This document shows, one piece after another, positions 1-64,000 of a stretch of DNA of 64,000 nt. This stretch comes from Thamnidium elegans. Its lineage: Eukaryota; Mucoromycota; Mucoromycetes; Mucorales; Mucoraceae. The notes below the pieces were generated by a model that was not told the origin of the DNA, did no database searches, and saw only the letters and a list, made by a program, of their open reading frames with translations. Within the stretch, counting starts at the first letter, position 1. The number at the start of each line of letters is the position of its first letter. The DNA lies in the NCBI GenBank assembly GCA_025201345.1, contig JAIXMG010000025.1, forward strand, positions 124,001 to 188,000, written 5' to 3'. The translations under genes and the position numbers were made by a program.

Positions 1-1083
1 TGTTCCTCCGTATTAAGAAACTGAAATATACTTATCGACTGGAATAAGCAATTGATTGGCACATTGGAAACAGTTGTACTAGCAACGTATCTTCCAAGAT
101 TTCATTCGACAGAACGAATTTTGTCCCCAAGTTTGAATGTATAAGCTATATATGTAATCTTTTGTTAAGAAAATACATTTGTTGGACATTATATTTTATC
201 GAAGAATGTAATTTTCTCGAGTTTGATTAATTCTCGGTGTAGTCTTTCTTTTTAGGGTTGTCCACAAACGGTTTAATAGATTATCCAGTGTAGAGTCACG
301 TGAAGGTTTTAAAAAAGAAAAAAAAAAGGGTCCCCCCCTTGAAGTAATTCACTACAAAAAAAAAAGAAACTTTTTGAATCAAAGATAGCGAAAGCAGAAA
401 GAAAGTTGCACCTAAAAAAAATAGTTTATAACCAATAAAAAATGAAAAATGACAGGTTTAATTTCTGACAGAATAAATGACAGGTAAAACGGTAAAATAA
501 AAAGGGGCGGGGGTGATGATTACACGTGAATGATATCTACCAAGCCAAAAAGCTCAAACGAAGGAGGTAGATGAACAAGCCAGAATGGACAACGAAATAT
601 TGTCCGTTTATGCAGTGCAACACATGACTCTAAACAGAGTTAAACCTGTAATTACTTGTCAACCACAAAATAAAAGAGTTACTTTTTAATAGAAAAAAAA
701 GGTACCAGATATATTTTCTTCTTCTTCTTCTTCTTTTTCTTGTGTATTTACAAGTAAGATACACCATTTCAAAAAGCACAAAAGATTATCAAATAATGTA
801 CTAGTAGTAGCTTTATTTTGTGTCATGTGCAGCTTTCAACACCTGACACCATCATGTGATGGACACTGAAAATCGCTCTTTCTCTCTTTTTTTTTTTGTT
901 TTAAAACTCAAAGGAAAATTTTTATAATTTTTTTCTTTGTTACAACATAGACCAACATAGACATTTCTTTTTTAGCAACAAAATAAAAAAGCAACAACAA
1001 AAAAAGCGAAAAATAAAAATAAAAACAAAAAGTTAACAGTATACACATAAAAAAAAAACCTTTTTTTTTTCTTTTAAAAAAGT
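1..1083. other. AT-rich upstream region without a recognisable gene
   Basis: No reading frame here looks coding on either strand. It holds A/T homopolymers, a CTT-repeat pyrimidine run near 718-740, and two CACGTG cores (296-303 as TCACGTGA, and 523-528) that could be bHLH sites. The last few hundred bases are probably the promoter and 5' UTR of the SNF2-family gene that starts at 1084. Confidence 0.5.
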
Positions 1084-1224
1084 ATGAATTCACAAAAAGC
1101 AAACGGTCGTTCGTCTTCACATGTTGGCGATACAGATTCAAAACGTAGACGTCTTGTAGACTCACAAAAAAACAACATGTTCAGGCCGACGCCTGGTCAA
1201 TCTGCCCTTGTAAAGTAACAACTG

Positions 1225-1255
<31 letters not shown>

Positions 1256-1661
1256 TAATATTTATATGAATAGATACAAAATCAATTAACACAATTCTTT
1301 AAACCTACTGAATCAACACCTAATTCACGATCTTCATCTGTAGAAGCAACTAGTCCTTTATCGAATTTAAACATTAGAGATGACCTACCAGAAAAATCTC
1401 GTCATGATTTATTTTTGGAGCAACTTCGATTACGTGAAGAATATAAGCGACGTCAAAAACAAGCCATTGAACAAGAAAAGAGATTAGCTCAGGTACAGTA
1501 TGAAGAAAAGAAAAGACTTTTTATAGAAGAACAACAAAAGAAGGCTGAATTAAAAAAGAGGGGAGTTATGCAGCAGCATATCGAAAACCAGCAGCAAAAT
1601 CAACAACAACAAGCCGAACCATCAATTCAGCAACAAGTTGAGCAGAAACAACCTTTCATTC

Positions 1662-1692
<31 letters not shown>

Positions 1693-4040
1693 GCAAGCTG
1701 AGCATCAACCACTCATGCAGCAACAACAAGCTGAGCATCAACCATTAACTCAACAACGACAGCCAGAACAGCTACAACAGCCACAGCAGCAACAAAGTGA
1801 AAAGGTGGATAGTGACGATGACATTATAATTGATGAAGAAATGACAAATAAAAATGTTTGTATTGGTATGGTCAAGACTGATATTGTAGTAGAGAAATCT
1901 CCATTGATTTTGATCCGTGATGAACAATACGAGATTGTCAGTTTGGAATCAGAAGGCAAATTGAACACTGACAATTATTGTAAGTATATAATAAATTTGA
2001 TAGCGTGAATTATGTAAAACTAATTACACGTATATTTTTTTATTTTTTTTAAAAAAAAAAGCTTTCAAAGTCACTTCTCGTAGTCAACCGCCTCGATTTG
2101 TAAATATACACATAACACAACTCAAAATATACAAAGTTAACAGTATTTCTCTTTTAGTATGGTTGGGTTCCATTTAAGGATACAAAAATATTGGGTCCGT
2201 TAGTAGACCACAGATTAATTTGGTGGGACGCAGTAATTCCTCGTGGAAAAGCGACTAATACACGTACACCACTTTGTATTATCCTCTACTGTCGTCCAGA
2301 TTTACTCAACACGATAGCTAAATACTTTGAATCGCAACGTCTCTTTTTAAAGACACCACCATTTTATAATCCTGCCTGCAGGTACAATAATCCACATCAC
2401 CATTTTGTTGAACAAGTATCATCATCATCATCTTACCAACACCATCAAAACCAGCATCTTATTCATAATCAACAACAAAACATACAACATCAACAATATC
2501 AAAGTTACAGGTATCAACAACAATATATGCAGCGGCAACAAGGACAGCCAGGACCATACAATCATCAACAATACGCAGTAAATAATTTTCCAAATGAACG
2601 TCAAAGTCAAAAAGATATTGAAATGTTGTTAGCTAGTATTCCAAGTGATGTACCACCATTAAGAAAAAAAAAGAAGAGCTCGAAAAAAAAGAATGCGATT
2701 ATTATTTTATCTGAAGATGAAGAAGAGAGTGTAGAATCTGAGGAATCGTCGGAGGATGAATTAGAAAATGGTTATGTGGAAGGGTTAAAGTGTCATTTAA
2801 TGGATCATCAGATTAAAGGTGTCAGTTGGATGATTGATAGAGAGAACAATCAAAGTAGTAATGGTGGTATTTTAGCTGACGTAAGTAGTATGTAATTTTA
2901 TTATTGTGGTTTACACGCTAATTTTTTTTTTTTTTTTTTTTAATATGTAGGATGTAAGTAAACAAATAAAGAGAGAGAAAAAAAATATTAACATATAATA
3001 CAGATGGGCTTGGGTAAGACGATTCAAACTATTGCTTTAATGGCTTCAACGATGACATCAGAGGACTCGGATGAAGAAGAAACAAAAGAAGAAGACAATC
3101 ACCAGATCACATTGATTGTTACACCACTTGCATTAATTCATCAGTGGGTAGATGAGATCCTAACCAAGACTGAAAAGGGTAAACTTCGAGTATTAAAGCA
3201 CCACGGGCCTAACCGAACGAAAAACTATGCACTGTTTAAACGCTATGATGTAGTTGTTACTACATACCAAGTAGTAGCATCAGATATGCCAGCAGATAAC
3301 AAGAAGAAATCTAAAAAGAAGAAGACGGATAAGACTAAATTAGATGAATTTATTGTTAAGGATGATGATGATGATGATGAAGAAGATAAAGAACGACCGG
3401 TATTACCTAAACAATATACACCGCTTAAAAAAAATCATGGTCCTTTATTTCAATTAAACTGGCATCGTATTGTGTTGGATGAAGCACAATTTATTAAAAA
3501 TAGAACAACAAAGGCCTCTTTATCATGTGCGACACTTTCTTCTGTAAAGAGATGGTGTTTAACTGGTACACCTATTCAAAATAATGTGGATGAATTGTAT
3601 AGTCTATTAAGGTTTTTGAGAATTCAACCTTTATCGGATTATCCTACTTTTAAAAAGACTATTTCTATACCAATTATGAATGGTGACACTCATATTGCAA
3701 TGAATCGTCTCAAGGCAGTTTTAATGGCTGTCATGTTGAGGCGTACAAAGAGTGTATTAGGTTCTACTTCAACTACACAAGATACAAATGGTGAACAAAT
3801 TGATACGACAACTATTACAAAAGAGGATTCACCGAACAATGATGAAAGTTTATCCAAGAAATTAACACTTAAATTACCTACTCGTCAAAAGACTGATATA
3901 TTGCTTACTTTTACTGATCATGAACAAGCACTATATCAGTTGTTATTAACCAAATCAAAAGATACTATTCAAGCCATGGCTGGTAACCAAAATAGATATA
4001 TGAACATGTTGTGTTTATTACTGAGATTAAGACAAGGTAA

Positions 4041-4071
<31 letters not shown>

Positions 4072-4861
4072 TGTTTCAAGACTTTTACTGACCTTCTTTA
4101 TAAATAGCATGTGATCATCCTCAGCTCATTTTAAATACAATTGAGAATGATAAAGATGCTCTAGATATCATATCTGATGTTACTACGTCTAGTACAAGTG
4201 ACAACAACAACAACTGGTCTCCACAGCAACAAAGTTTCTGTGAATTATGCGGAAGGTAAAAATAAATAAATAGAATATTCGATTTTTAAGATTGCATTAA
4301 TAATAATAATAATAGACCAAACAGCAGTGAATCAAAAGAACAAACAGGTTACTGTAGAGATTGTACAGATGGACTTCAATCTAATTTCAATGATAGACGT
4401 TCTTTATTTAAAACGAGTACTAAAGTCGGCAAGTTAATGGAGATATTGAATCAAACACGTCAAAATAATCCTGGTGAAAAAACTATTATATTCTCTCAAT
4501 TTACGAGTATGTTGAATTTATTAGAAGAGCCTTTAAAAAGAGATGGTTTTAAAGTATGCAGATGTAAGTAGTAATTTTGTCAGTTGTTTATTTGTTTATT
4601 TTATTTTAATATACGTATATGACAATCAGATGATGGTTCCATGTCAAGTCAATTGAGAGAAAGAAGTTTATCGTTATTAAAACATGATTCGAAAACTACA
4701 ATCATGCTGATATCATTAAAATGTGGTTCACTTGGGTAATATAAGATGAAACTTTTACCCGTTTTTTTTTTTTTTATATATACTAATATTAAAATAGACT
4801 TAACCTAACTGCAGCTAATCGTGTGATATTAGTTGATTTATGGTGGAATCCTGCTTTAGAA

Positions 4862-4908
<47 letters not shown>

Positions 4909-5225
4909 TAATTTTTTATTCTGTATAGAACAAGCGATTGATAGAGTGCATCGAATTGGTCAAAAATTACCCGTTTATGTAACCAGGCTACTAATTGAGA
5001 ATACAGTTGAATTAAAGATTGTTGAGTTACAGGAAAAGAAGGTAACTATTTACTTACTTATTTATTTGCTTGTTTACTTGCTTATTTACTCTTGCTTATT
5101 TACTTGCTTATTTACTCGCTTATTTGCTTACTTAGGCGCAACTTACCAAAGGTGCACTGGGTGATGGTTTAGTAAAGAGTGCAAAGTTAACTGCCAGTGA
5201 AATTAGATCTTTATTTGATCTATAA
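1084..5225 (+). CDS. SNF2-family ATPase, Rad5/16-Uls1-like, with PIP box
   Basis: Predicted DNA translocase of the Rad5/16-Uls1 branch of SNF2, acting on chromatin or stalled replication/repair intermediates. Exons 1084-1215, 1274-1979, 2062-2099, 2158-2880, 2951-2953, 3004-4036, 4108-4255, 4316-4563, 4630-4735, 4798-4862, 4929-5041, 5136-5225; phases close to 1134 aa. The ATG at 1084 opens a basic N-terminus; exon 2 opens with QNQLTQFF, a canonical PCNA-binding PIP box. A Gln-rich region and a His/Gln/Ser stretch follow. Helicase motifs are clear: GGILADD-MGLGKT (Walker A), [24 protein letters not shown], the [20 protein letters not shown] block. Between the lobes is FCELCGR...YCRDC, a four-Cys remnant where Rad5/Uls1 proteins carry a RING, so ubiquitin ligase activity is doubtful. 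Uls1 versus Rrp1/2 orthology is not decided. Confidence 0.88.
2951..2953 (+). other. Predicted 3-nt microexon in the SNF2 gene
   Basis: Direct joining of 2880 to 3004 gives GGILAD-MGLGKT, one acidic residue short of the family motif (GGILAD[DE]MGLGKT). Between them lies TAG|GAT|GTAAGT: an acceptor, the single codon GAT (Asp) and a perfect donor. This makes two normal introns, 2881-2950 (70 nt) and 2954-3003 (50 nt), each with a branch-like TAAT/TTAAC element. Including GAT restores the motif exactly. Confidence 0.72.
5042..5135 (+). repeat. Short tandem repeat filling an intron
   Basis: The last SNF2-gene intron is built almost entirely from imperfect 8-12 nt units of the type TTACTTGCTTAT. 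It looks like a small minisatellite expansion inside an otherwise normal 94-nt intron. Confidence 0.7.
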
Positions 5226-5788
5226 CGTGTAAATAACTGGGAACAATAAAAAAAAAAAAAAAAAAAGGTTGTCGATCACTTTTCTCAATGTTCCCAATAT
5301 TCCATTTTAGATTAAATATCTTGGCTGTCTCTTTCTTTTCTTATTAGTTACACACCATATGATGAATGACCGGAACATTTTTATTTAAGCTTTTTTGTTT
5401 TAAAAGAACATTCTGATAGAATTTGGGTTTTGTCAAGATAGCTAAGCAATCATTTTTCTCTTAAAAGAATAGTTTCTCTATTTTCCCTCAGTTAAAACTA
5501 AATGACGGTCGATCATTTTACTACAAAAATTGTCGGACTCAAATTAAGCGGGGATTTTTTTCTTTAACAAATAAAGTAGTTAATTCTTATTTAGTTTAAA
5601 CCATTTAGAACCTTCCATTTTTATTGACACTTCGAGAAAATCTATTCTTTCTATTAAAAACCGCAAGCCTTTTCGGTCATTTAATATCTTCTTAGAATTC
5701 CCTTTAGGTAAGAGAGAAGATCTTTTTCGTATAAAAATTCCCTTTTTCTTTCTTATCCTTTTTCTTCTTCTTCATTTTCACACCAAAA
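5226..5788. other. Spacer: SNF2 3' end and PMC1-type promoter
   Basis: No coding frame seen. After an A-rich run (5249-5266) the region is pyrimidine-rich, with CT-rich tracts at 5740-5780 directly before the ATG of the Ca2+ pump, typical of a fungal promoter/5' UTR. Confidence 0.5.
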
Positions 5789-8700
5789 ATGTCAACGTTA
5801 AATGATACGTCATCAATTCATTCCATATCTCAGCATGATTCAGTTAAACTAGATATGCGTGATGCACTGACTACACCACATTCAAACCCCATCAACCCAT
5901 TTGCTTTTACTCCAGATCAATTAGCTGCATTACAAGACCCGAAGAACATTGATTTATTACATACATATGGTGGATTAGATGGTGTTGCTAAAGGTCTGCA
6001 TGCGAATGTACATACAGGTCTTGATCCTCATACTACTATTGATTCAAATATCACATTGCTTGATATCACAAATAATAAACAACAAATAAAAGATTCTTCT
6101 CTCACTGTTACTAAAGAAGAAGAAGATACCATCGCTATTATTGATCCACAACATACTGGTCCTTATGCAAAAAGATCAAACGTATTCGGAGCAAATGTAT
6201 TACCTCCTGTAAAAGGAAAAAATTTATTTCAACTCATGTGGTTAGCATTTAATGATAAAACTCTTGTAATTACAACATATTCATTTTTAGTTGTCCAGTA
6301 TAATTAATTTCTCTTTCTTATTTTTAAAAAAAAAAAAAAGATTTTATTAGCTGTGGCTGCTGCTGTTTCATTGGCTGTTGGATTATACGAAGATATTGCT
6401 CAACCTGAATATGACGAACAAGGAAATAAAATTGCTGGTGTCAAATGGGTAGAAGGTGTTGCCATTATTGTTGCCATTTTAATCGTCGTATTAGTTGGTA
6501 GTGTCAACGATTTCCAAAAAGAAAAGCAATTTAGAAAATTAAACGCAAAGAAAGATGATAGAGTTGTCAAGGTAAACCACCTTTTTTTTTTTTTATCGTT
6601 TCTTCTCTCTAAATTCTTCACCTTTAGGGAACACGTGAGGGAAAAACTGTACAAATTTCTGTTTATGATATTCAAGTAGGTGAAGTACTTTACTTGGAAC
6701 CAGGTGATATCGTAGCAGCAGATGGTGTTTTTATTGAAGGACATAACGTGCGTTGTGATGAATCCGCCGCTACGGGTGAATCTGATGCTGTACGTAAGCA
6801 ATCTTTTGAATCATGTTACGCACTTGTACACCAAGACCAAGAACAAGAAAAGAAATCAGATTTCCTTTCAGTTCCAAACAATGACAGACCCAGCTCTTCT
6901 ATCTCTATTGCATCCAGTAGTGACGAAACGATCAAGAAACCAAAAAAAGATGTTCATAAATCATATCCAGATCCATTCATTATTTCCGGCTCTAAAGTGT
7001 TGGAAGGTAATTGTACTTACCTTGTGACCGGTGTCGGTGTCAATTCTTATTATGGTCGTACCTTAATGGCTTTGCGAACAGATAATGAAACTACGCCTTT
7101 ACAAGAAAAATTAAACGGCTTAGCTTCAATGATTGCTAAATTAGGTTCTGCTTCTGGTTTGTTAATGTTGATTGTACTTTTAATCAGATATTTTGTCAAT
7201 TGGAAGTATCATGGTATTCCTGTTGCTACTGAAATCGTACAAGAAATTATGGAAATTTTGATTGTCGTCGTTACTGTAGTCGTTGTTGCTGTACCTGAAG
7301 GTTTACCTCTTGCTGTTACACTTGGTATGTATAATTTAACTTTTTTTTGTTTGTTTGTTTGCATTTACTAACTTAATTCTATTCAGCCCTGGCATATGCG
7401 ACACAACGTATGTTAAAAGACAATAACTTAGTTCGTGTCTTAGCCGCTTGTGAAACCATGGGTAATGCCACCACCATCTGCTCTGACAAGACAGGTACAT
7501 TAACTCAAAACAAGATGACCGTCGTAGCTGGTACCTTGGGCTCCTCATTCCGTTTCATTCAAGACCCTCCTTCTGATCGTGTCGATCTTTATGATATCAC
7601 TACCATGTCTGAAACTGTTCCTGCTCCTATTATTCGTCTTTTAAGTCAAGGTATTGCCATTAACTCTACTGCATTTGAAGCTCCCGATGAAAATGGTACG
7701 ATTCAATTTGTTGGTAACAAGACTGAAACCGCTTTATTACAATTCACAAAGAATATGGGATCCGAAAACTTTGAACAGTTACGTACCGCATGGTCTACAG
7801 AACAAGTATTTCCTTTCAGTTCTGAACGTAAAGCAATGGCTACTGTCATTCGTATACCTCACCCTACTAAAACTGGAGAATTTATTTATCGTGCGCATGT
7901 GAAGGGTGCTTCTGAAATCTTGGTAGAAAATTGTGGCCATATATTGACTTTAAATGCTTCTAAATATACTGACATACAACATGATTATGATGTTAAAACA
8001 AGACCTTTAACTGATCAAGATGTAACTCGTGTTGGTAAAATTATTCAATCTTATGCTACACGTAGTCTTCGTACCATTGGTATCGCTTACAGAGATTTCG
8101 AGTCTTGGCCACCTAAAGGAGGTCATGCTAGTACATTAGGTTCTGAAACTGAAGTTCCCTACGATGATTTGATTCAAGATAAAGGCCTTGTATTGTTAGG
8201 TATTGTTGGTATTGAAGATCCTCTTCGTCCCGGTGTGAAGGAAGCTGTTGTTGCTTGTCAAGGAGCTGGTGTCTTTATTCGTATGGTCACGGGTGATAAT
8301 GTTGTTACTGCCAAAAGTATTGCTAAGCAATGTGGTATTTATACACCTGGTGGTATTGTCATGGAGGGACCCGTGTTCCGTAATTTACCTCCTAATGAAA
8401 TGGATGCCATTTTACCTCGTTTACAAGTATTGGCTCGTTCTAGTCCAGAAGATAAACAAATTTTGGTGGGTCGTTTAAGAGAACTCGGTGATATTGTTGC
8501 TGTTACAGGTGATGGTACCAATGATGGACCTGCTTTAAAGATGGCTGATGTAGGTTTCTCTATGGGTATTGCAGGTACTGAAGTAGCTAAAGAAGCATCC
8601 AGTATTATTCTTATGGACGATAACTTTTCCAGTATTGTACGCGCTGTTATGTGGGGTAGATGTGTTAACGACGCTGTAAAGAAATTCTTGGAGTTCCAAT

Positions 8701-9569
8701 TGACAGTCAATGTTACCGCTGTATTACTGACCTTTGTCTCTGCTGTTGTAAGTGATCAACAAAGCTCTGTCTTGACCGCAGTTCAATTACTTTGGGTTAA
8801 TTTGATTATGGATACCTTTGCTGCTCTTGCACTTGCTACTGATCCCCCTACCGAAGAATTATTAGACCGTGCACCAGAACCTAGATCCTCTCCTTTGATT
8901 ACTTTCAAGATGTGGAAAATGATTATTGGTCAAGCTATTTTCCAAATTGTTGTTACTATCGTTTTACTTTACAGTGATATCCTTCATTATGAAGCAGAAG
9001 ATCCTATTCTCAAGACGATCGTGTTTAATACATTTGTGTTCTGTCAAATCTTTAACGAAATTAATTGTCGTCGCATTGATTCTAAATTGAATGTGTTCCA
9101 TAATATCTTTGCCAACAAGTTCTTTATCTTTATCTTCTTCTTGTGTATTTTCTTACAGTGTATTATTGTTAACTTTGGCGGTAGTGCATTCCAAGTAGTA
9201 CCTATTGATGGTGTAGGATGGGCTATTTCTATTTGTATTGGTGTATTGGCTTTACCTGTTGGTGTTATTGTTCGTTTGATTCCAGATGAAGCATTTGCTT
9301 GGATCTTTTTCTTTAGTCCTTCTGCTCGTCAAAGATACTTAGGTGGCGTAAATACGAATACACAAGTTTATGTTGCAGGCGATGAACGTATTTCTTACGG
9401 ACAATCTTATGAACCAAAGAAAACTGAACAAATTGAATATGTTGAAGAAAGTGCACCTCAGTATACTGAAAAGAGAGGTGCTCCTCCTGATTGGTCTGAT
9501 TCTCAAGATAATTTTGAAGAACAAAATCAAGATACAGTTCTTTCATCTGGTTCTTTAGAACAACGTTAA
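5789..9569 (+). CDS. Ca2+-transporting P-type ATPase (P2B, PMC1-like)
   Basis: Pumps Ca2+ out of the cytosol, in fungi usually into the vacuole. Exons 5789-6265, 6341-6571, 6628-7324 and 7387-9569 give 1195 aa, close to fungal Pmc1 proteins. The first intron starts at GTAATT after the NDKTL codons; reading further would break the M1 segment (ILLAVAAAVSLAVGLYED). Visible signatures: actuator TGES-type loop (AATGESD), VPEGLPLAVT in M4 (aa ~460), phosphorylated Asp in DKTGTLTQNK (aa ~502), TGDGTNDGPALK hinge, and the M6 Ca-site segment NLIMDTFAALALATDPPT. The N-terminal ~150 residues are unrelated to other P-type pumps; the short acidic C-tail shows no clear calmodulin helix, so any autoinhibition is probably N-terminal. 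A Ser-rich insert (DRPSSSISIASSSD) sits in the actuator region. Confidence 0.95.
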
Positions 9570-10705
9570 TTTATTATATATAACTTTTTATGCATACCTT
9601 TCTCTCTTTTACTTCTTTATTATAATAATTGTATTCTCACCTCTCTTTATTTTTTTTTTTTACTTTATTTAAATGCATTCCTTCTTTCTTTTTTAATAAA
9701 TATTATGGCATCCTCCCCCTTTTTTTTCCATTTGCAGTAACTCTGTCAAGCCTTACAAAGACGGCTGATCTCTTTTTTCTCGCCACAAAATTCCCTTCTA
9801 AACCCCAACCCCAACCCCAAAAAAGGGAAACCTTTTAATCTTGGCAAAGGTTTCACAGATCTCTCTTTTTCTGAGATTTCTACTCTTTTTTTCAGTGCAT
9901 AATTTTTTTTTTTTTTTATTTGCCAGAATTTAAAGAATTATCTAATCAATTTATTGCATGGCGCTCAAACTAATCAAAATAGCTTATTGATGCATGCTTT
10001 TTAAAACTAAATAAAAAATGAGTTAGATGTGAGACAATGGCTGTTCCCAAGCAACAAAAAAAAAAAAGGAGAAAAACATTTACCCGTTTTTAAAACGCAG
10101 ATTTTATTTATTTGTTTTTTTTTAGAATTTCATACAAGTATAACCTTATTGATTATGTCCCATCCTAACCCATCTTTTTTTTTAAAAAAAAAATAAAGAG
10201 AATTAAACGTTCGAGACCACATGTTTTTTTTTTGTTTAGGGTTCTAAGATGTATTCGAGCCAAATGCACCAAAACTTTATTACCCTTTATTTTTCTTTAT
10301 TCGTCAAAAAAAAACATAATGAATATATCCAAATTCAAGCTCTTGAAATAAAAAGGGGGGAGGAGCGATATCATATACCTTATTTCAGCTAGTATGGTAT
10401 CCAAAAGAAAAGAGTGTTACCCGCACTCTTTTTGTGTGCAACCATCAAGAAGGGTAACCGCACTGTTTGAATCTATTGCATGATTTTTTCCACTCAGAAA
10501 AAGAGACAGTCTATCTTAAAAAAAAAAGAGAGAGAGGGGAGGGGATATAAGTACAAACTGCAGGGAAAAAAAATGTATATATATACAAATATATATTTTT
10601 TATTAAAAAGGGTTTTATATTAATTGAATTTATTATTACAGTCAGTGGCGAAAAAAAAAAGGTATATATTACAAAAAAGTTCTAGGGACGGTACACCCTT
10701 TTTTT
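9570..10705. other. 1.1-kb intergenic spacer
   Basis: Lies between the 3' ends of the Ca2+ pump and the YdcZ-like gene (convergent). Only short low-complexity ORFs; several runs of T(n)A(n) such as at 10172-10191. No RNA gene or conserved coding frame seen. Confidence 0.5.
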
Positions 10706-11560
10706 TTAAAATTTAGCAATTACAACTACGCATCCCACCAAACCTAAAGATGCTAGAATTCTCCAGACAGTATAAGTTCGTTTTGCTACACCGACCAATG
10801 CAAAATGATCAATAAGACACGCCATAATAATCTAAAACAACTTTTTTAGTTTTGTTTACCAAATATACACAGATTTATATTACCTGTGCACAAACAAAAA
10901 TACTAAAGCGAAGATAATAAATAACTATACAGACGTGTATGACGTATAAACTTATTACCTTAGTACGGTAGCAGCACCTAGTCTTGGTACAGTCAAAATG
11001 TTAATGATAACATAATATGCTCCTAAAATTCCACCAATCCAAGCATACCAAGGAGCAGCTATTAAAAAAAAAAATGATATGGTTAACACCAGTATAAATA
11101 TATATATATATATAAAAAGAGCTAGCCTTTCACATGATCATTTGGTAATGGTGTCTTTCCTATCGTCACGTCCACAGCAAAAAATATCAGACAACAGACT
11201 ACACCTAAACTAAACGAAATGACGGATGAAAAAGACCTTCCGCCATAACGATTTAATGTTGCATTACATCCTGTACACACACACACACACATACAAAATG
11301 TTAACTTAATTTAGAGTATATGTAACCCTATGATATTATATACCTGCTTGAAATGCAATAGCAATACCTGCCAATATTAATAAAAAACCAGAAAAGATTG
11401 GATTATCTAATAATGTTTGCATTTTTTCTCGGGCAGATTCAAGTGTAGTTGTTCTTGTTAATTCGGTACCTAAAGTGTGTTCGTTTTTTTGATTCCGTGT
11501 AACACTAGACTCGGATGATGGAATGTTAATTTCCAATTGAGATTTTTCTTCCGTATTCAT
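10706..11560 (-). CDS. YdcZ/DUF606-family small membrane protein (DMT-like)
   Basis: Putative transporter-like membrane protein of the DUF606/YdcZ group, part of the drug/metabolite transporter superfamily. Read on the minus strand the exons are 11560-11344, 11270-11127, 11058-10959, 10902-10884 (19 nt) and 10831-10706; phases close to 201 aa. After a polar N-terminus come about five hydrophobic segments with family features: FQAGCNATLNRYGG, PWYAWIGGILGAYYV, LTVPRLGAATV, and a C-terminal GLVGCVVIAKF. The second intron can only keep frame with a GC donor (AAAG|GCTAGC) at 11126. The ATG at 11560 directly follows a TTTAG, so a 5' UTR intron is possible. This family is mainly bacterial, with fungal members known; substrate unknown. 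Confidence 0.72.
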
Positions 11561-12665
11561 AGCACTAAACAAGAAAAAGAAGTTTTTTTTTTTTTTTATG
11601 TGTATTTTGGTGAATGAAAAAGCTTTTTTTTTGTTTCAGTTTCAAAAAAAAATTTTAAGGTTTGTAGAGTAGTAAAAAAGAAATAGAGAGAAAGAGACTT
11701 TATAATAAATGAAAAGAATGCTAAAATTAAAATGACCTTACACCAACGAAGCTATATTTTCCGTTCATGGGAACAGGTAAACGTAGTGTCCCCCGGCTAG
11801 ACGGGCTGCTACCATAAAATCCGTGAGCAGTAACACCATCTATTTTTCATCTTCCGCCCAAACAAAAACCATTTCACCTATTTTTTTTATATTAATTGTT
11901 CCAATAAAAAATGCCTTTTCAGATGCTTTGAAAATAAACCTTTTCGTACCAGTAACAGTTTTTATTAAGAGGTTTATAAAGGGGTATAGGTCATCGGAGT
12001 CCCAAGGTTTATTTTATTTTATTTTTTTACATTTGCTTCGATTATCGGGTCAAGTAAGTTTAATTGTCTCAATTATCTTGTAGCACAAGTCAAAAAGGTA
12101 CTTTCAAATACCAATGATTACGATCCGATTGTAATTTTACTGAATAAGGATTAGAACTAAAAACGAATCTTTTTTTTCTGCGGAATCCATTATAAAATAC
12201 GCTCGCGCGGTATAGTCATTCTTTTTGGATTTTTGAGGATTTTATTAATAGTTTATGAAAATGCAAATTATATATTTCATTATTGAAAAACTTAATAAGT
12301 CTTTCTGCATTACATTGTATATATAATAATTAAAAACTCCTTAAATATAAATGTTAAACAATTAAAATATTTCTTTTATAGTATGACATAATACAATTTT
12401 GTTGTCATAGAAACATGTTTAAACACTACGATCTTTTTGTTGTTGTTATAAACTTTGTTGCACCATCAAATCGTCAAAATGAAACAAACAAAATTATTTA
12501 TATCTTCCAAATGCAGCAACCAATTAAAAAGGTATTTTTTTTTTTTTTTTTTTTTTTTAAAGGAGTTGTCTATAAATACGATTCCTTTTTTTCTGTGTTT
12601 CTCTTTTCCTTTTCTTTTTTTTTTGACAACTACTTTTTTCCATATCTTTTTTAATACATATAAAA
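11561..12665. other. 1.1-kb divergent intergenic region
   Basis: Separates the divergent YdcZ-like and secreted-protein genes. It contains a GC-richer patch at 11755-11830 and AT-rich sequence with long T runs (12537-12558) just upstream of the secreted gene. No coding frame or RNA gene recognised. Confidence 0.45.
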
Positions 12666-13276
12666 ATGCAATCCAAGTTCACCATTTTACTCTTAAGTGC
12701 CTGTATCTTTTTATTTGCCCAAGTTCAAGCTGCTTGTACTTGTGATGCTAACGATACTGCCTGTCTTCAAAACTGTGGTAACGTACCTTTTTAAAATTAA
12801 AAAGAATATATCAACTAAAAATTTTCATCATGTAAATAGTAATTCAAGGACAAGGTTGTATTACCGCTTGTAATGGTGATAACGCTTGTTACGATAACTG
12901 TATTGCCAGCTTCTGGCCTGGTCAAACTGTTCCTAGCGCCACTGTATCTGCTGTTCCTACTAGCTCTGATGCCTCTGTTCCACCTACTTCCCTCCCTGTT
13001 ACTCCCTCTGCCTCCACCCCAGTTGTCGCATCTACCTCTGCCCCTGTCGTTGCTTCTTCTGCTGTTTCTCCTGTCGTCTCTGCCTCTAGTCCCGCTGTCA
13101 GCAACTCTGCCACTTTCTCTCCTACTGCTCCTACCTCTGTCACTCCTCCTGAGCCTACCGCTAACGGCGCTTCATCTTCTTTCCTCGTACCTGCCGTTGC
13201 TATTGGTGTTGCCTCTGTCACTGTCATCACCCAAGTTTTCTTCTTGGCTCGTATGGGTTCAGTTCTCTTCAACTAA
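12666..13276 (+). CDS. Secreted Cys-rich, Ser/Thr-rich surface protein
   Basis: I do not recognise a named family. Exons 12666-12777 and 12840-13276 give 182 aa. The N-terminus is a classic signal peptide (MQSKFTILLLSACIFLFAQVQA). Next is a compact module of about 45 residues with eight Cys spaced C-x-C-x6-C-x3-C-x6-C-x3-C-x5-C-x3-C, suggesting two or more Cx3C helical hairpins. Then about 90 residues of Ser/Thr/Pro/Ala/Val, a likely O-glycosylated stalk, and a C-terminal hydrophobic stretch (VPAVAIGVASVTVITQVFFL) after NGASSS. This fits a GPI-anchored or type I cell-surface protein; the short tail ARMGSVLFN after the hydrophobic part is slightly unusual for a GPI signal. The coding region is richer in C and G than its surroundings, suggesting high expression. 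Confidence 0.75.
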
Positions 13277-13516
13277 TTTTTTTCTTTCTTTCTTTATAAA
13301 TATATATAATTTAGTATTATTCCCCCCTCCTACAACAAACTTTTTAATTTTTTTAGTAAATAAATAATTTTTTGACATTCAAAAAAAAAAAAAATTTCGT
13401 TTATGTGTTTTGTGTACCCTTTTTATCTTTTTGTTTTTTAATGTGTGTGTATATGTATATAAAAAAAAAATGCGTGTATAAAGAAAAAAAAGAAAGTGTA
13501 TACGTAAGAAATCTAT

Positions 13517-14188
13517 TTAACAAATAATACATTTACTCTTTGATCTAGGTTTATAAGTTTCAATATATCGTAGCTGTTTCTTATTAATGGCACCTCGACG
13601 ACGTTCACGAATATAGGATACAGCGTCTAATGCAGGCATACCATCTTCTATCAAAGCAATAGCTACAAGAACAGGAGCTCTTTTAAATAGTAAATGAATT
13701 TTTAGTATGAATATATACCAATATAAAAAGTTTATAAAGTATACCTTCCTAAGCCAGCAACACAATGAGTGGCAATGCAAGGTAACTTTTGACCATCCTT
13801 TGACTTTTCTTCCTCTTGAGATGGGTTACTAAATCTAGCTTCAATTAACTGAAGCCATGCGTCAACAATGGGTGCAGGTGGTGCTTCACCATCTACAAAT
13901 ACAAAATCATGAACTTGAATATTCTTTTCATTTAAAGGTTCTTTTGGATAAGTTGCTTCACAGCAACGTACAACGTCTGTAACGTTCCAACGTTCGAATT
14001 CCTATGTTTGATAAATTATTATTATCTTTTTTTGTCGTTTTTGTTGTATGCTTTACCTTGAGATATAAGGGTAAATTGTTTGAACTAGGCGCATCTACAA
14101 TTAAGAAACGTAACCCATTATGCTCAATATAAGTTGGTGGATTAATCAATGGTCTAGCGGTGGTGTAAGGAGAAGTTCGAGTATACAT
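13517..14188 (-). CDS. PRL/PTP4A-type protein tyrosine phosphatase
   Basis: Phosphatase of regenerating liver type, a small prenylated dual-specificity-like PTP. Minus-strand exons 14188-14057, 14001-13745 and 13679-13517 close to 183 aa (animal PRLs about 173). The start [10 protein letters not shown] precedes the first beta strand; an in-frame upstream ATG at about 14275 is less likely. The catalytic loop is [10 protein letters not shown] (Cx5R with the PRL-type Ala/Gly content), the acid-loop region is [13 protein letters not shown] (PRL consensus WPFDDGAPPP), and the C-terminus SKSKCIIC is a polybasic segment plus CaaX-like box. The intron between the loop Arg and Gly falls inside the P-loop. 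It should act on membranes; substrates in fungi are not established. Confidence 0.87.
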
Positions 14189-15108
14189 AAGGAGGAAAAT
14201 AAAAAAAGGGGGGATGACTTGTAAAAAGAGCTTTTTTTTATCGGGGATTTGACTAGATGGTATCAATATTAACACATGTTTACATATATATTATATTATA
14301 TTATCATCTTACATATACGTTCAAACAGATAAAGAGAGATAGATAAACGGAGAAAAAGAGAGAAATAAATAAGAAAAGGGAACTGTGCTTTTAGAATTAA
14401 AAAAAAAAAGAAGAAAAAAAAAAGGTAATTGTTTAAATAGAAACAAGATGGGTTTGTAAAAATAAAACACGCTTTTTTTTTTTTTTGGTATTTTATATAT
14501 AACTTTTTTTTTTTTTTATCGTTGTTGTTGTTGTTCACCCTATTACAAAAAAAAAGAAAAGGTCTCAGCCAGGATCAATCATGAAGCAATGAGAAAGAAG
14601 AGAAAAAAAAAACGGTTTTTCGTTATTTTTTCTTATTTCAAGCTCAACTTTCGTAGGATAATTTAGTTGTGGGTAAAAATGAAAACCGTCACTCAAGTAC
14701 AGAACAGTGCCGTAGTTTGCATGAAGCGCCAATAAAATGAAATGGAAAAACACAAAGTGGTAAAATAAAATAAACAAAGAGAGAGAGGGAGAGAGAGATG
14801 AAAGAACTTAGAAGCTATCGCTTCTTTTGTAATAAGCATACACAGTTTTGGGATAATTTATAATCGTCAGAGAAAGCCGAATAAACTCTGCCGTTACATA
14901 TTATACTTGTATTAGGTAAGATCATTTGTTACAAACCGCTCAAATGTGGTCCACCGCGACTATGATAACGTATAGATATCGAGCTGCTTTTTTTCTTTTA
15001 TTAAAAAAACGCTTTATAAAGGTAAGTAAAAAGTAATATGCCACACTTTATTTTGTGAGCGTGTAAATAGAACATGTACCAATAATTCCCCTTATTCAGA
15101 TAAAGTAG
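14189..15108. other. Spacer of about 0.9 kb
   Basis: AT-rich, purine-rich strand (many GAGA and A runs at 14330-14430 and 14760-14800). The predicted peptides are low-complexity shadows. No gene seen; probably the promoter of the PRL phosphatase and the edge of the decayed island that follows. Confidence 0.45.
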
Positions 15109-15396
15109 CTATTTACTTTCGAGCAAATCCACAAAGACAAAGTTAAAGAATGTTTATCCGCTGTAGCAGTAATGGAAGATGAAAAATTCACAGTAGCAGG
15201 AGAAGTCAAAAAATGCATAATCGATCTAAGCGGAAAAAGCGAACTTGCTTTAGATGATTATACAATGTTTGAAATAAAAAAGGATTTATTAGTTCTCTAT
15301 GAAGGTATTATTGTTGGTTGCGCTAAAAATAAGAACAAGACATCAGCAGTAAAGGCTAGAATAAGTCTTTTCGATGAATTAATTATCATGAATTAA
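15109..15396 (+). pseudogene. Coding fragment, decayed orphan gene
   Basis: A 95-codon frame opens after a possible acceptor (AAAGTAG) and reads like real protein (KVKECLSAVAVMEDEKFTVA..., EGIIVGCAKNKNKTSAVKAR) up to a stop at 15394. No start, donor or continuation into a longer gene is convincing; downstream frames to about 15670 are broken by stops. I do not recognise the family. It probably belongs with the other broken frames at 16.2-18.3 kb. Confidence 0.4.
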
Positions 15397-16243
15397 CAGG
15401 TAGAGATTAGATCTCATAAAAACTATTCCTAATCTGACCTAGTTCGTTTTTTTTATTATTATTATTAGGATGTGTCTGGATCAGAACGAAGATGAAGTTG
15501 TCAATTCATTAAGTGGAATGGTGTTTGGTTTGCAGAAAAGATCTTTAATAAATGAAATATATAAGACAATTAATTACAACGCAAGCACCCCATGTCCAAA
15601 CGTGATATGAAGGAAAATGGTATTATAAATAAATTATCTGGCGTCTCAGGAACAGCCCAAGGTGTGTTACCCAATTTATTGCGAAGCTTACAGTTCGTGT
15701 AATGCTTAATTGTTTTTTATAGATTTAAACAAAAGATTGTAAGAAACAAAGAGCTTCTGTTTAGTTGTAATTGATTCCTCAGGTTTAATTAACGTGCCAT
15801 CAGATTAAAAACCTAGTAAATTTGGTTAATTCTTGGTACACCATTTACACCACCAATGTCAATTTAGGGAAATTCCATATCATAGGGAAGCTCTTTTTGA
15901 AATATTTAGACATTTGATTATATAAAAGATACTTGTTTGTATATGAATTTATTGTTAAAAAAAAAGGAAAAGAAAAGGATGGCATAGATAGGTTAATTTA
16001 ATCATGATAAAAAGGGGTTTATTTAACTAGTTTTTTTTTTTTTTTTTTACTGTCTAAACTATTTCACGACTATCGCTACACTTGCATCTCCACCATCATC
16101 ATTATTGCCGTTATTGTTATTATCATCGGTAACGTCCATATCAGTATCACGGTTATTCTCATCTTATACTAAGCCAGTATTGACGTTTAGAACTTCAAGT
16201 GTTGGGGGGAAAACATCACCAAAAACGTTCAATAATCCCATAT

Positions 16244-16948
16244 TTACTGTAATGTCGCTAATGATTCAGGAGATACGCTGATTTTATTGATTTTTGTTAC
16301 TTTATAAATATGGCATAAAGCCATACATTCAACACCAAACAGTTCCAACGTGCGGATAATACGACTACCAATACGCATCATTTTATCATGAAGAGAACGA
16401 TTGGATGTCTTCACATTTAAGTACAATCTGCGGCCCAACAAGTACGCATCACCTTCTTTTCCGCGAAAGCTATCACGTAATCTATTAACGGCATGTTGGT
16501 ACTTAATAGATGCTATGCAGCATAAAAAATCCTTGAAAAAAGCATGAACTACAATAGTCCGGTATCACTGGATTGTTGATTGGATGTAACCAGTGATGGC
16601 TACATCGTCTTCCCAATTTACCGGTTCTTGAATAATCAACCGATTGAGGGACAACCTGCAACAAATGTAAATAATTGTAAATTCTGTTTTCAGCTGTTGT
16701 AAACGGCGTCATATTAATGAGGACGGGCGTACGTACAGGAATAACTGGACGTACTTCTTCAGACCAAGTATAGGTGTTGAAGAAACCCTCGTCTAATACA
16801 TATAAATTATTTAGTATGTGTATATGCTTTTTAAATAGAACGTACCGTTGTCTCTAATAAAGTTAAAAGTAGTATCTAATAAATTAGTTACTGTAGAATT
16901 ATTGTTTTGGAGTAATTCAATTAAGCGTTGGCGAAGATTAGGATCCAT
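16244..16948 (-). pseudogene. Frameshifted orphan gene (minus strand)
   Basis: Starts MDPNLRQRLIELLQNN at 16948, has a normal intron (about 16845-16798), then DEGFFNTYTWSEEVRPVIPVRT and MTPFTTAENRIYNYLHLLQ. Near 16640 the protein-like signal moves to another frame (NWEDDVAITGYIQ), meets a TGA near 16580, and resumes as AFFKDFLCCIASIKYQHAVNRLRDSF...LYLNVKTSNRSLHDKMMRIGSRIIRTLELF to a stop at 16244. No intron of plausible length reconciles the frames, so it is read as a pseudogene. The family is not recognised. Confidence 0.5.
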
Positions 16949-17102
16949 TTGAAAGTAAAGAAAGAAGACTAGTAAAAGAAAAAAAATTGTTGGATTTTTA
17001 TATAATTTTTAATTCAAGTATTCATCTGGTTTTTTTTTTGGGGGGGGTGAAATCTATTATTTACTTTCTTTGTTCTTTGTCTTTTTTTTTTCTTTTTAAA
17101 CC

Positions 17103-18325
17103 ATGAACACTACAGAAGATTTAATTAACCACTTTCAAACCATCATTTCTAACTGTGGAGAAATACTTTTGATTTAACACAGAAAAATTAATAAAAACAG
17201 GTGAATAAGATTAATAACATTTATTTCTTATTTTAATTGTAAAAAATCAATCCCGGTCAAAAGGGATTGCTAACTATGATTGCTTATTTATAGTCTTTTG
17301 CAATAGTGGCCACGCTATTGTGATTGATCATTACATTTAGTGACTTCTATAGTCTGAAGATCTTGATACTAACGTTTGTTATGTTTTATAATCGACAAGT
17401 TCATCCATTATTATACATTCTATTGTATGTGTGATTTTACCACACTAACAATGGTCAAGAAAACGCTATTAATATTATATTGGATAGTCTGGAAGTAGTT
17501 GGAGTTCATTATGCTCAGTATAAAAATAAAATGTTTTTAACTATATTTAAAAGGTGAAGACGAGGACGAATACTGCAGTTTCAAAACAATCAAACTGAAT
17601 TATGAAGATGGTTTTGGAAAAATCGATAGCGATAGCAATACTACTGAGGAAACCAATAGATTGTTAGAAGAGTTGATACAATCAGCAACTACTTAAAATG
17701 AAACTATTGCATCTGCTGTACAGGATTAAGATACACAAGAACATGATAGAATCATCTATAACCGGTATAACCGATAAAGGAATTACTGACTTTATAGTTG
17801 CTAAAACAAGTCGCCCGCGTTCTATTAAAAGCAGTAATACTCAAAAAATTGATATAAATATTTCAAGTGCTTGTTTATTTTTTAGTTGTATATTACAATT
17901 AACTAACAGCTGTTTAACTGACAACTTACAAAAGTACCAGTTACAATCTTATCGTATTTTCTATAGCGAGATGAGACGCGGATTACTTTCACTTTACTAC
18001 AGTAAAAACTATTAAGTTTGGAGAAAAAAAAAAAGGCGTTATATGGAAACAGTAACTAGAAAAAAGAACAAAACACTCTGAATTGAACCGTGTTGGAACA
18101 AGTATTTCAGAAATAATAGAGCTCTTCGCATTATCAAACTTGTATAATTGTCCAAAATTGGCTCATATGCTTAATGAACGTTGGGGAAATATTTTGTTGC
18201 ATTTGGAACAAAGTATCAAATTTTAACAGTTTGAGTTTATGAAGGATATTTCTTACCATCAAGATTGGATAGACGGGTTTGGCAAGATATCAAATATTAT
18301 AGAGGCTCCAACAAGAAAAAGATAA
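17103..18325 (+). pseudogene. Decayed orphan gene remnants (plus strand)
   Basis: Three protein-like stretches in line: MNTTEDLINHFQTIISNCGE from 17103; CSFKTIKLNYEDGFGKIDSD and TTEETNRLLEELIQSA at 17570-17695, continuing past in-frame stops (NETIASAVQD, DTQEHDRII); and LNRVGTSISEIIELFALSNLY, LAHMLNERWGNILLHLEQ at 18080-18225, again interrupted by a TAA before MKDISYHQDWIDGFGKIS. Repeated in-frame stops mark a degraded gene. It lies divergent to the frameshifted minus-strand frame and may derive from the same mobile unit. Confidence 0.5.
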
Positions 18326-18967
18326 TGATAGTTAGTAATGAATTAGTTACAGCGTCACATTTTAATAAATAATCTTGTATAAAAAAGATACACATATAAA
18401 TGTACTGTTTTTCCAGTAATAACACGATATATATACAGTTCTAGTATTTGATAGAATGAAGTTTTAATGGTAGTTACTAATATGGACGATTTAATTGATG
18501 TAATGAGGTAACTACAATATATTGCTTTTTTAAATAGAGTTCATGTTCGGATATTAAATAACTAATAACTTAGTTATAAACACTATCGATACCTATGCTT
18601 TTTATATTAAAAAAAAACTATTACTGATTCTCCTTTATTGAAGAGCGGCTATTTAAAATAGTAGGATATGGTTTGTATTCTGATGTATTAAGATGCATTT
18701 AATTTAGAACCCTATTTTCAGCTGACTGACCCATTTTCAACTCTTTGGCCCATTTTCAACTACATTGGCCCGTTTTCAATACTGGTAACCCAAATTTTAT
18801 TGGTTGTCCCATCTTCAAAATGGGTCGTAAGTATTGAACACGTATGTGTTTCTGTACCTTCTCTTTCTTATCATTCGGGCCTTTTATTACATCTCCGAAA
18901 ACAGAAAGAAAAAAAGGCAAAAAAAAAAAACTTTTCTTTTTCTTTCTATCATCTCTATCTATACCTA
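18326..18967. other. AT-rich spacer and LMW-PTP promoter
   Basis: No gene. Contains the 20-bp repeat array listed separately and a CTTTTCTTTT pyrimidine tract immediately before the LMW-PTP start codon. Confidence 0.45.
18730..18826. repeat. Degenerate 20-bp tandem array (CCCATTTTCAA units)
   Basis: Five units with CCC starts at 18730, 18749, 18769, 18789 and 18808 (spacing 19-20 bp), consensus GCCCATTTTCAACTCTTTG and increasingly divergent. The last units contain a 29-bp stretch shared, with one mismatch, with 52431-52459. The final CCCATCTTCAAAATGGG is a near-palindrome. The array borders the decayed island on its right side. Confidence 0.75.
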
Positions 18968-19241
18968 ATGTCAACCGAAAACCCCATTAGCGTTCTTTTT
19001 GTTTGTCTTGGTACTTTTTTTTATTTAAATTTTATCACGGCACATAAAAAGAAAACTAGCTATTGACCTTTCAAGTCTTGTTATATATAGGCAATATTTG
19101 TCGTTCACCCATGGCTGAAGCTGTGTTTGCCCATATTGTCAAACAAAACAACTTGCAAGACAATATCACAAAAATCGATTCAGCTGGTACAGCTTCCTAT
19201 CATGTAAAATATAAACCATCATAGTTTACACGTATCACTAA

Positions 19242-19274
<33 letters not shown>

Positions 19275-19711
19275 ATAGGTTGGAAGTGTTCCCGATAATC
19301 GTAGCGCTTCTACTTGTAAGGCACACGGTGTTGCTGTAAAGCACAAGGCAAGAAAAGTACGTACCACAAAAAACATATATATGAATTTCATTTGTATTCA
19401 ACATTTGTACTGTAGGTTACGAAAAAAGATTTTGAAGATTTCGACTATGTACTTTGTATGGATGAAGCTAATTTAAGCGATTTAAAGGTAAAATAAAAAA
19501 AGGAATAAAAAGAACCGTGTAATTAAATATGAAATAGAAAATTCAACCTAGTGGTTCAAAAGCCGTATTAAAATTATTTGGTGAATATGATCCTCAAGGT
19601 GAACTTATTATTGAAGACCCTTATTATGGAGGTAATGATGGATTTGAGCACAACTTTAGACAAGTAACTAGAGCTAGTGAAGGACTTTTAAAATCACTTA
19701 AACTCATCTAA
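18968..19711 (+). CDS. Low-molecular-weight protein tyrosine phosphatase
   Basis: Cytosolic LMW-PTP, dephosphorylating phosphotyrosine proteins. Exons 18968-19010, 19091-19203, 19279-19356, 19416-19487 and 19538-19711 close to 159 aa, the usual family length. The N-terminal catalytic loop is split by intron 1 and reads VLFVCLGNICRSPMAEAVF (C-x5-R-S). Other family features: SAGT after strand 2, the VLCMDEANLSDL segment, and the DPYYGGNDGFE acid loop with the general-acid Asp followed by two Tyr. The third exon is preceded by a T23 polypyrimidine run. Only 123 bp separate its stop from the CRY-DASH start on the same strand, so the downstream promoter must lie in or before its 3' UTR. Confidence 0.93.
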
Positions 19712-19834
19712 TCGAACAATATTATGCATGTTCTCGATCTGAAAAAAAATGTTCATAGCATAAAAAAACATACGTTTTTAAATAAATCTTTTCCTTTTCT
19801 TTAAATATATTTCATTTCATTCTTTTAATACAAA

Positions 19835-21654
19835 ATGGTTGTAATGAAACCTATTAATATATGTTATTTTAGAAACATCTTGCGTGTTCATGATAACCAA
19901 TCATTATATCACGCTCTACAATCAAACCATTCTCAGATCTTGCCAGTTGTTTGCTTGGATCCTAGAATGGTTGATATAAGTTTATTGAATGATCAGTTAG
20001 ATCAACATTACAAGACCCCAAAGACTTGGTACTTTCAACTAGAACGTTGTGCAAATTTCCGTACTCGTTTCTATCTTGAATGCGTCATGTCATTAAAACA
20101 AGAACTCTTAAAGAAAAATAGTGACCTACTCATCTTGTTTGGCAAACCAGAAGAATTATTTCCAAAGCTTCAAACACATCTATTAAAAAATTATTTAAAA
20201 TTAGATCAAATACATATTCATAAAGAGGTTAGTTATAAAATATGAGTATACATTTTGCTACAAAGAGAAAAAAAAATCATTTATACCCCCCCCCCTTTCT
20301 TCCTATAGTACGCATTTGAAGAACTTGAAGTAGAAAAATCACTTGCTTCTAAAAAACTACCATTAACTTATCATCATGATACAACCATGGTACATCCAGA
20401 TGACCTAGACTTTGCATTTGAAAAGACTTACAAAGTATATACACATTTCCGCAAGAGAATTGAAAAGATGGACCATCCAGTTCGATCTCCACTTGCTATC
20501 CCTGATACACTTCCACCTTTTCCAGATATTGTATGGCAATTTAACCACTGTGAAGATCAAGCCAAGCATCTAGATAAGCTTTACCAAGATGTTTCTGTCA
20601 AACAAGACGATCGTAACGCGTTCCCATGGGAAGGAGGTGAACAGTCTGCAAAAGACCGGTTAAATCAATACTTGTTTCAATCCGACGGTATGATCGATTA
20701 CAAACACACACGTAACGGTTTAATTGGAACAGAGTACTCTACCAAATTTTCTGTCTTCTTGGCACACGGTTGTTTATCACCACGTTTAATTTGGCACGAA
20801 ATGAACATATTTGAAAAAGAACAAGCCAAATCAGGTAAAAAGCGACAAATCAAATCCATGGGAGACGATGATGGTATATACTGGGTTAAATTTGAATTAC
20901 TCTGGAGAGACTTTTTTCGCTTCTTAGTAGCTGGTAGCGGTAAAAAAGTGTTCATGCTACATGGATTTCGTGATTTGAATAAACCAGTAGACGAATCAAA
21001 CAAGCCAAAAAATAGTTATTTAAATAAAGTTTGGAAAACAAATGATGAACAGTTTAATAAATGGAAGAATGGTCAGACTGGTTCCCCTTTTATAGACGCT
21101 TGTATGCGTGAACTATTGCTAACCGGATTTATGAATAATCGAGGACGTCAAAATGTAGCAAGTTATTTAGCTAAAGATCTTGAAATGGATTGGAGAATTG
21201 GTGCCGAGTATTTCGAGTCTATGTTGAAGGATCACGACGTATATTCAAACTATGGTAACTGGCAATATGGTAAGTTATATATCATAAATATCTCCACCAA
21301 AACCCCCCTCTTAATTTTATTCTTATAGTATCTGGTGTTGGATGTGATCCACGTGAAGGTTTCAGACACTTTAATGTCTTGAAACAAAGTAAGGACTATG
21401 ACCCGTATGGATCCTATATCAAACTATGGTGTCCCGAACTTCGAGGTCTTCCCGACCAGTTTGTGCATTGCCCATGGCTTATGTCACCAGAGGAACAAAA
21501 AACCTACAATTGTATTATCGGACAAGATTACCCAAAACCCATGATTATAGTTGAAAACTGGAAACGACATTATCCAGCTGCCACTGCTAAAGGAAAATTA
21601 TCTAACTACTTTACTAAAGACGAAAAGAAAAAGAAACCAAAACTTTTTAAATAA
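19835..21654 (+). CDS. CRY-DASH cryptochrome/photolyase
   Basis: Blue-light flavoprotein of the DASH class; in Mucoromycotina this is the usual sole cryptochrome/photolyase and can repair cyclobutane dimers. Exons 19835-20227, 20309-21269 and 21329-21654 give 559 aa. The N-terminal photolyase domain begins INICYFRNILRVHDNQSLYHAL; the FAD domain shows TEYSTKFSVFLAHGCLSPR, LLWRDFFRFL, GQTGSPFIDACMRELLLTGF, MNNRGRQNVASYLAKDL, DWRIGAEYFE and DHDVYSNYGNWQY, then the DASH-type GVGCDPREGF. A Lys-rich tail (DEKKKKPKLFK) could aid nuclear import. The first donor is GTTAGT. It converges with the dehydrogenase gene with only 20 bp between stop codons. Confidence 0.95.
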
Positions 21655-21674
21655 AACTTTTATTTTTTAAAAAA

Positions 21675-22838
21675 TTAATTCATGATTTGAACCTTTAATG
21701 CATTAGCAGAAGCATCACCAACTGTATCAAATGCTTTCAAAGCATCATCAAAGTCAAATCGATGTGTTACCATATGCTTAATATCAAGCATACCACTAGA
21801 TATTAACCCAATAGCTCTAGGATAAGTATGATGGTATCTAAACAAACCACGAATATCAACTTCGCGCATAGCAAAATTATTAACGGGGATAGTTTGATCA
21901 TTCTTTCCAACACCAACAAGACAGCAGGTACCTGCATCACGCGTAGCCATAATAGCCGTTCTAAACGAAGACTCAATACCAGTACATTCTAACACGCACT
22001 CGGCGCCCTCACTATTATGAAACAAAGCTCTAATTTCTTTAGCGGTTTGTAATTCAGATTGACCAGGTACAATCTTGTAAGTTTCTGTGGCACCCATCTT
22101 TTTAGCGTAATCCAAACGATTTTGTTGAACATCAGTCATGACAATTGGATGTACACCAGCGACACGAGCAACAGCCAAGACTAATAAACCAATAGGCCCA
22201 CAACCCGTAATCAATAAAGATTGACCAAACTTAACACGTACACGATCAACAGCTGCAACAGCAACCGATAAAGGTTCTAATAAAGCGCCTTCTTCATAAG
22301 TTATTGTTTCAGGAATTTTATGTAACCAACGAGCGGGATGTGTAATATATTTGGCAAGTTGACCATGATGAGGTGGTGTGGATTTAAAGACGACTTCAGG
22401 GCAAAGATGGTATCTACCCATCATACATTGATCGCAAGAAGAGCAAGGAATACCACTATAATAAAAAAAATTAGTGATATTTTCTCTTCCCCCCCCCCTT
22501 TTTTTTTATATATATTGTACTTACGCCTCTAAAGCAACACGATCACCTACTTTTAAAGAAGTAACACCTTCACCTAATGCAGTGACAACACCAGCACTTT
22601 CATGACCCAAAATTAAAGGTTGTGTCGAAGCGAAGATACCAATTTCGCCGTGACGACAAAGATGCATGTCTGATCCGCAAATACCAGTGCACTTTACTTG
22701 AACTTGAACATGATCTCTTTCAGGTTGAGGCATATCAATTTCCACCACACGCAAATCATTTTTGGTCATAAGCATCACTGCTTTATTTACCGTATCATTG
22801 GTAGGAATAGTATAATCAGAAGTAGGTGCAATAGACAT
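21675..22838 (-). CDS. Zinc-dependent sorbitol/xylitol-type dehydrogenase (MDR)
   Basis: Medium-chain dehydrogenase oxidising polyols such as sorbitol or xylitol with NAD+. Minus-strand exons 22838-22525 and 22455-21675 close to 364 aa, typical length. Catalytic zinc site: CTGICGSDMH (Cys) and GHESAG (His-Glu); structural-zinc loop GIPCSSCDQCMMGRYHLCP with four Cys; Rossmann motif GCGPIGLLVLAVARVAG, and the Asp in VMTDVQQNR indicates NAD(H) preference. The C-terminal VDIRGLFRYHHTYP matches the sorbitol dehydrogenase substrate region better than alcohol dehydrogenases. Sorbitol dehydrogenase versus xylitol dehydrogenase (or L-arabinitol dehydrogenase) cannot be told from sequence alone. Confidence 0.92.
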
Positions 22839-24090
22839 ATTTTTTTAAAAAAAGTTTTTCTAAAGAGAACCGCGTTATCCTATTTTTCGTTTCGTTTCTT
22901 TTTATATATTTTTTTTCAACTTACTATACGGGGAATACGTAAATAAAAAAATTTGAACCAATAGGGTTTATACCAAACGTTTGACCTGTTTTTTTTTCAT
23001 CTATGTTTTTTTTTTGAAATTCTCCATTAGGAAATACCTGTGTGTCAAAATGTTTACGTAATTGTAGAGCGTTGGGCTGAGATCGATATGTAGTAGATAG
23101 TTTCGCCGTTACTCTCCTTCAAGAGTTTGAAGTATGTTTTAATAAAAAAAACTTCTTAAATTCGCATACATTTATGCTAAATTTTTGAGCTATTTTTTTT
23201 TTTTTTTGCGCTATTGTCTACTTTTTCAAGATGAGCCAAAAAAAGGTTTACACTGTGCCAATAATTTGTATAAATGCCTTGTTAGATCATCATCTCCAAG
23301 AGTCTAAAACTAGTTCATATACATTCCAGCTAAAAAAAAAAGGAGGGGGGGGGTGTAAATTCCTATTTTTTTTTTATCAACCATAAAAAATATTATGCGT
23401 ATAACATTGCCTTCGTTCAGTTATTTACGGTTACGCAAAAAGTATGAACTGACACATACGAGACTGTTTCTTCCAAAGAGGAATTTATAAAGTTTTTAAC
23501 GATTGTTGGTAATTCGGCAAATATTCACAAATTGAAGTCAACATGCAATCTGCAAAAACACACACACACACACACACACACATTAGTCAATGTTCAAACA
23601 ACTAGAATGGAGTTTTGTTATAACATTGCTTTTACCAAACAAGAGATGCTTTTATCAATATTGGGACATACGGGCCAAATAAAGTAGAAATGCACCAAAT
23701 CGTAGAAGAGAGCTTTATGTTATGAACGGTATTTATCGTGGTAATATCACTACTAAGCTTGAAGTCAAAAAATACATATTATTTTTAGGTCAATTTGTTT
23801 TAACTTGCGTGAACATTTCTCTTATTCAAAAAGACAAAAATTCTAGACATAAAGGGACAAGTATATTTGGCTTAAGATCGTTTATTTTTTGGTTACAGAT
23901 ATTCAATTTTCTGAAAGTGACAAAATTTACCGCCCTCACTGTATACAGCTCGAGCCTATATTTGTATTGTTCCTAATAAAAGAATGCATTTCACAAAGTT
24001 GCACAGTACGATGCTACAATGTTTACGAAATATAAAAGATACTTTTCTGACCTTTTTTCTTTCTTTTATCTTATCTTTTTTTAAAAAAAA
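22839..24090. other. 1.25-kb divergent spacer
   Basis: Between the dehydrogenase start and the first GRDP gene. Contains homopolymers, a G-run at 23344-23353 and the CA microsatellite at 23558-23582. Short frames at 23.7-24.0 kb are not supported as genes. A T/A block directly precedes the ATG at 24091. Confidence 0.45.
23558..23582. repeat. (CA)n microsatellite
   Basis: Uninterrupted AC/CA dinucleotide run of about 12 units in the spacer upstream of the first GRDP gene. Confidence 0.95.
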
Positions 24091-26985
24091 ATGTTTTCTG
24101 ACAATAATCCTCCCATCCCTACTACCCAAGATGAATTTCCTTCGTTCAACTCAGTTGTTAACGTATCCAATTGTTGGTACTATCTCTCCTTATTAGAGAG
24201 ATTTGTGAATATTACCAGCTCTTTGTCTCAAGACGATCTCAAGGTATACCTTGTTCGCGCAGAATATCGTTATTTTAAATGGATGTTTACAAACATAAAA
24301 GATCGTAAAGTGGCACTTTCTATACCTCCTGTTGGTAAGTACCACAATCGAAACACGACTTTTTTTCTTAAAAAAAATATGTAATTTTATTTGCTTTAAA
24401 AAAAAAGACGTCGCATTTTTTTGGCAGGCACATATGCTTAGCCCTTTAAGATTTCAAGAAGATACTACGCGCTTAGCACCTTTTACGTCAGTTAAAATTC
24501 CATTAAAAGAAATTGTAAGCGATTACCGTATTTAGAGAATATATCTATTAACGTATTTCTTTAGCATGAAATGCACAAAAATACTAACTCGCCTGTGAGA
24601 GAAAATTGGGGAAGACTGATGCGTGGTGAACCATACGAGTTAACGAAAAAGGATCTTTTTAAAAAAAATGGCTACGCAAATGTCACATGTATTGTTTGCA
24701 ACTCACGTATTCAGTCCTCATGGTATGACAAAGTAAATTAAATGAAAGAGAAAAGATATAACAATTATTTCCTTTATAGGAAAGACTATGCCGAATGGCG
24801 AACTGATCATACTATAGCATTACAATGTCATTGTTGCGACGCTATGTTTACGGTAAAACACGTCGGAAAGGCAAATTTATTCCTAGATAATGTCAAGCCA
24901 TATAAAATTGCGTAAGATCGCTTCTTTTTTTTTTTTTCTGTATATCTTTTTTGACAAAATAATTGTTTCTTCTATGTAGAGGATTAACTGTGAATGCAGA
25001 AGGGATTCCATTTAAAACCAGTATGCCAAAAATATTATTGAATCCTACCCAAGATATTAAATCACTGCCTTTTAATGAAGGATTGAAACCACTTGACGAG
25101 TACTTTGAAAAAAAACTAAAGGTTTCTACTCCTTCCAACACTATGATTCGAAAAAGTAAATATATTTTGATTCAATATAATGTTTTATAGTTAAAATTAA
25201 CCTCGTGTGATTACCTAGAGATGATTGATGCTATCCAAAGCACATATCTATGTACGCCTTATAGAGGGAGTTCCATCGATTTGATTCAAGCTGTGGCAAG
25301 GCAGTATAAATTCGCAGTCAAAGCAACTAAAAGAATTAATTGGGACGCACCTCAAGGTATCATTCGTGGTATTCGACACTATGCTAGCTTTCTTGCTGTA
25401 ATTAAAGAAAATAAAGGTTTAACTGCAGTACCTACTTATGAGATAGGTAAAAGTAAAAAAGATCTTAGCATGCACTGGGTACTAATATATTTAAGTAAAG
25501 ATCTTGCCTGGCATACGCACATGCTTCATCACGGCAATTACAGTATGTTTTGCTCACGATTCACTGGAAAAATTATTAACCACGACGATACAATTCCAGA
25601 AAAGGAATTGGAGAGCTATGTGAAAAAGACGGATATGGCCTGGCATGATCGAAATGAGAGACGTAAAATGGCACATTCAACAGATGTTGCCCCTGTTTCT
25701 AAACCCGTAATGCAAAAAAGTGGTATTAAAAATAAACTGAAATTAATCCTATCAACATCTAGAAGCAAAACAGACATCTCACCTGAAAATATACGTAATC
25801 AATTAGCCCATAAGAATAAGTATATCGACGAAAAGGCTTTATTCGGAGACAGATATACTGTAGGAACATATAGAACCACTCCGCCTTATAAGCGAAGTGC
25901 TACAGTTTCAACTGGAAGTGAAAAAAGCGACGTCAATATTAATATAGCCGACTACGATACTGAAAAGATTAGCTTTCATGATAAAAGTAAAGTCCATATG
26001 AATTATTATTACTTGAAATACTAATAAGGGTTATTATATACTAGGAGATATACAAGAGTTTATTACGTTAAAGAACTCAGATCAACTTATGGATGAAAAG
26101 TTCAAAGATGTTAAAAAGTCCGTATATGGATTTATTGGGTAGGTCATAAGTAAAGTATTAGTTATATTAGTAGTCTAAATTGTAACCCTTTTATTATAAA
26201 AAGGACAAGCACTTGTGGAAGTAAGAGACCATATCTCTAAGCTCATAATTTTTTTCTAACTTTCAATACATAGATACCGACTATTTGAATCGATGGTCAC
26301 CCAAAGAGTAAGTATCATACAACATACATAATATATGTGCGGCTAAACTATTTTAAATTGAATAGGAAGAATAAAGACGACAGTAAGATAATAAACATTA
26401 CATTTTATCAAATTTTCTCACAATTACGTACATAAAAAATAGCCAAGCATAATGATTCCTTTTTAGAGTCTGGTTATACAAAAGGTATGCGTAATTACTA
26501 TAAACCATTATAGTAACTCTTTAATAATCATCCTTTTGTTTTTTAAAAAACAGTGTTTCTCACAAGTAAGTTTCAGAGACAACCATGTGATATATCATAA
26601 ATTAAACTTAACTTTATTTTTAGAAAAACCTATGTTTGATTTCAAAAACGGCACTCTTAAGCCAAATCGTAAACGTTATAAGAATTTCCAAAATAATGAA
26701 GCAACTAGATATCATACTCAGAATGACACTTTTAACTGGTATTTGGTTAGTTTAGCATGGTCGGATTCCCACGTACCAAATTGCGATAACAATAAATCCT
26801 CGTGTGGAGGCTGGGGAGGTTCCCCGGACACTGGCGGGGCGGCATGTAACAATACTTCTTCTTCTGGAGTATTTCGGTCTTCTACCGAATACGGTGGAGG
26901 GTCTGCTTCTTGTGGAGGAGGGTCTTCTTCTTGTGGTAGTAGTTGCGGTGGCAGTGGATGTGGCGGTGGATGTGGCGGTAGTTAG
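24091..26985 (+). CDS. GRDP-family protein (DUF1399), copy A, Gly/Cys-rich tail
   Basis: Glycine-rich domain-containing-protein-like (DUF1399/GRDP) family; the biochemical function is unknown, though plant members affect development and stress. Exons 24091-24334, 24408-24514, 24565-24722, 24780-24911, 24980-25155, 25219-25446, 25501-25986, 26045-26138, 26204-26220, 26274-26307, 26366-26382, 26443-26484, 26554-26565, 26624-26985; 702 aa with all phases closing. The two family signatures are DVAFFWQAHMLSPLRF (aa ~82) and DLAWHTHMLHHGNY (aa ~349). Between them CIVC...CHCC with nearby His suggests a zinc ribbon. The tail after FNWYLVSLAWSD is Gly/Ser/Cys repeats (CGGGSSSCG, CGGGCGGS). Five exons near the 3' end are only 12-42 nt. 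It faces copy B tail to tail. Confidence 0.85.
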
Positions 26986-27326
26986 TTAAACTTATAAAAT
27001 AAATGAGTATGGATATTAGAAACAAACCTTTATAAACGTGCATAATAATCAATTTTACAATAAGTAAAACGGCCTAGTTAAACGCTATTCATTATAAGAG
27101 CCTACAATATCGCAGACATATTTTTTTTATAGAATAAAATAAGAACAGTATAATTAGTTCATAATTATCTATAAAACGTTTTACTAAGTTGAAAAAAAGA
27201 AAATATATATTAAAATCTAACAGATAAAGTAACGTAATTAACGGGTAAGTAAAAAGTAGATAATACATATGTATAGTAAAATGTTGCTATATTTTATTTC
27301 TTTCTATAGAAAAGATTGTAAGAATA
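26986..27326. other. Convergent spacer between GRDP copies
   Basis: 341 bp separating the two stop codons. AT-rich, no ORF of interest; serves as both 3' UTRs. No sign that the two halves are a simple recent palindrome. Confidence 0.6.
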
Positions 27327-30300
27327 TTAACTACTGCTTCCACAACTAGATCCTCCACCTCCTCCACAACTCGAAGATGATCCGCCGCAGCTTGAAGATG
27401 ATCCCCCGCAGCTTGAAGATGATCCACCATAACTGGACAATCCACCGCCGCTTGAGTAGGTATAATTACCGCTTGTTGTTCCACAGCCGCTATAAACGAT
27501 TGTATTATAGGGAGGTGAGTTTCCTGTCGAAGAGGAATTGGAGGGGATATTATCACAGCTTGAAGTTATACCAGCACATCTCGAGAGGGATGATTGATCG
27601 TTACCGCAGTTGCTGAACCCTCCACAATCACCACGAGCTTTTCTAGAGGTATCAATCAAGGAATCATACCACATCATGCTTATATTGTACCAATTGAAGT
27701 TATCACCGGCCGTATTATAACTAGTGTTCCGAGATCCGTAGATGTCGTTATGTTTTTTACGGTTTGACTTGTGCAATTCAGGAATATTTTTGAGACCTTT
27801 GGGGCTATATACGGGAGCTTTCCCCTCTACTATAACGTTAGTATGGTAAAATATTATGTCTCGCGTATATACTTACTAGTCAAATAGACTATTAATATAC
27901 GATTAGTTATTTTAAAAACAAAAACATGTAATGTAAAAATATACTATTCTTTTTTTTATACCTTTTTTATATCCGGAAACTAATGGTTCTGTAGAAGCTT
28001 TGCCAACATAGGCTTCTATTATATTAGAAAAAAAAGAGGGAGGGAGGGGTAAGTTTTTTTTTTGTATACTGTATTTTGTAATTTAACTTAAGACTTACTA
28101 GTAAAACTAAAAAAAAAGAATTAGAACTTGTATTTTTTTTTTTATGTACGTATATATACCTTTTATTGTCGCCCCATTGATCTAGAATGTCTGTATCTAA
28201 ACTCATACAAGTTATTGATACTTTAGTTCATGTATAAAGAGTATTAAGATACTTACTTCCGCAGTTACTAGTTCTACACTCGAATGTTTTAAAAATTAAC
28301 AGCTACAGCTTAAATATGTAGAAATGTTGTCTTACCCGATAAATCCGTAAGGAGATTCCTTGGTCTCTTTGAATTTCGAATTCATTAAATTGTCAGAATT
28401 ATTTAACTTGACAAAATCTTTAATATCCCCTAGTATTTGAACAGATTAGTCTATACAGTAAACTACTTTCAGACATATATACCTACTTCTGTCATGGAAA
28501 CTAATTTTTTCCTTATCATAAGAAGGTTCCTCGTTTTCACAATCTTCTTTACTTGGGTTCGACTTCTCATCGTATTTCTCCTCTGATGCGTTATTTTCCT
28601 GAGATATATACTTGTACGTTGATGAAGATTTGTACGTTCCTTCGTCGTAAGCCCATGAAAATAACGCTTTTTCATCACAGTATACATCTCTAGGAGTAAC
28701 GTACTGTATAGGAGGTTTAGGAGAAGGTACGTACGTAGTGTTAGTTAGATGTGCAATAGTAGTAATATCCTTTTTCTTCTTAAAACTCATTAAATGGACG
28801 ATTTTTTTCTTGAAACTTTTCTTCTTTTTAGTATTTTCTGCCTCTGCCTTCTTCGTCTTTTCTTTCTCTTCTCTTGCTTTCTCTGCCTCTTCTCTCTCAA
28901 TTTCGGAATTAGTAGGAGATACAGGACGCGATTCTGGGAGTGTAGGGAGATTTAAAAAAACACGTCTATTGTTTCTTTGTTTCCAGGCTATATCAGTTTG
29001 TTTAACGTGATCCTTTAGGTTTTCCTCAGGAATAGTATCGTCATGATTAATCAACTTGTTAAATATTTTGTAACAGAAATTACGATAAGCGAGGGCAGAA
29101 AGCATATGTGTATGCCATGCAAGATCTACGTTGTTGTTTTTTAACTTTTTTTTTAAAAAATTCTAAATTATTGTCTTTTGAGCTCTTACCAATTTCGTAA
29201 GTCGGGACTGCAATGATAGATTTATTGTCGTGAATGACAGCAAGGAAACTAGCATAGTGTCTAATACCCTTAATCATACCATCCGGTGCATTCCAGTTAA
29301 TTATTTTCGTTACTTTAACAGCGAATTTGTACTGTCTAGCCACAGCTTGAATCATATCGATGGAGCTAGCCCTATAAGGCGTACATAAATAGGTACTTTG
29401 AAGAGCATTAACTACATCTATTTAATAGAAATTATTAGAGCTACTCTATCACAATATGATATTAAAGCATACTCTTTTTAGGTTTGCTGAGATTAGTGTT
29501 GCAGCTAGCTGTACTCTTCTTCTTTTTTAAAAGGTCCTCCAAAGGCCCCAGTCCTTCATTAAAAGGTAACGATTTTATATCTTTGAGAGGTGATAAAAGC
29601 TCATGTTCACAATGGGAGCTGATCTTCTTTCCATTCTCGTCAAGGAGCAGTCCGCTGTTTTTATTGAGTTAGTTATTCGGATCATAATACAGTATTTTTA
29701 TTCTACTTACGCAGTTTTATGTACTCTGGCATTATCAGCAAGTAAATTTGCTTTTCCTACATGTTTTATCGTGAACATAACACCGCAGCAATGGCATTGT
29801 AAAGCTACACTATGATCTGTTCTCCATTCTGCGTACTCATCCCTACATATTTTAGGAGGGAAAGAAAAATCTTAGTCTTTCCAATATACTAATCCGATAT
29901 AGCCAATAGCCTTACCATGCTACTTCCATACGCATATTACAAACAACACATCGAACAGAAGCACTCCCTTCATTTTTTTCAATTACTTCTTCTGTCAAAT
30001 CATAATTTACATCCTTCATAAACCTTCTCCATTCGGCCAAAACCTTGGGGTTGCGATTGGTTTGAAAGTCATGCTAGAATTAATAACACAGTTAAACAAC
30101 ACGTGTCGTTGCTAAATATGGAACATCTAAAAAAGATATCTTACAATTTCTTTCAGTGGAATTAAATCAGACTTGTAAGGTTTTATTCTTAACGTATCTT
30201 CATAAAAACGAAAGGGACTCAACATATGTGCTTGCCAGAAAAAAGCGACATCTATATATAAGTATACAATTTTGGGGAGTTTTACTTAATGAACGAATTT

Positions 30301-30559
30301 ACTAATAATAATTCTTCTTACCAAGAGGAGGTAATGTATCATCTCTTTTACGGGTGCCTTTATTAGCTATCCATTGAAAGTAACGATACTCTGCTCGAAC
30401 CAGATACGTCTTTAAGGTCTTATCAGACATACGACTGGTAACATTCACAAATCTTTCTAGCAGAGAGAGATAGTACCAACAATTGGCGACAGTTACAGTG
30501 TCTAATGTAGGAAATTTAACATTGTGATCTTCCTCCGGAGGTTCTCTATCGTAGTACAT
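27327..30559 (-). CDS. GRDP-family protein (DUF1399), copy B, Gly/Cys-rich tail
   Basis: Paralogue of copy A. Minus-strand exons: 30559-30322, 30251-30145, 30073-29916, 29842-29711, 29654-29473, 29417-29190, 29125-28487, 28429-28336, 28267-28257, 28196-28160, 28106-28099, 28015-27962, 27888-27877, 27829-27327; 800 aa, phases close. Signatures DVAFFWQAHMLSPFRF and DLAWHTHMLSALAYR; Cys cluster CVVC...CHCC. Exons 2, 3, 4, 6, 8 and 13 are exactly as long as in copy A (107, 158, 132, 228, 94, 12 nt). Exon 7 is longer (639 versus 486 nt) because of a charged Lys/Glu insert (REEAEKAREEKEKTKK, KKKKSFKKK). At its end two donors overlap (GTAGGTATAT); only the first keeps frame. The tail repeats CGGSSSS four times. 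Predicted exons of 8, 11 and 12 nt need RNA proof. Confidence 0.85.
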
Positions 30560-30736
30560 TTTTTTTTAAAAAAAAAAAGTAAAAAGAAGAGAATATCAGT
30601 TGCCAATTTTATATATATATATATATATATATGTCTTTATATACTGTACAAGAACTGCGTCTAATATATTATATATATGTGTAACATAAATTCTGGCTAT
30701 CCCTAAAATAAATAAATTGTAACTACTGTGTTTCCA
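30560..30736. promoter_or_regulatory. Copy-B GRDP promoter, squeezed by the adjacent element
   Basis: Only about 180 bp separate the start codon of copy B from the 23-bp repeat array and about 270 bp from the inverted-repeat element. It holds a T(n)A(n) block at 30560-30579 and a TA run at 30612-30632. Any further upstream control would lie inside the element. Confidence 0.4.
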
Positions 30737-30828
30737 GAACCAATTGATCATTTTTCTGAGAACCAATTGGCCGCTTTTCTGAAAACCAATTGGTCACTTT
30801 CTTGAAAACCACTTGATCACTCATTTGG
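30737..30828. repeat. Four 23-bp tandem repeats (ACCAATTGGTCAC type)
   Basis: Units begin at 30737, 30760, 30783 and 30806, exactly 23 bp apart, built around ACCAATTGGTCACTTTTCTGA; a partial fifth (TTGGTCACTTG) runs into the inverted repeat at 30833. The CCAATTGG core is palindromic. It is present only on the left side of the element. Confidence 0.85.
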
Positions 30829-30832
30829 TCAC

Positions 30833-30984
30833 TTGTAAAAAAGAATTACAGTCAAGCCTATTGAAATTGGTGTTTTCCAAAAAGTAATTGGCCAAAAGTC
30901 AAAAAAAAGGACACAAGGTTAATTAAAATTGGTATTTAACTGGCAGATGTTTTTGGTGGGGGGGGTTGTCCTTTTTGCTTCTTA
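30833..30984 (+). repeat. Left terminal inverted repeat
   Basis: Pairs with 35393-35545. Only a few substitutions are visible in the outer part (GGTGTT versus GGCGTT, CTGGCAG versus CTGACAG). A G-run at 30956-30965 replaces GGAGGCGC of the other end. Confidence 0.85.
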
Positions 30985-31457
30985 TTTAAAAGAAATACAG
31001 ATTAAGAAATACAGATTGGATTAAATAATATATCGGGTAAATCATGATCTTTATTAATTAATAAATACAAAATAGACCTTCACTCCACCACTTCATCTAA
31101 TCAGCTCTGATATCCTTCGAATCGACTTAACGAAAAGAAAACAAAATCATTGAGAAGTTAAGGACATGAGCATGTTTTTTTTTATTATCATATAAAGAGC
31201 ACAAAGAGCGTAAAGGGTATCAGTTAATTGAATAAGGTAAAGATACGCATAAGATGATTGTACTGACATGTAATTGATTGAAATATAGAAACAAAACAAA
31301 ATACACAATCCACGCTTTTATTTCAGAAGATTCGAATTCACCAGCTTGTATCAAATACTGTCTTTTTCGTCAACTGGGTCGAGAAAGTTGTTCTCTCGTC
31401 GCAACTTTTTCAAGATATCCATTTGGGTATTATGCTCATTCTAGAAAAAAAAATCAA

Positions 31458-33247
31458 TTAAATAAAAACATCAATGGTATTATACTTTAAGCTATTTGCC
31501 TGAAGCGTGGCCAATAATTCAAATATTGCCACCATATTGACTCTTGCGTTCCAAGTTACTGGAATCGTTGCGTTTCTTAATTCAACAATCTGCCACATGT
31601 TTGAAGTACAAAGACTGGTCTTCATCAACGTGATTTTGCCACAAATGCATTGTAGTGAAAAGACTGATAAGCCTTTGGCAGTGTCGAATGAGGCATCCTG
31701 ATACTTCAGTATCTCATCTCTCAAAGAATTACTTGTCATGGTAATTAACTTCTGTGTGTCTCTCATCGAGCGATCAATGTATTCAGTAGAGTGTGGGCCT
31801 GATAATTCCATTATTATAATCTCAAAACCATTCTCACGACCAATGCCATCCGCGAAAAGCTTTTCGGTTGTATTGTTCCAAACACCAGGTACCATTTGAC
31901 TGCTGCTGTGAGACAAAACTTTCGATTCGCACCTTACACATAATTTAAATAATGTCAAACATATTTAATTAACAAGCTTCTCACTTACCAACTAAAGACG
32001 ATTTCTTTATTTATAATAGAGAAATGATTAAAGATTGGTACAACGTATTCAACCCAGAAGGTTCTTTCGTGGCCTCGATTAAAATCTTGTCTCATAAATA
32101 GTCCCCAGAAATCAGTCATTGTAATGGCAACGGTAGAAAAGAAACCCTTCTCTATAACGTTCCACGTCATCGCTTGTCTGAAAACTCCATAAGGTTTGAG
32201 GAAAAGTGTTTTTGTCAACGTCATCTTCCATCATACGTTTTATGATTCGTAATGCATTAGGAAAGCTCTTTAGACTACTCAAAGCCTTTTGGTCTGCACG
32301 ATTATTATTCAAAGCTTCTCGTAGCAAAGTCGGCATACAGAACAATGGCGCACTAGAAATACCGATGAAGCATTGCTTTTCCGCATTTTCAATATGCGTT
32401 ATTGGTAATTTAGGTTGCTTTGAAGAATGGTTGATCGTTCTTGCAGGTCCCATAAATTCCTCGTTGTCAATATTGATAGCTTCCTGTATATTTCATTAAT
32501 GTTAAGTATATTAAGCATCAGGCATCGTTTGCTTACAACTTTACCCTATTTTTTAATTCATTTTGACCAGAATCACTCGTAGTACTATGTCCTGGAGCGT
32601 CCATTTTTTTCAAGGTAGATTCTTTTACAATATCGAGGGCCCTGTCTGTAATATCAACTGCAGAATCAACAGCCTTAAAATAAAGGGCAATCGACTGTTC
32701 ATTTAACAGGCTATCTTGAGCTCTTCCTCGCTTGGCGACATATAGTCTTTCGAATGTCTCCATAAACTTTGGTTTCATAGAGTATTCATGACATTTGGTT
32801 GCGTATCTAGACAACTGATCAGAAATACTTCCTGATTTCCTAATATTTTCCAGGCCGTTTCTTATATGATTTAAAGCTTGAAGAGGTGCTGTCTGAAACA
32901 TATTACAGTAGCGGCTCTATTTAAGGGTGAATTTCTCCAGGACACCTTCTTCCGTCCTCCGCTTTAACACCACTATTATCGCTAATAATCGATTTAAGGA
33001 TTTTCAGAGAATTTTGGCCACCCTTAAATAGAGCCGCTACTGTATTAACATTAATCGAATCAACCAACTTCTTTGGACTTGTCCAAGCAGAAAGAGGTGC
33101 TTTGAGGTATTCCCTTGAAACGCCTTTAATATTCTCCTCATTTATATTGATATTTAAGATTCTTTTTCCAGCGTTGGGTTTCGAAGCATTTGATGGACTT
33201 CGGGATTTGGTATAAGAAGTCTTGTTTGGAGACTTAGAATTTGGCAT
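31458..33247 (-). pseudogene. Mucoralean repetitive-family gene, broken
   Basis: Minus-strand fragments in order: MPNSKSPNKTSYTKSRSPSN (start 33247), LNHIRNGLENIRK, an exon joined over a normal intron near 32485-32545 (EAINIDNEEFMGPARTINHS...IIKRMMEDD), then in another frame TFWVEYVVPIFNHFSIINKEI, an intron, and CESKVLSHSSSQMVPGVW, EIIIMELSGPHSTEY, DTQKLITMTSNSLRDEI. The order E-R-T-F-W-V-E-Y-V / W-C-E / D-G-I-G / E-x-S-G / D-T-x-K matches what I remember of a large repetitive protein family of mucoralean fungi with no known function; a PD-(D/E)XK-like fold is only a guess. The frame switch near 32180 and the stop at 32924 argue for decay. Confidence 0.5.
32904..33044. repeat. Perfect 26-bp inverted repeat with 89-nt loop
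   Basis: Arms 32904-32929 and 33019-33044 are exact reverse complements (core TAGCGGCTCTATTTAAGGG). The right arm encodes NTVAALFKG in the family gene; the left arm is an inverted copy that introduces its stop codon. Confidence 0.95.
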
Positions 33248-33514
33248 TTTAAGCGTTTATTTTAGAAGTAAAAAAGGGGGAATTGATTTGTAGGACGAGT
33301 TTAATGACGCGACATTCTTAAAGGACGTAACATCTATTATATCACATTATTGAAAAATTTACTGTGAAATTTTGTGGTGCATAATTTTTTCTTTAGCTTC
33401 TACAGATTGACAAACCAAGAGTTGTAGAGATGGAACAATGACGATTAATACTTTGCCAAGTAGCCTTACTCTACCTTAGAGCTTAAGGTGCAATCATTAA
33501 GTCGTTTCGTTATC

Positions 33515-35177
33515 TTAAGCTCGAGGGTAGATCTCACATCTAAGCGTGATTTTCTCAATATAATGTTGACTGGCCACGTTACGGTTTGGCAGACCGATGT
33601 GTTTCGCTGTTAAGAGACCTTTGTAGAATGCTTCAAAGCCCTGGCTGTTTTGGTCACGTCCTTCAATCAAGTTGCTAATATTAGGTACCTGATTGAATGC
33701 TGAAGCGCTTTCTAAGCGTATGTCGTACATATCTGGGGTTTTGAATGGATGAAGAAGGTTAGAACAAGTATATATATATAAAAAAAAGAGTAAATAATAG
33801 AATACATTGTTACTAACAAAATCACCGGCTTGTAATGCTTAAAAAACCATTGGAACAATTTTTACTATATCACTCCACATTGCAGATTCCAAGGCGATAT
33901 GATCCTCAAGTTTGAAGGTAATCAAGAAAAATATATATACGTAATGTCATAAAATTTTATAACTCTTATTAAACCTTTATAATTCTTCTTTTAGGAAGAG
34001 TTCACTATTGGTTTAGTTTTTTCAGATAATTTGTGCATTAGACTTTTTTTTTTGCTTTATATTGGGAGCAGTTTTGTTGTGAAGAAAATGATCCAGTTAA
34101 TATATAGTATTCAACAGACAATTGGCCAATTTAAGAGAGTTTTCACATGGACAACTGTACTTAGAGTGATTGTCGTTATCCCTCTCCAGCATTTGTTCTT
34201 AAATAAACCTTTCTTTTGTTCCCTCTTTTCTCTTGTACACAATGGGGATTTTTTGGCATTTCATAATACTCTTTATCGGGCTGGACTGATCAGAGCAATT
34301 TAGATGTGTAAATAAAAATCTCCGGTAGCTTGTTCTACGTACCCAGTATCCTTTTGCGCAGTTTTTTGGAAATAAACTCTCTTGATGAAATTACGTTTTT
34401 TCCCTTATTGAAGTGTTCCAATGGCTTTTTGTATGCAATTGGAACATCTTGATTAGATCTTTTCTATTCAGAGTTTTGCACTACATGTTCCTAAACTATT
34501 CATGTTATTGAAGATGTCGATCATGCTTGAAAACAAAAAGTAGTTATTTCATACCTTTAGTGAGGAAGCACGTTTTTTAATATGTAACTTCCAGTGTAAA
34601 TAGATCCATAAATTGTAGCACAAAATTCTACAAATTATAAACCGTATAGCTTAGAGCCCTTCAAAAATAACATGTTTGCTAATTTAGCCTTCTTAAATCT
34701 TGTTTTTGACACTTTCAATCAAATCAGTCTAATTTGATTTAATATTTACAATGTAGACAAAGTAAACGGCGAGGTAGATACTCAGTTTCCGAAGAGAGGA
34801 CGCAAGATATAGTAACACCCATCCCAACTCCCACTCCATGGTATAGGAAGCTCTTAAGCCTGAAGCAGATTTCGGCATTTGATATAACGAACTTTGGAAA
34901 ATCATAATTATGAAAATTGGGCTCGTGTATAAAAACGGCTAAGATCAAAACAAATTCTGTTTTGTTCGCTCTTTTTATACGGTACTCTTTTCATGTCTTC
35001 ATAGATGTGCCACCAATTTAGCGCAGTAAGGTATTTCACGTGAGGTTCTCTCGCAGCTTTAGCCACCAAACTATATTCTTGAGGCTGCTCAAGCATACGA
35101 TTAGTAAACGTTTCTTTGGCCAGATCATTATGAAGATTGTATAACTTGGCTGATTTAGTCAAATTACTAGATTTCAA
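33515..35177 (-). pseudogene. Further minus-strand ORF remnants inside the element
   Basis: Two protein-like pieces: 33730-33515 (FNQVPNISNLIEGRDQNSQG, FEAFYKGLLTAKHIGL) and 35177-34908 (NLTKSAKLYNLHNDLAKETF, KYLTALNWWHIYEDMKRV). No joining model restores one frame and neither resembles a transposase I know. The stretch 33.9-34.7 kb between them looks non-coding. Confidence 0.3.
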
Positions 35178-35392
35178 CTGTTCTTTAACTGAGGGCTCAC
35201 TAAACAGCTTTTTCGGAGTTCCTAGCGCTTAAGTAAAATTCTCGATTGGTTATTGTCCCAAGAACTACATTAATATCGTCAACTTGCGTCAAAACGTCCT
35301 CCATTGGATCGAAAACTCTTTCTCCAAGTTCATTCAACAGGTTCTCTTGTCCGTCTTTATAAAAGAATGTAGCCCTCGTTATGTTGTATTTT

Positions 35393-35545
35393 TAAGCAAG
35401 AAGGACAAAAAAAAAGCGCCTCCAAAAACATCTGTCAGTTAAATACCAATTTTAATTAACCTTGTGTCCTTTTTTTTGACTTTTGGCCAATTACTTTTTG
35501 GAAAACGCCAATTTCAATAGGCTTGACTGTAATTCTTTTTTACAA
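35393..35545 (-). repeat. Right terminal inverted repeat
   Basis: Reverse complement of the left terminal repeat. Just outside it, at 35578-35600, is a perfect 10-bp palindrome with a 3-nt loop (TTGATTCTAT / ATAGAATCAA), which is not part of the repeat. Confidence 0.85.
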
Positions 35546-35771
35546 TGATCTGTAAATATATCATGTTAAATAGATTATTGATTCTATACAATAGAATCAA
35601 ATAAAAGTTTATCAGAGTTTTTTTTTTTTTGCTGCGGCATGATAAGACATACAATGTTTATAATTTAGTCATACTCATCTAAACAAATTTAATCAGGATC
35701 TCTCGTGAATGATAATAAAAGCCAACCATACATTTTAAAATTAATAATTATCAGGCCTTTTTTCATTTATT
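35546..35771. other. Flank of the element
   Basis: AT-rich, with the 23-nt hairpin at 35578-35600 and no ORF of note. Confidence 0.4.
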
Positions 35772-36047
35772 TTATTTTTTGCTCAGCAACGAGACACAAA
35801 GGGTATCATCGTCATTTATTAATTTAACAAAAATCATGTGTGATACATTATCACTTGTGTAGGGAACGGTATACAATTTGCTTATTTCCCTCCAATCGTA
35901 TAAAGGATGACGAGGCACGCTTATAAAAAGTTCATTCTGGCATGCATATATGTGATTATGTATAAACTCCCAATTAAAGGAAGGATAGAAAAATAGCGGC
36001 CGTCCTTTTATTATAAAAGTGAGGTACTCTATCATATACTCTATCAT
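35772..36047 (-). CDS. Small uncharacterised ORF or gene fragment
   Basis: Single frame of 91 codons (MIEYMIEYLTFIIKGRPLFF..., ELFISVPRHPLYDWREISKL, ending SLLSKK) whose composition looks like real protein. It has no recognisable domain and may be the last exon of a broken gene: a second plausible stretch (VGWIETTSKFNYDIVLHDRV) lies upstream in another frame around 36100. It is divergent to RNase H1. Confidence 0.3.
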   Translation of the reverse strand: MIEYMIEYLTFIIKGRPLFFYPSFNWEFIHNHIYACQNELFISVPRHPLYDWREISKLYTVPYTSDNVSHMIFVKLINDDDTLCVSLLSKK

Positions 36048-36251
36048 GTAAAACTATGTCATAATTAAACTTTGAAGTAGTTTCAATCCATCCAACTTTA
36101 CGAAAAAAAAAAAAGAATTCTTTAAAAAACTGAACAACAACATCATCATAAAAAAATATATACATTTAAACAGCGAGAACAAACCCTGAATCCTTTCTCT
36201 TTCTTGTTTTTAAAAATTTTCAAATATCTTAGCACACGTTTCATTCCAGTT

Positions 36252-37010
36252 ATGGGACCCAAATTCACTGGACAAAAAAAGACATTCTTCTACGCAGTAC
36301 GTCGAGGTAGAACCCCAGGTGTTTACGAATCCTGGACCGAATGTCAAATGAACACAAACGGTTACCAAGGAGCAGTTTTTAAAAAATTTGCAACCAGAGA
36401 AGAAGCGCAATTGTTCGCTACTAACTCATTACCTGATTGTAAACCTTTACCTCAAGAACATGAACGGATCACCCCATTAGTAGAAAATAAGAGAAAAACG
36501 AGTGATGAGTTAATATTACCAGCGAAACGTATTCGTACTGAGCCTCCTTTATTTGAACGTAAGAAAATGACAGTGGTTTATACTGACGGTGCTTCTTCAA
36601 ATAATGGGAAAACATGTGCTCGTGCTGGATATGGTGTTTATTGGGGTGATAATGATCCTCGTAACGCAAGTATACGTTTAGATGGAGAGAAACAAACCAA
36701 TCAAAGAGCTGAAGCTAGTGCTGTCAATCATGCGTTGGAGCAAAGTCAGAACGGTACTGAACTTTTGGAAATCATGACGGATTCACAGTATGTAATAAAA
36801 GCAGCTACTGTTTGGTCAAAGAAATGGGTTGCGAATGAATGGAAATCGGCAAATGGGTCCGACGTACAGAATAGAGATTTATTTGAACGTATGTTGAGTT
36901 TAATAGCATCAAGAAAAGGACCTGTTCAATTCACTTATGTACCGGGACATAAAGGTGTAGAGGGAAATGAAAAGGCTGATCAACTTGCTGTTGCTGGGGC
37001 TCAAAAGTAA
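36252..37010 (+). CDS. Ribonuclease H1 with hybrid-binding domain
   Basis: Removes RNA from RNA-DNA hybrids. Single exon, 252 aa from the ATG at 36252 (MGPKFTGQKK). The N-terminal hybrid-binding domain (FYAVRRGRTPGVYESWTECQ...FKKFATREEA) is followed by a basic linker (PAKRIRTE, nuclear signal-like) and the RNase H fold with all catalytic residues: Asp in YTDGASSNN, Glu in NQRAEASAV, Asp in MTDSQYV, and His/Asp in GHKGVEGNEKADQLA. The frame stays open upstream to about 36160 without an ATG and reads LFLKIFKYLSTRFIPV just before the start, which looks like a mitochondrial presequence; use of the TTG at 36204 or another non-AUG codon is conceivable but unproven. Confidence 0.94.
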   Translation: MGPKFTGQKKTFFYAVRRGRTPGVYESWTECQMNTNGYQGAVFKKFATREEAQLFATNSLPDCKPLPQEHERITPLVENKRKTSDELILPAKRIRTEPPLFERKKMTVVYTDGASSNNGKTCARAGYGVYWGDNDPRNASIRLDGEKQTNQRAEASAVNHALEQSQNGTELLEIMTDSQYVIKAATVWSKKWVANEWKSANGSDVQNRDLFERMLSLIASRKGPVQFTYVPGHKGVEGNEKADQLAVAGAQK

Positions 37011-37230
37011 AAAAGAAAAGAAAAGGCTAAAGATCTCTTTTAATAAATTTAAGCATTTACATAATTCAATTAATATAACTGTCAAAAAAAGAACGATGAA
37101 TACGGAGATCTAAATGTGACCATGAAATCATTACGCGTCTTTCATACACTTACGCATTCATTTATTTTTTTCTTAGTGGGTTTACATTTTCTTTTATATC
37201 TTTTTTTATATACAATTAAAATAAAATATA

Positions 37231-38399
37231 ATGGCCAGCAAAACAACATTAGGAAAGGGTGGTTTTAGTTTCGAGAATTATACCAGGTAATTTTAAAAAA
37301 TAAATAAATAAAAAATGCCCTTGTACCTAGAAACTGTTAGATTAAAAACAAAAATTACATGTATAGAAATAAAGCACTTGAGTCTAGTGGAGCTAAACCT
37401 CCCAAGGCTACTAGTACCGGTACCACTATTGTTGGTGTCGTCTTCAAAGTAAGCGCTTGTATCTTTTTTTTTAAAAAAAAATGTTGATGATACACGTACT
37501 TAAACTATAACATTAGGACGGTATTGTTTTAGGCGCTGATACTAGAGCTACAGAAGGCCCCATCGTTGCAGACAAGAACTGTGAAAAGATTCATTACATT
37601 GCTCCCAACATGTAAGTAATTATATATAGATATTTTTTTTCTTAGTGTTTACATATATTTCGACATTATAGTTATTGTTGTGGTGCTGGTACTGCTGCAG
37701 ATACCGAATTCACTACCAACCTTATTAGTTCTCAAATTGAATTACATAGTTTATCAACTGGAAGAAAGCCTCGTGTCGTTACAGCCATGACATTGTTGAA
37801 GCAAATGCTTTACAAGTAAGATTTCACGCCTTTTTTATACAGATGGGAAGAGAACAGAAAATTTAAACTTTTTATTATTTTTTAAAAAAAAAAATAGATA
37901 TCAAGGTCATATTGGTGCTGCCCTTGTTTTGGGTGGATTTGATGCAACAGGACCTCAATTATATACAGTTTATCCTCATGGAAGTACCGATAAATTGCCC
38001 TACGTTACTATGGGTTCAGGTTCATTAGCAGCTATGAGTGTTTTTGAAAGCAAGTGGAAGCCCAACATGACAGTAAGTTGGAATTATTATTTACTAGATA
38101 ATACCTCCTAACGAATAATTTTTTTTTTATTGTGTGTGTAGCGTCAAGAAGCTATCGACCTTGTTGAAGAATCTATTGAAGCAGGTATTTTCAACGATCT
38201 TGGATCTGGTTCCAATGTTGATGTTTGTGTCATTACAAAGGATGATACTGAGTACCTTCGTAACTACGGTCGTCCTAACGAACGTGGTGTCAAGGAACAA
38301 AGTTATCGTTTCCCTAGAGGTACTACAGCTATTTTAAAGGAATCTATCCATAAGTTTGTGGATGTTTCAGAAGGTGATTCAATGGACGTTTCATTGTAA
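37231..38399 (+). CDS. PUP1: 20S proteasome beta2 subunit (beta type-7, Pup1)
   Basis: Catalytic (trypsin-like) beta2 subunit of the 20S core. Exons 37231-37286, 37367-37448, 37517-37611, 37672-37815, 37898-38072 and 38142-38399 close to 269 aa. The propeptide of about 35 residues ends [12 protein letters not shown], leaving the N-terminal nucleophile Thr; the Asp/Lys catalytic partners are in [11 protein letters not shown] and the K of [30 protein letters not shown] and [15 protein letters not shown] are conserved beta2 segments, and the long C-terminal extension ([13 protein letters not shown]) that wraps around beta3 is present. Convergent with the SRR1-like gene, 55 bp apart. Confidence 0.96.
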
Positions 38400-38454
38400 T
38401 AAAAAAAAAAGAGGAAAAGAAAGAAAACAGTTTATACGCATATATTTGAATTTT

Positions 38455-39411
38455 TTATTCGTTATCTATTTTTTCTTCATCAGTGGTGGGTACACTTGTC
38501 CAAAATTCTTGTTTTAACTTTGTAACAGTTTCGTTTGGAAAGGTTTGAATGGAAAGATCATTAAAGATTTGATTATTATCAAATTCTTTAGGGAATGAAA
38601 CAACTTTTAAAATGTCAACTGCTGGAATTAAGTAAGGACATTCCCTCACCAAATCTCTCTCCAATTGACTATACATAAGTGTTAGTTTTTTTTATAATAA
38701 GTATTGCTTTTATGAGTTTTACCTTCCGACATACATGTCAAATCGGTTACCGATAATTGTAAGTAGAGGCAACTGTTCTTCATTCCAATTGGCACTTAAT
38801 GTATTACTATACAATCCTCGACCACAATGTGGCATATAGAACAAAGTCTCCTTAGTTACAGATCTCTTTCCATTTTCATTTTCTTTAATAATCTCAATAT
38901 CATGAAACTGACATAACTCTTTATCTAATTCAGTCATTACTGGGTCAAAGATATACATTTTACCTGGAATCTACTCTCGCATAAGTAACAACATATACAT
39001 ATATATTAATATCGATTTACCTTTAATAACTCTCGAAGGATTAAAGCCAATACAAACTGATACTGAGCATTTTTAGATTTTTGTACTGATCCAATACCGT
39101 AACAAATAATATCAAATGGGTTTGTTGTAAACAAGTGTTGCTCAAATACAGTTATTAATTCTTTATAAAATCTACTCTCTACTAAAGTTTCCCTGAAATA
39201 AAAAAAAAGGACATGAATTAATTACGAGTACAATAATAATAAAAATTCCTTACTTTCGTTCCTTCAAGGTCTTTTTGACATCTTCTAAAGTCCAATCGTC
39301 TGAATCCTTAAACACATACTTGTTCTTTTTATTCTTTTTTTTATTTGTAGTGGGTTTATATTTAAAACGCTCTACTTTAACAAAGCCATCGTCGTTCAAT
39401 TGATCTGTCAT
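38455..39411 (-). CDS. SRR1-like domain protein
   Basis: SRR1 family (plant SENSITIVITY TO RED LIGHT REDUCED 1; yeast Ber1), linked to clock/transcription in plants and microtubule stability in yeast; molecular activity unknown. Minus-strand exons 39411-39254, 39192-39021, 38970-38723 and 38668-38455 close to 263 aa. Family landmarks: ICYGIGSVQKSKNAQYQFVLAL, IFDPVMTELDKE, TLFYMPHCGRGLYSN, LLTIIGNRFDMY. The N-terminus has a Lys/Asn-rich basic stretch (KPTTNKKKNKKNKY). The acceptor at 38971-38972 was chosen over a closer CAG because only it keeps the frame. Confidence 0.87.
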
Positions 39412-39569
39412 TGTTTTGAAAGAAAAAAAGGTGTCAAAAAAAAAAAAAAAAAAAAAAAGATTATTTATAGTGAGGGATAATTTTTTATCCAGGATAAACC
39501 GGTCACTTTGCTACACAGAAAAAAACAAAAAGAAGGGCGGAGAGTTGTTATTCTTTCTTTACTTTAGAC

Positions 39570-41376
39570 ATGATGCCAACAACTCGATTAACTGCTGTAA
39601 AGACAAGTTCTGGATCTGAAGCTAGTACGATACCATCAAATGAAACACAAGTAGAGTCGCGTCAAGCTAGATTTGAAGCTCGAAAGAAACCTGAACCACT
39701 TACTGATGCTTCACCTGTACAAAAACTTATGATTCAATTTTTAGAAGTTGTTTTAAAGTAAAATATATATATATAAATGCAACAGGAGAACAATAGATTA
39801 ATCTAGTATACTATTATCTAGCGTTGATACTCATCGTCTTTTGTGGACTAAACCTGTACAAGAGAATTCCATTGATTGGGAAACTATTGAGGATCGTGTT
39901 TATAAAGGCAAATATAAAGATCTATCCTCTTTAAAGGTAACTTTTTTTTTTTAAAAAAAAAACAAGTACATACATATGCACGCGTATTAACCTTTTTAAA
40001 ACAAAGTCTGATTTCGATGAATTATTATTATCGATTTTACCTTGCGCCCGTTCTTCCAATACAGACATGGACGCGTTTAAAAAACTCTATACATTTACCG
40101 AAAACAGTTTACGTTTCGAGTCAAAGCGCTTAAATGAACCATTTACTGAATCAGATCTTATTCAATTATCTTCTTTATTTAGACCTACAGCAGATGGATA
40201 TGCTTTTACAGATATGGTAGTGAAAGATCCTTCCGCTGGTCCTTTTACTAAATTACGTAAGTTTTCTTTTTTTTCTTTTTAGTGAACAAAAATATTTATA
40301 TCATTATTATTTTAGCACCCAACGTACAAGAGATTATGATTCATCCCGCTCCACCTGCGACCAAAGACCAAGTTCCTTCTCTTTTAAATGTTGTTGCTCC
40401 TCCACCTAAATACTTTCCTAAATTAGCCAAGCATGAAGATAAACCCGTTGTACCAAGTAAAAACTATAACTAATTTACTGCTTTTTGTAACCCTATTAAT
40501 TTTTTTTTTTTTTTTTTAGTTCGATGGCTTGATTTTGGAGCATTCGCTAGTTTTGCTCCTGCTTCGGATTCAAATAATGCTAATGCAACTTACGAAAATA
40601 CATATATGGGAAGATCAGCGAAACGATTCAAGAAATGGGAAAAGAGACAATTAGAAAAACCACACGAACAAATTACGTCTGATGATATGGAAGCTAATTC
40701 TTCTTGGGCTGAGAAAGAAGGATTGGATATGGATGCAATTGAAGCTGCTTTAAATAAGGAGCCAGAAAATGTCAGTGAAGTTTTGGAACGTAATAGTCAG
40801 CTGTTACAAGATCTTGTAGAGTATCAGAAATCGAGATTTAATGGTATTGAGTCGACATGGACACAAGTAGATGAGAAAGAAGTAGAGATAGGTAACGCTT
40901 TTATATCAATTGAGATGTAAATATATATATATATATATATATATATTGATTTTTTTTTTATTGTAGCTAAAACATTGGAAAATAATATGACGAACATGTT
41001 ATCGAAATTACCACCTAATGCTACGACAAGTGCTGAAGTGATAGAAGAAACAATGGATCGTTTACCTTTATACGAATCAGCTTATCGAGGCACATTACCA
41101 CCTCATAAAATCTTTTCATTCCCTACTACGGAAAAAGCCGAAAATTTACCACCTTATGCTAATATTACACCTACTTATTCCAAGGACAATTGGCGTCTTG
41201 TTAAAGTATCTCCATTACCTACTGGTAAAGACGTAGTTTATCCTCCACTTAGTATGATTGAACAACAGCAACTTAACTTTTATTCTAAACCACCTTTTCC
41301 AACTCCTAACAACGTCCCTCAACAACAACAACAACAACGTATGCCTTACAATAATAATACATACCAAAGAAGATAA
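39570..41376 (+). CDS. Bromodomain-like chromatin-remodelling subunit (Rsc58-like)
   Basis: Probable RSC/SWI-SNF accessory subunit. Exons 39570-39757, 39822-39936, 40007-40256, 40316-40456, 40520-40891 and 40967-41376 close to 491 aa. The N-terminal third (VQKLMIQFLEVVLKN, LLWTKPVQENSIDWETIEDR, DFDELLLS, and the helices up to LYTFTENSLRFES) has the layout of a degenerate bromodomain, although an acetyl-lysine Asn is not obvious. IRWLDFGAFASFAPASDS resembles the conserved core of fungal Rsc58 proteins. The C-terminus is a coiled region (LERNSQLLQDLVEYQKSR) and a Pro/Gln-rich tail. Two Met codons lie in tandem at the start. The assignment rests on remembered family features; an unrelated bromodomain protein is possible. 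Confidence 0.6.
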
Positions 41377-41573
41377 AAAACGTTTTTTTTATTGTATATT
41401 TTTTATTTTATTAAAATTTTTTTCAGAATGTGAAATGGGATAAAGTTATTTACAGAATTTCTAAGTTCCAAATGTTAAAAGTGGAGTGGGGTTTTTGGGG
41501 GGGGGGGTTTGCGTCTAAATTAGGGGGTAAGAGATGTTTTTTTTTTTAAAAAAAAGAGAAGAATTTTTTTTTT

Positions 41574-43772
41574 TTACTCTTTACGGGACTTGAAGTTTCC
41601 ACGACCTTCGAAGGTTCTACGAGGTTTGAAGCTACCATCACCGTCATCACGACGCTTGAATCCATCACCATCATCACGACGCTTGAATCCACCACCGAAA
41701 TCACCGCGAGGTTTGAAGCTATCACGGTCTCCACGAGGTTTGAAACTATCACGGTCACCACCGAAGCTATCGCGAGGTTTGAAGCTATCACGATCACCAC
41801 CGAAGCTATCGCGAGGCTTGAAGCTATCACGATCTCCACCACGGCTACCGTAACTATCACGGCTGCTGAAGCTATCACGACGGTTAAATCCTCCACGATC
41901 TCCACCACGATCTCCACCACGGTTAAATCCACCACGGTCACCACCACGGTTGAAACCACCACGGTCACCACCGCGACTGAAACCACCACGGCTTCCACCT
42001 CCACCACCACCGGAAGCACCACCTAAACCAAGTTGAGAGAGGAAACGAGGACTTAAATGAGGGAGTTCTGTAATACCAAGACCTTCCATAAAGTTATTTG
42101 CTTCAGTTAAAGCAGCAGTACGACGTTGACCCAACATGGGCATTCTTCCAGAATAATAACCCAAATAGGCAGTATATACTTCTCTTACCATATCCTCATC
42201 CATGGAATAAATAGCCTTCTTTACAGCTTCGTTGGTCTCTGCAATGACTTGTTGATCCAATTGAGCAGCAGCAGCTTGTTCAATAGGAAGATCGTTGACT
42301 TCCTTGTCTAAAAAGGATTTCTCAAATGGAGCTAAAACAATAATACCTTCACCTTCACGACCTGCACGACCGGTACGGCCTAAACGATGAATGTATTGTT
42401 CACGGGTAGAGGGGACACCTACTTGAAGAACGAGCTTGACACCAGGGTAATCGACACCACGAGCAGAGACATCAGATGTGAATAAAATACTGGATTCCTT
42501 GGAGTTTCTGAACTTATCGGCGATACGAGAACGTTGATCTTGACCCTTCTTGGAATGAATTTCGTAGACCATACGATCAGGCATTAAACGCTTGAAGGCA
42601 TTAGCATAGACCATGGTAGCCTTGGTAGTAGGTAAGAACACAATGACCTTACCGTTTAAAGCAGCTTCATGAGTTTCAAGACAGTCACGGATAAGAGCAA
42701 ATTGGTCCTTGTAAGGAGCGATTAAAGCAGATTGCTTTACGTTGATATTGGTGTTGACATCATCTTTACCAACTGTATCGATTAAATCGTATTGAGGAGA
42801 AAGAGCAAACTTTCCTAAATTGTTACGGATTTCGTTAGAGATGGTAGCAGAGTAAAGCATGGTTTGACGCTTTTCAGGGATCAAATTTAAAATACGTTGA
42901 AGTTCGGCTTTGAAACCCATATCTAATAATTGATCTGCTTCATCCAAAATTAAGACCTTTAAGTTTTCACACATCTTCTGGAAACGAGGGACGGATGAAA
43001 GCATATCGTGCAAACGACCAGGTGTAGCAACAACAATATCACAACGACGACGTTCCAAGTTCATAATTTGACGACGCTTAGAATCACCACCGACTAAACA
43101 ATGTACCTTGAAGGGATAGTAGCCGACCAATTTTTGTGCTTCATCGGCAATTTGGTTAGCGAGTTCACGAGTAGGTGAAATGACCATGATGGAGGTACCC
43201 TCAAAGTGCTTAAAGTCATTGACGGATTGACCGGTAGTAGCAGTTTCAATAGCAGCAGTTAAGAATGCTAAGGTCTTACCGGTACCTGTCTTGGCTTTGA
43301 CAAACATATCGTTGGTGTTGGGTAATTTTTGAAGAACAGCTTCTTGAACTGCAGACATCTCTTCGTACTTGAAGATTTGACGGATTGCCCTTTGAGTAAT
43401 AGGGTTGATGGCTTCAATAGCGTCAAAACGCATCTTTTCAACAACGGCGACAGGTTCAGCAACAGCATCTTCCTTGAGTTCTTCTTCCTTGACAAGTTCA
43501 GCGACTGAGGTAGGAGCTGTGGTTTGAGTATGAAGGAAAGCGTATGGAGAGATCTTGAGATCGTTGAGAATGCGAGGACGCAATGCTTGTGCATGAACAA
43601 GAGATCGTACTAAAAAGTTAAAAAAAAAGTGTTTAGTTTTTTTTTTTTGAAAGTGGGTGTACTACTGCAAAGTATATATATTTAACTTACCAGGACGAAC
43701 GGTTCTGGACAAGGTGTTTAAGGTACGTGCACCAGATAATTTGAGAGCAGAAGGTATAAGTACTTTAAACAT
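41574..43772 (-). CDS. Mitochondrial DEAD-box RNA helicase (Mss116-like), RGG tail
   Basis: ATP-dependent RNA helicase/chaperone. Minus-strand exons 43772-43691 and 43609-41574 close to 705 aa. The N-terminus is rich in R/S/L without acidic residues (MFKVLIPSALKLSGARTLNT, RTVRPVRSLVHAQALRPR), a strong mitochondrial presequence. DEAD-box motifs: AKTGTGKTLAFL, PTRELANQ, VATPGRLHDM, LDEADQLLDMGF, YSATIS, TSDVSARGVDYP, HRLGRTGRAGREGEG, with the Mss116/Cyt-19-type C-terminal extension following. The last ~130 residues are Arg/Gly/Asp/Ser repeats (GGDRGGFNRGG, then GGDRDSFKPRDSF units), expected to bind RNA nonspecifically; this tail is longer and more regular than the basic tail of Mss116. Group-I/II intron splicing or mitochondrial ribosome assembly are likely roles. 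Confidence 0.9.
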
Positions 43773-44360
43773 CTTTTTTGGGTTGTTTATAATAAGTATA
43801 AAAAGAAAAAAGAAACAAGGGTTTTAGAAAAATTTGATTTATATTTATAAAAAAAAAATTTAGGTTAACAAGCCTTATTTTGCTTTAAACCAATCGCGTG
43901 TCACAATCAAAGAGGGGCCCCTAACTGAAAGTGAAAATAATTAAAAAAGGAAAATTCTTTTTGTATTGACAGGTTCCATGTGAAGTGGAATCTTTTTTAT
44001 GGTTCAAGTTTCTTGTTAAAATACGAATATTTGGCTTTTGGTTGGTTTTGTTTGCTGGTATAATAAAAAAAAATAAGCGTAACAGTATTTATGGGAACTG
44101 ACAGGTCGGAGTAAGTATTAATGCAAAAAAAGGTACCCTATAGTTTTGACGTTTTTTGCAGTTGCATTACGGGGCGTTTTATGCTATAAACATACCTTTT
44201 TTTTTTGTATATAAACATATCCTTTTTTTTTTTTGACTCATATTTTTTTTTTAAAAAAAAAAAAAGAAAAGAAAGACAGTACCTTTATTTTACACCTTTA
44301 TTTTACAACTTTTTTTATTTTTATTTATTTCATCTATTTGTATATATTTTTATTGTGTAT
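43773..44360. other. Helicase promoter / NSA1 3' flank
   Basis: No gene. Contains T(n)A(n) at about 44248-44266 and two copies of TTTATTTTACA next to each other near 44284-44308, close to the NSA1 3' end. Confidence 0.5.
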
Positions 44361-45851
44361 TTAAGCATGCTTTCTCTTACGGTCCTCAGTTACATCCATA
44401 GACTTCCATAAAGCTTCCTCTTCCTCTTCTTCTTGTTCTTGAGCAGTCTTTACCTTGGGAACAGGGTACTCGAATTCCTCATCCACAACTACACAAGTTA
44501 AACGTTGTTTCAAGTATGCCTTGTTTTCAATATTACGATAGACTGTACTATTTTCATGCACTCTCATAAATCTATCGAGTGATGTACTAGCCACAAAGCG
44601 CTTTACACGTTGTTGTTCCTCATTATCATCATCAAATTTAGGTGTAGGTACCATAAGCAAATCAGTAGCAGCACCACTGAATCCCTTAAATTGAGATGAT
44701 CGTTTACCAGTGTTAATATCAATCATACCCACAACACTCATAGTATCAGCAAACAAGACGTGATCAAAATCCGAACCAACGGATAACACCTTGATGGGGT
44801 GCTTTCCAATCTCTACATTGACAGTTGGTCTGCGAGAGGCTTTGGTTTCATATAAACGGAATTGATGATAATGTGTACCAACAGCAACTTTAGTGGCTTC
44901 AGCATTCATAAATTGAAGGTCGTGAATCCAAATAGGTTGTTGTAAATCCAAGAAATCGTTGGGTACATTCTTTGCTTGAAAGATTAAACCAACTGACTTA
45001 TTTGATTTCTTTTTATGGAGTGATGTGTTCTTATTGGGACCGGCTGCGTCAAGTGTATCTTGTTCGGCTTTAGATTTAACGAAGGCCTTGATATCGTAAA
45101 TGCATAAATCTCGTTCTTTACCACCAATAGCAAAGATGTGTGTTTGGGTGGGGTGACCACGCATAATTTCAAGATCAGGTCCAAGGTTGTTAATTGTAAT
45201 AGTCTCGGTCTTTTTACTGTTTAAAGGTGTATATGAAAGATCTCCAGTAGATGTACAAATACAAAGGTGACTTTGAGAGAAAAAAAAAAGGGGGGTTAAC
45301 TTCTATATAAAATTTAGCATCATTTTTTTCTTTTTTTCTTTCGGTTGCTTACTTGTCATGAATAAATAAACCAACAAATTTGCCTTGATCTTCTTTAGGT
45401 CCAACATACTTATTGGTGAATTCTTTAACAATTTGACCAGTCTCGGGTGACATAAATTGAATCTTACCACTTTTACGTGCAACAAGTAACTAGTGTCCCC
45501 ACGTATGTTAGTATCCCATTATCCTTTTTTTTTGCATTTTTTTTTTTTTTTACTTTACAAGTTTTTCGTTGTCAAGTGTAGCCCATGATAATTTTTGAAC
45601 TTGTTCTTCTTTATCTACTTTACCAAACGAACCCATTAAAGGTTCAAGTGCTGGTTTCTTTTTCTCGGCTTCTTCGTCTTCAGTCTTGACACGCTTACGA
45701 CGTTTATCCTCTACTACCTTGGGAGGGAATGAGATCCCTACAGAATAAGAATAAAAAGAAAGTTAATAAGCTTTTCTTTTTAAAAAAAAACAAATAACTA
45801 AGCTTATTTACATTTAATTAAACCACTTTCATCACCAGTAAAGTACTTCAT
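44361..45851 (-). CDS. NSA1: Ribosome biogenesis protein Nsa1/WDR74
   Basis: WD40-repeat factor of nucleolar pre-60S particles, released by the AAA-ATPase Rix7/NVL. Minus-strand exons 45851-45812, 45737-45559, 45489-45353 and 45270-44361 close to 421 aa. Repeats are degenerate as in the family; clear pieces are MKYFTGDESGLIK, LLVARKSGKIQFMSPETGQ, LCICTSTGDLSY, IFAIGGKERDLCIYDI, QPIWIHDLQFM, VAVGTHYHQFRLYETK, PIKVLSVGSDFDHVLFAD and ASTSLDRFMRVHE, followed by the basic C-terminal tail RKRKHA. A Lys/Arg patch in exon 2 (EDKRRKRVKTED) looks nuclear. Divergent from the Par14 gene across 202 bp. Confidence 0.87.
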
Positions 45852-46053
45852 GTTATAGTATTTTTTAATGAGTTACTATACTAGAAAGAAAAAAAATGCT
45901 TTTTTTTTTTCTTTAAAACTTGATGTTTTAAATCCATTGAATGAAAAAAAGTCACATTAACGCCACATTTTTTGTAATATACCCCTAGGCTTCTTTTTTT
46001 TTTTTTCCTCATCATCTCTCTCTCTCTCTCTCTTTTTTTTTTACAAGTTAACA
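45852..46053. promoter_or_regulatory. 202-bp divergent promoter, NSA1 / Par14
   Basis: The two start codons are 202 bp apart and must share control DNA. It contains T-runs, a (CT)n tract at 46016-46033 before the Par14 ATG and GCCACATTTTT near 45962. No classical TATA box in an obvious position for either gene. Confidence 0.7.
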
Positions 46054-46771
46054 ATGGCAAAGGGAAAGCAAGCAGCTGGTAAAGGAAAAGGTGGCGGAGG
46101 TAAATATATATATATGTGTATATTTACACACGTAAAAAAAAGAAACTTAAAGGATAATAGACAAGGACGCCAAAAAGGATGACGGAAAGTTAAAACCTGC
46201 AACTAGTGTCAAGGTAATAAATATTGTAACAGGGAACACACAGAAAATTTTAAGTTTGTTACTTTATAGGTCAGACATATTCTGTGTGAAAAACACTCTA
46301 AAGTAAGACAACAAAAAAAAAAAAAAAAAAAAAAAAATGCATGATTTTTTATTTTTTTTTCTGGTTTTCTGATTATTTTTTTTTTCTGATTTTTATTAGA
46401 TAATGGAAGCTTTGACAAAGATTAAAGAAGAAAATATGAGATTTGATAAAGTAGCAGAAGTGTATAGTGAAGATAAAGCTAAGCTTGGAGGTAAATAAAT
46501 AGTGAATTGTTTTGAGTGAAAAGAGAATTAAGTAATGAAATTAGGTTCACTTGGTTGGATGACTCGGGCAGGTATGATCGGTGTATTCCAAGATGCAGGT
46601 ACGTGAATAAACAATTCTATAAGCAAAATAAAAAAAAAATGGGATGTTAATTATACTATGATTGTAGCATTTGCATTACAACCTAGTACTTGTGATAAAC
46701 CTATTTTTACGGACCCACCAGTAAAATCAAAATTTGGTTATCATCTTATTATGGTAGAAGACCGTAAATAA
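46054..46771 (+). CDS. PIN4: Parvulin peptidyl-prolyl isomerase, Par14/PIN4 type
   Basis: Prolyl isomerase of the Par14 (EPVH) class; in other eukaryotes it binds pre-ribosomal particles and DNA. Exons 46054-46099, 46161-46213, 46270-46302 (33 nt), 46400-46490, 46545-46598 and 46668-46771 close to 126 aa, close to human Par14 (131). The unstructured basic N-terminus ([15 protein letters not shown]...[11 protein letters not shown]) matches Par14 and excludes Pin1, as there is no WW domain. Catalytic core: [45 protein letters not shown], and C-terminal [14 protein letters not shown]. Confidence 0.92.
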
Positions 46772-46823
46772 TTTATTTAATATGTACAATAAAATAAGGG
46801 AAAAAAAGAAAAGGGTATACATG

Positions 46824-46859
<36 letters not shown>

Positions 46860-46860
46860 C

Positions 46861-47310
46861 TTAAAATAACCAATCATACAACTTTTTAAATGGTCTTGTA
46901 AACTTTATACTCTTCTTTTCTTCTTGTCGATGGTGACGAAACTTATCGATTATATAAGATTGTTTAAATCGGAGTGATGAATTGCGTCGTACCTTGCTCT
47001 TCTTTTTATCCATAATGAGGTCATCTTCAGCTAGCTCCATTTCTAATTGAGAGTCATCCCAACGTTTGACTGGTACCAATGGTTCAGAGTATCTTTTCAA
47101 TTGTGGTTCTTGTACATTATTATTATTATTATTTAATTTTAATGAACTGGTATGGGTTAATTTAGTTATTTCTGTTGCTGGTGGTGCATTAAAGTTTTGA
47201 TACAAGTAGTAATTGTTTGTTGTAGAACAAGATGATGATGATGTTCTGGGTGTATTATTTTCACTGGATGATATAGATGATGAAAGTGACGGTATTGATC
47301 TATGATTCAT
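46861..47310 (-). CDS. Uncharacterised Ser/Asn-rich protein
   Basis: Single-exon frame of 149 aa from the ATG at 47310, convergent with Par14. No domain is recognised. The first half is Ser/Thr/Asn-rich; the second half is basic with possible kinase sites (RRNSSLRF, LKRYSEP) and a hydrophobic end (PFKKLYDWLF). Uninterrupted length, normal codon use and an A/T-rich leader support a real gene, but it could be lineage-specific. Confidence 0.55.
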   Translation of the reverse strand: MNHRSIPSLSSSISSSENNTPRTSSSSCSTTNNYYLYQNFNAPPATEITKLTHTSSLKLNNNNNNVQEPQLKRYSEPLVPVKRWDDSQLEMELAEDDLIMDKKKSKVRRNSSLRFKQSYIIDKFRHHRQEEKKSIKFTRPFKKLYDWLF

Positions 47311-48405
47311 ACTTTCTTTTATTTGTATATATTACACTGTGTATATAAAGGAGAAAAAGAAAACAAGAAAAAAAAGAGAAAAAAAATAAAAAAATGACCC
47401 TATTATATACCTTTTTTTTTTTTTTTTTTTTTTTGCACTCAGAAAAAGGAATAATTCCACGTGCTGAAAGTTCACACTCCTTGAAGGATGCCACATGGCA
47501 AAAAATGACGTTCTCGTACAATGTTTTTTGTTTATAATTTGTATATTATATTAGTAAAGTTATTATTATTATTATTATTTTGTAATCGCTCCTGCCATTG
47601 TGTGTGTGTGGGTGTGCTTTTTTTGCATGTAAATACATCCTACTTTTTTTTTTCTAAAAAAAAAAATAGGAGTGCAATCGGGTATTGAAAATCAAGTAAT
47701 AATCATTTATTGTGTGTAGTATGCAGTTTGTTTACTTTTTCTGAATCAATTATACATTACACATTCTATTCTTCTTTTTTGGTCTTTTATGCTGTGTGCT
47801 TATTTTTACTCTTTTGAACAATAAATAAATAAATGCAATTAAGACTCAGAATTGCACCTATATCTTTAATTGACTGGCATGATTCCACCCAGTTTGAAAT
47901 TAAAGCTAATCATCGCATTGCATAGCAACCAGAAGCATCAATTGTATAGTATCCAAGGAGTTTTTTTTCTTTGTAATCGAATTGCAATATCTTTTTTTTT
48001 TCACGGTGAGAATAAGCCTTTTTTCCATTTGATCCCTTTCTTCTTTTTTTGAAAAAAAATTTTTTTCTCTTTGCCATTTATCCTTTGGTTCGTACACCGA
48101 TAGAAAAGAAGTTTTAATCTGCACTCCAAAATGTGCAAGAAAAAAAAAGGTCTACACTTACAATTATGTAATGCTGTACAAAGTAGAAATGGCTTAAGCA
48201 TTAATTTTATGTATTCCAGAAATACAATTAGGAGAATAGGGCAACCGTACTTTTTTTTTAGTGAGGTACACACGCAAAAAAAAAAAGCACCCGAGTTTAA
48301 CGTGATTTTGGCATAAATAAAAACTTTTATTTATAAATGAAACAGTACACAATATACGTGATGTACTTTTTCCTTTAGAAGTTTATATGTATAAATGTCA
48401 TGTGC

Positions 48406-48442
<37 letters not shown>

Positions 48443-48686
48443 GCTGTTTATTACATTTATAAAAAAAAACATGGGCTTACCTTTTTATTTTATTTTTTAA
48501 GGTTAAATTGTAAATTTTTAATATGAGCTTTTTTTCAGTACATACACTTTTTTTTTGATTTGGATGGTGTGTGAAAGTGGTACAGTCTTATATATTCATG
48601 TTAATTACACTGTTAGTTTATTTACGTAATAGTACAAGTGTAAAAATTATAATTGATACCATTGCAGTTTTACTGGACTTTTTTTC

Positions 48687-48720
<34 letters not shown>

Positions 48721-49056
48721 TGTATCACCTTGTAATTTTGAAGCACTTTTTTCTTCGTGTAATTGACGTGATTATAATGTTTTTTCTTATTACTGTTTTG
48801 GCATTTTTTTTCTAAACATGTATTTTTTTAAAAGAAAATTGATTAGTGTGCAGATTTGTTTTAAAAGTAAATGAGAGGTTTTTTTAGGAGGCAAGAGATG
48901 TGTTTTTTTATTGCGTAAATTTACATAAAATATAATCTTGATCTTGGTTTGGTGTAACTTCAATTAAAGACTAGTATCAAGCTTTTCTTTTTTATATAGA
49001 AAAAGTATTCTATTAGTTAAAGAACAGTAGAGATCTCTCTCTTTTTTTTTTTCTTT

Positions 49057-49089
<33 letters not shown>

Positions 49090-49330
49090 AAGAAGGAAAG
49101 ATTTTATTTACATTCAAAAAAAAAAAAAGGTCTTTACGCCAGTGTACACTTGTTGATGTGTGGTAATAATAATAATAATAATAGTAAAATAATTATAATA
49201 AATAAATAAGGGGGGGGGGACAAATGTGGTGTGATTTCATTTGCATTAATCTTTTACACTCTGTTGTTGTTGCTGTTTCTCTTTTTATATGCGTAAAATA
49301 AAAAAAATAAAAAGTAGAGGTACGACAGAT
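47311..49330. other. 2-kb AT-rich spacer
   Basis: No coding frame supported on either strand. Dense in long homopolymers (A run 48409-48439, T(n)A(n) 48688-48719, T run near 49057-49088), TAA/ATT triplet runs (47562-47578, 49163-49182) and a G run at 49211-49219. Candidate role: 5' region of the orphan gene at 46.9-47.3 kb; otherwise nothing seen. Confidence 0.5.
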
Positions 49331-49783
49331 TTATTTACTATTGTAAATATCTGGCGTAGAAAGAGATCTTTTTACTACCTTTTGCTGGCTAGGTCTATAA
49401 AGAGATATCCTGTGACGCAACGTAATAGATGACTTTCCGGACTTTTTTAAGGTATTGTCGATGGGTGTCTTTTTATTGGCTTCTAATAGATAGTCAAATT
49501 TAGGAAACGAAGCCAACCGGTTTTCTTTTTCTTGAGCTGACCCAAAAAAATCCAACTGTAACAAGTTGCGAGATTGTTCGAATTCAACTTCGGGTAATGG
49601 CGTTGGTACTACTGGTATTGAAGGAACTTCTTCATTTGAAACGGTGGATGACGTAGTAGTTTGAGTTTCACTCTCACTACAGTGTTCTGTGACTTGTGGT
49701 ACCTGTGATGATGCTGGTGGTAGTACTTTTTCTTGCTTACTTTTTCTATTAAAAAAGCCTGTAATATGATTCCAAAACAACAT
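49331..49783 (-). CDS. Uncharacterised protein with 14-3-3-like motif
   Basis: Single-exon frame of 150 aa, starting MLFWNHITGFFNRKSKQEK. No domain recognised. The middle is Ser/Thr/Pro/Val/Glu-rich and probably disordered; a conserved-looking short segment NLLQLDFFGSAQEKENRLAS is followed by a basic C-terminus ending VVKRSLSTPDIYNSK, where RSLSTP fits the mode-1 14-3-3 consensus RSxSxP. An intron with acceptor TTACAG inside the first codons was tested and does not keep frame. Probably a regulatory, lineage-specific protein. Confidence 0.5.
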   Translation of the reverse strand: MLFWNHITGFFNRKSKQEKVLPPASSQVPQVTEHCSESETQTTTSSTVSNEEVPSIPVVPTPLPEVEFEQSRNLLQLDFFGSAQEKENRLASFPKFDYLLEANKKTPIDNTLKKSGKSSITLRHRISLYRPSQQKVVKRSLSTPDIYNSK

Positions 49784-49861
49784 ATTTTTGCAAAAAAAAT
49801 AAAATAAAAAATAAAAAAGAAAAAGAAAAAGAGAAACAAATTTTTTTTTTCAGTGTTTTTT

Positions 49862-50248
49862 TCAAGATGCGAACTCATGCACACACATGAAAATAGGTTT
49901 GTTAGTTTTTACCTTTTTAAGAATATCCTGTGTTAAGTTATCAGGTACAAAAGGATACAGTTTTTGGCTCCTACTTTGATAGAAGTTAGTTAATACACAG
50001 CGTGCGCACATTCCTAGTGACGTAAACTTTTTTCTGTTTGCATGATGCACCATAGGTCCACTAGAAAACACGAAGTTGTATATAAAGATGAATTTAAAAA
50101 TAAAAAGGTATACATCTTTTTTTTTATCAGTGTGTACGCACACACACACACACACACACAAACAGGTCACCCAAACCCCCTTGGTGACTATAGACAGCGA
50201 GGTACATCCAACTAAATATATGCAAAGTCAGTACCTTTGCATCATCAT
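49862..50248 (-). CDS. Possible small two-exon gene (70 aa)
   Basis: Model: exon 50248-50235 (MMMQ-), intron 50234-50061 containing a (CA)n run on the plus strand, exon 50060-49862. The second exon reads MVHHANRKKFTSLGMCARCV and NFYQSRSQKLYPFVPDNLTQ, with a CxxC pair. No family recognised. Phase closes, but the very short first exon makes the model uncertain. Confidence 0.33.
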
Positions 50249-52010
50249 GTTAAAATAGCTCCATTTTTTCTTTGTTATTTGTTTATATTAATTGTTTATA
50301 AACCGTTTCTCGGAGTGAGTCGTGTGGATGAAATCATCGTGTTAAAAATGATTGTTTTTGTTTCCAAGCTTTTTTTTAGTACCTGATTTATGTCGAAAAA
50401 AAAAAACCTTTGCCTTTAGTACTTGGTTTATACCGGAAAAAAAAAAACCTTGCCGATGGGGGACCTACAGTTTTGTCATCGTTTTAAAGTAGAATAAATA
50501 AAAACAATTCGTAACCTTCTATTTAAGTAATAAATAATATCTTCTTTCTTTCTCTTTACTTTTTTTTTTTTTAAAAAAGAAAAAGATATGTGATTAACGA
50601 TCACCCCCTTTTTACTTCTTTTTCTTCTGTATATATAAAGTGCAGAAACCCATTTCTTCTTTTTTTTTTCTTTTTAACTAGTGTGTATCGTCAAAGACGC
50701 CATACCGTGAAAAAAACGCCACACGGATTAACTATATTATCACAAGTTTCTTTTGAAACAAAAATTAAATAATAACAAATATATACAACTTTTTTTTTTT
50801 TATGATTAGTAAAACCGTTTTTTTTTTTTTGCGTAACCCTAGCAATATTTCACTAGTGTAAATCACGATATAGGGGAGCAGTTTTTTTTTTAAAAAAAAA
50901 GGCAAGGTTCAAACGATAAAGTGCCAAACAGCCTGATTTTGCACTAATGAAAAAGAAAAAAAAGAAGGTTCAAAAAAATCTAGATGGGTATATAATTACC
51001 CTCCAAAAAAGAATATAATAAAAAACAGGCAGTCGGTAAACTTATATTATGCTAAATAGACCTTTTTAAAGTTGAACAATGGATATAGTATCTTATCTGA
51101 TCTTTTTAAGCGGTATAATAGCGAAATTTTGTTTTCCCCTTTTTCAAAAATGATAAATCTCTGGAAGGTTTTATAAAGTTTTTTGTTGTTGTTGTTGTAC
51201 ATAGTTTAATCATTCATCATTTTGACGTATTAGAATATATACTTGGTCTAAATAAAATTTTAGTTGATTGATGTAATTAATTAAACTCATGGCTATCATA
51301 CTTTTGTTTAATTGGCATAAATCACGCTTTTGCCTTCAATTCGTTCCGTGTAATAAACATAATTTTTAATTGGCGATTGAATAAAACGTTTTTATACTGT
51401 TTCTTTTAGCGTATAAAAAAAAATGGGAAAACGTGGTACAGTTGATTGGATGGTTTTACCGAGTTTTCAGACCGACATACCAAACTTTTTTTTGTTTTTT
51501 GTTTTGTTTGAAAAAAGTGTATCTTTTGCTTAGCCATTTTTTTAAAATGGAATAGTTAATTTTAAGAGGGTTTCTTTCTTTTTTTTGTTATTGCCCTGAA
51601 CGAGTGTATAATTGAAGCAGTAAGAAAAAAGGATGTTCTCGGAACCGTCTGTCAAAATAATATACCCGTACCTTTAGAACTTTCTACTCCCGTTTATTTA
51701 TTCGAGATTGTTTGTTAATGCACAAAAAAAAAAAAAAAGATCAATTAAAAAGTTACTATTTTAAAAAGAATTTTTGTATGCGCACGTTATTTAATATTGT
51801 TCGTTTTTTTTTTTACAAAACACATGTAAAACGCTTAAACGGCCATTCCTTTTTTACCCTGTCAAGATTTATATGGTACGCCTATCAAGCGCATAAAAGT
51901 CCTTTTTTTGGAGAAGAGAAACCAATATAAATATGTTTCTGATGCAGGAAAAAAAAAATAGGTTGGGTAATTGTGGCAATACTATATACTACTTTAGCAT
52001 TAAACCTATA
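50249..52010. other. Long spacer without genes
   Basis: AT-rich. Near 50380-50455 a ~50-bp unit is duplicated in diverged form (TTAGTACCTGATTTATGTCG / TTAGTACTTGGTTTATACCG, each followed by an A run and CCTT(T)GCC). T(n)A(n) at 50571-50580 and 50880-50899. No RNA gene recognised. Confidence 0.45.
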
Positions 52011-52093
52011 CTGACACAGACTGACATAGACTGACACAGGCTGACACAGGCTGACACAGGCTGACATAGACTGACATAGACTGACATAGACTG
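52011..52093. repeat. 10-bp minisatellite (CTGACAYAGR)
   Basis: Eight contiguous decamers from 52011 to 52090, alternating CTGACACAGA/G and CTGACATAGA, plus CTG. The minus strand reads a short Ser/Val/Cys/Gln-rich frame through it, which is not taken as coding. Confidence 0.95.
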
Positions 52094-52430
52094 TAAGTTC
52101 TGAGCCGTAAGAAAATCTAGAAAAACCAACAGATTTTTTGCTGTCTAACACATATGCTTCCTATTGTTTTAAAAAGTTGTGCGCCAAAGACAAAAAATGA
52201 TAGCATTTGAAGTTGCGCGCAGTATAACCCATTCGAATAAGGAAAAAAAGATTAAAAAATCTATGTAATTTATGTTACTAGGTCTATAATTACGATTTAA
52301 TATTGTATATTCTTCAATCATTAATTGGTTGTAGATAGTTGTATAAAACTGCATTCCAAGATGTGACTACTTCATAACTAGAAACATAAATGTCCTATTT
52401 TTTTTACTTATCCCATTTTAAAATTAATGT

Positions 52431-52459
52431 CCCAAATTTTATTGGTTGTCCCATTTTCA
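52431..52459. repeat. Dispersed 29-bp repeat, second copy
   Basis: Matches 18789-18817 with one mismatch (CCCAAATTTTATTGGTTGTC then CCATTTTCA). Preceded by further CCCATTTT-like units (52411) and followed by AATGGG, as in the 18.7-kb array. Probably the edge of a relic element. Confidence 0.8.
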
Positions 52460-54395
52460 TTTGTAATGGGCCTTTTTTTTTTTTTTTTCGTGACTCAACC
52501 TATTTTCTTCAGCTGTACGCCCCTGTTGTCAGGAATGTGTGTTGAGTCAATTCAGTGATAAGAACTAATTTTACAGCTGGTTTAAAATAAAAAGAGGGAT
52601 TTATCACTATGGACACGGCATTCATTAATTGAATTGTTATAGTTACTTTTTGTATACATAACTGTATCATTCATAAATTTATTTACCTATTAAAAGCTTC
52701 TAGGTATTCTATTTACACCCAAAAAAAAAAAACTCTTCCAACATTGCTACGCTCTAAGATATATAAATGTTTGACAAAATAAAATTAAAATTGTAACAAT
52801 ACACTAATAGGTTTTTTTTTAGTTGCAGTTCCACAAGCCTAGTTTTTTTTCTGGTATCAAAAAGAAATAAAATTGACATGTAGTAGTTATTTGAAATAAA
52901 AGAAAAAAAAAATAATAAACAAGTATGTTCTAGATTTTTTTTTTTTTTTTTGGTATTCTATTGTATAATAATAAAAACATTTTAATACACCGTTTTTTCT
53001 TTCCTCGAATAGCTAAAATAATTTAGATTTTTTGAGTTTTAAAGCTTCCTTCAATGACATTTAAATGTAATACTTACTTCTCCTGTATGAACTCCCTTAG
53101 TTATTATTATATTCAAGTGAAAGATTTTAATAGATTACCTACCCTAGTCTTTTAGCGCCTAGTATAGAGAATATAGCCCCCTCCCCCTTCTAGTCTCACT
53201 AAGACCAGCAAAGGGTTTTTTCTTCAGAGCTTTTGGCCCCAGAAACGTGCTTCGACTTTGAAAATTTTATCCATGCTATACTTTATGCGAATCTCTTTGG
53301 TACACGCTCTATTTACGCGCTCCGAAAAGAAAGTGTAGTGTATCTTTTTTACGTACCTTTATTAAGTGCAACAAAAAAAAACAGCTTTACTTTCGGGTGG
53401 AGTCCCATTTGAGTGTTTGTAACAAGTGCTCTTTTGTACGGTGGTTTCTTTGAACTGTACGGGCATAAATAAAACAAGAATGCAGAATAATCAATATAAG
53501 ATATAAATTTCTTTAAAAAATGTACATAAAAAAAAGAGCTTACTTTTACTCATGTGATCCATGTAATCATTTTTATACAAATACATGTCTACAACCTGTT
53601 GTTATGATTTCTTCTGCTTCTAATCTTGATATAGTTACACTGGACGAAAAGCCTGTTAGTCCTGGTTATCAATTAGCTTTCTCTCAATTATTTTCTAAAA
53701 GAAAAAAAAGGAGGAGGGGGGGGGGGAAGTACTATTACTTTGATTATATACATAAAAAGCTCCTTAATAGTAACAACTTTATACTAGGTATATTTACACA
53801 AGTAAACGGGAGAGCCTTTTATTTTTTATCAGATGATATTTTTGTTTGAGTGAAATATATAATATTGGCGTCCTGGAATGATAGCATTTCAATATGTGAT
53901 CCTGCAGCAATATATATATATATATTTCTTTTTAGCTGCCAAGTACCCTTTGGATCGTCAAGAAGAGAAAGAAAGATTTTTTTTCTTTCTTTCTTTTTTC
54001 ACACGAACATGCATTTTTCTTTCTTTCCAAATGGTCTCCTCGACCCTTTTCCACTTCCTCCTCTACCAGCATAGCGTATTGGATCCTTTTTTCTTTTTTT
54101 TTTATGAAACCGATTGTTTCTCCCCTCCTTTTTTTTTTTTTTTTTTTTTTTTTAATAACCTCTTTATTGACAATAACTACAATTGTGTGTATGTGTTTTT
54201 TTTAAGCAACACTTTAAATTAGGAAAAGGAGAAATGGAGATAAATAAATAAATTTTGACAATTCTATTAATAGTAACAGGAAAAAAAAAGGGAAATACCT
54301 TTTATTTACACATAAAAAAAAAAAAGAAAAAAAAAAAGGGAAATACCTTTTATTTACACATAAAAAAAAAAAAAAGGAAAAAGGAAAGCTATTAT
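52460..54395. other. Spacer of about 1.9 kb with doubtful ORFs
   Basis: Frames at 53520-53849 and 53850-54222 are low-complexity, contain homopolymers and lack a workable intron model. A patch MISSASNLDIVTLDEKPVSP at 53608 looks protein-like, so a remnant is possible. Otherwise AT-rich spacer. Confidence 0.4.
54290..54373. repeat. 48-bp tandem duplication at a 3' end
   Basis: GGGAAATACCTTTTATTTAC plus ACATA and an A run occurs twice, starting at 54290 and 54338, just downstream of the cyclin stop codon. It falls in the probable 3' UTR/polyadenylation zone. Confidence 0.85.
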
Positions 54396-55182
54396 TTACA
54401 AGTCCTTGGGAGAAACTAACCCAAGTCGATTCTTTGTATGTGGTCTTTTATAGGGATGGTATGAAATCTTTTTAGATTTTTCTTCTATAGTAGGATACGG
54501 TGGAGTTAATGGCATGACGATAGGGTTTGTTGTGGGTCTATTATTAGTAGTGGTAGTGGTGGTGGTGGATGTTGAAGGGAGATTATATGAAATGATGCTA
54601 GTATGATATTGTAATGTGATAGGGTTTGGTAATGACATGGCGTGAGATAATAATTGATCGGCGTAGTCTTGAAGGTCTGGTAATTTGATATGTAATTGGA
54701 AATCAATCAAGAATAAAAATTCAAGTTCAAGTTGGTTTAATTCGCGCAGAGGAATACCACCTACTTTAGCGTATCTACTATTAGCATAGAAAATATCTGA
54801 AGTAAATTTAGATGCAACTACAAGACTATAATAATAATAAGTAACCATAGCAACAAAGACAAAAAAAAAAAAAATCTTACCTAGTGATCAATAATCTATG
54901 GATATTATATGAATTGATAGTAAAACCATTTTCTAATCTGGCAATGTTATCGAAATACATTAACATAGATAATAGTGCTTCGTTTGTAAAAGGAGCAAAC
55001 TTGTGAATTCTTGTTAAATAAGATAATACAGTAATATTTGGTACTGCTCGTGAATGAAAATAGGTTATTTGTGTAGTGGGTATTTGATTATTTGTGATCA
55101 ACATGGAATCGAGTAAATCAGATACAATTTTGATTAAATCCTGTGTAGGAAACTCGGCAATATTCATCTTGTATAGTGTCAT
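54396..55182 (-). CDS. Pho80/PCL-type cyclin
   Basis: Cyclin partner of a Pho85-like CDK, controlling phosphate response, glycogen or cell-cycle entry in fungi. Minus-strand exons 55182-54881 and 54825-54396 close to 243 aa. The cyclin core is recognisable: FHSRAVPNITVLSYLTRIHKF (Pho80-type start), ALLSMLMYFDNIARL, FTINSYNIHRLLITS, LVVASKFTSDIFYANSRYAK, VGGIPLRELNQLELEFLFLIDFQL. The C-terminus is a Ser/Thr/Asn/Pro-rich tail. A second Met (MNIAEF) five codons in is an alternative start. Divergent from the MTA1-like gene across 340 bp. Confidence 0.9.
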
Positions 55183-55522
55183 TGCAGTAACGACATGTAT
55201 ATATATATAAAAAAAAAAAAAGGGAAAGAGAAAAAGGGAAAAATAAAAAATTATATACTCTTATAAAAAAAGAAATTATAGAAATCGAATTTAATTTAAT
55301 CCCTTTCTTAAGAAGGTTCAATTTGATAATTCATACCGCATGCCCTGCTTTCCATGTTTTAATTGGGTGTTCGCGCCTTGAGTCTCAGATCACCAATCAA
55401 ATTCTTTGCTTCCCCTTTTTAGGATCATAGTTAAAAAAACACGAAAATCAAAAGTCACAACAGAAAAAAAAAAATCGAGTTCGTGTTTTTTTTTCTTCTT
55501 TTTAAGAAAAAATAAACTAACA
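55183..55522. promoter_or_regulatory. 340-bp divergent promoter, cyclin / MTA1-like
   Basis: Shared upstream region. Includes a moderately GC-rich block (55330-55390, TGGGTGTTCGCGCC) that stands out from the AT-rich flanks and may hold regulatory sites. Confidence 0.5.
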
Positions 55523-56476
55523 ATGTCTGATTCTTCAAGAGAGTCAACTCCTTTATCTTTAAGGGAAGTGACTCCTCTATCACTTTCTGAAATAGAAGAA
55601 ATAAATGAAGAAGCAGTTTCAGATAAAACAATAAAATCTTTACTACAAAAAGAAATTGACCTTACTCTAGAAATTGAAGCTGTTGAAAGTGAAATTGCTG
55701 TATTAGAAAAGAGTTTAAATAAGGACGAAGAAGACGAAGAACAGGGTAAAGTTTCTGTTACTTTTCATAGTAATATAAATAACATAAATTAAACAAATTT
55801 ATGTCAGTATAGATTTAGAAGAATTTGAGGCACCTCAGTGGTGTGTACCCATAAAAGCCAATGTAATGACATATGATTGGGACGTAAGTTATATTATGTA
55901 TGCGAGTGAATGAATAAGAGGAAGGTACTAAAACATAAATTTTAGGCTTTAGCAAAAGAGGTTCAATTTGATGTTATTGTTACAGATCCACCATGGCAGC
56001 TTGCTACACACGCACCTACACGTGGTGTTGCTATTGCTTATCAACAATTACCAGATGTATGTATTGAAGACATCCCGATACCTAAACTTCAAACCAATGG
56101 ATTCTTATTTATCTGGGTTATCAATAACAAATATGCAAAAGCATTTGAATTAATGGAAAAATGGGGATACACTTATATTGATGATATTACTTGGGTAAAG
56201 CAAACCGTCAATCGTCGTATGGCAAAAGGTCACGGTTATTATTTACAGCATGCTAAAGAAACTTGTCTTGTGGCTAGAAAAGGTAATGACCCAATCAATT
56301 GTCGTCACTCCGTTGGTTCCGATGTTATCTTTTCTGAAAGACGTGGTCAAAGTCAAAAACCTGAAGAATTGTATGAGCTTATTGAAGAGTTAGTACCTAA
56401 TGGCAAATATTTAGAAATCTTTGGTCGAAAAAATAATCTTCGTGATTATTGGGTTACAATTGGTAATGAATTATAA
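55523..56476 (+). CDS. MT-A70 adenine methyltransferase, MTA1-like (DNA 6mA candidate)
   Basis: SAM-dependent N6-adenine methyltransferase of the MT-A70 family. Exons 55523-55745, 55813-55883 and 55946-56476 close to 274 aa. An acidic, coiled N-terminus (LQKEIDLTLEIEAVESEIAV) precedes the fold; motif IV is VTDPPW (Asp112-Trp115), followed by PDVCIEDIPIPKLQTNGFLFIWVINNKY, DITWVKQTVNRRMAKGHGYY, LQHAKETCLVARKG and the SAM-site end KYLEIFGRKNNLRDYW. The short length, absence of CCCH zinc fingers and the GHGYYLQHAKE segment point to the MTA1 class (ciliate and early-fungal DNA 6mA complex) rather than METTL3 or METTL4. In Mucoromycota 6mA at ApT is abundant, so this is a strong candidate writer subunit; mRNA methylation is not excluded. 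Confidence 0.85.
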
Positions 56477-56529
56477 TGTATAGCTTTTTTATTTTTTTCT
56501 TTTTCGCATTTAAAAAAAACAACAACAAC

Positions 56530-56571
<42 letters not shown>

Positions 56572-56573
<2 letters not shown>

Positions 56574-56943
56574 ACATGAATTCATAAAATGACTTGCGAC
56601 ATTGTAAACGAGTTTCAGCTACTTGTTGCATCAACAAGGCATGCGTTTGATTACACTTATCAATATAATCCATAACTTCCATATATTGCATCACATTAGT
56701 TGGTTTTTCAAATTTTTTTTCTTGGTCAGAGTCCTTTCTAATAAATGAAACTTGTCTATCGCCAATCAAGTCTTCAAATTTGATATTAACTTCCATTGTT
56801 GTATTATAAATGGATATGAGTTGTTGTGATGGTTGTTGTTGAGGTGGTTTATCTTCAAAGTCTATTAAATCACGTTCTTCCTTACGTTCATAAAGATAAA
56901 CAGTAGTTCTTGGATGGTCGTTAGTTTTTGAAAAAGGCGACAT
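56572..56943 (-). CDS. Uncharacterised 123-aa protein
   Basis: Single-exon frame starting MSPFSKTNDHPRTTVYLYER. No family recognised. A Gln-rich linker is followed by VNIKFEDLIGDRQVSFIRKD and a helical C-terminus (VMQYMEVMDYIDKCNQTHAL, LMQQVAETRLQCRKSFYEFM) that could form a coiled-coil. It converges with the MTA1-like gene (95 bp, including a long A run at 56530-56570) and follows the Nnf1-like gene in tandem. A role in a multi-subunit complex is a guess. Confidence 0.55.
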
Positions 56944-57039
56944 TTTTTTTTCTAAAAAAAAAAAATTGAAAAAAAGGAAAAAAAAAAACCAAGTCCCCTC
57001 AAAAAACGTACAAAAACAAGTAATTTATCATAGAGTATT

Positions 57040-57129
57040 TTATCTTCTCTCAGGTAATAAATCCATTTTATTCATTGCGTCCAGTAATTCGTCTGATGGT
57101 ATAGTATTGGCAATCATAGTAGACTGTTG

Positions 57130-57166
<37 letters not shown>

Positions 57167-57967
57167 TTTAGTTAGCACACTTTTTAATTGTTTTTAATTG
57201 TTTTTTTTATTACCTTTTTAAACTTTTCAACGTCGTTTGTAATATTTGTTCTTTTACTGGATAATTCATTCTTTAAACCTGATAATTGTGCCATCAATGT
57301 ATCATTTTCTTGTTTGATCTATTAACAATTGAATTTAATATCCACACCAACTAATATATTCTTTTTTTTTGTTACTTTATTAAATTCCGCAAGCAATCGT
57401 TTGTTCTCTTTCCCTTTTTCACGGCAACTCACTCCTCGTATCACTTGTTCTGGTGTTGGACCCACTCTATTATAATCTAACTTGGTACGCATATAATTGA
57501 CCTTGCAAATTAAAAAAAAACATACCTTTGAATCACTGGTCCTCTATCTTTAGCTACTTTTATCAATTCATCTAACCGATTCATTTTTTCTGTAAAATGA
57601 ATTTCTTTTACTTCATCTTTCACTGACAGCTTTTTTTTTTTTTAAAAAAAAAATGGTTGCAATTTAATTATCTGTATGCTATTTTTTTTTTTTTCTTTTT
57701 TTTTTACTTTTAATTGCGTAACCATGTAGTGTTGTCCTTGTACATTAGCTTCTCGTATAAGCTCTTTCAATTCAGGTACAATGGGATCTAGTTCGCGTGC
57801 TAGTTTATCTACACTACAAAACTATTCAGCAAAAAAACTCTCATTTATAAATATATCGCAAACATATTATTTATTTACTCCAAGATTTTAGCGCATAAAC
57901 TACTCCATTTTTTAGTTACAGCTTCAAATTTGCGTGCTGTCTTTCCTGGTTGAACTTCATCGTCCAT
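57040..57967 (-). CDS. Coiled-coil protein, Nnf1/PMF1-like (kinetochore candidate)
   Basis: Minus-strand exons 57967-57879, 57813-57708, 57629-57526, 57466-57376, 57318-57214 and 57123-57040 close to 192 aa. The arrangement resembles Nnf1/PMF1 of the Mis12/MIND kinetochore complex: N-terminal helix RKFEAVTKKWSSLCAKIL, LIREANVQGQHYMV, a middle part KMNRLDELIKVAKDRG, a Pro-containing turn VGPTPEQVIRGVSCREK, then a heptad coil KRLLAEFNKIKQENDTLMAQ and LSGLKNELSSKRT, and a terminal DELLDAMNKMDLLPERR. Similarity is by layout and a few residues, so another small coiled-coil subunit is possible. Introns carry unusually long A/T runs (57128-57163). Confidence 0.5.
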
Positions 57968-58099
57968 GTTGTAAATGTGAAGAAGAAGAAGAAGAAAAAA
58001 AAAATAGTAAAAAAAAAAAAAGAAGTGGTAAATAAAATAATTCGTGACCGTACTTTGAAGGTACAAGTTTAATAATAAAAAAAAGTTGTGAAAGAAACT

Positions 58100-58469
58100 T
58101 TAAAGGTAAAGACCAGCTGCATTAGAAGCAAAAATGCTACCGAAACCTAAAAGTACTGAAGCAATTAAAGCAGCTTTAATTTGTTGAACGAGACTTGTCT
58201 TGCTATCTAAACTATATATATAAAAGATAGGGCATGTGAGAAAACGAGACCAATAAAAAAAAAAGTTGGTATACAACTTACATGGCGAAACGACCAGCTG
58301 CAAAGAGTCCAGTTGCAACTGTGACAAGAGTTACCAGTGGGTATACAGAAGTAGGGATAGGAGCACTAATGGGGGTTGCTGTCATCCAGTCGTCCTATTC
58401 ACATGGTTTTCAGTTAAATGTATATATATTAAACTTTTCTAACGTAATATAGCTTACGTATGTTGTCAT
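58100..58469 (-). CDS. OST5: Oligosaccharyltransferase subunit Ost5/TMEM258
   Basis: Small ER membrane subunit of the N-glycosylation oligosaccharyltransferase. Minus-strand exons 58469-58458 (12 coding nt, MTTY), 58394-58282 and 58211-58100 close to 78 aa, the same size as TMEM258 (79). Two membrane segments (PLVTLVTVATGLFAAGRFAI and AALIASVLLGFGSIFASNAA) flank a short loop LDSKTSLVQQIK, and the ending GLYL matches the family GIYV-type end. Divergent from the Mim1 gene. Confidence 0.83.
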
Positions 58470-58660
58470 CTTGGTTTTTTTTTGTTATTGTTGCTTTAAT
58501 AAAGTAGAAAAAAAAATAAAAAAAGACGTGTAAAAATATAAAAGACTTTAAAGTGAGATACACGCTTTTTATTGGATAAATTGAAATAATCGACCTTTTT
58601 TTTTTATTTTATTCACGCTTTTTATTTTTCCTTTCAGCTTTTTTTTTTTTTAAAAAAACA
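58470..58660. promoter_or_regulatory. 191-bp divergent promoter, OST5 / MIM1
   Basis: Both start codons flank 191 bp containing two near-identical CACGCTTTTTATT elements (58561-58574 and 58613-58626) and a T(n)A(n) block right before the MIM1 ATG. The repeated element is a candidate binding site for a common factor. Confidence 0.6.
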
Positions 58661-58954
58661 ATGTCCAACTCAAGTAATAGTGGAACACTTATAAAACGTG
58701 ACCCTTGGTATTATAACACTACATTCCTCTGGGTAGTGAAATCAACTGCCATCAACTTTGTTTTACCCTTTTTCAACGGTGTTATGCTTGGCTTTGGTGA
58801 AATTCTTGCTAATGAACTTTTATTCAAATATGGCTGGTTTGGATTTACTCGACCTGCACTTGGAATCCACGGCATACCTTCAAGTGCTACCAGTGAATAC
58901 AAGAAGGCTGTTACCACTGAAGCAAAGCGTGAACAAAAATTACTTTTAATTTAA
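58661..58954 (+). CDS. MIM1: Mitochondrial import protein Mim1/Tom13
   Basis: Outer-membrane insertase subunit that helps biogenesis of Tom20/Tom70 and other helical outer-membrane proteins. Single exon, 97 aa. The fungal-specific core is complete: DPWYYNTTFLWVVKSTAINF, VLPFFNGVMLGFGEILANEL, LFKYGWFGF, with the membrane helix containing the GxxxG-like NGVMLGFGE. The polar tail includes a basic stretch. Intronless among intron-rich neighbours. Confidence 0.9.
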   Translation: MSNSSNSGTLIKRDPWYYNTTFLWVVKSTAINFVLPFFNGVMLGFGEILANELLFKYGWFGFTRPALGIHGIPSSATSEYKKAVTTEAKREQKLLLI

Positions 58955-59100
58955 AGGAAGAAACTTGTAGACAATAAATATCACGTGGCCCTTTATTAAG
59001 AGGACACATCTGTATTTTTATTACGTGGATAAAAATGTTTTTATGATATAAAGAAGGTGGGTTTTGTTGTCGTTACGAATAGTATGAAGGTAAAAGGTTC

Positions 59101-59181
<81 letters not shown>

Positions 59182-60055
59182 AATGTGTTATAAAAGTATT
59201 GGGAACGGGAGATGTATTTCTCATCCAGGTCGATAAGACTCTTTTCTGTCATATATTACAGTCAATTGCAATTGCTACTTTTATGCGGTACTCTTCAGTT
59301 ACGGCTCGAAAGCACTTTGGATCAAGCGTAACTGGTTGTACCTATCAACTGGGGATTTCAATTAGGGTTTCAAAGGCATGAATTGGTTTGACCATTGTTT
59401 TTTTTAGTGCGTACACTTTGGTACATTAATTGTTTCATTCGTACCAAGGAATGTTTATAGTCAACGATTCTTTTATTTTGGGGTTTCGATGTATATAGAA
59501 CTGTAGACCTGCCAAACAGTATAAAATCAACCCATGCTTTCACCAAAAAATTACACATATACATCAGTGCAGTAGTAGTTTTTTGTTGGTAGCAATAAAT
59601 ACAGTTTCAATCTTAAAAATTAATTTGGACAAATATTAAGTAGTTGGTAAACATTTTTGCTTTGCAAAAAGTATAATTGACATGAACACATCTTACTTCT
59701 TTTTTTTTTTTTGCTCCTCTAACTACCCTGTATAATATAAAAAGTTTCAAAGCTTTTGTTGCCGTTTAGAGAGTTAAATGTATCCATGAAGACTACTCGA
59801 GTGTTGTCATTCAAGCGAAAAAAGAAACATTTTTTTATTAAAAAAAAAATGACGTAGAAGGTTTTTTTTTCAAGCCTTATACCACGACTTTTTTTCTTTT
59901 TTTTTTTTTCTTTTTCTTTTTTTTTTTCTTGTGTGTTGTGTGTATATATTGATATTTTTCTTTTTCTTAAAAAAAAAATATATAACCCACTTTTATTTAT
60001 ATAAAAAGCAATTCATCTCTCTTTTTAAAAAAGGAAAAGAAAAAAATATAACAAA
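58955..60055. other. 1.1-kb spacer with GA microsatellite
   Basis: No gene. Holds the GA run at 59104-59178, then AT-rich sequence; T-rich tracts at 59888-59930 lead into the U2AF65 5' UTR. Confidence 0.5.
59104..59178. repeat. (GA)n microsatellite, about 75 bp
   Basis: Essentially uninterrupted GA dinucleotides, ending GGGG. Pure purine/pyrimidine mirror repeat, able to form triplex (H-) DNA. Located in the 3' region of the Mim1 gene. Confidence 0.97.
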
Positions 60056-61952
60056 ATGTCTTACGGTTGGAATAGAGACCAAGCTGGTAAAATTTTTATC
60101 TATTTTGATTATTCAAAAAAAAAAAAAAAAAAAAGATTGACATTAGATAATATATAGCTCCCCCTCCACCTTCTGCAGCCGATCTTGCTAGTTCTTTTCT
60201 CAATTCAGTAGGTCAAGAACTTCACGGATCGAATGAGAACCCTTACGGTCATGAATATCAAGGTACAATAGATGGAGAAAAAAAAAAGATTTTAAAAAAA
60301 CATCAACTAATTTGAAATAATATATAATGACGTAAGGTCGTTATGGTGAGGAAATAGGTTATCATGGAGGTAATGAAGATTATCGTAGAAGAGAAGGAGG
60401 AAATATGGAAAGAGGAGGAGAAAGAGAAAGACGCCATAATAGTAGGGATCGTCACCATGACAGAGGACGCGATACCCGACGTAGAAGATCTCGAGATAGA
60501 CGTGAACGTTCTCCTCGTGGTGATCGTCATCATGGTAGAAATCGTGATGATCGCGACTATCGCAGATCGCGTAGAAGAAGTCCTAGTCCACGTCGTACAA
60601 GTAGAAGACGTAGTCCTAGTGGTGGTCGTCGCGGTGGTGGTAGTGCTGGCGGTGGACGTGAAGATGAAAACGTAATTCCTTTAAGCAAAAGAGAAAGAAA
60701 GCTTCATAATTGGGATATGGTACCTGCTGGCATGGAAGGTATGACAGCTGAACAAGTGAAATCCACTGGATTGTTTCCTTTACCTGGTCAAGTTGTCGGT
60801 ACACGTACCCCTCAATCCTTTCAACCACCTCCTGACCATGCTACAATGCACGATGGGTCTCGTATTCGAGTTACTCAAGGTGCTGCTGGACCTGTTGCAT
60901 TAAATGCTACATTAGCCAGACAAGCAAAACGCTTATATGTTGGTCAAATTCCCTTTGGTATTGAAGAAAAGCCTATGGCCGATTTCTTTAATGCTACAAT
61001 GGAGCAACTTCATTTAGCTGATACAACACCAGTTTTAGCTGTTCAAATTAACCATGATAAGAATTATGCGTTTGTTGAATTTCAAACACCCGAGCAAGCT
61101 ACTTCTGCTATGGCATTTGATGGTATTATGTTTCAAGGACAACAATTAAAGATTCGCAGACCTAAAGATTATCAACCTCCTATTAATGGAGAGTATATTG
61201 AAATGCCTACTCAATTACCTGGTTTGGTTTCTACCAATGTACCTGATACACCCAACAAAATCTTTATTGGTGGTCTTCCAGTTTATTTAAATGATGATCA
61301 AGTAGTTGAATTATTGAAATCATTTGGTGAATTACGTGCATTCAATTTGGTAAAGGATCCTATTACTGGAGCTAATAAAGGATTTGCCTTTTGTGAATAT
61401 GCTGATCCTGAAGTTACAGATTTAGCTTGTACTGGATTAAATAATATGGAATTGGGTGATCGTAAATTGGTTGTTCAAAGAGCTAGCGTTGGTGCTAAAC
61501 ATGGTTTACTTCCTGCTGAATATACTACGGGTGAAATACCTGTCAACATTCAAGATTATTTACCTGTTGCTAGTGCAAAGGAAGATGAAGCTACACGTGT
61601 CTTGCAATTAATGAATATGGTTACACCTGAAGAATTAGAGGACGATGATGAATATCAAGATATTTGGGATGATATTGCAGAAGAATGTTCAAAGTTTGGT
61701 AAAATTATAGATATGAAGATTCCCAGACCTAATAAGGCTGAAGCTGTGCCTGGTTGTGGACTGGTAAGTAGCTCTTTTCTTTTGAAATTATAACCTGTCA
61801 AACTTACTCTTGTAATTTAGATTTTTGTAAGATATGAGACAAAGGATCAAACTTTAGAAGCATTACGTGCTCTTGCTGGTCGTAAATTCGCTGATAGAAC
61901 TGTAGTTGCTACATTTATGGACGAAGATAATTATTTAGCCGATAACTTTTAA
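60056..61952 (+). CDS. Splicing factor U2AF large subunit (U2AF65)
   Basis: Recognises the polypyrimidine tract and helps U2 snRNP bind the branch point. Exons 60056-60086, 60158-60262, 60337-61763 and 61821-61952 close to 564 aa. N-terminal RS/RD-rich region (RRRRSRDRRERSPRGDRHH, RRRSPSPRRTSRRRSPSG), then the U2AF35-binding segment KLHNWDMVPAGMEGMT with its key Trp, RRM1 (RLYVGQIPFG ... NYAFVEFQ, about aa 243-325), RRM2 (KIFIGGLPVYL ... GFAFCEY, about aa 353-430) and the C-terminal UHM (DDIAEECSKFGKIIDMKIPR ... IFVRYETKDQTLEALRALAG, ending DEDNYLADNF). All hallmark residues are present; longer than human U2AF65 (475 aa) mainly in the RS region. Confidence 0.95.
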
Positions 61953-62145
61953 ACAATAAAAAAAAGAAAAAAGAGGAAAAACAGACATTTTTTTTTATAG
62001 TTGTATGTCCAGTATTTAAAATGGTGTGACTTTGCAAATGACTCTCTTTATAATTGTAATTATTGTTTTTTTTTCTTTCTTTTTTCCTTCTGCTATATTT
62101 TTTTTTCTTTTATACACATATATATATATATATAAAGAAAGCATC

Positions 62146-64000
62146 ATGCGTTCAGTTGCGGGACATGGGCAAAAGCTCTTTTTATCATCTCGACGTCCTT
62201 CTAATGCAACAAGTCAGTCATCGTTAAGAGGAATTCACATCAACATCAGTTCGGATCCGTTTCAGCATCGCATTCCGCCTTATATTCAAAGACTTTGGGA
62301 AGAAAGTAAATTACGTAAACGCTTGTCAGTTTGGAAAAGGCGATTGATAAAACGGTACCTTCAATCGGGATGGGTAGAAAGCATTGTATTAGCGGGTTGC
62401 GTATTCTCAGCTTGTTTGTTTTTATTGATTCATGTTGGGTTCTTTAGTACTGAAAAGTATCAGGAACATTATAATGATGGTTTAGAGGAAGTTGATCTAT
62501 TAGATAAGGTATATCCAGATGAAGGTCGTGCACTTACAACTACTATTATCATATTAAATAATCAAGATGATTTGGAAGGCAGTGTAAAGCCTATATTAGC
62601 AGAATTATGTCAGTATGATATGTTTGCAAATTATATTGTATGGAATGATGATCCGACTATTAAAATTGATACTGATGTAAAATATAATACTTTATATGTT
62701 ATTACAGAAAAAAAAACTAACTCTTATATATGTATAATGTAGATGATTTATACACCTCATTGTACTCCCAATAAACTAAGTGTAATCAATGCACCAGCTA
62801 AAATGGGTTCATCAGCAAGATACCAAGCATGTCGTCATTCAAAAACACCTTATTGTTACTTTCAAGATATACCCAGACTAGATCTCCAACTTCGAAGCAC
62901 ATATGCCAACTTTCTTAAATCACCTCACTTGATTCATGGTCAGTCTAGTAGTCATGCTGCGCTCATTAATTCCCAATGGAGGTATTGTTTTACCAATAAA
63001 AGTAAGTAACACGGTTAAAAAAGATATAATAAAATATAGATGAATTAATCTTTGATGAAGATCTTGAATTGCATACGTGTTACATTGATGTAGAATCAGG
63101 CACGTTTGTTGCAAAAGCAGCAGTGACTAGTTTTGTTGAAAACTATGATAAGAATTCTGTTGTGGATGAATATGCGGATATGTATTTTGTTATGTTTATG
63201 AATCAAATACCCTATCAATTAGAAGGTAGCGGAGACTATACAAAAGAATTGACTAAATTGGAAATAGAGCAAATGGTAAACAGGAGAAAAATAATTGTAT
63301 TATATAATCCCGTAACTTACATATAAAAATTAATATAGGATTTAGGATTAACTATATTATATAATGATTTGGAAGAAGAAGAAGGAGTGGCACCTATTAA
63401 TCCACACTTGACTATTGAATTCGAACGTAATGCTAGAGCACCATGTAAAGATGATCGTTGTTTATTTTTGACAAACAAACAAATATTACCTGATATCGAT
63501 TTATTCTTGTACAATCCCAGTGTGGATGTAGATGTATCCAAGGAAATGCGCGATGATTTCTATAGAAACCATTATCACAAGTACAAGTATGTTAATGCAA
63601 TAGATAATGATGATCAAACTTCTTGGAAATCAACACAAAGTAAAAAAAAAAAAAAAAAAAACTTTACCACAAATAATAGACCTTTTTTTTTTACTAACGC
63701 TTTTTCTATGTACCTAGATATTCATGCTGGAGATTACATTGGTTTGGATTTATTAATGCCGATGCGTACTTCTTTAAAATACCGATTCCTAGTACGCCAT
63801 CCTTACGGATACAGAACTACTTTAGCAATTGAAATATCTTTTGATGGTTTACAATGGGTAAAGTATATACGCTAGGAAAAGAAAACAAACTAACCAGTAC
63901 AGATTTTTTTTTTTTTTTTTTTTTTTTTTATTAGTTTAAATTAAGGTCTTCACAAAGCTTTAGCTGTCAAAATATTGAGATTACAGAAGATTTACAGTTA
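62146..64000 (+). CDS. Type II membrane glycosyltransferase-like protein (partial 3')
   Basis: Truncated by the window end. Exons 62146-62676, 62743-63001, 63040-63275, 63339-63639, 63718-63857 and 63936 onward; phases agree. A cytosolic basic N-terminus (KLRKRLSVWKRRLIKRYL) is followed by one membrane anchor (IVLAGCVFSACLFLLIHVGFF) and a lumenal region. It has a GT-A-like start (TTTIIILNNQDDLEGSVKPI, LAELCQYDMFANYIVWNDDP), NAPAKMGSSARYQACRHSKT, CYFQDIPRLDLQLRSTYANF, and later NIHAGDYIGLDLLMP and VRHPYGYRTTLAIEISFDGLQW, the last resembling a discoidin-like beta domain. The reading as a Golgi glycosyltransferase is by analogy, and D-I-P or D-D-P as a metal site is untested. Confidence 0.6.

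Follow-up and report, generated by a model that had tools for sequence, protein, structure and literature searches.

The locus considered here, from the fungus Thamnidium elegans, raises the question of how a run of very small exons came to occupy the same place in two adjacent genes, and of what keeps it there. The genes, A and B, lie tail to tail in the 64,000-nt stretch of contig JAIXMG010000025.1 that was analysed as a whole (the window), and both code for GRDP-like proteins of the PF07173 (DUF1399) family. Their structures, their relatives in the same genome, their splice signals and the alternative ways of joining their exons were analysed by computation.

Two GRDP-like genes with matching exon structures

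The initial annotation had described two GRDP paralogues of 14 exons each, and its coordinates, strands and exon count were reproduced (Table 1), as was its claim of identical phase at every junction, which was verified at 13 of 13. The spliced coding sequences, of 2109 nt in A and 2409 nt in B, contain no internal stops, and all introns (13/13 in A) are GT-AG. The same annotation counted six exons of identical length; these are indeed equal, and the count rises to seven (107, 158, 132, 228, 94, 17 and 12 nt) once B exon 9 is taken as 17 nt. The five exons from 9 to 13, hereafter the chain, extend over 26204-26565 in A and 27877-28273 in B and measure 17/34/17/42/12 and 17/37/8/54/12 nt, respectively, in agreement with the series first proposed (17/11, 34/37, 17/8, 42/54 and 12/12 nt) in every value except the 11 nt of B exon 9. 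Taking microexons in the usual sense, as internal exons of about 30-50 nt or less, the predicted chain has the size and the conserved splice sites of such exons, with exon 12 of B and of paralogue C (54 nt) at the upper edge of that size.

Table 1. Position and content of the exons of genes A and B in the window
Feature	Position	Strand	Size	Phase	Description
Gene A	24091..26985	+	14 exons, 702 aa		GRDP-like (PF07173)
A exons 1-8	24091-24334, 24408-24514, 24565-24722, 24780-24911, 24980-25155, 25219-25446, 25501-25986, 26045-26138	+
A exon 9	26204..26220	+	17 nt	2-1	G-T-S-T-C-G; 16/17 nt identical in paralogue C
A exon 10	26274..26307	+	34 nt	1-2	NTDYLNRWSPK; NT-x-x-L-x-x-W common to B, C and D
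A exon 11	26366..26382	+	17 nt	2-1	Placed by frame and splice signals only; residues not conserved
A exon 12	26443..26484	+	42 nt	1-1	C-terminal end SGYTK
A exon 13	26554..26565	+	12 nt	1-1	V-F-L-T; chains without it slightly higher by mean splice score
A exon 14	26624..26985	+			Cys/Gly-rich tail with CGGGCGG
Gene B	27327..30559	-	14 exons, 802 aa		GRDP-like (PF07173)
B exons 1-8	30559-30322, 30251-30145, 30073-29916, 29842-29711, 29654-29473, 29417-29190, 29125-28487, 28429-28336	-
B exon 9	28257..28273	-	17 nt		AACTAGTAACTGCGGAA; G-T-S-N-C-G; 15/17 nt identical in paralogue D
B exon 10	28160..28196	-	37 nt	1-2	NTDILDQWGDNK
B exon 11	28099..28106	-	8 nt	2-1	TTTTACTA; placed by frame and splice signals only
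B exon 12	27962..28015	-	54 nt	1-1	C-terminal end SGYKK
B exon 13	27877..27888	-	12 nt	1-1	V-Y-L-T
B exon 14	27327..27829	-			Ser/Cys/Gly-rich tail

Family membership was supported by PF07173 scores of 63.8 bits for A and 56.2 bits for B, and all five proteins of the family found in this genome (A to E, see below) exceeded the curated cut-off of 22.7 bits, with scores of 56.2-80.8 and the best-matching stretch at residues 259-365. A fungal DUF1399 gene, CIMG_04521, appears above the 'Downregulated' heading of a Coccidioides expression table, in the part of that report available (PMC8150946). Residues 1-405 of B had no relatives in the PDB at E values up to 1, and searches for family relatives in viral and prokaryotic contigs returned 5 and 78 pattern matches, respectively, none of which was confirmed. 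Some further domain matches were set aside. A CBM20-like match in A (residues 546-614, E 0.14) was dismissed as it was absent from B, C, D and E, and matches to Stap_Strp_toxin (D only, E 0.037), XRN1_D1 (B only, E 0.016) and Calycin_like (E only, E 0.18) were taken as chance, each being below the cut-off and restricted to a single paralogue.

An additional observation concerns T-runs followed directly by A-runs (T6A6): the window contains 19 of them, where dinucleotide shuffling predicts 0.68, while the reverse arrangement (A6T6) was seen once against 0.63; over 113.6 kb of the genome, 1.2 kb of which was counted twice, the numbers were 28 against 1. Examples are found at 24076-24091, 30559-30578, 37464-37481 and 57631-57653. 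In A and B the A-run leads directly into the start codon, and some of the other runs lie just before modelled intron ends, preceding exon 13 of A, exon 7 of D and exon 4 of E.

Paralogues carrying the chain elsewhere in the genome

The search for further family members covered 34.1 Mb in 64 contigs, and the conservation described here is that seen within this one genome. Three further complete paralogues carrying the chain, C, D and E, were found; contig 26 holds C and D in head-to-tail order, and E is on contig 20. Their gene models, made by eye under the guidance of A and B, gave chains of 17/34/14/54/12 nt in C, 17/34/41/12 nt in D and 17/40/8/27/12 nt in E, where exon 10 may measure 31, 40 or 43 nt. 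Genes of the family have 13 to 15 exons, exon 7 of E being split once more. By protein identity, C is the closest paralogue of A (55%) and D that of B (60%), and E shares 31-36% with the other four; the chain, present in E as in A-D, predates their split from E.

The positions of introns on the protein alignment were compared with those of A. Each of the 13 introns of A had a same-phase counterpart within two columns in B and within one column in C. D shares the exact column for 12 of them, and E has a counterpart no more than one column away for 11; the introns of E that flank exon 11 were 11 and 8 columns away in a poorly aligned stretch. Gene D lacks exon 11 in our model: a single intron of 134 nt (L021, 3399-3532) takes the place of exon 11 and the two introns around it in the other four genes, its acceptor lying 16 nt inside exon 12 with the frame kept. 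This intron and its shifted acceptor are reconstructed, as no exon 11 could be placed in D with introns of normal size; the frame-keeping candidates would have to be preceded by an intron of only some 25-31 nt. The 134-nt intron contains a good-looking acceptor (ctaac...cctag) that leads into a stop, as if the microexon had decayed.

Other traces of the family and its surroundings were recorded. As modelled, intron 4 of E (L022, 2128-2200) starts with a GC donor (gcaagt). Two broken B-like GRDP fragments, both uninformative on the chain, are present on contig 18, one near 323.2 kb (L031, 1157-1672) with exons 1-2 and part of exon 3, and the other near 369.5 kb (L023, 3629-4111) with exons 4-6 and with stops. 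For neighbours shared by the A/B and C/D pairs, ORFs of at least 60 aa from positions 228000-237999 and 247500-257400 of contig 26 gave no tblastn matches in the window, and neither did the ORFs beside D. A short stretch upstream of A (window 23043-23171, minus strand) gave a single weak match, to one upstream of C (contig 26, 238411-238578, plus strand), with 51% identity over about 45 residues (E 6e-8); the window copy contains stops, and the likeness is perhaps a trace of duplication or a small repeat.

Conservation of the microexons

Exon 9 is 17 nt long and exon 13 is 12 nt long in all five genes. The V-F-L-T and V-Y-L-T noticed at the outset in exon 13 of A and B are part of a wider series that includes V-F-K-T, V-F-Q-T and V-I-R-T. 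In exon 9, the differences summed over the six pairwise comparisons among A-D, which are not independent, numbered four at the second codon position and 19 at the third, with none at the first. Sixteen comparisons of flanking chain introns (A-C, B-D and A-B) against letter-shuffled sequence gave z values from -1.2 to 2.8, the highest (2.7 and 2.8) being those of the intron before exon 14 in A-C and B-D; the chain introns are thus near saturation, aligning little better than shuffles. The early suggestion that the encoded residues are under selection despite diverged introns is borne out by this pattern, in which the changes of exon 9 fall mostly at the third and never at the first codon position.

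The middle of the chain is more variable. Exon 10 preserves N-T-x-x-L-x-x-W in A-D and not in E, with differences that show no preference for position 3; in B, a 22-nt alternative was marginally higher on splice signal alone. No conserved residues were detected in exon 11 across the family, and this exon is the weakest element of the chain, depending on frame and splice signals for its placement. In B, an 8-nt exon occupies this place in the four best-scoring chains.

The 11-nt version of exon 9 in B (28257-28267) was dropped, as the exon measures 17 nt in the four other genes and chains otherwise equal score higher with 17, and the residues of the longer version align one by one with those of A (GTSNCG and GTSTCG). 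The 11-nt version is legal in the chain listings of B, C and D. It depends on a second AG acceptor, located 6 nt downstream of the exon 9 boundary in B, C and D and at the same place in A, and absent in E; if used, this acceptor would remove two residues.

The probability of such exons arising by chance was assessed by means of 5000 dinucleotide-keeping shuffles of the exon 8-14 stretch of each gene. An exon-9-like exon appeared in 0, 0, 0, 1 and 0 of the 5000 shuffles for A to E, and an exon-13-like exon in 6, 4, 2, 1 and 5. Both together were never obtained in 5000 shuffles and are present in 5/5 real genes, a comparison that flatters the chain, as the patterns were defined after all five genes had been viewed.

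Alternative splice chains

All chains with GT-AG introns of 45-140 nt that join exon 8 to exon 14 in frame were enumerated and scored with splice signals learned from exons 1-8 only, the summed score being biased towards chains with more exons. Under the stricter threshold, the model came first among 132 chains in A, 4 in C and 60 in D, and second among 134 in B; two acceptors of the E model have negative scores, which keeps it out of the 6 chains that are legal in that gene. At the looser threshold, with 502, 3717, 139, 1442 and 198 chains for A to E, the models ranked 1st, 6th, 1st, 4th and 9th by sum and 4th, 4th, 1st, 4th and 15th by mean. The chains placed above the model by mean all kept the modelled exon 9 (3/3 in A, 3/3 in B, 3/3 in D and 14/14 in E), and exon 9 is strongly supported by splice signals alone. 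Most of these same chains omitted exon 13 (3/3 in A, 2/3 in B, 3/3 in D and 9/14 in E), which indicates that exon 13 rests on its conservation and not on splice signals. The three better chains of D finish with other exons than the model, one of 57 nt followed by one of 44 or 5 nt.

Splice signals did not set the chain apart from the rest of the genes. Chain introns measure 47-83 nt, plus the long intron of D, against 49-84 nt for the others, and the donors and acceptors of the 29 chain introns did not differ from those of the 36 other introns (Mann-Whitney p 0.52 and 0.22). The branch-point motif CTAAY, present in 8/36 body introns and 6/29 chain introns with a shuffled mean of 3.2 for each, separates nothing. 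In-frame retention is impossible for all 29 chain introns, and the skipping of exon 9, 10 or 11 singly breaks the frame. The lengths of exons 12 and 13 are divisible by three in every gene but D, which allows their skipping in frame; exon 12 of D is modelled with 41 nt.

Splicing and retention of the microexon run

Taken together, these results make it probable that the microexon run is ancestral, is spliced constitutively by intron definition and has been kept by a combination of frame and protein selection. The common ancestor of the five GRDP-like genes would already have possessed the run, placed between a conserved segment ending in G-F-I-G and the C-terminal tail exon. Under intron definition, splicing is independent of exon length, as stated in a review (PMC8624252, available part). 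With ordinary splice sites and intron lengths of some 47-84 nt, recognition would occur across the intron, and exons of 8-17 nt could be routinely included; ordinary sites, short introns and the frame break caused by skipping exons 9-11 favour such constitutive inclusion. The persistence of the chain could then be due to the loss of any asymmetric microexon breaking the frame and to protein selection on the ends of the linker, G-T-S-x-C-G at the front and K-V-F-x-T at the back.

A serious alternative, to which we give somewhat less than even chances, is that the run has a single origin, introns having been gained repeatedly within a fast-evolving linker, and has been kept because precise intron loss is rare, its layout having no function. 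The variable length and sequence of exons 10-12 speak for it, as does D, whose model has lost exon 11 in a gene that is otherwise open; the exact lengths and the residues of exons 9 and 13, kept in five genes, argue against it. As this reading assumes the same splicing as the constitutive, selected run and differs in denying the layout a role, the two overlap and the probabilities attached to the readings do not sum to one.

It is rather unlikely that the chain works as a regulated cassette, in which the symmetric exons 12 and 13 are skipped or included and the second acceptor of exon 9 is used to generate several protein versions before the tail. Such a use would draw on the symmetry of exons 12 and 13 outside D, on the slightly higher mean splice score of chains without exon 13 in A, B and D, and on the acceptor at +6 in A-D, and it has a precedent in the regulated microexon inclusion of Trichoderma Xlr2 (PMC11121469, available part). 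The asymmetry of exons 9, 10 and 11, the splice sites of the chain, which as a group are not weak, and the residues of exon 13 kept in five genes speak against it. The initial idea that the chain diversifies the region before the tail found no support for the same reasons, since losing any one of exons 9-11 disrupts the frame and the splice sites are as strong as elsewhere, even though exons 12 and 13 could be skipped. Similarly unlikely is a broader version, according to which the family is a fungal counterpart of the micro-exon genes of animals, with an ancestral and selected device of five microexons whose symmetric last two members, together with the duplicated acceptor of exon 9, tune the linker before the Cys/Gly tail, or in which the message is aborted when an asymmetric exon is missed.

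That the chain is an artefact of modelling, real transcripts having fewer and larger exons here, is very improbable, for although chains with two or three internal exons are legal in A, B and D, and in E at loose thresholds, those of A, B and D are lower in summed splice score (a score that favours more exons), all four strict chains of C have five internal exons and its looser ones never fewer than four (a number reached by 49 of 139), and the same chain is seen in five genes and is not yielded by shuffles.

The microexon run has consequences for annotation and for experiment. Exons of 8-17 nt are commonly missed by gene finders, and orthologues are probably mis-annotated in the stretch of the chain. 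The five paralogues, together with the apparent natural loss of a microexon (exon 11 of D), offer a ready test of small-exon recognition among short introns, and the same set would serve to tell whether such an old run persists for the sake of the protein or is merely hard to lose.

Comparison with known systems

The micro-exon genes (MEG) of schistosomes contain a run of symmetric microexons that are alternatively skipped, and their products are secreted. The genes described here resemble them in having several microexons in a row. However, exons 9, 10 and 11 are asymmetric here (17, 34-40 and 8-17 nt), and no signal-like N-terminus was seen in A-E, where the highest 19-residue hydropathy among segments starting in the first 42 residues was 0.65-1.01 by a crude test.

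Among fungi, the initial annotation regarded chains of microexons as unusual. This is only partly right: microexons have been published for the P450 genes of Phanerochaete (PMC1184071), for Trichoderma Xlr2 and Schizosaccharomyces pombe (PMC11121469) and for Fusarium CYP621A (PMC12940212). For a conserved run within one fungal family, no report was found in the titles and abstract openings among the matches listed. The P450 genes of Phanerochaete chrysosporium (PMC1184071) are similar to A-E in their tiny exons, down to 6 nt, their frequent introns of 45-55 nt and their membership in fungal multigene families, but their microexons are spread over many families, and the available part of that report describes no single run kept in all members. 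The one-nucleotide exon of Fusarium CYP621A (PMC12940212, available part) is likewise tiny and frame-keeping and was likewise hinted at by an over-long intron; it is one microexon confirmed by reads, whereas here four or five in a row are predicted from the DNA. Trichoderma virens Xlr2 (PMC11121469, available part) also has a fungal microexon, but a single one, regulated by glucose.

With respect to the protein family, the plant proteins AtGRDP1 and AtGRDP2 share with A-E the PF07173/DUF1399 domain, and their Cys/Gly tail has counterparts of varying likeness in A-D (PMC4299439, available part). The core CGGGCGG of the plant tail consensus [CG]GGGCGG[GC] was found in A only; the tails of B and C are rich in Cys, Gly and Ser and that of D more weakly so, none of the three having the exact consensus, and E is without a Gly tail. 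The RNP-1 motif KGSCFLPM, as in AtGRDP2, was not found in A-E, where the best matches covered 3 or 4 of its 8 residues; this motif is absent from two of the four Arabidopsis GRDP members and is not needed for PF07173 membership (PMC4299439, available part). The two groups also differ in gene structure, AtGRDP2 being described in the same report with five exons, against the 13 to 15 of A-E.
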